Assembly: GCA_003021505.1 (NCBI GenBank) | Contig: PXPT01000121.1 | Span: 1-40,194, forward strand | Reading direction: 5' to 3' | Origin: Cyanobacteria bacterium QS_4_48_99 | GTDB lineage: Bacteria > Cyanobacteriota > Cyanobacteriia > Cyanobacteriales > Rubidibacteraceae | DNA length: 40,194 nt | Shown: positions 1 to 40,194 of the stretch, piece after piece | How positions within the stretch are numbered: the first letter of the stretch is position 1 | Layout: each line of letters starts with the position of its first letter | Program-made: the position numbers and the translations under genes | Notes under the pieces: generated by a model | Seen by the model: the letters and a program-made list of their open reading frames with translations, nothing else | Databases searched by the model: none | Told to the model about the DNA's origin: nothing

Positions 1-231
1 GACCGTGAACCCGTGCATGGAGGGCACCGCGTCCAGGAATGGCTACCGGCACTGGGAGCACATGGAACTGTTCTATTTACCGCCTTATGTCCCGAGCACT
101 ACCCAGAGGAGTACTTCCACCAGGAGATCTTGGCCCATGCTAGGCGCCAGGGGCGGCCTCACCATGCAGCCGGACTGAAGCGAATGGTGCGCACTTATTT
201 ACACCGCATCCAGCAATGGCGGGAAAAGTGA
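1..231 (+). CDS. 3' end of an unidentified gene (partial)
   Basis: The reading frame is open from the first base of the window and stops at 229-231, so this is the C-terminal end (about 76 residues) of a gene that begins outside. A GTG at position 13 could be read as a start, but the codons before it are also open, so a truncated longer gene is more likely. The visible part is rich in His, Arg and Gln (PEHYPEEYFHQEIL, then a basic helix ending RIQQWREK). I do not recognise the family. A strong factor-independent terminator follows about 100 bases later and supports the end of a real transcription unit here. Confidence 0.55.
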   Translation, partial: DREPVHGGHRVQEWLPALGAHGTVLFTALCPEHYPEEYFHQEILAHARRQGRPHHAAGLKRMVRTYLHRIQQWREK

Positions 232-326
232 AGCCATTTTTTTCTGGCTACCCCAACTGCAAGATGCAGGCATCTGATTGTGATCTATTTAAATTTAAGA
301 GTAATAGCTAAAAAGAAACATTTATT

Positions 327-352
327 GAACCGATAAGCAATCGGTTCTTTTT
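327..352 (+). terminator. Rho-independent terminator
   Basis: An 8-bp perfect stem GAACCGAT (327-334) / ATCGGTTC (340-347) with a 5-base loop is followed directly by five T residues. It lies downstream of the partial gene ending at 231 and probably ends its transcript. Confidence 0.85.
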
Positions 353-513
353 GATTTTATACCGTTCGATTTCCACAATTTTTTATTACTATTAATCCAG
401 AATTTCATAAAATATCACGCCTTCTTTTTGTCTCGCTTCTCTAAAATTTAAGCAAACCAGCAAAGCAGAGATTGTTAGATTAATAATATGCCCACTACTG
501 CAAGTGAATAACA

Positions 514-1176
514 ATGACCAAAAAGACCCTGGGGCTCGACAGCCAGCTCTATAATTATCTTGTATCTGTATCTTTGCGAGAACCAGAGATTTTACGGCAG
601 CTACGAGAAGAAACTGCTAGTTATCCCGATGCTCAGATGCAGATTGCTCCAGAACAAGGGCAGTTCATGGCATTGTTAGTGCAGTTGCTAGGGGCAAAAA
701 AAACAATAGAAGTGGGTGTCTATACGGGGTATAGTTCCTTAATCACAGCGCTGAATGTCCCGGCTGATGGCAGAATCGTTGCCTGCGATTTTAGTGAAGA
801 ATACACTGCTGTTGCTCGTCGCTACTGGAAAGCGGCAGGAGTGGCAGACAAGGTTGATTTGCGATTAGCACCAGCCTTAGATACTTTAAATGACCTCTTG
901 TCAGCGGGGGAAGCCGGAACGTTTGATTTTGTCTTCATTGATGCTGATAAGGAGGGTTACGAAAACTATTATTCCCTCTCCCTCCAACTGGTGCGCTCAG
1001 GTGGATTAATTGTCGTGGATAATGTTCTTTGGTCAGGAAAAGTCGCCGATTCACAAATTCAAGACGAAGATACCCAAGCGCTACGAGCTTTTAACGAAAA
1101 AATATCCCACGATGAACGGGTTTCCATAAGCCTTGTCCCCATCGCCGATGGACTGACTCTAGCACGCAAGCGATAG
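514..1176 (+). CDS. Class I SAM-dependent O-methyltransferase (CCoAOMT-like)
   Basis: A 220-residue protein of the cation-dependent O-methyltransferase family (caffeoyl-CoA/catechol type), which methylates vicinal hydroxyls of small aromatic substrates using S-adenosylmethionine. The SAM-binding motif I is EVGVYTGYSS (residues about 66-75). The metal-site motifs are visible: FIDADKEGY (Asp143) and VVDNVLW (Asp169, Asn170). Length fits the short bacterial members, which often have relaxed substrate range. The ATG at 514 is used; the 5' end matches the family. It stands alone, with a terminator upstream, and converges on tenA across a CT-rich repeat. The physiological substrate cannot be inferred. 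Confidence 0.9.
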   Translation: MTKKTLGLDSQLYNYLVSVSLREPEILRQLREETASYPDAQMQIAPEQGQFMALLVQLLGAKKTIEVGVYTGYSSLITALNVPADGRIVACDFSEEYTAVARRYWKAAGVADKVDLRLAPALDTLNDLLSAGEAGTFDFVFIDADKEGYENYYSLSLQLVRSGGLIVVDNVLWSGKVADSQIQDEDTQALRAFNEKISHDERVSISLVPIADGLTLARKR

Positions 1177-1194
1177 TCACTCAATTTTGGATTT

Positions 1195-1300
1195 TGGATT
1201 AAGATTTTTCCTCTGCTTCCCCTGCTTACCCAACTCTCTCATGCTCTCACGCTCTCACTTCTTTCCCTGCGTCAACGCGTCCCCGCGTCCTTTTTCTCCT
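1195..1300. repeat. CT-rich short-period repeat (family R/Y, copy 1)
   Basis: Pyrimidine-rich sequence built from variants of CTCTGCTTCCCCTGCT and CTCTCACGCTCTCAC. It sits at the meeting point of the converging methyltransferase and tenA genes and runs into the 3' end of tenA. Similar purine- or pyrimidine-rich blocks occur near 4672, 18735, 19873 and 31430. Confidence 0.6.
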
Positions 1301-1923
1301 CTGCCTTCTTCAAAAGCCATCTGCCAAAAATCCTTTTCCAAGCTTGCAATCTTCAAAAAGGCGGATTCTGCTTGATGGCGTGTAGCCTCAGAAGCTGCTT
1401 GCAATGCTTCATCAGCTTCTCGTTCTAAGTCTTTGACATACTCGGTAAACTCAGGACTGCCCCAGCGGTTGGCAAACTCTGCGTAGGGTTCCGGCATTGC
1501 CCCTGGTAGCTGCCAGGCTTGGTTGTAAGCAAACTCAATTGCCCAAATTGCAGTCGCCTGCACTGGATAGGGCATCTCGGCAATGCTGTACATGTACTCG
1601 CAATAGGCTTGACAGGTGAGTTGTCGTTCGGCATTCAGCTCAAGCTGTCGCTCTGTGGCTTTGGTTTGGAACCAATTCAGCTCCTCTTTGATGGCACTCA
1701 AGCCTCCTAAAAGGACGTCAAAGTGAGCAGGGGGAGCATTTGCTAAACCCCTTGCGAATAGCCGGGTAAGTTCTAGCACAAACAAATAATCTTGTACGAG
1801 CCAAGTGTTGAATTGCCTGGTTTGGATGATTCCTGAGTGACACTGTTGGAGAAACGGATGGACTGTAGCTTGCTGCCAGGCTTGGGGATGTTTTTGTAGA
1901 AGTTGCTCGCAAGTCAAAGTCAT
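1255..1923 (-). CDS. tenA: TenA/thiaminase II family protein lacking the catalytic Cys
   Basis: A 222-residue TenA-family all-helical protein; family members salvage thiamin breakdown products (aminopyrimidine hydrolysis or deformylation). Recognisable elements are VHPFLQQC near the N-terminus, the substrate-binding Asp in VQDYLF, and the late Glu/Trp motif SLEKDFWQMAF. In classical TenA (TenA_C) the nucleophile lies in a PCxW motif; here the aligned segment reads TAIWAIEF, so the Cys is replaced by Ala. This places it with the Cys-less (TenA_E-like) group, which is an inference. It is divergent from thiD2-thiE, supporting a thiamin role. The last 15-20 residues, rich in Gly, Arg and Lys, are encoded by the CT-rich repeat and look like an acquired tail. 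The start is ATG at 1923. Confidence 0.85.
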   Translation of the reverse strand: MTLTCEQLLQKHPQAWQQATVHPFLQQCHSGIIQTRQFNTWLVQDYLFVLELTRLFARGLANAPPAHFDVLLGGLSAIKEELNWFQTKATERQLELNAERQLTCQAYCEYMYSIAEMPYPVQATAIWAIEFAYNQAWQLPGAMPEPYAEFANRWGSPEFTEYVKDLEREADEALQAASEATRHQAESAFLKIASLEKDFWQMAFEEGRGEKGRGDALTQGKK

Positions 1924-2071
1924 ATCAAATTAGTTGATTTCTATACTACAAAAAAAATAACAAGCTTCCCGATTTGGCTTTAGTAGCACGTCCTCTGAGT
2001 TGAGAAAGTGACCCAAAGGCGGTAAAATCTCAATGATAAATCTACAACTTTTCTCGCGGGTAAAGATAAAA

Positions 2072-3148
2072 ATGGAGGAGCGACGTAGCCCGTATCGAGA
2101 ACACGATCCAGCAATTAGCCGCATTCTAGATGCTAATTTAGACCGAGCCAGAGAAGGGCTGCGTATCATTGAGGAATGGTGCAGGTTTGGTCTTAATCAT
2201 AGCGAGATGTCTGACGAATGCAAGCAACTGCGCCAAGAACTCGCAAGCTGGCATGATGCAGAGTTGCGGGCAGCGCGAGACACCCCAGAGGATATTGGCA
2301 CCGAGTTGTCTCATTCTCAAGAAGAACAACGTACTAGTATTGAGCAGCTCTTGCAAGTTAACTTGAGTCGAGTTGAAGAAGCACTGCGGGTATTAGAAGA
2401 GTATGGCAAGCTCTACCAACCCAAGATGGGGGCAGCTTCTAAGCAGATACGCTATCGGGTGTATACCCTAGAGAGCAGTCTATTATCATATCATCGCCAT
2501 CAGCAGCTTCGGGAGTCGCCGCTTTACCTAGTAACCTCTCCATCTGAGGAGTTATTCGGCATAGTAGAGGCTGCTCTGCAAGGAGGATTAACTCTCTTCC
2601 AGTACCGGGACAAAGAGGCGGATGACACTGTGGTGCTCTCTATCGCTCAAAAACTGCGTCAGATGTGCCATTATTATGGGGCACTTTTGATTATGAATGA
2701 CCGAGTCGATTTAGCTGTGGCAACGGATGCCGATGGTGTCCATTTGGGACAGCAGGATATCCCTATTGCGCTAGCAAGACAAATGTTGGGGCAGAAACGC
2801 CTGATTGGGCGCTCGACAACCAATCCCGATGAAATGCAACGTGCGATCGCAGAAGGTGCAGATTACATTGGTGTGGGACCTGTCTATGAAACCCCTACAA
2901 AAGCAGGAAGAGAAGCTGCTGGGTTAGAATACGTCCGCTACGCAGCGGAAAATTGTCCCATCCCCTGGTTTGCTATCGGCGGAATAGACACTAATAATAT
3001 TAATGAGGTTCTCAGCGCTGGTGCCCAAAGGGTTGCAGTGGTTCGTACCATTATGCAATCCGAGCAACCCACCCTTGTTACCCAGTATCTTCTCTCCCAA
3101 ATCACCAGAGCGCAAAACCTCCGTCGCCTGGAAGCTCATTCTCCCTAA
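2072..3148 (+). CDS. thiE: Bifunctional ThiD2-ThiE: HMP-P kinase / thiamin phosphate synthase
   Basis: A 358-residue fusion. The N-terminal ~145 residues match the ThiD2 domain (ILDANLDRAREGLRIIEEW near the start), known in the family as a hydroxymethylpyrimidine-phosphate kinase. The C-terminal ~200 residues are ThiE, the TIM-barrel enzyme joining HMP-PP and thiazole phosphate: QYRDK (about 177-181), NDRVD, DGVHLGQQD, GRSTTN (pyrophosphate contact), GVGPVYETPTKAG and WFAIGGID. I chose the ATG at 2072 over the in-frame ATG at 2033 because family members start just before the ILDAN segment; the 13 extra residues add no recognisable domain. thiS follows after only 4 bases, so the two genes are co-transcribed. 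No TPP riboswitch was seen upstream. Confidence 0.93.
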   Translation: MEERRSPYREHDPAISRILDANLDRAREGLRIIEEWCRFGLNHSEMSDECKQLRQELASWHDAELRAARDTPEDIGTELSHSQEEQRTSIEQLLQVNLSRVEEALRVLEEYGKLYQPKMGAASKQIRYRVYTLESSLLSYHRHQQLRESPLYLVTSPSEELFGIVEAALQGGLTLFQYRDKEADDTVVLSIAQKLRQMCHYYGALLIMNDRVDLAVATDADGVHLGQQDIPIALARQMLGQKRLIGRSTTNPDEMQRAIAEGADYIGVGPVYETPTKAGREAAGLEYVRYAAENCPIPWFAIGGIDTNNINEVLSAGAQRVAVVRTIMQSEQPTLVTQYLLSQITRAQNLRRLEAHSP

Positions 3149-3152
3149 TCTA

Positions 3153-3377
3153 ATGTCTAACCTCAGCGACAATCAGATTACGCTTCAAGTTAATGGCGAA
3201 CCTTTTACCTGTTCTCCCCAAACCCCGCTGCCGGAAGTAATCAAACAGTTAGGGCTAAATCCGGCTCTGGTGGCAGTAGAATATAATGGGGAAATCCTTC
3301 ATCGAGAATACTGGATCCAAACCCAGGTACAAGCAGGTGATCGCCTAGAAGTGGTGACAATTGTTGGGGGAGGTTAA
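3153..3377 (+). CDS. thiS: ThiS sulfur-carrier protein
   Basis: A 74-residue ubiquitin-like sulfur carrier for thiazole synthesis. It ends in the essential Gly-Gly tail (TIVGGG), which is adenylated and thiocarboxylated, and starts with the beta strand ITLQVNGEPF. I used the ATG at 3153, four bases after the thiE stop, not the upstream in-frame Met that lies inside thiE; this gives the normal family length. Close spacing implies translation from the thiE mRNA. Downstream (3378-3590) there is no gene, only a purine-rich stretch with repeated GGCAGA units around 3390-3412. Confidence 0.93.
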   Translation: MSNLSDNQITLQVNGEPFTCSPQTPLPEVIKQLGLNPALVAVEYNGEILHREYWIQTQVQAGDRLEVVTIVGGG

Positions 3378-3655
3378 AATAATAAGACGGATGGCAGACG
3401 GCAGAGGGCAGAAGTTGTTAGCATCTCTTCCACCTTTCTCCTTCTTGATCCTCACGTAACGCCACCTGAGCGATCCTCGGCGGAAGTCTCCTTAATTCCT
3501 GGTAAGCATTCCTTCACTTCAGTATACAATAGAAATAAATAAAGAAGTGTAACATTTTTACGACTAGTTCACCGTCGCGATTAAGCCTCAAAGAGGTGTT
3601 TGGCTTCACCAGAGTCGCTAAAGTGATCGAGCGCGTGGATAGTCGGAGTTTTCCC

Positions 3656-4648
3656 ATGCTCAACCTATTATCTAAAATCAAACCGCTTTTAACCCCCCTC
3701 CTAATTCTCAGCTTGGTATTTACCTTTGCCCTAGGAAATGCCAATAGCGCCTTGGCTGCCAGTGGCGATCAAGTTAGTAGTGCCAAGGTGAGTACCTTCA
3801 ATTTGGAAAAATCAAGTAACACCTTAGTTGCCCGTCGTGGTGGTGGTAGGATTGGCGGAGGTGGCTTCCGCCGTTCTCCCAGCCCCAATACTTCTCCCAG
3901 AGGTGGCACGCGCGGACCAGGGGGAGGATTTGGATTTCCCTTTTTGCTTCCCTTCTTTGGTGTGGGTGGATTTGGCAGCCTGTTCACAATTCTGATTTTC
4001 TTCGCGATCGCCAACTTCGTGGTTAGAACCATCCGCAACGGCGGAATAGGTGGAGATGCCACCAGGGCTGGCTACGGTGGTAATCCCAAAGTGACGGTTG
4101 CAGAGCTGCAAGTCGGTTTATTAGCAGACGCTCGTAGCCTCCAAAAAGAACTAGACGAGTTAGCTCGCACCGCAGACACCAATGCCGCCTCGGGTCGCTC
4201 CCTCTTACTGCAAGAAGCTACCTTGGCACTGCTGCGTCACCCAGAATATTGGGTTTATGCAACAGCGGAGTCCCAGCAAGCTCCCCTCGAATCCGCAGAA
4301 GCTAAGTTTAACCAACTCGCGTTGGCAGAGCGAAGCAAATTTAGTGAAGAGACTCTCTCCAATGTCAGTGGTCAAGTTAGCCAAAACTATTCTCAAGCAT
4401 CCGCCTCGGATGATGGTGAGCAACCCAGTGAATACATTCTTGTCACCCTGTTAGTGGGCGTGCAAGGAAACTTACAATTGCCGACAGTGAACAGTTCAGA
4501 CGAGCTGCGCCAAGCACTACGTCAAATGGGTGGCTTCTCTAGCGACCAGCTCCTCGCGATCGAGGTTCTCTGGACTCCCCAAGCTGAAGGCGACACGCTG
4601 ACTTCAGATGACCTGCTAGCAAGTTATCCCAATCTGAAGCTCATTTAG
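3656..4648 (+). CDS. DUF1517 family protein, secreted or membrane-anchored
   Basis: 330 residues from the ATG at 3656, which has a GGAG element about 8 bases upstream. An in-frame GTG at 3596 would add 20 residues, but the ATG places a normal signal peptide right at the N-terminus (hydrophobic core LLTPLLILSLVF, cleavage near ALAAS). Next comes a Gly/Arg-rich linker (GGGRIGGGGF), then a hydrophobic segment (FPFLLPFFGVGGFG) and a soluble C-terminal domain starting around VTVAELQVGLLADAR. This order fits the cyanobacterial/plastid DUF1517 family, whose function is not settled. A possible -10 element (TACAAT) lies at 3525-3530. It converges on the next gene across a short-period repeat. Confidence 0.8.
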   Translation: MLNLLSKIKPLLTPLLILSLVFTFALGNANSALAASGDQVSSAKVSTFNLEKSSNTLVARRGGGRIGGGGFRRSPSPNTSPRGGTRGPGGGFGFPFLLPFFGVGGFGSLFTILIFFAIANFVVRTIRNGGIGGDATRAGYGGNPKVTVAELQVGLLADARSLQKELDELARTADTNAASGRSLLLQEATLALLRHPEYWVYATAESQQAPLESAEAKFNQLALAERSKFSEETLSNVSGQVSQNYSQASASDDGEQPSEYILVTLLVGVQGNLQLPTVNSSDELRQALRQMGGFSSDQLLAIEVLWTPQAEGDTLTSDDLLASYPNLKLI

Positions 4649-4671
4649 AGAAATTCATAGAGAAGACAAGC

Positions 4672-4776
4672 AAAGGATTCTGTGCGGAGGCGCGGAGGAG
4701 ATGGGTGGGTTGCTTGCTCCTCTGCTTTTTATCCCCTGCTTCCCCTGCTTCCCCTGCTCCTCCGCTTTTGATAGAA
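4672..4776. repeat. Purine/pyrimidine short-period repeat (copy 2)
   Basis: A purine-rich arm (GTGCGGAGGCGCGGAGGAG) is followed by a pyrimidine-rich arm with repeated CCCCTGCTT units. The arms are roughly complementary and could form an imperfect hairpin between two converging genes. Confidence 0.65.
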
Positions 4777-4779
4777 GGA

Positions 4780-6669
4780 CTAAGCTCGATCATGGCTCGA
4801 AAGGCTAGTAAAGATTTGGTCTAGCCTTGCTGTGCAGTATTCAGTTGAAGGCAAAAGTTTTCGAGTAGCGCTCATAATTTGCTCTTGGAGAGAGCTAAGG
4901 AATGATTGCTCTCCTAGAGGCTGCCTACGAGCAATCATCCGATTTCCAAAAGCAAGTCCCTGAATCCACACATCCATACTGACTGGGAGTTCAGTGGTGA
5001 GGCGCATCGAAATTCTTGGCGTGGAAAGAAACTGAGCGTAGGCAGGAGTCAAAAAGGGTTGATAGAGATTGGCTTTGGGGGTGAGCTGTTTAACAAAAGC
5101 TAAACTGACGCCTCGTACTAACTCCCGCACTGGCTCTGCTTCGGAGCCGACGAACTGCTTAACCAGCGTATTTTGCTCCATCAAACTATTGAGATTGCTC
5201 GGATCAGTAATACTGAGGTGAGTCCCACTACTGGCAGTGATCAGGTATTTCTCCTCACCCTGGAGCTGGTCAAAGGGGCGTAGCTGATGATTGAGAGCAG
5301 GTGCGATCACATCCTCGCCGCCACTATAAATTAGGGTAGGAACGCTCACTTGAGCAAGACCATCATCGCCAAACAGTTTTCTGATCACCGGGTTGAAAGC
5401 GATCGCTTGTACTACTCGTGGATCGCGCAACTGCACCTTGCTATCAGCCCAATCAGTGGCAGCACACTGTAACCAATCTGCTGGCGAGCGTCCTATCAGA
5501 CTGATGTTTCGGCAAAAGGAGCGCAATTCCTTGAAATCTAATTCTCCGCCAGCTAATGCTAAAGCAGTGTAGCCTCCTAGGGAGTGACCAATCACACTCA
5601 CTTGCTGGGTATTAAATTTGCCTTCCCAGTAAGGAGAGTTTTGGTTGAGTTTTTCTAGCTCGTCTAATAAAAAGCTGACATCTTTAGGGCGGTCAATATA
5701 CTCGGATGCCTCAACGAGGTCGCTCGGATCAACCTCGGATGACATTGACATCTTCAAAAACGAGTCTATGTTGCTGCCTGGATGCTCTAGAGACGCAACC
5801 GTGAAGCCATAAGAAGCAAGATGACGCCCTAAGTAAGCGAGAAACTTGCTGTCGGCAGCGAAGCCGTGGGACATGACTACCATGGGACCGGTGGGATGGG
5901 GACTAGAGTAGATGTCTACCGGGATGGTACGTTGGCGTTGGTGATCGCGCAGAACTAGCGTCCGCTTTTGAACGGGTTGATTTCCCCTGGCTGTGGGGTC
6001 AAAGTTGGAATGAAAAGATGCATCGGCATTAATTTTTAGTTCCTGCTCTAGCAAGGGAGAGAGGATCTTGCTTTGCAGGTAAGAAAGATTGAGTCGCGCA
6101 GCAATTCCCACTGCGGAAGTAAGATCAACTGCGATCGTCTCCTCCGGATAAGCTCGTAAGAAACTGATCGCGCTGAGACCATCCGCCTGCTGCAATGCTA
6201 GATCAAAGGTTGCTTGTAGCTCTTCCAAACTACTTCCTGGTAGAGCTTGACTAAGCTGTCGGAATAACCGTTCTCCATCAGGGGATTGAAGGAAATCCGC
6301 CAGAAACTGATCGGCTAGACTGGGATCGATTTGCAGGTGTTTAGTTAGTAGTTGCCGTAGCTGGGGTTTCAGTAGGGGAGCGAAAGGTTGCATCGAAGGG
6401 GGCAACTCCCCTGTTTCGGCAAATTGTTCTAAGTCACTTACTGCCACTGACTGCTTCACTGGACCTATTCGCAGTGTCAGGCGCTCTGCGGCTGCGGCAG
6501 GGGCAACACCGCACGAGAGAACGAGCAAGAAGCTACATGCTCCCCCCAGGGCACGGCGACACCAGCGCGGCACAGCACTAGCTAGCGGCTGAGTTCCCGA
6601 TACTGTCGTCTGATTACTTCCAGGAAGCTGGGATACTCTATCACTAGCGCGGTCGAGCTTAGACTCCAT
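4780..6669 (-). CDS. Exported alpha/beta hydrolase with N-terminal DUF1400 domain
   Basis: A 629-residue protein. After a basic N-terminus there is a hydrophobic signal segment (residues about 41-60, ending PAAAAE), then a DUF1400-like helical domain (about 62-215) that is common in cyanobacteria. The catalytic part (about 235-520) is a dienelactone-hydrolase or PAF-acetylhydrolase-like fold: oxyanion segment MSHGFAADS, nucleophile GHSLGGY (Ser363), an acid in YSGGEDVIAP and a His in SSGTHLSITD. All three catalytic residues are present, so it should be an active esterase or lipase in the periplasm or membrane. The substrate is unknown. The gene is single, leftward, and converges on the DUF1517 gene. 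Start is ATG at 6669. Confidence 0.82.
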   Translation of the reverse strand: MESKLDRASDRVSQLPGSNQTTVSGTQPLASAVPRWCRRALGGACSFLLVLSCGVAPAAAAERLTLRIGPVKQSVAVSDLEQFAETGELPPSMQPFAPLLKPQLRQLLTKHLQIDPSLADQFLADFLQSPDGERLFRQLSQALPGSSLEELQATFDLALQQADGLSAISFLRAYPEETIAVDLTSAVGIAARLNLSYLQSKILSPLLEQELKINADASFHSNFDPTARGNQPVQKRTLVLRDHQRQRTIPVDIYSSPHPTGPMVVMSHGFAADSKFLAYLGRHLASYGFTVASLEHPGSNIDSFLKMSMSSEVDPSDLVEASEYIDRPKDVSFLLDELEKLNQNSPYWEGKFNTQQVSVIGHSLGGYTALALAGGELDFKELRSFCRNISLIGRSPADWLQCAATDWADSKVQLRDPRVVQAIAFNPVIRKLFGDDGLAQVSVPTLIYSGGEDVIAPALNHQLRPFDQLQGEEKYLITASSGTHLSITDPSNLNSLMEQNTLVKQFVGSEAEPVRELVRGVSLAFVKQLTPKANLYQPFLTPAYAQFLSTPRISMRLTTELPVSMDVWIQGLAFGNRMIARRQPLGEQSFLSSLQEQIMSATRKLLPSTEYCTARLDQIFTSLSSHDRA

Positions 6670-6757
6670 AGTTTTGATTTAACCACAAACAAGGCTGAAA
6701 ATAAATAATAACTCTAACAGAAAGACTAATTTGAAGTTAAACAAGTTTGCAGTCCAC

Positions 6758-6998
6758 TTAGCGTCTGCGAGAGCGAGTTGTATACTGACCGTGGACGTTG
6801 ACAACGTAGGGAACTAAGTAAGTTGGCATACCAGAGAGCCAGCGATCGCGCGTCATTTCTCCTCTCACCAGTGCAGCTACCGTGGTTAACAGCAAACAAG
6901 ATGGAGCCGACAACTAAAGCCACTTTGATTGCAGTTGGTCTGAAGTCTGGATGGAACAGACTGGCGCAGAAATTCCCAAATGCTCTCATGCGTTGCAT
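6758..6998 (-). pseudogene. nrtS: nrtS-like nitrate/nitrite transporter, frameshifted
   Basis: The first ~39 residues read intact (PTAIKVALVVGSILFAVNHG, a membrane helix typical of NrtS). The original frame then runs into unrelated sequence, while the +1 frame gives the family C-terminal part: ALVRGEMTRDRW, then TYLVPYVVNVHGQY and TTRSRRR, stopping at 6758-6760. Removing one T at about 6878 (an extra A on the coding strand) restores a continuous reading NHGAALVRGEMTRDRW. So the gene carries a single-base insertion in the loop after the first helix. NrtS homologues form small two-helix nitrate/nitrite transport proteins. This could be a true pseudogene or a sequencing error. Starts at 6998 or at the ATG at 6989 are both possible. 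Confidence 0.75.
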
Positions 6999-7113
6999 AT
7001 TTCTTTCATACCATTAAAAAACTGCAGCGAAAATGAAAGCAAGATTAAAATTCCGACAGGGAATCTAGCAAAATAGGAGATACCACCAGAAATATATGGG
7101 AAGCTCCTGCTAA

Positions 7114-8514
7114 TTGCAAACTGTGACGACTGAACCGTCTTTTACCCGCTATCTTTCCTTAATCGACGACCCAGAAGCCTTTCAGGCTTGCCTCGCGCGA
7201 CCGTTACCAACCTGTATCTGGGCTAATCCGCTCAAAACTACCCCAGAAGCCGTGGCGAAGTTTATGCAAGCTCAAGGCGTGGAATGCGAGTCCCGACCGT
7301 GGCACAAGAATGTTTTCCGAAGCCGAAACTGGGACAAACCCGGCTCTACGGTTGGCTTTGCCGCCGGATGGTACAACGTGCAGGAGGAAATTTCACTCAC
7401 AGCCGCGCGCGTTCTCGATCCGCAACCTGGTGAATGTATACTAGATCTATGTGCTGCACCTGGCTGCAAAACGGTTCAGATTGCCTCTCGCCTTGCCGGA
7501 AGTGGGATGGTAGTCGCTAACGAGGTGCAAATCCCTCGCCTAGCCATCCTTCAGACGATGCTCAACCGCATGGGTCTTTTAAACACCATCGTAACCAATG
7601 ATGACGGTGGTACAATTCCCCTGCCGCCCCATTCATTTGACCGGGTACTCGTCGATGCCCCCTGTTCCGGTGAGGGAGCGATGCGTAAGAGCAGAGCCAG
7701 TTGGAAGGAATGGAATCCCCAGTATAGTAGGCAGATTGCCTCGACGCAACGCAAACTCCTTGACCGCGCCTTGCAATTCGTCAAACCTGGAGGGATTGTT
7801 GTATATAGCACCTGTACATTTGCTCCCGAAGAAAACGAAGCCACTATCGACGCTGTACTGGGCGATCGCGGCTATGTTGAACCAGCAGAAATTCCCGCAC
7901 TCCGGGGGATGCCAGGGCTACTTCAGTGGAAACAACAGTCGTTTCGAGCTGACCTAGTACGTGCCCAGCGCTACTTTCCCCACTTTAACGATACGGGTGG
8001 CTTCTTCGTTGCCCGCATCCGGCGTACAGATGTGGAGTTAAACCCGCCCACTGCCGAACCGGAAACCTATCAGCACCAGGCTACGCCGCTTGACAATTCT
8101 TACCCCTTAGAATGGTTCTGCCAACGATTTGGGATCGATCCAGCCGTCTTTTCTGGACTACGGCTTTGGGTTAAGGGCAAGGATAAAATTTGGATTGCCG
8201 AGACTGCCTGTGAACCTACCTTGCAGCCGATGGCGCAGACAATTGGAATTCCTTTTCTACGGCTTTTGAGCAGAACTTTCAAACCCACTACCTCTGCACT
8301 GCAACGCTTCGGACGCTACGCCACCCGCAACATCATTGAACTTAACAACTGCGAGGCTGCTTGGCAGTTTCTAGCGGGACAGTCCCAACATATCCAGGCT
8401 TCGGCGAACTCTGGTTACGTCCATGTTCGTTACGGTTCCTTTGAACTCGGCTGTGGCTTATATCAGCAAGGATGCCTTTATTCCCAGGTTCCCAAAAATC
8501 TAAGGGCAAAATAA
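7114..8514 (+). CDS. RsmB/RsmF-type 16S rRNA (cytosine-C5) methyltransferase
   Basis: A 466-residue NOL1/NOP2/sun family enzyme that makes 5-methylcytosine in rRNA with SAM. Motif I is DLCAAPGCKT (about 111-120); the two catalytic cysteines are in DAPCSGEGA (Cys184) and YSTCTFAPEEN (Cys234). The C-terminal ~100 residues (RFGRYATRNIIELN, YVHVRYGSFELG) resemble the PUA-like domain of RsmF, which favours an RsmF-like over an RsmB-like enzyme because the NusB-like N-domain is absent. No ATG is available: a stop codon at 7111 precedes TTG 7114, and GTG 7123 is the other option. It converges on rimM across a GTCATCAGT repeat. Confidence 0.88.
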   Translation: MQTVTTEPSFTRYLSLIDDPEAFQACLARPLPTCIWANPLKTTPEAVAKFMQAQGVECESRPWHKNVFRSRNWDKPGSTVGFAAGWYNVQEEISLTAARVLDPQPGECILDLCAAPGCKTVQIASRLAGSGMVVANEVQIPRLAILQTMLNRMGLLNTIVTNDDGGTIPLPPHSFDRVLVDAPCSGEGAMRKSRASWKEWNPQYSRQIASTQRKLLDRALQFVKPGGIVVYSTCTFAPEENEATIDAVLGDRGYVEPAEIPALRGMPGLLQWKQQSFRADLVRAQRYFPHFNDTGGFFVARIRRTDVELNPPTAEPETYQHQATPLDNSYPLEWFCQRFGIDPAVFSGLRLWVKGKDKIWIAETACEPTLQPMAQTIGIPFLRLLSRTFKPTTSALQRFGRYATRNIIELNNCEAAWQFLAGQSQHIQASANSGYVHVRYGSFELGCGLYQQGCLYSQVPKNLRAK

Positions 8515-8521
8515 TTAAAGA

Positions 8522-8610
8522 TTGATTAGTCATCAGTCCACAGTCGGTAGTCATCAGTAAAGCTGTATAAACGTTAGTGCTAATGACCGATGACTAAGGA
8601 CGGGTGACAT
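8522..8610. repeat. Short-period GTCATCAGT repeat with inverted arms
   Basis: AGTCATCAGT occurs twice (near 8528 and 8550), followed by partly complementary copies (GACCGATGACTAAGGAC near 8585). The arms could pair as an imperfect hairpin in the gap between two converging genes. Confidence 0.6.
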
Positions 8611-8612
8611 TT

Positions 8613-9188
8613 CTACTGATTCACTTCCAGCAACCCAGGCGGTGGCACAATCTCCAGACAACCCGCCTCTAGGTTTATGACTGGTACAATCGCTTTGACA
8701 AAGGGAATCAAAACCTTCTCAGATGGAGGCTGATGCAACTTTACCTCTAGCAAATCGTTTCCAGCCGAAAAGAGATTGACCACAACACCAATTGTTTCTG
8801 CTGTGGTTTGATTAACTACTTCTAAACCGATTAAATCCGAGACATGATACTCTTGTTCAGAGAGGGTGGGGCGATCGCTTTCGGGAACTAGTAACTTACA
8901 CTGCCGCAATGCCTCTGCCTGATTGCGATTATCAATCCCAGCCAGCTTTACTACATACAATCCTTTCCCCCGTAGGTAGCGTCCTTGCAACAGTTCCACT
9001 ACTTGGGGTTCTGCTGCATTTCCACACCGTAGCCAGCGGACTCCTGGTTGTTCAAAGCGTTCGGGAAAATCTGTAGTCGGATAAACTCGTAACTCCCCTT
9101 CTAACCCTTGAGGAGCAACAATCGTACCGATTTCTAGCCATTTGTCTGAATTGGGAGTTGGGCTTTTCGATTGCCATTCATTCATCAT
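8613..9188 (-). CDS. rimM: Ribosome maturation factor RimM
   Basis: About 191 residues from ATG 9188 (a second ATG follows directly at 9185; a TTG at 9212 is less likely). RimM assists maturation of the 30S subunit head and binds S19. The N-terminal beta-barrel starts WLEIGTIVAPQGLEGELRVYP, the family signature, with FPERF after it. The PRC-barrel half starts HVSDLIGLEVV and ends with LIPFVKAIVPVINLE. Unlike many bacteria, it is not next to rpsP or trmD here. A single leftward gene with nothing upstream for 100 bases. Confidence 0.93.
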   Translation of the reverse strand: MMNEWQSKSPTPNSDKWLEIGTIVAPQGLEGELRVYPTTDFPERFEQPGVRWLRCGNAAEPQVVELLQGRYLRGKGLYVVKLAGIDNRNQAEALRQCKLLVPESDRPTLSEQEYHVSDLIGLEVVNQTTAETIGVVVNLFSAGNDLLEVKLHQPPSEKVLIPFVKAIVPVINLEAGCLEIVPPPGLLEVNQ

Positions 9189-9310
9189 TTGTTGACAGCG
9201 AAAAGCTTTCAAAAGACTGCATCGATATAGTTCGTTGAAATATTTACCATTTCAATCTTCCCTGGGATACGCACCGAACAGCAGAAAGAGGTGGTTCGAT
9301 ATGGGCAAAT

Positions 9311-10681
9311 TTATTTATCATCAGAATTGATCGAGCAGGTACCATAGCTACATCTATCAAACTGCGGTCTTCTAGAAGCGACAAACTTGTAAATTTTGGG
9401 ACCAATGGTGGAAGCGGCAGGAAAATGACACACTACTAATAGCGGCCAGAGTGGAGGTAGGTAACGCAAAATTTTGCGGAAGGCAAAAAATCCCTTTCGC
9501 ACCGAACCGTTAGGTAGCAAAAGGTGCATCTCTTCTCGGCAAGCCTCAAGTGAAATTTCGGGATGGATCTCAGACACACTGAGCCATCGCTTTTCCAAAT
9601 CGCTATAGGTAAGACAATTGACCCAATCAAAATAACATAGTACAGTCATTGAGCGTATGCATAAGGGACACAAGCCATCATATAAGAGTTCAGGTTTGTT
9701 CTTTGTACGCGCAAATCTTTGACGGCGTGACAGAGTTTTGATAACTGAGGTCCAGGGAATAAAAACCGCATAAATAGCTATGTACTGAAAAAAAGGTGCT
9801 CTCTGAGTCAAGTAGATTCCCGTGTGGAGGGCTGCTCCCATAGGGATGTAGAGCCAAATTAACCCAGGAAAAATGAGCACTAAAAAGAAAGTTCCTTCAA
9901 ACAGGATTGCTGTGCACGAAGCTATCCAGGCTAGGGTATGGTGCTGACCCAACCAGATTCCTAGATCGCTCCCCCATCGCAATCCATCCCGCAGTAGATA
10001 ATACTGGAGAGTATATCCGTTCATCCAATCAAGGGTAAATAAACCAGGTCCAGGCTTGCCAAGCTTGCTTAATGCCGCAGACAGATATATTAAAGCAAAC
10101 ATCCACTGAACTAAGAGAAGAGACCACCTCGCGAAAACACTCTTTTTAGTCATGATGTTGAAAACTTCAAACCTTCTCCGCTTGATATTCTGCTGTATGC
10201 GATGTCGCAGGTCATCGATTGACAACACCTTACCAGCCGGACTCAAGGCAAGGAGCGAAAGCGTTATTATCATCAAAGCTTCGGGATGATGATAATCGCC
10301 AAAAGAATATATGTAAGCCTGCATGAAGATATTACCAACCGCAAAAAATATTAGGCTGAGGTTAGTTTTTAGTCCGATTAGGGCTAAAAGGCCAACAACC
10401 AGTGTTAACCAAAAAACAATCGCTAGAAATGCAAAAGGCGGGTTATAATTCCACCCTAATGGAGTAACTAAAAGCTGTAATATCGGTAGTGCCTTGTATT
10501 GAGAGTCAGGCAGCGCAGAAAGGTCAAATAATTTGCTAATATAATTATTATTAATTAAGTAAAAAAGCTGGAATGCAACTATAAAAATTCGACAAACTGC
10601 TAAATTAAAAAGCGGTGCAGGGCGAAACCAATAGGTAGTCCAAACTTGAGAAAGACTCTTCCATTTTTTGGGTAAGTTCAT
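9311..10681 (-). CDS. HTTM-domain membrane protein fused to DCC (DUF393) domain
   Basis: A 456-residue fusion. Residues about 15-315 contain several hydrophobic helices with the HTTM (vitamin K-dependent gamma-carboxylase-like) layout: RIFIVAFQLF, FGDYHHPEALM with paired His, WMFALIYLSAALSK and MGAALHTGIYL. From about 331 a soluble DCC (DUF393) thioredoxin-like domain begins with ELLYDGLCPLC, which has the CxxC redox motif (Cys338, Cys341). HTTM and DCC proteins often occur together, and the fusion suggests a membrane enzyme coupled to a thiol-disulfide module; the substrate is not known. It is 2 bases downstream of the 178-aa gene and clearly co-transcribed with it. The coding sequence is AT-richer than its neighbours. 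Confidence 0.82.
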   Translation of the reverse strand: MNLPKKWKSLSQVWTTYWFRPAPLFNLAVCRIFIVAFQLFYLINNNYISKLFDLSALPDSQYKALPILQLLVTPLGWNYNPPFAFLAIVFWLTLVVGLLALIGLKTNLSLIFFAVGNIFMQAYIYSFGDYHHPEALMIITLSLLALSPAGKVLSIDDLRHRIQQNIKRRRFEVFNIMTKKSVFARWSLLLVQWMFALIYLSAALSKLGKPGPGLFTLDWMNGYTLQYYLLRDGLRWGSDLGIWLGQHHTLAWIASCTAILFEGTFFLVLIFPGLIWLYIPMGAALHTGIYLTQRAPFFQYIAIYAVFIPWTSVIKTLSRRQRFARTKNKPELLYDGLCPLCIRSMTVLCYFDWVNCLTYSDLEKRWLSVSEIHPEISLEACREEMHLLLPNGSVRKGFFAFRKILRYLPPLWPLLVVCHFPAASTIGPKIYKFVASRRPQFDRCSYGTCSINSDDK

Positions 10682-10683
10682 TT

Positions 10684-11220
10684 TTATTTTTTCTCCTGTA
10701 GTGTCTTGAGTTTAACAGTCTCTATAACTTGTGTTTTTCCCGGAGATAAACCTTCTGATGAAAGAACTAGGGGATGATTTTCCAGTCGTAGTTTAACAAG
10801 GTTATTTGGGTTGCTGCTCTGATAAAACTCTACATATTGAATAATTTTTTCTTTGTCGTTTTTCTGGATCGCACTAACAAAATTTTTTTGGAAAACCCAG
10901 AAGTTACCCCCTATATCCTTAGGAAGAATTCGTACTTGATTTGAATTTTCCGAAATCCCAAAAACCCAATACCTATCAAAGCTGTCTCCCTCGTATTTCG
11001 GTGTACTATACATGGGGTAATCTAAAAAGGGATAAATAGCAGGGGGAGAAGGGAAGGAGGGACAAAGATTTTTTAAAAATGAAGGAAATCTGTTAGAGCG
11101 AGGGCAAACGCTCCTAAGACCTATAGATGCCTGAAAGAAAAGAACAGTTAGAATTACTAGAGATATCGGTAGGATCGCTAGTTTTTTTAAGTTAGTTTGA
11201 GCTTGAAGGTGTTTTGCCAT
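10684..11220 (-). CDS. Membrane-anchored hypothetical protein, partner of HTTM-DCC gene
   Basis: A 178-residue protein I cannot place in a family. An N-terminal anchor (LAILPISLVILTVLFF) is followed by a Pro-rich segment with two Cys (SVCPRSNRFPSFLKNLCP), then a predicted extracytoplasmic domain starting around YPFLDYPMYSTP with aromatic-rich YWVFGISEN and IGGNFWVF. The two cysteines next to the membrane could be a substrate for the CxxC module encoded immediately downstream, but that is a guess. Its stop is 2 bases before the HTTM gene start. Start is ATG at 11220. AT-rich like its partner. Confidence 0.7.
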   Translation of the reverse strand: MAKHLQAQTNLKKLAILPISLVILTVLFFQASIGLRSVCPRSNRFPSFLKNLCPSFPSPPAIYPFLDYPMYSTPKYEGDSFDRYWVFGISENSNQVRILPKDIGGNFWVFQKNFVSAIQKNDKEKIIQYVEFYQSSNPNNLVKLRLENHPLVLSSEGLSPGKTQVIETVKLKTLQEKK

Positions 11221-11317
11221 GATACTTATCTATCCATAAAATGCACTTCCTGTAACGTCGCATACCTAAATTTGGTAACTAGTCATCATAAATCCTTGGG
11301 TAGTACAGTCTTGGGAA

Positions 11318-12622
11318 CTAATATTTGGATTTACGCCAGTAGCTCTTAGCTGTTGACTGTTGCCGATGACTGACCAGCCAATCTAGAATCAACCTTTTCA
11401 GCCGATGCTTAACTACCTGGAGGCGATGGCGGCACGTGGGCATCCTTAGTAGGATGTAAACCCATCGTCTGATCGCGCAGGCTATAGAACCTCTCAGATT
11501 GATGCCGAAGCTAGACACGATTGCATCGTTGATCCCTAGAGTGAGCATTTCTCCCAAGTGTGAATAGCGGAAGGCAAGTAAAGGTCTGCCAGTGAGGGCA
11601 GCACCAAGATTTCGAGCAGCGCAATTTGCTTGCTGGAAAGCTGCTTGAGCAGTTGATGGCACTTGTTTGCCCTGAGCATCGCGAATATCTGCCAGATCCC
11701 CTAAGGCAAACACTTCTGGATAATTGACCAATTGCAGGGTAGGGAGGGTAAGCAGTTGATTCTGGCTGTTGTGCTGGCAATCAAGGGGACGCAACCACTC
11801 CTTTGACTGAGTACCAAGTGTTCCAATCGCTAGATCGACAGAGATGGTGCGAACCTGACCTTGATGAACCAGATTGATTTGGTTGGAACTAACAGAATCA
11901 ATGCTAGTTTCAAATTTCACCTGGACACCGCGAGCTTCCAGGGATTGACGAGCAACTTTCTGGCTAAAAGCAGAAAAGTTCTTCAGAATTTGCTTATCCC
12001 GAGCAAATAGGTAGATTTGTCCTCGTTCTTGTAAGCGATCAGCAAGCTTACCAGCTAGCTCTACGCCGCCGGGACCTCCACCCGCAATGGCTACCTGAAT
12101 TTTTGGCAAGTCGGTGGCTTCCAGGACTCGGAGTCTCTCTCTAAGAAGGTCAGCATCAGCTAAAGTTCGGAAGGGGTAAGCATAGGTAGCTGCGCCTGAA
12201 ACAAGATCAGATAGCGTCTCTCTCCCCACAGCCAAAACTGAGTAATCGTAGGAAAAAATCTCACCTCTGTGAAGCTGTACTTGGCGTTTTTCTAAATCTA
12301 TTCCCTGAATCGTTCCCTGATGGAATTGGATGCCTGTATCAGCCAGTAGTTTTTCAAAAGAGGGAGCAATTTCCCACGATTGGAATTCTCTTGTAACTAG
12401 CTCATAGAGAAACGGAGTAAATAGAAAGCGGTTCTCCTTGTCAATAATGGTGATTTGAGGCTTCTTACACTTCGACCAGGAAAGACGATTTAAGTACAAA
12501 GCGGTATAAAGCCCCGCAAAGCCACCTCCAAGAATGCAAATTTGGTTGGGAGTTACATTTCCACCGAGCGCAGGGGGAGGTATAGTATTTTTACGGAGGT
12601 TAGTATGAAAATTAAAATACAT
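11318..12622 (-). CDS. Type II NADH dehydrogenase-like FAD oxidoreductase
   Basis: About 434 residues from ATG 12622; an upstream in-frame GTG at 12655 would add 11 residues with no family support. It has the two-dinucleotide-fold layout of NDH-2 enzymes, which pass electrons from NAD(P)H to quinone without pumping protons: the FAD fold ICILGGGFAGLYTALYL near residues 28-44, the NAD(P)H fold VAIAGGGPGGVELAG, and the flavin contact VFALGDLADIRD followed by PSTAQAAFQQA. It is closest in style to cyanobacterial Ndb proteins, but I cannot say which. The C-terminal region has basic helices that could lie on the membrane. It precedes the HTTM pair in the same direction with a 98-base gap. Confidence 0.85.
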   Translation of the reverse strand: MYFNFHTNLRKNTIPPPALGGNVTPNQICILGGGFAGLYTALYLNRLSWSKCKKPQITIIDKENRFLFTPFLYELVTREFQSWEIAPSFEKLLADTGIQFHQGTIQGIDLEKRQVQLHRGEIFSYDYSVLAVGRETLSDLVSGAATYAYPFRTLADADLLRERLRVLEATDLPKIQVAIAGGGPGGVELAGKLADRLQERGQIYLFARDKQILKNFSAFSQKVARQSLEARGVQVKFETSIDSVSSNQINLVHQGQVRTISVDLAIGTLGTQSKEWLRPLDCQHNSQNQLLTLPTLQLVNYPEVFALGDLADIRDAQGKQVPSTAQAAFQQANCAARNLGAALTGRPLLAFRYSHLGEMLTLGINDAIVSSFGINLRGSIACAIRRWVYILLRMPTCRHRLQVVKHRLKRLILDWLVSHRQQSTAKSYWRKSKY

Positions 12623-13106
12623 ACTTACAGAGTATAAATAGTGAATAATGGACACAACTGTCCTGCATGTGACATGGGAACCATATCATTAGAAACTATG
12701 AATGAGGGATGTTTAGGATTTAATTATAGAAAAAGGGCGTTCCACGCAGCTTGGCGATCGCCTCGTATTACTAACTTTTCTTATGTAATAAAAATAACAG
12801 CGTTTCCTAAGAATGTCCAGTCGAAGCGAATCAAAAGGGAAAGCGCTGCTCCAAAGCCGATTTGGTGGTGCGGACACCTTGCTTGGAACTACTCTGTCAG
12901 TTGGTTGCGGCTTAATTCATTTCGTTTTCTAGGGTTGGCTCTCGAGAGGACACTTCGGAAGTGAGTGCTAGTTAATGCTGCATTACTGCTGCCAAATGCC
13001 GCATCCCCATCTCAATTTCGGAGTTACTTGCAGTCAGGAAACCTGTTATTTGGGATATCTGGGTGCCACACTGAGATAGAGAGTGGGTTCCATAAGCTTT
13101 CTAATA
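12623..13106. other. Intergenic region, no convincing gene
   Basis: About 480 bases between two divergent genes. A 107-codon frame (12641-12964, rightward) exists but its protein is Arg/Trp-rich without recognisable motifs, and it contains a HIP1 site, so I treat it as non-coding. A small hairpin CACTT-CGG-AAGTG lies near 12951. Promoters of both flanking genes must be here, but no clear -35/-10 pair stands out. Confidence 0.5.
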
Positions 13107-13994
13107 ATGCGCGCTCTTGGTGAGGAGTATCAGGTTTGGCGGCTAGCTGAGCCTAAAACTTGGCAAGCTGATTTCTATCGCCGCCCTCTTCAAGATGAAC
13201 GCGGAAAAATCCTCTGGGAATTGCTCATTTGCGATCCCAGCCGCAACTTCGTCTACGTTGCCCAGTGTCCTCAATCGGAAGCCAATTCCGACTGGTTAGC
13301 TTCCCAACTGCAAACTGCTGCTGAGGGTCAACTCCCCGACTTAATTCAAGTTTTTCGTCCCCAGTCGGTGAGTTTGTTGGAAGCCGCAAGTCAAAAACTC
13401 GAAATTCCTATCGAAGCTACGCGACGCACTGCTGCCCTGAAGCAAGAACTACAACAGCGCGCACGCAACTATCCCAGCCTCGATAATTACACCGGCGCTA
13501 CTTACGAACCAATCAAACTAGAAAAACCACCGCCACAAGCTTTACCCGAACAACTCTGGGGAGAGCAATGGCGTTTTGTCACCCTAGCTGCCGGAGACCT
13601 AGAAGAGAGCTTTCGCGATCGCCCCATTCCCATTTTAGAGATGCCCGCAGCGCTCTTGCCCCTAAATCTGCAAATCGCCTCAACAGTAAAAGTTCCAGGA
13701 GTGGTCATTTATGGCGGCAGGCAATCAATGCAGTTAGCGCGTTGGTTAGAAGAAGCCAAACCAGTGGCACTGAATTACGTTCCCACTGAAGTTGGCAAAT
13801 CTGGAGGGTTGATTTTAGAAGCCGGCTTAGTTGAGCGCTGGATTGTTTTTACCTTTGAAGATCCAGAGGTCGCAAAAGCTGCCCAAACTTATGAACAGCG
13901 CAAGCAATCTAGTCAGGGATTACATTTTCTGTTAATACAACCTGATGATTCCGGAATGACTTATAGTGGTTTTTGGTTATTGCGGGAGGAATAA
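13107..13994 (+). CDS. Tab2/Atab2 (DUF1092) family RNA-binding protein
   Basis: About 295 residues from ATG 13107 (a GTG at 13083 is in frame but adds only 8 residues). The family includes chloroplast Tab2/Atab2, which binds the psaB 5' leader and promotes photosystem I translation. Signature pieces are WQADFYRRPL and GKILWELLICD near the N-terminus, ALPEQLWGEQWRFVTLAAGDLE mid-protein (the family WGE motif), and the C-terminal GFWLLREE, conserved in the family. The gene is monocistronic as seen here. Role in photosystem assembly in this organism is inferred from the family. Confidence 0.88.
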   Translation: MRALGEEYQVWRLAEPKTWQADFYRRPLQDERGKILWELLICDPSRNFVYVAQCPQSEANSDWLASQLQTAAEGQLPDLIQVFRPQSVSLLEAASQKLEIPIEATRRTAALKQELQQRARNYPSLDNYTGATYEPIKLEKPPPQALPEQLWGEQWRFVTLAAGDLEESFRDRPIPILEMPAALLPLNLQIASTVKVPGVVIYGGRQSMQLARWLEEAKPVALNYVPTEVGKSGGLILEAGLVERWIVFTFEDPEVAKAAQTYEQRKQSSQGLHFLLIQPDDSGMTYSGFWLLREE

Positions 13995-14043
13995 TATTAA
14001 GTCCGGTTAAGTACCCCTAGTTATGGTAAATAGACGCGACGGA

Positions 14044-14222
14044 CATCTCAAGGTGGAGGGGCTGTGGCGCGGGGATTATAAACTTCCCAGGTTTCCTCGG
14101 AAGACAGCCCTTGTGAATTACTTCGCGCCCTTGTAAGCCCCGTGCGAGCTCGGGAGGGGTCGTGGTTCGAGGTTCCCTCGAACCCTTGAGAGCCCCGTTT
14201 CGCCACCCGTGTCCTTGAGATG
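14044..14222 (+). ncRNA. Candidate structured RNA with long closing stem (6S-like shape)
   Basis: The ends pair perfectly: CATCTCAAGG (14044-14053) with CCTTGAGATG (14213-14222). After a small internal loop, GTGGCG (14064-14069) pairs with CGCCAC (14201-14206), and CGGGG (14070-14074) with CCCCG (14193-14197), leaving a UUU bulge. Inside is a large open region and a 9-bp hairpin GGTTCGAGG/CCTCGAACC (14164-14184). A 179-nt RNA with a 21-bp interrupted closing stem, a large central bubble and an apical hairpin is the architecture of 6S RNA, but I could not match it by sequence. The strand is uncertain because both strands fold; plus is preferred since a TATGGT box lies upstream and a terminator downstream. 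The 90-codon frame on the other strand is taken as a shadow. Confidence 0.45.
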
Positions 14223-14304
14223 GGGAGAAGCGGCGACACGGAGATATTTCTATGATGGGTAATCAAACCGATTTCACCTGATTGTATAGCAACCTTTCCA
14301 CACG

Positions 14305-14337
14305 AAAAAGCGCTCTTCACAAGAGGGCGCTTCTATT
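14305..14337. terminator. Bidirectional factor-independent terminator
   Basis: A strong stem AAGCGCTCTT / AGAGGGCGCTT around a CACA loop has a run of five T on the minus strand (end of dnaA transcript) and CTATTTTG on the plus strand (end of the candidate RNA transcript). It lies between the folded RNA region and dnaA, which face each other. Confidence 0.75.
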
Positions 14338-14460
14338 TTGCTTTAGTTAACTTAGGTGGGCGTAAATGCCTATTCTATTAGGCTAGGGATTAGCGGATTG
14401 GGAGTTGCTATATTTGAGATAAGCGGTGCTAATCTCTTTTTCCAAAGATGCTTAGTGAGT

Positions 14461-15831
14461 TCAGGATTGATGTTTGCTGGCAAGGTTAATGCGATCACTC
14501 AACTGGCGTAGGGTTTGACTAAGATGGGAATCGCCTTGCTGCAATTGCTCGATCTTCTCGCAGCTATACATTACTGTTGTGTGGTCTTTGCCGCCAAACT
14601 CCTCGCCGATTCTCGGTAGACTTAACTCGGTATGCTGTCGCATCAAGTACATCCCCACTTGTCTAGCCCAGCTTATTTCCCGGCGTCGAGAATTTCCCTT
14701 TAACTCTTCAACCGACACATTAAAGGTGTCTGCTACTGCCATCAAAATCGCTTCTGGAGAAGCTACCACCTTTCCGACAGGTGGATTTAAAGCGGAAGCA
14801 ATGTTGTCCACCGTGATGGGAAATCCCGAGATAGAAGTGTAAGCCACAGCCCGAATTAAGGCTCCCTCTAGTTCTCGAATGTTAGAAGTGTAGTTCGTGG
14901 CAATATACTCAATTACTTCCCGTGGTAGGCGTATATTCTCGTACTCTGCCTGTTTCTGTAAAATCGCCATCCGTGTTTCCAAATCGGGAGCTTGAATATC
15001 AGCAATTAAGCCCATCGCAAAGCGAGAAGAGAGGCGTTCCGAGCAGCGGGGAATCTGGTTGGGGGGTCTGTCAGAAGCCAGCACCACCTGCTTACCTGCC
15101 TCGTGCAAAGTGTTAAACGTATAGAAAAACTCTTCTTGGGTATATTCCTTGCCTTCAATAAACTGAATGTCGTCAACCAAAAGCACATCTGCTGCCCGAT
15201 AATGCTCTCGAAAGTGTTGCATGCTGTCTTGGCGAATTGCCGCAATTAGGTCATTCGTAAACTGCTCTGTAGACACATAAAAAATCTTGGAATCGGGGGA
15301 GATTTCTAAGCGGTAATGACCAATCGCTTGCATTAAGTGAGTTTTGCCTAAGCCTACTCCGCCACAAATAAACAGCGGATTAAACTCGCGCCCCGGATAT
15401 TCGGCAACAGCTAGGGAAGCAGCATGCGCCATGCGGTTATTTGAACCCACCACAAAGCGAGAAAAAACGTATTTGGGATTGAGTTCACTCTTGCTCAGTC
15501 GGCTGCTAGGCAAGCTATCCGACCGATTGGTGGTTGAGCTTGACAAAGAAGCATCATCGCTTTGAGCAACTGCGATTTGGATTTCAATGGGTTGACCGAC
15601 AATATCTTGCACTGCCTCGGCAATTGTGGTGATGTAGTGCTTCTGCAACCAGTTGCGGGCAAAGGGATTGGGAGCGCGAATGACCAAGGAGTTGTTGTTC
15701 CACTCCTCGGCACTAGCAGTCTCAATCCAGGTTTCAAAGCTAGGTTGGCTCAGTTGTTGTTGTAGGCGCTCCTGGACTTGACTCCAGAGTTGTTGTGGGG
15801 ACATCTCCACGGGCTTGTCTCCGCCACTCAC
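14461..15831 (-). CDS. dnaA: Chromosomal replication initiator DnaA
   Basis: A 456-residue DnaA, the AAA+ protein that opens the origin. Domain I is at about 10-85, a Ser/Asp-rich linker at about 90-118, the AAA+ core starts YVFSRFVVG, with Walker [10 protein letters not shown] (157-165) and Walker [10 protein letters not shown] (217-224). The C-terminal DNA-binding domain holds [12 protein letters not shown] and the DnaA signature [11 protein letters not shown]. All key residues are intact. A GTG at 15831 is taken as start; an ATG at 15804 is the alternative and matches shorter homologues. I saw no cluster of DnaA boxes (TTTTCCACA) beside it, only one near match at about 14294, so the origin is probably not here. 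Confidence 0.95.
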
Positions 15832-15994
15832 TTAGATTTTCGACACTTCGCGCTTGATGGCAATCGTTTTATGTACTCTAAGTTAGCGATCACTTCTTAA
15901 TACTCAATCGTGACAGAACTTCCCGAAATTGCTCACTTACGCCAGACCTATACGCTAAGAAAGAATTCAAAATTCTGAATTGAGCTGCTGTTGG

Positions 15995-16504
15995 TTAATT
16001 CAGGAAATCCACTTTCATATTTAGAGACGTGCTACCTGTCCGGTTTACCATCTCGCTTCCGTCAACGGCGCTAAACCCATTACGTTCATAAAAACGCTTG
16101 GCGGGATTCGTCGCTCTCACGCTTAGCGATACAGATGGATAATACGCTTTCGCCGCTTCCAGCAGATGAATAAGCAACTGCGTTCCCACTCCGCTGTTTC
16201 TATAGTGAGGGAGAACGGCGATCGCCAATTCTGGTGTAGTATCATCAACGTAGCCGTAGCCCTTCTCTTCGCCTGTTAGCAGACGCAGCCACGTAGCTCC
16301 TATCGCTTGGTTGCTGTTTAACTCCATAGCAACAAAACCCATGTCATCTTCCCGTCCCCAATTTTTAACGTACTTGGCAAGGTTAGGATAATTCCTAACG
16401 GCTGCCAATGGCTCCCCCTCCTCTGCTAGATGGGCTGCTTCATACAGCATTTGCCACAAAAATGTCTCATCTCCATTTGTTAGGGCTCGAATGTAGTAGT
16501 CCAT
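15995..16504 (-). CDS. GNAT-family N-acetyltransferase
   Basis: A 169-residue GNAT acyltransferase. The acetyl-CoA loop is in the segment PHYRNSGVGTQLLIHLLEAA (Q/RxxGxG/A pattern), preceded by the core strand PELAIAVLP and followed by VSLSVRATNPAKRFYERNGF, the usual GNAT ending. The substrate is unknown. It lies upstream of dnaA in the same direction with about 160 bases between, where no gene or DnaA-box cluster is visible. ATG at 16504. Confidence 0.85.
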   Translation of the reverse strand: MDYYIRALTNGDETFLWQMLYEAAHLAEEGEPLAAVRNYPNLAKYVKNWGREDDMGFVAMELNSNQAIGATWLRLLTGEEKGYGYVDDTTPELAIAVLPHYRNSGVGTQLLIHLLEAAKAYYPSVSLSVRATNPAKRFYERNGFSAVDGSEMVNRTGSTSLNMKVDFLN

Positions 16505-16544
16505 CTCGCTTTCAAGTACCGTTTGCTCCTCCTATTTAATCACC

Positions 16545-16882
16545 TCACTTCGCTCTATTTCTGAATTCGTTTTTGAATGTACCAGGAGAGAGGAGTTCCA
16601 ACACCAGAAAGGGATTAACTCCTTATTGCCAAATGACATAACTCCAGCGTAGTTCCTCTCCTGCATAGAGACGGGAAACTCCCAAGACGGCGAACCAGTC
16701 AGGGCGTTTGTACCAGCGAGTGTGACGAGGGTCATAGTAGAGATTGAGGTCAGTGGCGACAAACACTTCGTTGGTGAGGTGACTAGGAGGGCGAAAGGTT
16801 TCTTCTAGCAGCCGGGGTTGATAGATGTGAAACTGGTCTGGCAAACCGGCTCCTCTAGTTTTTCACTGGGAAGGTCATACAT
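16545..16882 (-). pseudogene. Uma2-family endonuclease remnant (truncated, frameshift, nonsense)
   Basis: The N-terminal part of a cyanobacterial Uma2 (DUF820) restriction-endonuclease-fold protein. It begins MYDLPSE at 16882 and continues LPDQFHIYQP, EVFVATDLNLYYD and YKRPDWFAVLGVSRLY, ending SYVIWQ. Three lesions are visible: a one-base loss near 16846 changes frame after EEP; a TAA at 16623-16625 replaces the expected Glu codon after WQ; and after GVNPFLVLELLSPGT the similarity stops and the frame ends at 16545. The catalytic C-terminal half is missing. Uma2 genes are highly multiplied in filamentous cyanobacteria and such relics are common. Confidence 0.78.
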
Positions 16883-17145
16883 TGTCGGCAGGGTTTCATG
16901 GGGGGACGAGGCGGTCACTTTGATACATGGTCGCTGGCGATGGAAAGGGTGTTAAACAAATCACAGAGGACACGGAGAGAGAGTTGCATGCGGTGTCCTA
17001 ACCAAGAGGAGAGGCATATTGATCTATCTATATACCAAAATATAGAGTAGGGCTGCGTAAGTCCCGTATAGTATCTATCAATCTGTCCCCCTATTTCGCA
17101 GGTAATGATTGATAAATAGCTAAAAAACAAAGCAACTTTCATTAC
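16883..17145. other. Intergenic region downstream of queF, no gene seen
   Basis: Contains a 75-codon leftward frame whose coding strand holds ACAGAGGACACGGAGAG, a phrase typical of cyanobacterial intergenic filler, and no protein motif. Treated as non-coding. Confidence 0.4.
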
Positions 17146-17574
17146 CTACTCAGTATTTTTTTGCTTTTGATGATGCACTTCAATTACTGTGCCGACGTTG
17201 CCACGTGGAGCAAAATTTCCTTTAACATTTACTTCTAAAGGAGCGCAAGCGGCAACAAAATCATCTAAAATTTGATTAACTGCTTCTTCGTGAGAAATGT
17301 AGCGATCGCGGTAGCTATTGATATACAACTTAATTGCTTTTAACTCTACTACCGACTCATCCGGTGAATAGGTGATATCAATAGTGGCGAAGTCTGGATA
17401 CCCCGAAAATGGACATTTACAGGTAAATTCGGGCAGTGTAATATTAATATTGTAGCGCCGTCCTGGTCGTGGATCGGGAAAGGTAACTATTTGCCCTTGG
17501 GCGATCGCCCGCTCGCCGTATCTCACCTCATTCGTTTCTATTTCGGGCGATGATTGGCTTGAAAACTCATTCAT
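17146..17574 (-). CDS. queF: NADPH-dependent 7-cyano-7-deazaguanine reductase QueF
   Basis: A 142-residue type I QueF, which reduces preQ0 to preQ1 in the queuosine pathway. The nucleophilic Cys is in EFTCKCPFSGYPDF (Cys54, directly before Pro) with Asp61 behind it; the QueF signature ELKAIKLYINSYRD (about 78-91) with Glu78 follows, then HEEAVN. The size matches the short, unimodular QueF. It starts 12 bases after the stop of the 134-aa Cys-motif gene and is probably translated from the same mRNA. No preQ1 riboswitch was recognised. Confidence 0.95.
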   Translation of the reverse strand: MNEFSSQSSPEIETNEVRYGERAIAQGQIVTFPDPRPGRRYNINITLPEFTCKCPFSGYPDFATIDITYSPDESVVELKAIKLYINSYRDRYISHEEAVNQILDDFVAACAPLEVNVKGNFAPRGNVGTVIEVHHQKQKNTE

Positions 17575-17586
17575 ACGTTGTAGGAG

Positions 17587-17991
17587 TTAGAACGTGTCTT
17601 GCGAGGAATCGGGACTCGCTGCCTCCCAGTCGGGACAATTTTCATCATCCCAACCGTAGGGATGCATACCACAGACGAGCAAACTTCCCCCATAAATATA
17701 ACCATGGTAGTGGCGGCAGCCCATGCAAGCAGGATGATTTTCTGGCGTTGGTTCTACCCTAGAGGCGATTCCCAACTCTGTTTCGTCTACGATGTCATCC
17801 TCGAGTTCTGTGTAAATCTCGACGATGGGCTCAAAGATATCCTGCCAAAATTCCTCTGCTTCAGTCGCCATCGTGATTTCGACTTCCTCAGCTACAGCCT
17901 CGGCTGCTTCACTGACATCTTGGAAGAACTGCTCGACTTCAACAGCCACTATTTCGCAGAGTTCCAAAAATTCTTTTGACCCGTTTTCCAT
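17587..17991 (-). CDS. Acidic hypothetical protein with C-terminal Cys motif
   Basis: A 134-residue protein; I cannot assign a function. The N-terminal ~80 residues are extremely rich in Glu, Ala and Val (EAAEAVAEEVEITMATEAEEF) and probably helical. The C-terminal ~40 residues contain a compact metal-site-like cluster: CMGCRHYHG, then LLVCGMH and ENCPDW, that is C-x2-C-R-H...C...C-P. This resembles the last ~40 residues of the beta-CASP-like protein at 29786-31432. The gene directly precedes queF (12-base gap) in an apparent two-gene unit. ATG at 17991. Confidence 0.7.
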   Translation of the reverse strand: MENGSKEFLELCEIVAVEVEQFFQDVSEAAEAVAEEVEITMATEAEEFWQDIFEPIVEIYTELEDDIVDETELGIASRVEPTPENHPACMGCRHYHGYIYGGSLLVCGMHPYGWDDENCPDWEAASPDSSQDTF

Positions 17992-18051
17992 TTTAGGTCT
18001 CCGATTGCTTTCGGGGTAGTACGCTTATCTCGCTGTCTTAAAGTTTATGGG

Positions 18052-18423
18052 CTACTTGCGTCTTAGCTGACGTAGCTCCTCTTGTAGAGATTCTACCTGT
18101 TGACGCAAGGTATCAACTTCGTTAGAAGTTTCCTGAGTTTGCTCCTCCTCATCGGACAGAATCTCAATATGTCGCGGTTCCCTATCTTGTTGGGCATCTT
18201 GGGGCGGTTTAACAGTTCCTTTTTGAGCATCGTTGACTAGTTCGTCAACAAACTTACGAGCTTCTTCGCTTGTCATCTCGCCCCGCGCCACCATCTCATC
18301 TGCTAGTTTCTGCCCTTGGCTGCGCAATTCCTGGATCTTGACATTTGCTTGCTCACTTGCGTAGTCAGCCAGTCCCACGCCTAGATAAAATGCTCTTTGC
18401 ACAATGTTCCCGAACTGATTCAT
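18052..18423 (-). CDS. Phasin-like / coiled-coil protein
   Basis: A 123-residue, highly charged protein resembling cyanobacterial 'phasin family' and poly-hydroxyalkanoate granule-type small proteins. The N-terminal part (NIVQRAFYLGVGLADYA, then ELRSQGQKLADEMVARGEMTSEEAR) is amphipathic helix with the EMTxEEAxxFVDEL motif; the C-terminus (VDTLRQQVESLQEELRQL) is a heptad coiled coil. A Gln/Glu/Pro-rich linker joins them. Whether it coats PHA granules cannot be judged from sequence. Start ATG at 18423. Confidence 0.65.
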   Translation of the reverse strand: MNQFGNIVQRAFYLGVGLADYASEQANVKIQELRSQGQKLADEMVARGEMTSEEARKFVDELVNDAQKGTVKPPQDAQQDREPRHIEILSDEEEQTQETSNEVDTLRQQVESLQEELRQLRRK

Positions 18424-18601
18424 TTGAAGTGAAGCTCCTAAAAACGTGCTATCCTTTCTTTTCTAATTCCAGGATACGCGCGAAAAGGGGAAACCGACCA
18501 CCAAGTATAGGGAAACGAGAAAACTCCTGTGCTTTCAGTAGCAGTACTACTATACACTGAAATCCTTTAGGTAAAGTGTAGAAAAGACCCTTAAATAATA
18601 A

Positions 18602-18697
18602 GGACCCGGAACTCACGCCTATCTCAAGCATCCCTTATTGCTGCTACCTTCCGGTCCTGACAAGGTTCGGGCGTTGAGATCGCGTGAGCCCGGATCG
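18602..18697 (-). ncRNA. ffs: Bacterial signal recognition particle RNA (4.5S-type)
   Basis: On the minus strand, the conserved SRP domain IV reads TGTCAGGACCGGAAGGTAGCA, with the GGAAG loop and the Ffh-binding symmetric loop. The flanks CCGGGCTCACGC and GCGTGAGTTCCGGG are complementary and close the hairpin, giving a ~95-nt RNA of the short bacterial type. A TATGCT -10 element sits 5-6 bases before the presumed 5' end (plus strand 18703-18708). A weak hairpin CCTTA-TTATT-TAAGG and TCTTTTC follow the 3' end and may stop transcription. The RNA joins Ffh to target nascent membrane proteins. Confidence 0.93.
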
Positions 18698-18734
18698 CTT
18701 TAAGCATAACATATCGCCCTAGCTGGTAGCAGGA

Positions 18735-18985
18735 ATTAGGAGGGATTCTGTGCAGAAGTGCGGAGAGGGCAAGTGAGGAGTGAGGGGTGAGGAGTTAGCG
18801 ACCAAAATTAACCCCAATGAAGGGAAAATTTGATCTCTATTTTTAACTCTCTCACGCCCAAACTCATTTGATTAAAACTGTCTTTTGAATTTCTAACCCT
18901 CTCACACTCTCACGCGCTCACGCCTCACTTTCCCCTCTGCTCCCCGAGAGCCCCTCTGTTCCCTTCAGTGTCCTCCTTCCTATAA
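18735..18985. repeat. Purine/pyrimidine short-period repeat (copy 3, long)
   Basis: Starts with a purine arm (GTGCGGAGAGGGCAAGTGAGG, then GAGTGAGGGGTGAGGAG), has an AT-rich middle (18800-18895) and ends with a pyrimidine arm (CTCTCACACTCTCACGCGCTC, CCCCTCTGCTCCCCGAGAG). Units such as CTCACGC recur many times. No gene fits in the stretch 18698-18995. Confidence 0.65.
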
Positions 18986-18995
18986 AAGCACTTTT

Positions 18996-19262
18996 CTATT
19001 CCACCACGATGCGCCACTCGTGAAGCTGGTATTCGACGCAGCCATTTTTAATCAGCGGGTCTTGGGCAACGACTTCTCTAGCTTCTTCTATTGAGGAGGC
19101 TTCAAAGATCATCATTCCGCCTCCAAAATCTGCCCAGTAGCCACTACGCGCTTTATATCCTTTCGCAACCAAGTCTTGGACATAGGCTTGATGAGCAGAA
19201 ACGTGTTGGTCGAAAGTCGCTTTATCAACGATGCCTTCTTCAATCTTTACGAATGTGGGCAT
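18996..19262 (-). CDS. YciI-family small enzyme-like protein
   Basis: An 88-residue YciI-like (ferredoxin-fold, dimeric) protein. The family His/Asp pair is suggested by FDQHVSAHQAYVQDL (the HxxxHxxYxxxL pattern), and the strand GGGMMIFEASSIEEAREVVAQDPL is the usual second half with the DPL/F motif. YciI proteins are thought to include dehydrochlorinase-like and other small enzymes; function here is unknown. Starts ATG 19262, and ends in VEYQLHEWRIVVE. It is divergent from the 2H-phosphoesterase gene with 26 bases between. Confidence 0.85.
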   Translation of the reverse strand: MPTFVKIEEGIVDKATFDQHVSAHQAYVQDLVAKGYKARSGYWADFGGGMMIFEASSIEEAREVVAQDPLIKNGCVEYQLHEWRIVVE

Positions 19263-19288
19263 TTTAGTTACGCGGTGTTAGAGATAAA

Positions 19289-19891
19289 TTGTCATTAGTT
19301 TTCAGTAGTTTTGGGAATCTAGGATTAGCTTTGGCCAAATCAAAACATCTCTGTTTGATTGCGCTGCTCCCTCCTCAGGAAGTACAGCAATTCGCTAATG
19401 AGATCAAGCAGCACTTTGCTGAAGTTTACAATAGTCACCATGCACAAAAATCTCCGCCACACGTTACCCTACAACCGCCGTTTCATTGGCAACAGGAAGA
19501 CTCGCCCACCCTGGAACAAAAATTGAGCCACTTTGCCAAAGCTCAATCCCCCGTGCCAATGACCCTTTCTGGTTTTGGAGCCTTTGCCCCCCGCGTCATC
19601 TACATTAACGTTCTCAAAACACCGCAACTGCTGGCGATGCAAAAACAATTAATGACGGAGCTGGAAGAATCTTTCGGTATTGTCCACCCAGCCTCTAAAA
19701 ATCGCCCTTTTAGCCCGCATCTGACAGTAGCTTTCCGAGATTTAACTAAGCCCAACTTTCGAGCAGCGTGGCAAGAATTTCAGCAGCGATCACTATACTT
19801 TGAGTTTACAGTCTCGCAACTAACACTACTCATTCACAACGGCAAACAGTGGGAAATTGGAAATGAGTTTTCCTTTGAAGGTGAGGGGTGA
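19289..19891 (+). CDS. 2'-5' RNA ligase / 2H phosphoesterase family protein
   Basis: About 200 residues, beginning at TTG 19289 (no ATG is available; the first core strand KHLCLIALLPP lies 17 residues in, so a later TTG is also possible). The two HxT/S motifs of the 2H superfamily are intact: PPHVTLQPPF and SPHLTVAFRD. Members catalyse cyclic phosphodiester chemistry on RNA or nucleotide cyclic phosphates. The C-terminus (NEFSFEGEG) runs straight into a purine-rich repeat. It converges on sppA. Confidence 0.82.
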   Translation: MSLVFSSFGNLGLALAKSKHLCLIALLPPQEVQQFANEIKQHFAEVYNSHHAQKSPPHVTLQPPFHWQQEDSPTLEQKLSHFAKAQSPVPMTLSGFGAFAPRVIYINVLKTPQLLAMQKQLMTELEESFGIVHPASKNRPFSPHLTVAFRDLTKPNFRAAWQEFQQRSLYFEFTVSQLTLLIHNGKQWEIGNEFSFEGEG

Positions 19892-20022
19892 AGAGGTGCG
19901 GAGGTGCGGAGGGGAAATAGTTTCCTATGCGTTAATTCTTGTCCTCTGCCCCCCGAGAGCCCCTCTGCTTTTTCTCACGCCCTCACGCACTCACTTCTTC
20001 CTCTGCTCCCCTGCTCCCGTGT
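19873..20022. repeat. Purine/pyrimidine short-period repeat (copy 4)
   Basis: Purine arm GAGGGGTGAAGAGGTGCGG with GAGGTGCGGA repeated, then a pyrimidine arm with GCCCCCCGAGAGCCCCTCTGC (nearly identical to copy 3), CTCACGC units and CTGCTCCCC. It fills the gap between two converging genes and overlaps the last codons of the first. Confidence 0.65.
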
Positions 20023-20023
20023 C

Positions 20024-21817
20024 TTATTTGATCCAAAGCATAAAGGGCAAGCGAGCATAGATTCCCTTGGGGTCATTCAGGTTTTTAAAAGCTGCTAAAT
20101 CTTCTTTGAACTTCAGTAATTCAGCATTGAGCGGGTCAAGCTGTTTGGCTCCTTGGGCTTTAACATCACCCGCTAGCCTTTTTAAAACTTCTTGTCTAAG
20201 ACTACGCTGTTCTGGATATACTTGGATTTCCCAATCCTCGCCTAGTTTCGCTTTTTGGGCAGCAAACTTAATGGCAGTATTAAGCCCTCCAATCTGGTCA
20301 ACTAAGCCGATATTTTGGGCATCTTGACCTGACCAAATCCGTCCTTGGGCAATTTCGGAGGCTCTTTCTCGCGAAATATTGCGGTACTTTACCACTTTGT
20401 CAAGAAAAGTATTATAGATTCTCTCAACTTGTTCTTGATAAACTTGCAACTCTTGTTTAGTTTTGGGACGAATAATGGTATTGATGTTAGCCAAATCGCT
20501 TGTTTTGACGACACCCCAAGTGATACCGTTTTCATTAGCGATTTCTTCTACATTGGGCAATAAGCCAAAAACGCCAATAGAGCCAGTGAGCGTGGTGGAT
20601 TCGGCAAAAATCTGATCAGCCCCGCTCGCAATCCAATAGCCGCCAGAGGCAGCCTTATTTCCCATCGAAACTATGACAGGCTTCTGCTTGCTAGTGAGTT
20701 GCACCTGCCGCAGAATTACTTCTGAGGCTGTCGCACTGCCACCAGGACTATTGATGCGTAGCACGACAGCTTTAACATTTTCGTGTTCTCGCAGTTGGCG
20801 CAACTTCTCGGCAAAGCGATCGCTCCCGACTTGTTGAATGCCACCTTGACCATTGACAATCGCGCCTTCGGCATATACTAGGGCAATTTTGTTTTCAGAG
20901 GAGCGCTGCTCTAAGGCATGATCTGCGTAGTTACTGAGGCTGACTTTCCGAAATGAGCCGCCTTCGTTGCCATTACCACTCAGTTCTTTGAGATCAGCAG
21001 CAACTTGATCGAAGTAAGCGACTTGATCGACTAACCCCGCCGAGCGAGCTTGTTCAGGGGATAGAATAGCTTGGTTATTTGCGATCACCTGTAGCTCTTG
21101 CGGAGTTAACTCGCGCCCTTCTCCCACTGCCGAGAGAAATTCCCCCCAGATGTCATCCAATAACTCATTGAGCTGTTGTCGACTCGCACTCGAGAAATTC
21201 TGTCGGGTAAAGGGTTCAACAGCAGATTTGTACTGCCCTGCCCTAGTAATTTGAACCCCAACACCATACTGTTCTAGCGCTCCACCAAAGAATGTCTGTT
21301 GGGAACTTAAGCCATTGATTTTGATCGTCCCAATGGGGTTAAGGACAACTGTGTCGGCAACTGAGCCTAGATAATATTGCTTTTCTCCCCAATCCACATC
21401 GTAGGCAATGATAGGCTTGCCAGCGTCGCGAAACTCTTCCAGGGCGGTGCGTACTTCCTGGAGAATGGCATAACCAGTGCTGCTGCTGCCTACTTGACTA
21501 CCATCTAAAAAAAGTGCCGAAATGCGCTCATCTTGAGCTGCTTTCTCGATGGAGTTGACGGCTCGACGGAGAGTTACAGTGTCAGTGTCTTCGCCCGAAA
21601 GTGCCTGTGTGATCGTGAGCGGCGGTTCAGTCTCGCTAATCTGGGTGGAGAGATCGAATGTCAACACCGATTTGTCTGCCACCTCTACTCCCTGATCCCT
21701 GGAAGCTAGCGTAATGAGCAACACAGCTAATCCACCTGCTCCCAAAGCAAAAAATAGAATTAGTCCAGCAAGGCTACCAACGAGACTAGCGAAAGTTTGT
21801 TTCCAAAATTGACGCAT
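20024..21817 (-). CDS. sppA: Signal peptide peptidase SppA, 67K type (protease IV)
   Basis: A 597-residue membrane-bound serine protease that degrades cleaved signal peptides. A transmembrane segment is at about 10-37. The protein is the long, duplicated SppA: the first half (about 100-270) contains AGQYKSAVEPFTR with the catalytic Lys197, and the second half (about 315-500) holds the nucleophile in NKAASGGYWIAS (Ser391), after the RINSPGG motif. Spacing agrees with the Lys/Ser dyad of E. coli SppA. In cyanobacteria SppA forms have been linked to antenna turnover, but that is not visible here. It follows pyrR by 84 bases in the same direction. Confidence 0.93.
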   Translation of the reverse strand: MRQFWKQTFASLVGSLAGLILFFALGAGGLAVLLITLASRDQGVEVADKSVLTFDLSTQISETEPPLTITQALSGEDTDTVTLRRAVNSIEKAAQDERISALFLDGSQVGSSSTGYAILQEVRTALEEFRDAGKPIIAYDVDWGEKQYYLGSVADTVVLNPIGTIKINGLSSQQTFFGGALEQYGVGVQITRAGQYKSAVEPFTRQNFSSASRQQLNELLDDIWGEFLSAVGEGRELTPQELQVIANNQAILSPEQARSAGLVDQVAYFDQVAADLKELSGNGNEGGSFRKVSLSNYADHALEQRSSENKIALVYAEGAIVNGQGGIQQVGSDRFAEKLRQLREHENVKAVVLRINSPGGSATASEVILRQVQLTSKQKPVIVSMGNKAASGGYWIASGADQIFAESTTLTGSIGVFGLLPNVEEIANENGITWGVVKTSDLANINTIIRPKTKQELQVYQEQVERIYNTFLDKVVKYRNISRERASEIAQGRIWSGQDAQNIGLVDQIGGLNTAIKFAAQKAKLGEDWEIQVYPEQRSLRQEVLKRLAGDVKAQGAKQLDPLNAELLKFKEDLAAFKNLNDPKGIYARLPFMLWIK

Positions 21818-21901
21818 CTCTGCTGTTCCTCTGCGAGTTTGCGGTTCGTTTTTCGAGTGAGCGATCGCTTCTGAGGGTCAAATTCGCATGTTTAGCACTA
21901 C

Positions 21902-22447
21902 CTACGACTCACTTGCTTTGATTAACTCCACTGCGTCCCGTCCATCAATCTCTTCAAGATAAACCTTCACTTGTTCTTCAGTCGAGGTGGGCAGCTTTTT
22001 GCCCGTGAAGTCAGGATGAATCGGCAGTTGACGGTGTCCGCGATCTACCAAAACCACTAACCAAATTGCTTCGGGTCGTCCATATTCAGTCGCTGCATTC
22101 AAAGCGGCCCGAACTGTGCGCCCTTTATAGATTACATCATCAACTAGCACGACTGTTTTGCCAGTGAGGTCAAAAGGAATTTCTGTTTTGGCGGGAGTTC
22201 GCACGCCAATGAGATCCAGGTCATCCCGATAAAAAGTAATATCGAGTGCCCCCACTGGTACTGGCACTTGTTCTAATGTCTGAATCTGATGCGCGAGCGA
22301 TCGCGCCAAAGGAACCCCTTTAGTGTAAACTCCCAACAAACTAAGCTTGCCCACATCGCCAGCTTTTTCAATCACCTGGGAGGCTAGGCGAGTTAGGGTG
22401 CGACGGATTTCGTCGGCAGAAAGAATTTCGAGCACCTGGGCAGGCAT
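21902..22447 (-). CDS. pyrR: PyrR bifunctional pyrimidine regulator / uracil phosphoribosyltransferase
   Basis: About 181 residues from ATG 22447; a GTG at 22486 would add 13 residues, but homologues start at the [15 protein letters not shown] segment. PyrR is a type I PRTase with a weak UPRT activity and, in some bacteria, an RNA-binding attenuation regulator. The PRPP motif [18 protein letters not shown] is intact, and FYRDDLDL and [11 protein letters not shown] match PyrR well. It is close behind cobD (43 bases with this start) and in front of sppA. No pyr genes are adjacent, so a regulatory role in cis is not supported here. Confidence 0.92.
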
Positions 22448-22489
22448 GGTTGGGGTAATTGAGCTGATTCGTTTATCATATCGCACTAA

Positions 22490-23488
22490 CTAAACCAACT
22501 TCTCTAAAAGTAAGCCCACCAACCCTATCCCCAGCCAAATTAGAAAACAATTGCGGGTTAACCCCAGTGCTTGATGAACTTGGGCGGATGTAATCGGGTG
22601 TGTCGGTTCGCCAAGGAGTGGTTTATGTTTAACCACGCCACCATAGCGGTTAGTTCCTCCAAGCTGTACGTCCAGAATTGCAGCAAAGGCACATTCACTC
22701 CAACCCGCGTTCGGACTCGGGTCTTTAATGGCATCGCGGCGGCACAAATGCCATGTTTGTTGCGGCGCTCCTGACATTAGTGACAGAGTTAAGACGGTCA
22801 GACGACAGGGCACAAGTGTCAGAAAGTCTTCCACTTGCGCGCTGAACCAGCCTAAATCTGTGAACGGTTCTCGTTGGTAACCCACCATCGAATCTAGGGT
22901 GCTGGCAGCTTTATAGGCTAGCGCTAGGGGAAGGCTACCCACCCCAGGAATAAACGCTCCGATCAGGGCGTAGAAAAGCGGTGCAGTCACGCCATCGGTA
23001 GTATTTTCTGCAATGGTTTCAACAATAGCGCGATGGATGTCCTCGGGAGAGAGGTTTTCTGTATCTCGCCCCACGTACTGACTGAGCCTAGAACGAGCTT
23101 CCTCCACATCCCCAGCACTCAAAGGTGGTAGTACATCAATCGCTGCTGCCTGTAAACTACGAGCGGCAAAACAGCTTGCTAGCAGAATTGCCTCGATTCC
23201 TACACCGAACCAGGGATGAATCCCACTTGCTGCTTGCAGGATTAACCAACCGACAAGCCCACTTCCGAGTATCGCTCCTACGCCTAGCCCAATCCCGGCT
23301 AATCGCCGTACTAAGTGACTATGCCAGCGGTTAATGACTAGATAGTTGTAACTAGAAATACCCCAACCCATGACTTGCACGGGATGGAGCCAACCCCGAG
23401 GATCACCAATTAGGTAATCCAGGCTAGCAGCTAGCAGTAAAACCAGGATAGATGTGGGGAACTCACTAATATTGTCGATATGATTAAT
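22490..23488 (-). CDS. cobD: Adenosylcobinamide-phosphate synthase CbiB/CobD (atypical start)
   Basis: A membrane enzyme that attaches aminopropanol phosphate to adenosylcobyric acid in B12 synthesis. Helices and motifs are clear: ETIAENTTDGVTAPLFY, ALAYKAASTLDSMVGY, DPSPNAGWSECAFA, GGTNRYGG. A start at GTG 23380 would lose the conserved N-terminal block, yet the frame remains open upstream and encodes it: ILVLLLAASLDYLIGDPRG WLHPVQVMG. This extends to an in-frame TAG at about 23500. In that window there is no ATG, GTG or TTG upstream of the conserved block; the best candidate is ATT at 23488 preceded by AGGGAG at 5-base spacing. Length would then be about 332 residues, normal for the family. 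It overlaps or abuts the GFA remnant. Confidence 0.85.
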   Translation of the reverse strand: MNHIDNISEFPTSILVLLLAASLDYLIGDPRGWLHPVQVMGWGISSYNYLVINRWHSHLVRRLAGIGLGVGAILGSGLVGWLILQAASGIHPWFGVGIEAILLASCFAARSLQAAAIDVLPPLSAGDVEEARSRLSQYVGRDTENLSPEDIHRAIVETIAENTTDGVTAPLFYALIGAFIPGVGSLPLALAYKAASTLDSMVGYQREPFTDLGWFSAQVEDFLTLVPCRLTVLTLSLMSGAPQQTWHLCRRDAIKDPSPNAGWSECAFAAILDVQLGGTNRYGGVVKHKPLLGEPTHPITSAQVHQALGLTRNCFLIWLGIGLVGLLLEKLV

Positions 23489-23490
23489 TT

Positions 23491-23891
23491 TTACTCCCTA
23501 TTTTGGTTAGCAACTGACTCGTTTCTAATTTTGTGGACGTTTTCTTCCCAATTGACTCCATCAAAAGGAGTGATGTGGAATCGAGATAAAACCTCCCTAT
23601 TGAGACAACAAACCTTAATAGCATCAGGATGAGAACGAGAGCGACAAAAAGGGTGAATACCGCATATGGAGCAAAATGTATGTTTGGCGATGTGAATGTT
23701 AAAGGTATAGGTAGTTAAAACTTCAGCACCACTGAGTAAACTAAATTGTTCTGGCTGAACGTGTAAAGGTAAGAAACCCTTTTTTTGGCAAATCGAGCAG
23801 TTCAATCCCTTGCTTGGTGGTTGTCCACAACGACACTAAAGTGAACAGCACCTTAGTGACAGCCGCCTTGATAGGTGACGGGTTCGTTCAT
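23491..23891 (-). pseudogene. GFA/CENP-V family protein gene with stop codon and frameshift
   Basis: Reading from ATG 23891 gives MNEPVTYQGGCH, then TAA (23853-23855) where the family has the second Cys of the zinc motif GGCHCGAV; after the stop GAVHFSVVVDNHQA continues. A one-base loss at about 23803 (GATTG-AAC, expected GAT TGC AAC) moves the frame just before NCSICQKKGF, which then reads on through SLLSGAEVLTTYTF, KHTFCSICGIHPF and ends at 23491. The GFA family (zinc-binding, glutathione-dependent formaldehyde-activating enzyme-like) normally has these parts in one frame. With the N-terminal zinc ligand lost, the product would not fold normally. It lies just upstream of cobD. Confidence 0.8.
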
Positions 23892-23920
23892 TTGTTTCTC
23901 CGAAACACTTTTTCAGGATT

Positions 23921-24364
23921 TTAAACAATGAAGTTGGTTTGTTCCCCTTGCGCTGCTTGCCAGCTTCGGGCATCGTAGTAAAGGTCTGCTAAGTTTATCC
24001 CATAGAGGGCTTCTTTCAGTTTTTGATGAAGTTGCCGCCATAAACTTAAAGTTACCCAATCTTCTGCTTGAGTTGCGTCGGGAGTATGGTGATACAACGG
24101 TTCGACGGTTTCGCCCACAGCTTTTAAAATTTGCCCAAGCGCAATTTCAGCAGGCTTACGAGCGAGTTGATATCCTCCTTGAGAACCGCGAACTGATTCA
24201 ACTAAGCCAGCACGACGCATTTCGATGAGCAGCTTTTCTAAATAGGGAGGGGGTAAATTTTGCCGAGTGGCGATCGCTTTAACAGAAGTGGGACCATAAC
24301 CAGGCTGTAAACTGAGATCAAGCAAGGCTTTAACGCTGTAATGCCCACGCGTGGTTAGCTTCAT
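23921..24364 (-). CDS. Rrf2-family transcriptional regulator
   Basis: A 147-residue winged-helix regulator. The N-terminal part MKLTTRGHYSVKALLDL and the recognition region AIATRQNLPPPYLEKLL ... RAGLVESVRGSQGGYQLAR is the Rrf2/IscR signature. The three Fe-S cysteines of IscR are absent, so it is not an IscR-type cluster sensor as far as seen. It resembles the Cys-poor cyanobacterial Rrf2 proteins. Its regulon cannot be inferred; the gene is single and starts at ATG 24364 with a long upstream region. Confidence 0.88.
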   Translation of the reverse strand: MKLTTRGHYSVKALLDLSLQPGYGPTSVKAIATRQNLPPPYLEKLLIEMRRAGLVESVRGSQGGYQLARKPAEIALGQILKAVGETVEPLYHHTPDATQAEDWVTLSLWRQLHQKLKEALYGINLADLYYDARSWQAAQGEQTNFIV

Positions 24365-24787
24365 TTTTTTCCATGAGTTGGTAAGTAGCTAGACACCGAA
24401 AAACTTTAAATAAGAATCCTCTGCTTGTTGGGTGAGCTGATTTTTTATGCTCTCTCACTGCCATAGAGGGGAGAGAGTGAAACGCTTATCAGTTGGTAGG
24501 CGATCAACTATATCATCTATCCTAGTTGGAAAAAAACGACTCAACAGCTATTCAGCACGATTGCTCAGTTTTTATCGAGGCTAGCAAAGGATCATTTTCA
24601 ATTTTGAGAAGCTCTTAAGCGTTCACCAAATCAATCCTGGATAGAGTAAGAGATTAGATTGAATAAATTGAGTAAATGTAATATAGTTTGATAGGCTCAT
24701 CCTACACAAATATTTTACGTCTTTGCTAGGCTAGAGCTAATTAGCAAACCTGTAAACCACTTAAGTAATTAGATAGAGTTCCAGTTG
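24365..24787. other. Long divergent promoter region between Rrf2 gene and cyabrB
   Basis: About 420 AT-rich bases without a gene. It contains a purine/pyrimidine symmetric stretch (CTCTCTCACTGCC ... GGGGAGAGAG, about 24451-24477) that could form a hairpin, and a mixed TA-rich block near 24660-24700. Both flanking genes encode transcription factors, so mutual or autoregulatory sites are plausible but no operator was identified. Confidence 0.4.
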
Positions 24788-25186
24788 ATGGCCAAAAAGA
24801 AAAAAGTCGACCCCTTAACTGGCGAAGCGTTAGTCAAGAAAGTTAGGGAGCTAGGAAACCTTAGCAGAGAGGAAAAAGCAAGAGCTTGTGGCTACTACAC
24901 CGTTACCAGAAATGGTGTGGAGCGAGTCAACATGATGAAATTCCTCAATGCCCTAATTGATGCCGAAGGAATCGCGTTAGACAGCATTGCCAACGGACAC
25001 GGACGGGGTGGACGCTCTGCGAGCTATCGCATTAGCGTTCAGTCTAACGGTAACTTGCTCATTGGCTCTGCTTACACTAAAAAGATGGGATTAAAACCAG
25101 GGGATGAGTTTGAAGTCACTCTAGGACGCAAACATATTCATCTCAAACAAATTAGTGGTTCCGACGAGGTAGATGAGGAACCTTAA
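24788..25186 (+). CDS. Cyanobacterial AbrB-like transcription factor (cyAbrB)
   Basis: About 132 residues from ATG 24788 (a TTG lies directly before it). cyAbrB proteins are nucleoid-associated regulators of carbon/nitrogen genes in cyanobacteria; they carry the AbrB-like DNA-binding part at the C-terminus, the reverse of Bacillus AbrB. Visible features: TGEALVKKVRELG, ARACGYYTVTRNG, MMKFLNALIDAEG, then the swapped-hairpin strand region ISVQSNGNLLIGSAYTKKMG and PGDEFEVTLGRKHIHLKQI. Which of the two paralogues (cyAbrB1 or cyAbrB2) this is cannot be decided by eye. It is monocistronic as seen. Confidence 0.9.
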   Translation: MAKKKKVDPLTGEALVKKVRELGNLSREEKARACGYYTVTRNGVERVNMMKFLNALIDAEGIALDSIANGHGRGGRSASYRISVQSNGNLLIGSAYTKKMGLKPGDEFEVTLGRKHIHLKQISGSDEVDEEP

Positions 25187-25477
25187 GCAACTCACTTTGC
25201 CAAAATATGTCAGGCTGGTAATGCTGATCAAGCTAAGTTGGGCTAACCAGGGCTGTATATAAGATAAAGTCCGGTTCAACACCCATGATTAGACAAACCA
25301 GAAGATACGGGGACGCGGAAAGTTGTTGATTGTGTGTAATCAAAAGGATTTGATTTAAGCAACAAGTGCGCAATTAATACTCTTGTTGAGGTTCAAGTAA
25401 GGTAGTGGTTACTTTTTCTTGCTGATTAATCGAGGCAGGCGAGTAGAAACCCGCTGTCTTTATATAGCTATGAGGTG
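25187..25477. other. Intergenic region between two converging genes
   Basis: About 290 bases with no gene. It carries an AAGTCCGGTT element (25267) that resembles one at 13999, and the filler-like phrase GATACGGGGACGCGG (25304). No clear terminator stem was found. Confidence 0.4.
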
Positions 25478-27112
25478 TTATTTAACTGCTTCATTAGCCC
25501 GAATCTTTTCTTTACTGAGGAGAACCCAATCTTGTGTAAGCGTGTAGAGGCGATGTCCCGATTTTAAATCGAGCTGCTTGAAGGTATTAGCGTCGAGCAG
25601 TAGGTAAGGCGATGATGCTTGCTCCCAACGTTGTTTGAGTTCTTGGTTAGTCGCTGGAATAACGCGGCGATCGCTATAAAAATTGAGTGAAGGACGTTCG
25701 TAGTCGAAGGAAGTATAAACAACCTCACCGGGAGGAGTACCGCGTTGGATAAGGGCAGCAACGGGGTTAACCGGGTAAGTCTCATTTAACTCCCACAGCC
25801 AGTGAGAAGAACTCACCAATAGCAGCAGCGAGACATACATTCCCCAAAACAGAATCGTCATAAACTGCTGGTCATTTCGCGCGACTAGCACGGCTGCGAC
25901 TGCCATAGTCAAGGCGACTGCACTTATAATGACCACTAACGAGTGATCGCTTGCTTCACTGATACAAAAGTAAACACTTGCCGCACCCGCTCCCACTGTT
26001 AATAGCGCTAAAACGATTGTCCAAGCGCGGGGATAGGAACGGTAACTTGGCCAGTGCCAAACTTCTGCTAGCTTCGCTCCCCCAGCCAGGGCAAGAGCTG
26101 GGTAAATGGGCAGAATATACCAGGGAAGCTTAGTCACCATCACAGAGACGGCAAAGAAATAAATCCCGCTCCAAACGAGGACGAGCTTTGCCCAGCCCCA
26201 GTTGCGATTTTTCCAGGCAAGTCGGATCCCGTAGAGGGAGAAAAGCAGCCAGGGAAATGACCGGAGTAAAGGCATGAAGTAATACCAGGGAGGAGCGCCA
26301 TGCTCGTCCACTTCGCCCCAAATCCGCTGTAGAGACTGATCGACAATGCCAGTACCGATAAATTCTTGATGGTAGTGCCACCACGCGGCAGCGAACCAGG
26401 CAACCGCAGGCGCACTCCCCAGCAAGATCCCTCCCCACAGATAGGCACTGCGCAGCAGTCGCGGGGTATCCCAAGCTAGAAATGCTAGGGCAACCGTTCC
26501 GAGAAGCAAGCCCATCATTCCCTTAGTCAGGCAAATCAAGCCAAAGCCAATTCCTACCCCCAAAGACCAGCGTAAGTCACGACGCGAGGCACTTGCGCAC
26601 CAAATCATCAACATCGCAAAGCAAAGCACCGAACCATCGAGCATCGCCAGCCGCCCGTGACGCACCACTGGTAATAAAGTTAAGTAAATCAACGCCGAGA
26701 AAATTGCTGGTCTCCGGTAAGGAAAAATTTCTCGACCAATCCCATAAAGCAGCGGCACAGAAATTGCTGTCAGGATTGCCCCAGGAAAGCGTGCTGTCCA
26801 TTCATTAACGCCGCCAAGCGAGTAAGCCAGAGCAATTAACCCATGAATCAAAGGCGGTTTATTCAGATAAGGTGACTCCCATAAGGTGGGGAAAAGCCAT
26901 CGCTGCGACTCCGGTGGCGCACGCCAAATTTCTTTTGCTACCTGTGCTACTGTCCCCTCGTCCCAATCTCGCAACGGTAAACCGCCTAGGTTGGTCAAAA
27001 ATAAAATTAGGGCAGCCAGGAGTAACCCCAAAATCCATAGCCATTCCATCCGACGCTCGATTCGGCGAGCTTGGTTTCGGGGAAGGTTCCAAGCAAAAGT
27101 GGGACGAGTCAT
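25478..27112 (-). CDS. Glycosyltransferase family 39 (ArnT/PMT-like) membrane protein
   Basis: A 544-residue multipass GT-C glycosyltransferase that transfers a sugar from a polyprenyl-phosphate donor on the outer face of the inner membrane. The first periplasmic loop holds the catalytic Asp-Glu motif LRDWDEGTVAQVAKE (Asp49, Asp51, Glu52), typical for ArnT/PMT proteins, and later loops contain ESPYLNKPPL and RHGRLAMLDGS. About ten further hydrophobic helices follow; the C-terminal ~100 residues form a soluble domain (TYPVNPVAALIQRG onward). The acceptor is unknown. Start ATG 27112; divergent from the antiporter gene. Confidence 0.85.
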   Translation of the reverse strand: MTRPTFAWNLPRNQARRIERRMEWLWILGLLLAALILFLTNLGGLPLRDWDEGTVAQVAKEIWRAPPESQRWLFPTLWESPYLNKPPLIHGLIALAYSLGGVNEWTARFPGAILTAISVPLLYGIGREIFPYRRPAIFSALIYLTLLPVVRHGRLAMLDGSVLCFAMLMIWCASASRRDLRWSLGVGIGFGLICLTKGMMGLLLGTVALAFLAWDTPRLLRSAYLWGGILLGSAPAVAWFAAAWWHYHQEFIGTGIVDQSLQRIWGEVDEHGAPPWYYFMPLLRSFPWLLFSLYGIRLAWKNRNWGWAKLVLVWSGIYFFAVSVMVTKLPWYILPIYPALALAGGAKLAEVWHWPSYRSYPRAWTIVLALLTVGAGAASVYFCISEASDHSLVVIISAVALTMAVAAVLVARNDQQFMTILFWGMYVSLLLLVSSSHWLWELNETYPVNPVAALIQRGTPPGEVVYTSFDYERPSLNFYSDRRVIPATNQELKQRWEQASSPYLLLDANTFKQLDLKSGHRLYTLTQDWVLLSKEKIRANEAVK

Positions 27113-27470
27113 ACTCGATTACTGCGATTGTTAACCACGATTTCTTTTAAAAATCTTCCTCAAGAGAGGGAGGCGATCGCCACCAACTTGTTCGATAATC
27201 TCAGGTATAAAGATAGCCTGGCAAAAAATGACTGAGTTCGATTTTACAAATCAAATTTGCAAAAATCCTACCCGTTTATAAGTTGGATGCTTGTGCTTAG
27301 TATAAAACTTTACTAGTGACCGCAGCTCTGGCGGATACCGAAAGGATTACCGTAAAATGGCAGTTCTGTGCTGTCCAGTGCATAGCTATACTGGGCTCCT
27401 CTCAAAATTTAGCCTCGCTTGCATAGATAGAACTTTAACTTGGAGTTAACCGCCTGGGACAACCACGCCT
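27113..27470. other. Divergent intergenic region (GT39 / antiporter)
   Basis: 358 bases without a gene. A GGCGATCGCC HIP1 site is at 27173. Before the antiporter there is a possible folded leader with a CCGC/GCGG stem at about 27321-27336 followed by GATACCGAAAGGATTACCG. I could not match it to a riboswitch. Promoters for both genes should be here. Confidence 0.4.
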
Positions 27471-29408
27471 ATGGAAGAATCGTTTGAACTAACCCTGCAA
27501 ATTGTGATTGCTGTCTTCGCAGGCATCAGTGCTCAGGTATTCGGTGAATATTTCAAAGTACCCAGTATTGTCTTTTTACTGCTGTTTGGCATTCTTCTTG
27601 GTTCCGATGGCTTGGGGCTGCTCCACCCCCAGGAATTAGGGGTTGGTTTGGAAGTGATTGTTGCGCTCTCAGTGGCAGTCATTCTGTTTGAAGGAGGGCT
27701 TAATCTGGAATTGCGAGACTTGGGGTTGGTCTCGCGTAGCCTCCGCAACCTCGTCACCCTGGGAACCGGGATCACCCTATTTGGCGGTGGCATGGCGGCG
27801 CACTGGCTGGGAGAATTCCCCTGGTCGCTTGCCTTTCTCTATGCCTCTCTCGTTGTGGTTACAGGACCGACTGTAATTAGCCCCCTGCTCAAGCAAGTCG
27901 CAGTAGACAGACAAGTTGCCACTCTACTGGAGGGGGAAGGTGTCTTAGTTGACCCCATCGGAGCCATACTTGCCGTCGTTGTCTTCGACTCCATTTTAAA
28001 CAGCGATACCGGTGCGATCGCATTTTTCAGTGGTCTGCTCCTGCGCCTGGGGATAGGTGCTGCCATTGGCGCGGCGGGCGGAGGATTGCTGGGCTTAATC
28101 TTGAAAAAGCAAGCCTACTTTCTTTCCGAAGAGCTGAAAACCCTGGTGGTGTTGGCGGGCGTGTGGGGATTATTTGGCATTGCCCAGAGCATCCGCAGTG
28201 AGTCGGGGCTGATGGCTACTGTGGTTGCTGGTATTGTGCTGAGAGCTTTCTCGATTCCCGAGGAGCGCACCTTACGGCGGTTTCAAGGGCAATTAACCAT
28301 CTTGGGCGTTTCCGTCCTGTTTATTTTGCTGGCAGCAGAACTGTCCATTGACAGTATCTTTGCTTTGGGTTGGGGCAGTGTCTTAACCGTCGGTGCCCTC
28401 ATGTTCGTGGTGCGCCCAATTAGTATCCCTTTGTGTACTTGGGGAAGTGGGCTGAACTGGCGGCAGAAACTTTTCTTGGCTTGGGTAGCTCCCAAAGGGA
28501 TTGTTTCTGCTTCAGTAGCTTCCTTATTTGCCATTCTGTTGACCCAGCGAGGAATCAATGGTGGAGATTCACTGAAAGCACTGGTTTTCCTCACCATCAT
28601 AATGACAGTGTTTATGCAGGGACTAACGGCGCGTTGGGTCGCCCGGTGGTTAAACATTACTTCCGAGGAGGCAAGCGGGGCAGTAATTATTGGTTGTAAT
28701 CCCCTTGGTCGCTTGCTGGGTCGTTTGTTCCAAGAGCAGGGAGAGTCGGTGGTGCTGATTGACACTGACCCAGAAGCCTGCCAAAAGACAGAAGGGGAGA
28801 ATCTGCAAGTGTTTCAAAGTAGTGGTTTGGACGCGAATGTCCTCGAAGAAGCAGGAATTGAGTCGATTGGTAGTTTCCTGGCAATGACCAATAACGGGGA
28901 GGTAAATTTAGTCCTAGCTCAACGGGCTTTCGAGGAATTTCATCCGCCTCGGGTGTTTGCGGCATTTCCCCGGAATTCCCCCGCTAATCCCACTACCAAC
29001 CAAACTCAAGTTAACCAGGCTTTTGTCTCTCAAGTCCCGATTAAGAGTTGGAACCAGTATCTTCAAGAGGGACAAGTGAAACTAGGTAAAACAGTTCTCA
29101 AAGAGGAAGGATTTTCTTTTCAACGGGAACATTTTCAAGGCTTAATTCGTTCAGGAGAACTCTTGCCTTTGCTGGTGCAACGGAAGAGTCGCCTGCAGGT
29201 GGTGAAAGCTTACCAACAATGGCAAATCGGAGATGAAATTATTTATCTACTCTGCGACCCCAGACCAAAACTCTTGAAGCGTCTCTCCGGTGCCAGTCCC
29301 TCTTCTCGTTTGGGATTAGAAACTTTGTCTGAGGTGGAGGAAGTGCCCATTGCCTCTCCAGTTTCCGACACTGCGGTGCAGAAAATTACAGAACTTTTTA
29401 AGCGGTAA
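27471..29408 (+). CDS. CPA-type sodium/proton antiporter with RCK-like C-terminal domain
   Basis: A 645-residue protein. The first ~385 residues form the CPA1/NhaP-like transport domain with about twelve helices: FGILLGSDGLG, VILFEGGLNLELRDL and the ion-site region EGVLVDPIGAIL with the essential Asp. After a short linker, residues about 402-520 read AVIIGCNPLGRLLG, VVLIDTDPEACQK and FLAMTNNGEVNLVLAQRA, a TrkA-N/RCK-type Rossmann domain that probably senses NAD(H) or nucleotides. A second small domain follows (about 540-615). It likely exports Na+ or K+ in exchange for H+ and is gated by the tail. ATG at 27471. A separate transcription unit. Confidence 0.88.
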   Translation: MEESFELTLQIVIAVFAGISAQVFGEYFKVPSIVFLLLFGILLGSDGLGLLHPQELGVGLEVIVALSVAVILFEGGLNLELRDLGLVSRSLRNLVTLGTGITLFGGGMAAHWLGEFPWSLAFLYASLVVVTGPTVISPLLKQVAVDRQVATLLEGEGVLVDPIGAILAVVVFDSILNSDTGAIAFFSGLLLRLGIGAAIGAAGGGLLGLILKKQAYFLSEELKTLVVLAGVWGLFGIAQSIRSESGLMATVVAGIVLRAFSIPEERTLRRFQGQLTILGVSVLFILLAAELSIDSIFALGWGSVLTVGALMFVVRPISIPLCTWGSGLNWRQKLFLAWVAPKGIVSASVASLFAILLTQRGINGGDSLKALVFLTIIMTVFMQGLTARWVARWLNITSEEASGAVIIGCNPLGRLLGRLFQEQGESVVLIDTDPEACQKTEGENLQVFQSSGLDANVLEEAGIESIGSFLAMTNNGEVNLVLAQRAFEEFHPPRVFAAFPRNSPANPTTNQTQVNQAFVSQVPIKSWNQYLQEGQVKLGKTVLKEEGFSFQREHFQGLIRSGELLPLLVQRKSRLQVVKAYQQWQIGDEIIYLLCDPRPKLLKRLSGASPSSRLGLETLSEVEEVPIASPVSDTAVQKITELFKR

Positions 29409-29455
29409 TCATGCTCGCTCGAGTGCAGTGTTGCTAGCTCACAGCTTTTCAGGAA

Positions 29456-29483
29456 TTGCACTCAGTTTGAGAATTTATAAGAT
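29456..29483 (+). promoter_or_regulatory. Possible sigma-70 promoter for the 40-aa gene
   Basis: TTGCAC (29456-29461) and TAAGAT (29478-29483) are spaced 16 bases apart, about 50 bases ahead of the small open frame. By sequence only. Confidence 0.4.
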
Positions 29484-29532
29484 AGGATTAAAGGATCTAG
29501 ATCCGTTAGCTTTATTAGCAAGGCAGAAAAGT

Positions 29533-29655
29533 ATGGATGTCAAATTGGTAATGCTGATTCTGGCAGGGGTGTTTATCTTGGCATCCCTGTTTTTCGGGAC
29601 TCAGAACGGATTTTACAATTCGCAAGATTACCACGGGGATGGTTCTTCTCACTAA
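29533..29655 (+). CDS. Small single-pass membrane protein (40 aa), conserved-looking
   Basis: A 40-residue protein from ATG 29533, reading MDVKLVMLILAGVFILASLF then FGTQNGFYNS and QDYHGDGSSH. It has one transmembrane helix (about residues 3-20) and a short polar C-terminal tail with the FFGTxNGFY and DxYHGxGSxH pattern, which I believe recurs in other cyanobacteria. Larger versions of this open frame start inside the antiporter gene and are artefacts. A promoter-like pair lies upstream. No function is known to me; membrane-complex subunits of this size are common in thylakoids. Confidence 0.65.
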   Translation: MDVKLVMLILAGVFILASLFFGTQNGFYNSQDYHGDGSSH

Positions 29656-29785
29656 CTGGCTGAGCGGAGCAATATAGGCGTAATTACCCCAAAAGTCTGG
29701 TGGGAAGAGTTACGCCAGCGCTTATCCAAAATTGCGCTCAAATCAGCAACTTTCTTCCAGCTAGCAATTTTTCAGTAGAGCAAGC

Positions 29786-31432
29786 ATGAGTCAACATCGT
29801 CCGACCGCTTCTGACACCTCACTTGCTTGTTTCCCTTATGGTGTCGGTCACGGTTCGGAGGGAGTTTGCCTGTTGGTGCATATGGGTCCCCACCGCATTC
29901 TCCTCGACTGCGGTTTGAGCAATCCCCAGTCCCTGCTAGATTTGCCCGAGCCTCCTGCTGACTTGGTGTTGTGTACCCATGCCCATTCTGACCACGCTCA
30001 AGGATTGCTGGCACTTCACCAAGCGTTTCCGCAGATGCCCATTTATGGGAGCGAAGTGACAACTGAGCTACTGCCTCTCAATTGGTCGCATTTGCAAGCC
30101 TCGGAAGTTCCCCAATTTTGTCAGGCTCTACCGTGGCGATCGCCTGTGGAATTTCGGGGGGGACTCAGTGTCGAGTTGTTTCCTGCTGGGCATCTGCCAG
30201 GAGCAGCCGCCATCTTTCTCACCTATACCACTCCGACACGCTCCTACAAATTGCTTTACACAGGGGATTTTTCCCTGTCTAACTCGCGGCTAGTAGAGGG
30301 ACTATCCCTGGAGACTCTGCGGGGATCAGCACCAGATGCGCTGATTATTGAAGGTAGCTACGGAACCGCGCGACATCCTCACCGTCGCCAACAGGAAAAT
30401 CAGCTCATAGAGCAGATTAATCGCATCCTCTCCAATCAAGAGAGCATCCTACTCCCGGTGCCTTCGGTGGGCATCGGTCAAGAAATCCTCATGCTCTTGC
30501 GCTCTCACCATCAGTTCACTGGTCGCGACCTCGATATCTGGGTCGATGGCAGCGTCGCTACTGGTTGCGATGCCTATCTGGAACTGCTCCCCCACCTGCC
30601 AGCGTCAGTACAGAACTTTGCCAAGCATCAGCCCCTGTTTTGGGACGAACGGGTGCGTCCCCGCCTGCGCCGGATAACTCCCGAAGCCTTCAAACAAGTT
30701 GGTCAGTTTCCCTGCATCGTCCTTACAGACTACACAGCAGACTGGGCACAATATTGCCGGGAGGATTTCGGCGCTTGGGCAATCTTACTGCCCAAAAAAC
30801 CCAGGTTTTCTCTAATCCCCGAACTGGAAAGATTCTTAGCAAGTGCCAACTCACCGCGCCTGAGGGGAGAAACCTATCTCCTTGCCCAGCACAGCGATGG
30901 TCTTGGCACCACTCAGCTCATCCACAATTTACGTCCCCAGCACCTCGTTTTTGTCCACGGCTCCTCTACCTATCTGGCCGATTTAACTGGCTTAGAAGAG
31001 CTACAAAACCGATACCAATTACATTCCCCTCCGGCTGGCAAACTCGTGGAGCTTCCCTTGGGCGAAACGTTTATCCAACCAGCAGCTCCCCCAGAAACAA
31101 ACTATGAAGGGGAGTTAGATGAGCAGGAGGAGGTAGTTACCATCGCCTTACCAGCCTCAATCGCTACTGACCCACGTTGGCATAACTTGGCTGATACAGG
31201 TTTAGTCAAAGCACGCTGGCAGGGAGAGGAACTAGTCTTGCGAGGATTATCGCAGCGCGAGCTTCTGAGTCACAGCGGCAATGCCAAAATGCCACCCAAT
31301 GTGGCTTGTTGCGCTAACTGCCGTCATCAGCGGGGGCAGCAGTGTTGCAACCCGGCTTCTGCCCTCTACGGCTTTCAGGTAACGCCAGAGGGATACTGTC
31401 CAGTTTTTGAACCCAGAGAACCCGATGAGTGA
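29786..31432 (+). CDS. MBL-fold beta-CASP-like metallo-hydrolase with Cys-rich tail
   Basis: A 548-residue protein. The zinc motif THAHSDHAQG (His65, His67, Asp69, His70) and the later HLPGAA and LLYTGDFS are the metallo-beta-lactamase core; IIEGSYG, then PVPSVGIGQEIL and the segment AQHSDGLGTTQLI followed by LVFVHGS, correspond to the beta-CASP insertion and C-motifs of CPSF73/RNase J-type nucleases. It is probably an RNA or DNA nuclease, but RNase J proper is longer and different. The last ~40 residues (508-548) are a Cys cluster: CCANCRH, QQCCNPAS, GYCPVF, that may bind zinc. ATG at 29786. It converges on the DUF6679 gene across a repeat. Confidence 0.8.
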   Translation: MSQHRPTASDTSLACFPYGVGHGSEGVCLLVHMGPHRILLDCGLSNPQSLLDLPEPPADLVLCTHAHSDHAQGLLALHQAFPQMPIYGSEVTTELLPLNWSHLQASEVPQFCQALPWRSPVEFRGGLSVELFPAGHLPGAAAIFLTYTTPTRSYKLLYTGDFSLSNSRLVEGLSLETLRGSAPDALIIEGSYGTARHPHRRQQENQLIEQINRILSNQESILLPVPSVGIGQEILMLLRSHHQFTGRDLDIWVDGSVATGCDAYLELLPHLPASVQNFAKHQPLFWDERVRPRLRRITPEAFKQVGQFPCIVLTDYTADWAQYCREDFGAWAILLPKKPRFSLIPELERFLASANSPRLRGETYLLAQHSDGLGTTQLIHNLRPQHLVFVHGSSTYLADLTGLEELQNRYQLHSPPAGKLVELPLGETFIQPAAPPETNYEGELDEQEEVVTIALPASIATDPRWHNLADTGLVKARWQGEELVLRGLSQRELLSHSGNAKMPPNVACCANCRHQRGQQCCNPASALYGFQVTPEGYCPVFEPREPDE

Positions 31433-31565
31433 GCAAAGGTGCGGAGGGGGCAAGTGAGGAGTGCGTAGGTGCGTAGGTGCGGAGGAGAAGATTGATCTGC
31501 TTTTTCCCCTCTGCTCCTGAAGCTCCCCTGCTCCTGGAGCCCTCTGCTTTCCCGCGTCCTATTTC
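31430..31565. repeat. Purine/pyrimidine short-period repeat (copy 5)
   Basis: A purine arm with GTGCGGAGGGGGCAAGTGAGG and a tandem octamer GTGCGTAG-GTGCGTAG-GTGCGGAG, then a pyrimidine arm (CCCCTCTGCTCC, AGCTCCCCTGCTCC). The arms could form an imperfect hairpin between two converging genes. Confidence 0.7.
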
Positions 31566-31877
31566 CTACTCCTGGTTCGAGTCAGGATGATGAGGGGGAA
31601 TTTGCTCGGATTCTGGGCACTCGTCCGAAACTGGAGGTTCAACATCTCCTCGCATCACCGAAGCAAGCTTTTGCGTAACCGCGCCAATGCTTTCTAGGCG
31701 AACCATCTCCTCCCAGGAACTAATTTCGTCGTCTTCCTCAGTTTCGTAGCGGATGGTAACTAAATCTCCTTCCAGCTCAACAATACTAACTTCTTCTATC
31801 CAGCGTTGCTGGTCCCGCAAGAAAATACAAACTTTACGGCCGTTTGTACAGAGTTGATAAATCTTGCGGTGTAGCAT
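31566..31877 (-). CDS. DUF6679-type conserved cyanobacterial protein
   Basis: A 103-residue cyanobacterial protein, begins MLHRKIYQLCTNGRKVCIFL, continues RWIEEVSIVELEGDLVTIRYE, then EDDEISSWEEMVRLESIGAVTQKLA. The beta-rich front looks like a small SH3-like or LSM-like barrel, followed by a short helix and a disordered acidic tail with PESEQIPPH. The pattern is conserved in cyanobacteria; no function is known to me. A single gene with ATG at 31877. Confidence 0.75.
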   Translation of the reverse strand: MLHRKIYQLCTNGRKVCIFLRDQQRWIEEVSIVELEGDLVTIRYETEEDDEISSWEEMVRLESIGAVTQKLASVMRGDVEPPVSDECPESEQIPPHHPDSNQE

Positions 31878-32078
31878 AAGTCTCTCCTAAGCTATTTCTT
31901 TTTCTTCCTTCTAATTCAACTCTATTGATTTCACTCTCACCGTTAATTGTGGCACAGGCAATACCTTAGGTAAAAGTTTCTAGATCGAATCCGGCTGCAA
32001 TTATTTAGGCAAGGATATATGGGAAAGCTCAAATTAAAAAGTTGCTCTGCGGGGGCAGCGAAGCAACCTCGTCGCTTC

Positions 32079-32981
32079 TCACTCCTGAGAAGATTGATGA
32101 TTGTTAACAATCCTGCGAATGATTGATGCTACGGTTTCGGATTGTTCCACCATCGACATGTGCCCACAATCAGGGATTTCTATCACATTGTTACCGCACG
32201 CTTGGAAGAGTTGGTGGAAACTAGCTAAATGATTCACATATTTGGGTTCCATGACTTGATCTTTCGCACCAGCTAGAAAATAAACCGGCTGCCGCAGCCG
32301 CGAGACGAGTTGGGGTAGTAGGTGAACCTCGGCTTTAGTAGTTGATTCAAGCAATGCTCCCAAGGCAGCTTGGGCATCAGCCCTAACAAAATCAATTACC
32401 CGTTGACGCCCCCAATGACGAGCAATCGGACGAGCCACCATTGCCCGCGTAAACCACAAATCAATTAGCGGCATTCTAAACAACCAGCCAGGACGTCGTT
32501 TTACTAGTTGCTGACCAGCCGCCCGAAATCGCTCAAACTCCTCCTTAAGATAAATGCCACCGCCAGCATTCAGACAAATCACGCCTCGAACTTGTTCGCT
32601 AAAGTAGTCCGCTCCCCACAGGGCAATGCTACCTCCTAGAGAGTGACCAATCAGCCAAGCCTGATTGATTTCCAACTTTTGCAGTAGAGCGCCTAAGTCC
32701 TGCGCATAAGCAGCTAGACTGTAACGGGAACTGGGCTGAGCAGAATTTGATGCCTGTGTTGGGTAACTGGCAGCAGCCTGCGACCCTACAGACTCACCGA
32801 AACCTCGCAAGTCATAACTCAGACACTGGTAATGGGGTGCCAATCGCTCAATGATGGGTTGCCAATACTGACGGCTTAAAAGCCAGCCATGAATAAAAAC
32901 CAGGACAGGAGAAGCGGACGGGCTAGGGGGAGGAGTTAAGTCGTAAGCGTGTGGCACGCCTAGAATTTCGATGGTAGCCAT
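32079..32981 (-). CDS. Alpha/beta hydrolase
   Basis: About 300 residues from ATG 32981 (a 15-residue longer version starting at 33026 is not supported by homologous layout). Catalytic features: oxyanion HGWLLSRQYW, nucleophile IGHSLGGS (Ser114), an Asp in LAGAKDQVMEP and a His in IPDCGHMSMVE. A Gln/Ser/Ala-rich insertion sits at about 68-86. The cap region is short. It is a typical esterase or lactonase-like cyanobacterial hydrolase; substrate unknown. Confidence 0.82.
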   Translation of the reverse strand: MATIEILGVPHAYDLTPPPSPSASPVLVFIHGWLLSRQYWQPIIERLAPHYQCLSYDLRGFGESVGSQAAASYPTQASNSAQPSSRYSLAAYAQDLGALLQKLEINQAWLIGHSLGGSIALWGADYFSEQVRGVICLNAGGGIYLKEEFERFRAAGQQLVKRRPGWLFRMPLIDLWFTRAMVARPIARHWGRQRVIDFVRADAQAALGALLESTTKAEVHLLPQLVSRLRQPVYFLAGAKDQVMEPKYVNHLASFHQLFQACGNNVIEIPDCGHMSMVEQSETVASIIRRIVNNHQSSQE

Positions 32982-33461
32982 ACTTTGATTGTATCGGAGA
33001 GCGGTAGTAATCTGGCACCAACTCAACTCTCTGGCTACGCTTAAAGCTATTTTTGATCACAATATTACTAAGCGGCTGAGGATGCACCTTTGTAGAAACG
33101 ACAGAAGATTTCTCCATTTTCTTATGAAGTCTTCACTGAGCTGCTTCAGGGAATTTATTGGGGTAATGCACTCCTACATTTGTGTTATTGTATAGTTTAG
33201 TAACCAGATCCAGAGATTAAAAAGCATGCGGGGCAAATAGAAGCCAGTCTCTTCGTAGGCATTGCCGTAGCCCCTAGGGCATTGGTGCGAGTAAGCTAGA
33301 GTCAGGCTAGCCTTCCCCAAAGGAGTAAGGTTCGAGGCTCGAGCTATGCTCAAGTGCACCCTGCGACCTTAATAAAACAATAATAAAGAGTTAGCTGCTA
33401 GAGGCGGAAAAGTTCTCCAACTCGCGCGGCGATAATTAGTAAATAACTTAGCCAAATTGGC
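32982..33461. other. Intergenic region with possible interspersed repeat
   Basis: About 480 bases without a supportable gene. Between about 33230 and 33362 the sequence is unlike simple promoter DNA: GTAGGCATTGCCGTAG (a near-palindrome), GGCTAGCC, CCTTCCCCAAAGGAGTAAGG and TTCGAGGCTCGAG. Similar phrases are known from cyanobacterial dispersed repeats, but no second copy is in this window. A 61-codon minus frame here is probably spurious. Confidence 0.4.
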
Positions 33462-33989
33462 ATGGGTTTTTGGAAAAGCTTGTTTAGCAATCCTGACACT
33501 GTATCTAGCTCAGAGAAGACAAAGAAGGAAGAGGAGACGCTCGACCGACGAATAGGTGCTCGCGCCGATGAAAATCGGATTGTACTGAGTACAGATCGAG
33601 AAATCGACCTCTACGACCTCGAACAACTCTGCGACGCAGTGGGTTGGTCTCGTCGCCCCTTACATAAGGTAAATAAAGCGATTCAGCATAGTTTTATCGT
33701 AGTTTCTATGTGGGAAGTGCGAGGGGCTAGCAAGCGTCTGATTGGGTTTGCCCGCGCCACCTCGGATTGTGCCTTCAACGCCACAATCTGGGATGTAGTG
33801 ATTCACCCAGATTCCCAGAGCAAGGGGCTAGGAAAAGCTCTAATGAAGTACCTGATTAAAAAGCTTCGCCGCGAAGATATTAGTAACATAACTCTCTTTG
33901 CAGATGCTCAAGTAGTAGAATTCTACCAGCGACTGGGATTCATCGAAGACCCTGAGGGGATCAAAGGAATGTTTTGGTATCCAGACTAG
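33462..33989 (+). CDS. GNAT acetyltransferase, plastid Ycf52/NSI-like
   Basis: A 175-residue GNAT. The N-terminal ~45 residues are charged and variable; the fold begins at [23 protein letters not shown]. Acetyl-CoA contacts come from [19 protein letters not shown], and the end is [18 protein letters not shown], then GMFWYP. This layout (WSRRP, ARATSD, VVIHP) is that of cyanobacterial GNATs related to the plastid NSI/GNAT group. Those plant enzymes acetylate thylakoid proteins and serotonin; the target here is unknown. It lies upstream of tRNA-Pro in the same direction. ATG 33462. Confidence 0.88.
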
Positions 33990-34049
33990 TTTTTAAGGTG
34001 GTTTTTACCCTAGAAATGCCACAATTGAGTTACACTAGGCATGGAGTTT

Positions 34050-34123
34050 CGGGATGTAGCGCAGTTTGGTAGCGCGCCTGCTTTGGGAGCAGGATGTCGC
34101 AGGTTCAAATCCTGTCATCCCGA
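34050..34123 (+). tRNA. tRNA-Pro (anticodon UGG)
   Basis: A complete cloverleaf: acceptor CGGGATG pairs with CATCCCG; D-arm GCGC/GCGC; anticodon stem CCTGC/GCAGG with the loop TTTGGGA (anticodon TGG, position 34); variable ATGTC; T-arm GCAGG/CCTGT with TTCAAAT. The discriminator is A at 34123. CCA is not encoded. A TACACT box lies about 14 bases upstream. Confidence 0.95.
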
Positions 34124-34599
34124 TTTGACTACTGTAGATGGAATGATTAGAGAAGGCTGGTCTTAGGGCTTTTGTCTAAAAAGTCGTGTAGAAAGCTAAA
34201 AGCTCTAAAGTTATTGGCGCGAGGATAGCCCAGTTAACTTTTTTGACGGTTACACCGAAAGGTGGCTAGGCTTCACCGCGTTGTTAAGCAGTATTTTTAA
34301 GAAGTAAGGGAACAATGCCGAGTTAACTTCGGTCAGTAAAGATTAACGTAACCTGATACTAAGTTGTGGTTAAAGGTGCTATTACCCCATTTTTGGGGAG
34401 GAAGGGGTAGAAAAAAGAGGAAAATTGCAGGCTTGGCCGCATAAAAAGCGAAATGCTTGTATCAAAAAAATTGACCAGTAACTGAAACTAGATAGCAAAA
34501 TAGAAAGTGTCAGAACAATTGCCCAGGACATGGAACGGCTATGAGGGCGGTGTCTTGGGGTGGCACACCCAGATAAAAACACTCGTGAGGTAAATCGTG
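34124..34599. other. Intergenic region after tRNA-Pro, no gene seen
   Basis: About 475 bases. It has two AGTTAACTT copies (about 34231 and 34320), a CCGA/TCGG hairpin with a GTTAACT loop and a CCCC/GGGG hairpin around ATTTTT (34385-34398). No reading frame with recognisable protein motifs. The Tic22 gene promoter is presumably in the second half. Confidence 0.4.
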
Positions 34600-35367
34600 A
34601 TGAAATCATTGCTTCGTTGGGGCGCAACACTGGGGTTAGTTGGAAGTGCCTTACTGGGTTCTTGGTTCTATCCCAATCTGCGATCGCTCGCTTTACCAGA
34701 AAAGCAAGTTATACAAACCTTGCAGCAAGTGCCAGTTTTCACCATTGCTAATCAGCAGGGTGCCCCCCTAGTGGCTTCCAGAGATAATCAAAAACAAGCC
34801 GCAGGAGTTTTTATTAGTCGGCAAGATGCCCAAACTTTCCTAAAGCGACTAAAAAAAGAAAAACCAGAACTGGCAAAACAAGTCAGAGTTGTCCCTGTGT
34901 CTTTAGGGGAAGTTTACAAGCTAGACAAAGCGAATGAAAGCAAAAAAGGTGCTCCAGATTTTACCTACGTTCCCGAACAGGAGCAGGTTAAGTCGGCAGT
35001 ATCCCTCCTGCGCCAGCAAGGTCAGCAGGTGAAACAGTTTCAGGGAGTGCCGCTGTTTGTTGCTAAAGGTGGACAAGAGCAGGGATATCTGACCCTCCAA
35101 CAGGGCGAGCAGAAAATTGTCCCCTTCTATTTTGAGAAAGAGCAAATTCAGCAGATGATCAAGCGCTTTAAGCAGCAAAAGCCCGATCTTGCCTCAAATG
35201 TACAAATTAAGGTTGTTCCGCTACAGGGCGTGTTACAAAAGTTGCAGACGAGTAACAATAAACAACTGAGGCAAATCAGGCTAGTGCCATCACAGGAAGC
35301 GCTCGAATATATACGATCACAGTCCAACTCTGGAGGGGGGAATCAGGCACAACCTCAGCAGCAGTAA
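34600..35367 (+). CDS. Tic22-family protein
   Basis: About 255 residues from ATG 34600, with GTGAGG about 9 bases before (an in-frame GTG precedes it directly). A signal-like hydrophobic stretch (TLGLVGSALLGSWFY) begins the protein. Two similar halves follow: VPVFTIANQQGAPLV with GVFISRQDAQTFLKRLKKEKPEL, and VPLFVAKGGQEQGYLTL with VPFYFEKEQIQQMIKRFKQQKP. This duplicated Tic22 layout matches cyanobacterial homologues of the plastid import factor, which act in the periplasm on outer-membrane biogenesis. It is Gln/Lys-rich and ends in a Gly/Gln tail. prmC starts 11 bases after its stop, probably in the same transcript. Confidence 0.9.
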   Translation: MKSLLRWGATLGLVGSALLGSWFYPNLRSLALPEKQVIQTLQQVPVFTIANQQGAPLVASRDNQKQAAGVFISRQDAQTFLKRLKKEKPELAKQVRVVPVSLGEVYKLDKANESKKGAPDFTYVPEQEQVKSAVSLLRQQGQQVKQFQGVPLFVAKGGQEQGYLTLQQGEQKIVPFYFEKEQIQQMIKRFKQQKPDLASNVQIKVVPLQGVLQKLQTSNNKQLRQIRLVPSQEALEYIRSQSNSGGGNQAQPQQQ

Positions 35368-35378
35368 GCGGTAATTAA

Positions 35379-36269
35379 GTGGTTTCGGGGAAACAACTCT
35401 CTCGCTGGCGTAGAAATGCCCGTCAAGAAGCGAACGCGGCTGGGATTGCTCCTACGGAAGTCGATTGGCTTTTGCAAGAAGTTGCTGGTTTGGATCAGCT
35501 GACGCTCCGTTTAGAGTCGTTTGAAGAGCAAGGGCAGATTGAGTTAAAAATTCCCTTGCCCAAGCTTACCCAACTCTGGCAGCAGCGGCTCTATGAGCGA
35601 GTGCCAGTGCAACATCTGGTCGGCGTGACCCCCTGGCGGAATTTTTCCCTTCGGGTATCCCCCGATGTTTTCATTCCGCGACCAGAAACGGAGTACCTAA
35701 TCGAGCTAGCAGTGAGAGCGACAGAAGCAGGTTCTTCCCAGCACCTCGCATCAGGGAACTGGGTGGATTTAGGAACTGGAAGTGGGGCGATCGCCTTGGG
35801 ACTGGCACAAGCTTTCCCACAGGCAACCATTCACGCAGTTGATTCTGGCACAGCGGCACTGACGATGGCACAGCAAAATGCAGAAAATCTCGGCTTCAGC
35901 AAAAGAATACAATTTTATCAGGGGGATTGGTGGGAGCCTTTCGCTTCCTTGAAAGGTCGGGTGAGCGGCATGGTATCTAATCCACCCTATATTCCCACCC
36001 ATTTACTACCTCAGCTACAACCAGAAGTTGGCCACCACGAACCCCACCAAGCACTGGATGGCGGCAGCGATGGTCTTGATAGCATTCGCTATCTCGTCAA
36101 AACCTCACCTCATTACCTATCTCCCGGGGGAGTCTGGTTAACTGAAATGATGGCAGGGCAGGCAGAGGCAGTCACTCAGTTACTACAGCAGGAGGGAAGT
36201 TATGCCCAAGTTCAGATTTTTCCCGATTTAGCCGGAATTGACCGCTTCGCTATGGCATATTGCAGTTAA
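35379..36269 (+). CDS. prmC: PrmC/HemK: release factor glutamine methyltransferase
   Basis: A 296-residue enzyme that methylates the GGQ glutamine of release factors. It has an N-terminal helical domain (about 1-90), then IPRPETEYLIE (about 99-109), the SAM site VDLGTGSGAIAL (129-140) and the catalytic NPPYIP (201-206). The HEPHQALDGGSDGL segment is conserved. The start is GTG at 35379, 11 bases after the Tic22 stop; no better start is visible. The 3' end is followed by GTTGAAAGTTAAAAGTTGGAA-type repeats before the converging comB. Confidence 0.92.
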   Translation: MVSGKQLSRWRRNARQEANAAGIAPTEVDWLLQEVAGLDQLTLRLESFEEQGQIELKIPLPKLTQLWQQRLYERVPVQHLVGVTPWRNFSLRVSPDVFIPRPETEYLIELAVRATEAGSSQHLASGNWVDLGTGSGAIALGLAQAFPQATIHAVDSGTAALTMAQQNAENLGFSKRIQFYQGDWWEPFASLKGRVSGMVSNPPYIPTHLLPQLQPEVGHHEPHQALDGGSDGLDSIRYLVKTSPHYLSPGGVWLTEMMAGQAEAVTQLLQQEGSYAQVQIFPDLAGIDRFAMAYCS

Positions 36270-36300
36270 AAGGTTGAAAGTTAAAAGTTGGAAGGTTTGA
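36268..36300. repeat. Short-period AAAGTTGAAAG-type repeat
   Basis: Units like GGTTGAAAG, GTTAAAAG and GTTGGAAGG recur in the 11-base intergenic gap and its flanks between prmC and comB, overlapping the ends of both. Confidence 0.5.
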
Positions 36301-37036
36301 AAGCTGGACTTGCTAAAACGCCTGGTTCTTTCTGAATGGGCAGTACATCGAGAGTGTCGGTTTGGGCGCAGTATCGCAAATCCTCATGAGCGTTGAGTCC
36401 TAGGAGGCGCTTGCCGTGGCTGGACTGGTGGAGCATTTCTAACAATTTGTCTTGCCAGTGAGTGTAGAGGGCAACCGCGCCAATCACTTCATCATTGCCA
36501 ATTATTTCCTCCTCAGACTGTCCGCTCTCGCGCCCAAGAGAGTGAGCGATCGCGCCTGCACAAGTGGTATCTTCGAGGGAGTAGCTTCCCTGCCATCCTG
36601 AACCCACTAGCCAAACCGTTTCCGGCTGTTTTTCGAGCAGATAGCGGACACAGGAGCGAGTGTTAACCAGTGCAGCACTCACCACGGCTTGCGATTTTTC
36701 CACCCGCTGTAGTGCCCGAGTCCCATTGGTGGTACTCAGGAATAAGCGTCGCCCTTTGACTTTTTCGGGAGTAGACTCTAAGGGAGAATTGCCCATGTCG
36801 CAGCCTGAGACTTTAGCACCGCCCCGTTCGCCAGCTCGCAGCCGTAGGGAAGCTGACCAATTTTCGCTGACTTGCATCAGTTTTTCTATGTCGTCAAACG
36901 CTTGCACTGCCTCAGCCCCAGCATGCAAAGCTGTAGCGATTGTGGTTGTTGCTCGCAAAACATCGATCACCACTGCACAATCGGGCAAATGGTCAGTGGG
37001 AGTAAGTTCGGGAGTGTGATAAACAAAAAGCTTCAC
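36281..37036 (-). CDS. comB: 2-phosphosulfolactate phosphatase family (ComB)
   Basis: About 251 residues. Family members usually start MKxFVYHTPE, which corresponds here to GTG 37036 (a longer frame reaches 37087). ComB is a Mg2+-dependent acid phosphatase acting on 2-phosphosulfolactate in coenzyme M synthesis in archaea; cyanobacterial homologues are widespread and their substrate is uncertain. Motifs: [14 protein letters not shown] (the metal and phosphate region), [30 protein letters not shown], and [15 protein letters not shown]. Complete length. It is leftward, separated from the colicin D-like pair by about 95 bases. Confidence 0.9.
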
Positions 37037-37130
37037 AGTGGTTGGAGATGAACTGCCATTGCTGTATGTTAACCCAACGGCTGGCAATAACCAAGCAGGC
37101 GAGTAGCGATCGTTCTTCGGTAGCTTACTG

Positions 37131-37403
37131 CTAAACGCTTGTCAGTTTCACTAATTTATCAAGAGTGTTGCGAACCGATACCCGTAGTTGTGCTTCGCTC
37201 AGATCAAACCAAGGATCTTCAATTAGTTCTGGATTAGAGCAATAGGCATCTACGTCACTAAACAACTGATCCAAAATCTGAAACTCCCTTGGTGAGAGCA
37301 AATCACTTTCATTTTTAAATAGCTGTAAAAACTGCTCCTCAAACTCCTCAGCGCTCTTTTTCTCAGTTACAAAATCTTTCAGCAACACTATATACTTATT
37401 CAT
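37131..37403 (-). CDS. Colicin D-type immunity protein
   Basis: A 90-residue, strongly acidic, all-helical protein similar in length and charge to ImmD of E. coli (87 residues), which mimics tRNA and blocks the nuclease site. Segments: [59 protein letters not shown]. The ATG overlaps the stop of the upstream toxin gene (ATGA), so the two are translationally coupled and the antidote is made after the toxin. Identification rests on the match to the colicin immunity family and on the neighbouring gene. Confidence 0.8.
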
Positions 37404-37708
37404 CTATCCACCCCAAGTTTTCCAGTAGTAATCACTGCCTGAACTTGAAAAGAATTAAGCCTCCAGCCGCTAATATAATTATCTGTTTTGTCCACAATGA
37501 CATCCAAATTAGTCTTAAGATCGAAGTGATGTGTCACTGGCTGAGTACGATATGTCCCTGAGATAACCTGTACTCTGGCTTGCTGCACATGAGCTTTAAG
37601 ATTGGCTGCGAAAGCTGTGGCTGTCTGTAAATTGTAATCGCCTGAAATTCCAAAATCAGCAGCGTGTTTGAATTTCTTTTGAAGTTGACGCTCAGAAATT
37701 AGAATCAT
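37400..37708 (-). CDS. Stand-alone colicin D-type tRNA nuclease domain
   Basis: A 102-residue protein that is almost only the catalytic C-terminal domain of colicin D-type toxins, which cleave tRNA-Arg anticodon loops. It starts RQLQKKFKHAADFGI, in which the His of the KHAxDFG motif corresponds to the colicin D catalytic His, then VQVISGTYRTQPVTHHFD, LDVIVDKTDNYISGW and SFQVQAVITTGKLG. There is no receptor-binding, translocation or pre-toxin domain and an in-frame stop lies 9 bases before the ATG, so it is an orphan tip or an intracellular toxin of a toxin-antitoxin module. Its start is only 24 bases from the divergent gene at 37733. The immunity gene follows with an ATGA overlap. Confidence 0.8.
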   Translation of the reverse strand: MILISERQLQKKFKHAADFGISGDYNLQTATAFAANLKAHVQQARVQVISGTYRTQPVTHHFDLKTNLDVIVDKTDNYISGWRLNSFQVQAVITTGKLGVDR

Positions 37709-37732
37709 ACTAGCTCAACGAGGAGCAAATCT

Positions 37733-38167
37733 ATGTCAGTGGCTTTATCTCTTACTAAAATTCGACTCCACCACCGCTTCTCTATCCTTGTCATAGCTAG
37801 CATTTTGTGTGCGGGCGTAAGTATGATGTTGCCTAATGCTGCGGTTGCCGTTCCCCATTCTTCCTGCTCAGAAACCAAGGAAATGTCTAATCATCTGCCT
37901 GAAGCTGTGGCTCGTGCAGTTCTGCAACATGCTTCTCAGCAGTCAGGTTTGCCTATTTCCAAACTTCGGATAGTGGAGTCGCAACAACGGAATTGGTCCG
38001 ATGGCTGTCTCGGTCTTGCTGAACCCGGTATACTCTGTACCCAGGCGATCGTCGAGGGGTGGCGTGTGGTTGTTTCACATAACGAGCAAACCAGAGTCTA
38101 TCGCACTGATAGCCAGGGAACCCAGGTACGCTTAGAAACTTTAGAAACTGATCCGGCTGAGAATTAG
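37733..38167 (+). CDS. Exported hypothetical protein with conserved Trp/Cys motif
   Basis: A 144-residue protein with a signal peptide (FSILVIASILCAGVSMMLP, cleavage near AVAVPHSS). The mature part has LPEAVARAVLQHASQQSGLP, then the motif WSDGCLGLAEPGILCTQA and VEGWRVVVSHNEQTRVYRT, which recurs in cyanobacterial secreted proteins. Two Cys (in DGCLGL and ILCTQ) may form a disulfide. The function is unknown. ATG 37733 with an excellent GAGGAG Shine-Dalgarno about 9 bases upstream. It begins 24 bases from the divergent toxin gene, so the two promoters must overlap neighbouring coding sequence. Confidence 0.75.
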   Translation: MSVALSLTKIRLHHRFSILVIASILCAGVSMMLPNAAVAVPHSSCSETKEMSNHLPEAVARAVLQHASQQSGLPISKLRIVESQQRNWSDGCLGLAEPGILCTQAIVEGWRVVVSHNEQTRVYRTDSQGTQVRLETLETDPAEN

Positions 38168-38219
38168 CACAGGAAGCCTGTAGGCGATTTGATGGCAGCG
38201 ATTGGCGCAGTTACGCCCC

Positions 38220-39083
38220 ATGAATCCAGAGTGGCTCCACACGCAGCAGTTCCCTTTCAAAAGCAGGTTTGTCGAAATTGATTGCCATCTCATCCACTAT
38301 GTCGATGAAGGTAGCGGATCAACCCTACTGTTACTTCATGGCAATTCTACCTGGTCGTTTCTTTATCGAGAAATTATCAAAGGACTGCGAGACGATTTTC
38401 GTTGCGTGGCAGTTGACTATCCAGGATTCTGACTCTCGCAAGCTGCATCAGGCTATGGTTTCACTCCCCAATAACACTCCCTAATCATCGAGCAGTTGGT
38501 GCAAAAGCTTGACTTGAGAAAAATTACCCTGTTTTGTCATGATTGGGGCTGTCCCATTGGTCTTGGACTAGCGGGACGACAGCCAGAACGCTTCCGAGGA
38601 TTCGTGATTGGCAACACCTTTGCTTGGTCTGTCAACGGCAACTTGAAGCTTGAGGCTTTTTCTCGCTTGCTGGGTGGTGCAATGGGAGGCTTTTTGATCC
38701 GCAACTTCAACGCTTTTGTTAACCTAATCTTACCTCTGGGGATGCAGCACCCTCCTCACCGCACAGTGATGCAACACTATCGCCGACCTTTTTCTACCCG
38801 TGCCTCACGGGAGGTGAATCGGATCTTTGCCTGGGAGATTCTTGGCAGCCGTCCGTTTCTTGAGCAAGTCCATCAAGGTGTATCCCAACTTGCCCATAAG
38901 CTAACGCTAATTTTGTGGGGCGCGCGCAATCCTGCTTTCACTCGCCAGCAATGTCTTAGATTTGAGCAGTTATTCCCTAACTCCCAAACTGTTATTCTTC
39001 CAAATGCAGGTCACTTCATCGCCGAAGACGCACCAGCGCAGATAGTTGAGCAGTTCCGCTTCTGGTGGCAGGTTAAGGGCTAA
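38220..39083 (+). pseudogene. Haloalkane-dehalogenase-like alpha/beta hydrolase with two in-frame stops
   Basis: A single reading frame reads through as one hydrolase if two codons are ignored: TGA at 38430-38432 (expected Gly, GGA) and TAA at 38472-38474 (expected Gln or Glu). Around them the frame gives HGNSTWSFLYRE, AVDYPGF(*)LSQAASGYGF, TPQ(*)HSLIIEQLVQKLD, FCHDWGCPIGLGL with the nucleophilic Asp and VILPNAGHFIAEDAP with the catalytic His. The family is the haloalkane dehalogenase-like group. There is no frameshift, only two point substitutions, so the decay is recent or the stops are sequence errors. A TTG at 38202 and a TTG at 38496 could start fragments but give partial proteins. Confidence 0.85.
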
Positions 39084-39191
39084 GGAGTGGGGAAAAGTAG
39101 GAAAAGTCCCTAAGATGCATTTGGGTCTATTCTGGAATGTAAGCGATGAAGTTGTTCTTGCCTGTGGTTGAAATAGGTTAGTTGAAGTAGC

Positions 39192-40109
39192 ATGAGTCCT
39201 AAAAAACTTTCAGATTCTGACAAAAAAGACATCCTGGAGCTGTATCGCCAGCCAGACGAAACAACCTCAACTCTGGCAAACCGCTACCAAGTCAGTAGTT
39301 CGACAATCAGCCGCTTCCTGAAAAACAACTTGTCGGACTCAGAATACGAGGTACTGATTCAGCAAAAGCGGCTTAGTCGGACTCCTGGTCGTACTCAAGT
39401 GCCTAGCCAGGAAATGAGACAGCAGCCAGTAGAGGATCAAAGTGATGCAGGTTCTCAACGTCGGCGTCGTCGCCGTCCCTCAGCACCTTCTAAGCCTGCT
39501 ACCGAGAGTGAATCACCCTCCCCAACCCCATCAGACCAAACCACCTCCGCCGAGAGTGAATCACCCTCCCCAACCCCATCAGACCAAACCACTCCTGCCA
39601 CCCAGCAAGCAGAGTCTTACGGCACAGACGAAGAATCCGCTGACGAAGCAGAATTTACGGTTATACAGGAGATGTTGGGAGAAGACTTAGGAGAACTAGA
39701 GGAAAACGAGGAAGATCGGGAATATAGCGATGAGGGAAAAGGGGAAGAGCAAGTAGAGGATAAAACTGACCAAGGCAAATCAGAAACCGCTGACATTCAA
39801 GTGTTATCGCTATCTGAAGCAAAATTTCCCAAACCTTGCTATCTAGTAGTAGACCGTGCAGCAGAGTTAATTACTCGACCTCTGAAAGAGTTTAGTGACC
39901 TGGGGAAAATTCCTGGAGTCGAGATTCAACAGAAGACGTTGCCAGTTTTTGATAATCACAAAGTAGCACGGCGCTTTTCCAATCGTTATCAGCGAGTAAT
40001 TAAAGTTCCTGATGGTCAAATCCTTGGTAAGACTTGTGCATATCTAGAAGCTAAAGGGATTAGTCGACTGTTAATAGATGGTCAAGTTTACTCTTTGTCT
40101 TCACTCTAG
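39192..40109 (+). CDS. HTH protein with low-complexity centre and conserved C-terminal domain
   Basis: A 305-residue protein of unknown function. An N-terminal helix-turn-helix of the transposase/Helix-turn-helix_7 style (DILELYRQPDETTSTLANRYQ, VSSSTISRFLKNNL) suggests DNA binding. The middle (about 60-200) is Pro/Ser/Thr and then very acidic, and contains a perfect 48-bp duplication (39504-39551 and 39552-39599, unit ESESPSPTPSDQTT). The C-terminal ~100 residues form a compact domain beginning FPKPCYLVVDRAAELITRPL and ending KGISRLLIDGQVYSL. It is a domesticated-looking HTH factor rather than a transposase, because no catalytic domain is present. A hairpin terminator follows at 40131. Confidence 0.7.
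   Translation: MSPKKLSDSDKKDILELYRQPDETTSTLANRYQVSSSTISRFLKNNLSDSEYEVLIQQKRLSRTPGRTQVPSQEMRQQPVEDQSDAGSQRRRRRRPSAPSKPATESESPSPTPSDQTTSAESESPSPTPSDQTTPATQQAESYGTDEESADEAEFTVIQEMLGEDLGELEENEEDREYSDEGKGEEQVEDKTDQGKSETADIQVLSLSEAKFPKPCYLVVDRAAELITRPLKEFSDLGKIPGVEIQQKTLPVFDNHKVARRFSNRYQRVIKVPDGQILGKTCAYLEAKGISRLLIDGQVYSLSSL
39504..39599 (+). repeat. Tandem 48-bp duplication inside a coding region
   Basis: Two copies of a 48-bp unit (GAGAGTGAATCACCCTCCCC...), in frame, differing at a few positions at their ends (CTCCGCC versus CTCCTGCC). It encodes a repeated Pro/Ser/Thr-rich 16-residue segment, probably a disordered linker. Confidence 0.9.
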
Positions 40110-40130
40110 ACCATATAGGAGTAATCTGAA

Positions 40131-40180
40131 GCCCCACAGACATAGGTATCCTGTGGGGCCAAGGTCAAATATTTTTGACC
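40131..40180 (+). terminator. Probable terminator: GCCCCACAG hairpin plus second stem
   Basis: A 9-bp stem GCCCCACAG (40131-40139) / CTGTGGGGC (40151-40159) with an 11-base loop lies 22 bases after the stop codon. A second hairpin GGTCAAA/TTTGACC around TATT (40163-40180) follows, giving a short T-run in its right arm. No long U-tract after the first stem, so certainty is moderate. Confidence 0.55.
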
Positions 40181-40194
40181 AGCTCCTTAAATAG

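What the first reader, a model, noticed from the sequence alone, without database searches (positions are those of the whole stretch)
37131..37708. Orphan colicin D-type tRNase with its immunity protein as a two-gene module
A 102-residue protein matches only the catalytic tip of colicin D-like toxins (KHAADFG and the GTYRTQPVTHHF segment), directly followed by a 90-residue acidic immunity protein with an ATGA overlap. Delivery domains are absent. It could be a solitary toxin-antitoxin system using a bacteriocin nuclease, or a detached tip of a polymorphic toxin kept for protection. The toxin-first order with coupling is the reverse of most TA systems.
Basis: partly seen in the sequence, partly recalled or inferred. 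Interest (0 to 1): 0.75.

Follow-up and report, generated by a model that had tools for sequence, protein, structure and literature searches.

The report
Stand-alone colicin D-type tRNase–immunity pair
A bacterium, probably a cyanobacterium, carries just the killing part of a bacterial warfare toxin beside its antidote, with no part for delivering it to other cells; relatives keep the same pair, so it probably acts inside its own cell rather than as a weapon.

Summary
The 102-aa product is the colicin D tRNase domain alone (Pfam 2.6e-18; model TM 0.84 to solved colicin D), followed by a 90-aa ImmD-type immunity protein (Pfam 1.8e-17; Z 12.1 to ImmD). The five residues listed as essential in colicin D are present. 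An in-frame stop just upstream rules out a fused delivery domain, and the genome has no RHS, TPS or phage-sheath match.

It is not a one-off: 9 of 388 genomes of the order carry the toxin, all free-standing, six with open frames and three broken. All six open toxins have their immunity gene. Three genomes with broken toxins keep an open immunity gene; one lost both. Measurable dN/dS among open toxins is 0.15-0.25. In one genus the pair lies at a variable site beside ParE/RelE modules and, in one genome scanned, a second stand-alone toxin-immunity pair.

Best reading: an intracellular, toxin-antitoxin-like tRNA nuclease module built from polymorphic-toxin parts. The chemistry is inferred from homology; the role is unproven. 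The ATGA overlap is peculiar to the window among eight related junctions, and toxin-first order is ordinary for toxin-immunity pairs. Orphan CDI/Rhs pairs are the known precedent: new variant of a known kind.

The parts
37400..37708 (-). toxin gene: stand-alone colicin D-type tRNase domain, 102 aa; predicted active site K11, K12, H15, D18, S80 (W82 also kept)
   Evidence: Pfam PF11429 2.6e-18; PDB colicin D by sequence and by fold, TM 0.84, E 5.5e-9; residues checked and mapped by the alignment to colicin D K607, K608, H611, D614, S677, which PMC3482391 lists as essential
37131..37403 (-). immunity (antitoxin) gene: ImmD-type four-helix protein, 90 aa, acidic
   Evidence: Pfam PF09204 1.8e-17; VIA-align Z 12.1, rmsd 1.8 over 83 residues to ImmD chain 1v74_B; Foldseek ranks 1-2 are ImmD, E 5.8e-3 and 1.3e-2
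37400..37403 (-). ATGA overlap of toxin stop and immunity start
   Evidence: not seen in the other seven related junctions
37404..37423 (-). 20 bases before the immunity start, inside the toxin's last codons: Shine-Dalgarno-like GGGGTGG stretch for the immunity gene
   Evidence: anti-SD pairing -9.4 kcal/mol here, not beyond shuffles (163 of 500 as strong); -14.0 in six of the other seven relatives, where 1-14 of 500 shuffles are as strong; none in G078

Best explanation
A free-standing, two-gene toxin-immunity module that works inside its own cell like a toxin-antitoxin system. The first gene makes a bare colicin D-type nuclease that, like colicin D, should cut the anticodon loop of arginine tRNAs and stop translation. 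The second makes an ImmD-type inhibitor that occupies the tRNA-binding surface. The toxin gene has a weak ribosome-binding site while the immunity gene is read from one embedded in the toxin's last codons, so immunity should normally be in excess; loss or lag of immunity (gene loss, stress, infection) would free the nuclease. Shown by computation: both families, both folds, conserved active site, no delivery domain in frame, recurrence as an open pair in six genomes of four genera, constraint on the toxin. Inferred: tRNA cleavage, inhibition, excess of immunity. Not shown: what frees the toxin and what selects for the module.
For: Families and folds. Start codon present in each of the six open toxins (five ATG, one GTG), with an upstream stop close by in the window. 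Order survey: 9 of 388 genomes, all free-standing. All six open toxins have immunity; immunity is missing only in G525, whose toxin is broken. dN/dS of open toxins 0.15-0.25 in the 9 of 15 pairs where it can be computed. Host genome G000 has no RHS, TPS or phage-sheath match. In genus g11 the pair sits divergently beside galT in five genomes, and neighbours include Unstab_antitox/ParE and RelE modules. Precedent that orphan Rhs toxin-immunity pairs act as type II TA: PMC7043789 (abstract and outline).
Against: No toxicity, cleavage or binding data. No DNA-binding domain in the immunity protein, so no sign of the autoregulation of classical type II TA. Toxin broken in three of the nine order genomes with a toxin match (plus remnants in G594 and G612), so it is often dispensable. 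Weak ribosome-binding sites are common in the window: four of six neighbouring genes tested are at -3.7 kcal/mol or weaker, and the window's own immunity site is not beyond shuffles. In G567 the K607 equivalent is Ala and the conserved Trp is Arg, so not every open toxin is surely active. No PADLOC match of weight.
Confidence: 0.55

Rival explanations
1. Detached tip of a polymorphic toxin, kept mainly for its immunity gene, which protects against neighbours that deliver the same nuclease.
For: Open immunity genes survive beside broken toxins in G616 and G129, and beside a deletion remnant in G594. Orphan pairs at CDI loci are thought to be retained for immunity (PMC4927057 passages). Colicin D domains in most GTDB relatives have a possible long N-terminal extension (21 of 29 loci). 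TPS proteins occur in 7 of 9 genomes tested.
Against: Six toxins stay open with low dN/dS, not expected if only immunity mattered. CDI orphans usually lack a start codon (PMC9086364 passage), whereas these have one. No fused colicin D copy was found in the order: 0 of 388 genomes; one fused copy in another order of the phylum sample.
Confidence: 0.22
2. An effector delivered in trans: the bare toxin is loaded onto a secretion apparatus as cargo and used against other bacteria.
For: Toxin-first order and immunity pairing are those of secreted effectors. Small cargo effectors are known in general (recalled).
Against: No RHS, TPS or phage-sheath match in G000; no sheath match in any of 9 genomes. 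Type VI, type VII and MuF routes were not searched, so this is not excluded.
Confidence: 0.1
3. Silent cassette held in reserve for recombination into a full-length polymorphic toxin.
For: Solo cassettes accompany polymorphic toxin loci in general (PMC3482391 passages). Genome G622 has a second solo toxin-immunity pair beside it.
Against: No RHS or TPS recipient found in G000; only about seven residues precede the domain, so there is no upstream homology arm; own start codon.
Confidence: 0.05
4. A decaying horizontally acquired remnant with no present function in this host.
For: Low GC and GC3 against the window (toxin 40.5%, GC3 33.0; window 47.9%; ORF GC3 mean 46.2, sd 4.9). The last residues of the window toxin differ from the GGG ending of the relatives. 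Broken copies are frequent.
Against: Both frames open, domain complete, active site kept, high-confidence fold (pLDDT 95.5), dN/dS 0.16-0.25 against the g11 copies although dS is 1.0-1.6 and so imprecise.
Confidence: 0.08

Closest known systems
Colicin D C-terminal tRNase domain and ImmD (PDB 1v74, 1tfo, 1tfk)
   Same: Same nuclease family and fold, same five essential residues, same immunity family and fold, same toxin-immunity gene order.
   Different: Colicin D carries receptor-binding and translocation parts; the 102-aa protein here has none. By sequence the two toxins share about a third of residues (33-34%).
Orphan CdiA-CT/CdiI and Rhs-CT/RhsI modules
   Same: Nuclease tip without delivery part beside its immunity gene; orphan Rhs pairs of Salmonella were reported to work as type II TA (PMC7043789, abstract).
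   Different: Those lie beside a full delivery gene and CDI orphans usually lack a start codon (PMC9086364 passage); here no RHS or TPS gene was found in the genome and the toxin has its own start.
Type II toxin-antitoxin modules with BECR-fold nucleases (RelE, HigB, ParE)
   Same: Small chromosomal two-gene RNase-inhibitor operon, patchy distribution; colicin D and RelE share the BECR fold (PMC3482391 passage).
   Different: Toxin comes first, inhibitor is a dedicated immunity protein without DNA-binding domain, and the sequence family is colicin D, not RelE.
Solo phage BECR domains (PBECR, PMC5512222 passage)
   Same: Free-standing BECR-fold RNase domain.
   Different: Different families, phage-encoded; the window toxin found no relative in IMG/VR and one weak match in 50,697 phage records.

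Membership tests
Colicin_D nuclease family (PF11429) | score above curated cut-off over the whole domain | tested here: met
   66.6 bits against 25; profile 1-82 of 84
Colicin_D nuclease family (PF11429) | essential residues K607, K608, H611, D614, S677 (list from PMC3482391) | tested here: met
   K11, K12, H15, D18, S80 in the window; mapping by the alignment is mine
Colicin_D nuclease family (PF11429) | colicin D catalytic fold | tested here: met
   TM 0.84, rmsd 1.6, E 5.5e-9 to 1tfo_A
Colicin_D nuclease family (PF11429) | cleavage of tRNA-Arg between positions 38 and 39 | not testable with these tools
   needs an assay; activity from PMC9990079 passage
Colicin-type bacteriocin (whole toxin) | receptor-binding and translocation domains in the same protein | tested here: not met
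   102 aa; stop with two codons before the ATG; Pfam finds only Colicin_D
ImmD-type immunity family (PF09204) | score above curated cut-off and ImmD fold | tested here: met
   64.2 bits against 22; Z 12.1 to 1v74_B, next unrelated row 8.3
ImmD-type immunity family (PF09204) | binds and blocks its cognate nuclease | not testable with these tools
   no complex prediction on hand; opposite charges only
CDI/Rhs orphan module | lies beside, or in a genome with, a full-length delivery gene of that kind | tested here: not met
   no RHS_repeat or TPS match in G000; the draft genome has 196 contigs, 99.9% complete by the tool's figure
CDI/Rhs orphan module | toxin lacks its own start codon and begins at a PT motif (CDI; PMC9086364 passage) | tested here: not met
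   own start in each of six open toxins
Type II toxin-antitoxin | two-gene operon of small toxin and protein inhibitor | tested here: met
   adjacent overlapping ORFs of 102 and 90 aa; inhibition inferred
Type II toxin-antitoxin | antitoxin gene first, antitoxin with DNA-binding domain for autorepression (usual, not universal) | tested here: not met
   toxin first; only Colicin_immun above cut-off, Trans_reg_C 0.025 below cut-off
Type II toxin-antitoxin | toxin arrests growth, inhibitor rescues | not testable with these tools
   needs expression
Known anti-phage defence systems (PADLOC) | match to a PADLOC model | tested here: inconclusive
   window toxin: RT 0.0034 and PDC-M05B 0.0093, 14-15 bits, likely chance; immunity none; three other stand-alone toxins none at 0.01

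The most novel reading that the evidence does not exclude
A bacteriocin-type anticodon nuclease has been domesticated in one bacterial order as a chromosomal toxin-antitoxin or abortive-infection module: it is kept and lost at variable chromosomal sites like other TA genes, with its inhibitor's ribosome-binding site written into the toxin's conserved GGG tail so that inhibitor synthesis tracks toxin translation, and it frees a tRNA-Arg nuclease when translation or immunity supply is disturbed, for example by phage.
Probability: 0.35. Interest if true: 0.7.

Novelty: new variant of a known kind. Interest (0 to 1): 0.48.

Why it matters
If true, it links two kinds of system that are usually treated apart: secreted bacteriocin or polymorphic toxins and intracellular toxin-antitoxin modules. 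Here the same nuclease-inhibitor pair persists without delivery parts across four genera with open frames, which makes the question of what selects for orphan toxin-immunity pairs directly testable in a small, well-understood enzyme with a solved reference complex.

Tried and rejected
Chance similarity: rejected on Pfam, PDB and fold matches. Fusion to an upstream delivery frame in the window: rejected by the upstream stop. ATGA overlap as a conserved coupling device: rejected for this family. Phage origin: IMG/VR scan gave 5 pattern matches and no relative; the scan looks for near-exact peptides of the window toxin, so distant ones can be missed; 1 weak phage record. Plasmid origin: 49 records, 39 Escherichia, 5 Serratia, 4 Klebsiella, 1 Raoultella, all under 60% identical; the features shown are mostly colicin-D or pyocin-type proteins, some unannotated. 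Promoter and terminator scan: 1 promoter-like and 1 terminator-like site on the + strand, no more than shuffles, none on the toxin's strand. Empty site beside comB in the family: not found; the ORF 37733 relatives in four genomes had none of comB, abh or prmC within the loci held. Single origin of stand-alone copies: one change fits the tree but with support 42/42 and 39% of 200 bootstrap trees, so not shown. NCBIfam: no useful toxin match (UbiB 0.084). In one search, 23 of the 29 galT-type loci showed no toxin sequence upstream. G437 immunity match (9.4e-4, three stops inside) was dropped as doubtful. The residue invariance in alignment A1 is partly built in, because the relatives were fetched with patterns such as QLQKKFKH.

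Full report
What is there. On the minus strand of the window lie two overlapping ORFs, 37400-37708 (102 aa) and 37131-37403 (90 aa). The first matches Pfam Colicin_D at 2.6e-18 over residues 8-90, the second Colicin_immun at 1.8e-17. phmmer finds colicin D chains in the PDB at 9.2e-11 to 1.2e-9 for the toxin; the immunity protein has no sequence match of weight there. A stop with two codons between it and the ATG means no delivery domain is in frame. The residues listed as essential for colicin D (K607, K608, H611, D614, S677; PMC3482391 passage) align with K11, K12, H15, D18 and S80.

Folds. The toxin model (24 sequences, pLDDT 95.5) matches colicin D best: 1tfo_A at E 5.5e-9, TM 0.84; the next family is a CdiA toxin tip, 8ey4_A, E 1.3e-2, TM 0.60. 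The immunity model (13 sequences, pLDDT 90.7) has ImmD chains as Foldseek ranks 1 and 2, although no Foldseek match reaches 0.001 (E 5.8e-3 and 1.3e-2). By VIA-align ImmD scores Z 12.1 (rmsd 1.8 over 83 residues) against 8.3 for the next unrelated row. For helical proteins a Z under about 13 alone could be a common arrangement, so the Pfam match carries the assignment.

How common, and in what form. The window's genome (G000; 3.62 Mb, 196 contigs) has one copy. Of 386 genomes sampled across the phylum 5 match Colicin_D; of 388 in the order 9 match, and the two samples overlap. Together they give ten genomes: nine with free-standing short frames and one, G038 from another order, with the domain at the end of a 493-aa protein. 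Six of the nine are open (G000, G352, G559, G622, G078, G567; four genera, four families). Three are broken: G616 has an internal stop, G525 a frame change, G129 lacks the N-terminal part with the catalytic motif. In the one genus with several carriers (29 genomes) the search finds 5, and remnants were seen in two more: G594 (deletion remnant) and G612 (C-terminal piece). Beyond this order, 29 loci were fetched from GTDB genomes with patterns from the window toxin. In 21 of 29 the frame allows an N-terminal extension of 68 residues or more; four (L015, L019, L021, L022) have a full domain with a short N-terminus; four are cut or broken. Immunity was recognised by tblastn in 18 of the 29.

Immunity follows the toxin. 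A Colicin_immun search of the ten genomes finds it in nine; the exception is G525, whose toxin is broken. In the order, 10 of 388 genomes match, which adds G594 (immunity open, toxin a 26-residue remnant) and a doubtful match in G437. So no open toxin was seen without immunity, and three broken or deleted toxins (G616, G129, G594) retain open immunity genes. That order of loss is expected whenever the toxin is harmful and immunity is not; it fits both the intracellular reading and the protection reading.

Selection. Nei-Gojobori dN/dS among the six open toxins is 0.15-0.25 in the 9 of 15 pairs where it can be computed; six pairs are saturated, and pairs share branches. The cleanest pairs, inside genus g11 (dS 0.18-0.56), give 0.24, 0.17 and 0.17. 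Window against g11 gives 0.24, 0.25 and 0.16 at dS 1.0-1.6, imprecise. Immunity values that can be computed run from 0.13 to 0.48. G567 departs at two conserved places: Ala for the K607 equivalent and Arg for the conserved Trp. The window toxin groups with the three g11 toxins at 98/95; whether the stand-alone copies share one origin is open.

Surroundings. In the window the neighbours are a 2-phosphosulpholactate phosphatase gene, PrmC-like and Tic22-like genes, and a small secreted-looking ORF; no transposase or toxin gene was recognised among the nine proteins scanned. In g11 five genomes carry the pair divergently beside the same galT-like gene. Of 29 galT-type loci from 28 genomes, 6 have toxin sequence upstream, others have WD40-repeat genes or unrelated ORFs, so the site is variable. 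Neighbours that I scanned include an Unstab_antitox/ParE pair (G616), a RelE-type gene (G559), ParE (G129, another genus), and in G622 a BURPS668_1122-type deaminase toxin (1.1e-17) followed by a SUKH protein (1.8e-11), a second stand-alone polymorphic-toxin pair. G525 has look-alike ORFs of that second pair (by resemblance, not scanned).

Delivery. Of nine carriers tested, RHS repeats are found in 4, TPS domains in 7 and phage sheath in 0; G000 has none of the three. Type VI, type VII and MuF routes were not searched.

Expression logic. In seven of eight junctions read, the 20 bases before the immunity start lie in or at the end of the toxin gene; in six of them GGAGGTGGA, which also encodes the toxin's GGG tail, pairs with the anti-SD sequence at -14.0 kcal/mol, in the window the altered GGGGTGG stretch at -9.4; G078 has neither. 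The toxins' own starts pair at +2.1 to -2.8. Against over-reading: the window's value is matched by 163 of 500 shuffles, four of six neighbouring genes in the window also have weak sites, and the anti-SD sequence is recalled. The ATGA overlap is the window's alone among these eight.

Mechanism. Colicin D cuts tRNA-Arg between positions 38 and 39 with His611 as general base (PMC9990079 passages), and ImmD is described as a tRNA mimic (title in the reference list of PMC9086364). With family, fold and residues conserved, the same chemistry is the likeliest here. With no delivery part, an own start codon, a constrained toxin and an immunity gene that looks better translated, I judge an intracellular TA-like module most likely (0.55), retention for protection next (0.22).

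What is known. Solo toxin cassettes beside polymorphic toxin loci (PMC3482391 passages), displaced CDI orphans (PMC4927057 and PMC9086364 passages) and orphan Rhs pairs acting as type II TA (PMC7043789 abstract) are in print. The row for Tox-Colicin D in PMC3482391 does not list cyanobacteria. Archaeal colicin D loci have been read as polymorphic toxin systems (PMC6393860 passage). Nine searches of the open-access library showed no paper on a stand-alone colicin D-ImmD pair as a TA module; subscription journals and preprints are largely not held, so this is weak. I file it as a new variant of a known kind.

Noticed in passing
L051:746-1782 (genome G622); look-alike ORFs at L054:6799-7819 (G525): A stand-alone BURPS668_1122-type deaminase toxin with a SUKH immunity protein beside the colicin D pair: a second polymorphic-toxin tip without delivery part.
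   Followed up: partly
upstream of the galT-like gene, loci L066-L094: Variable chromosomal site in one genus: colicin D pair, ParE/RelE modules, WD40-repeat genes or other ORFs in different species.
   Followed up: partly
L019, L021, L022 and the cut L032: Other short colicin D proteins outside the window's order, with a shared short hydrophobic N-terminus (for example IKNYIRLLIWKC); three of them have immunity downstream. Possibly another stand-alone lineage or a membrane-directed form.
   Followed up: no
window 37709-37732: Only 24 bases separate the toxin start from the divergent ORF 37733-38167, so each promoter would have to lie within the other gene; toxin transcription start is unclear.
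   Followed up: no
window 38202-39083: An alpha/beta hydrolase (Pfam Abhydrolase_1 on the second piece) appears as two ORFs, 38202-38432 and 38496-39083, as if the gene were interrupted.
   Followed up: no
window 37131-37403: The immunity protein matches the C-terminal part of NCBIfam AbxC, a monothiol bacilliredoxin, at 3.8e-10 though far below its cut-off: an immunity-like domain fused to a redox protein, and Colicin_immun also rings in Deinobacterium chartae.
   Followed up: no
H1, MT121968.1:8551-8799: A Pseudomonas phage record has a 31% identical colicin D-like stretch with no annotated gene.
   Followed up: no
control genome: Colicin_D also rings in the archaeon Methanosarcina acetivorans; Halovivax (L010) and Haloferax (L018) carry relatives with immunity.
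   Followed up: no
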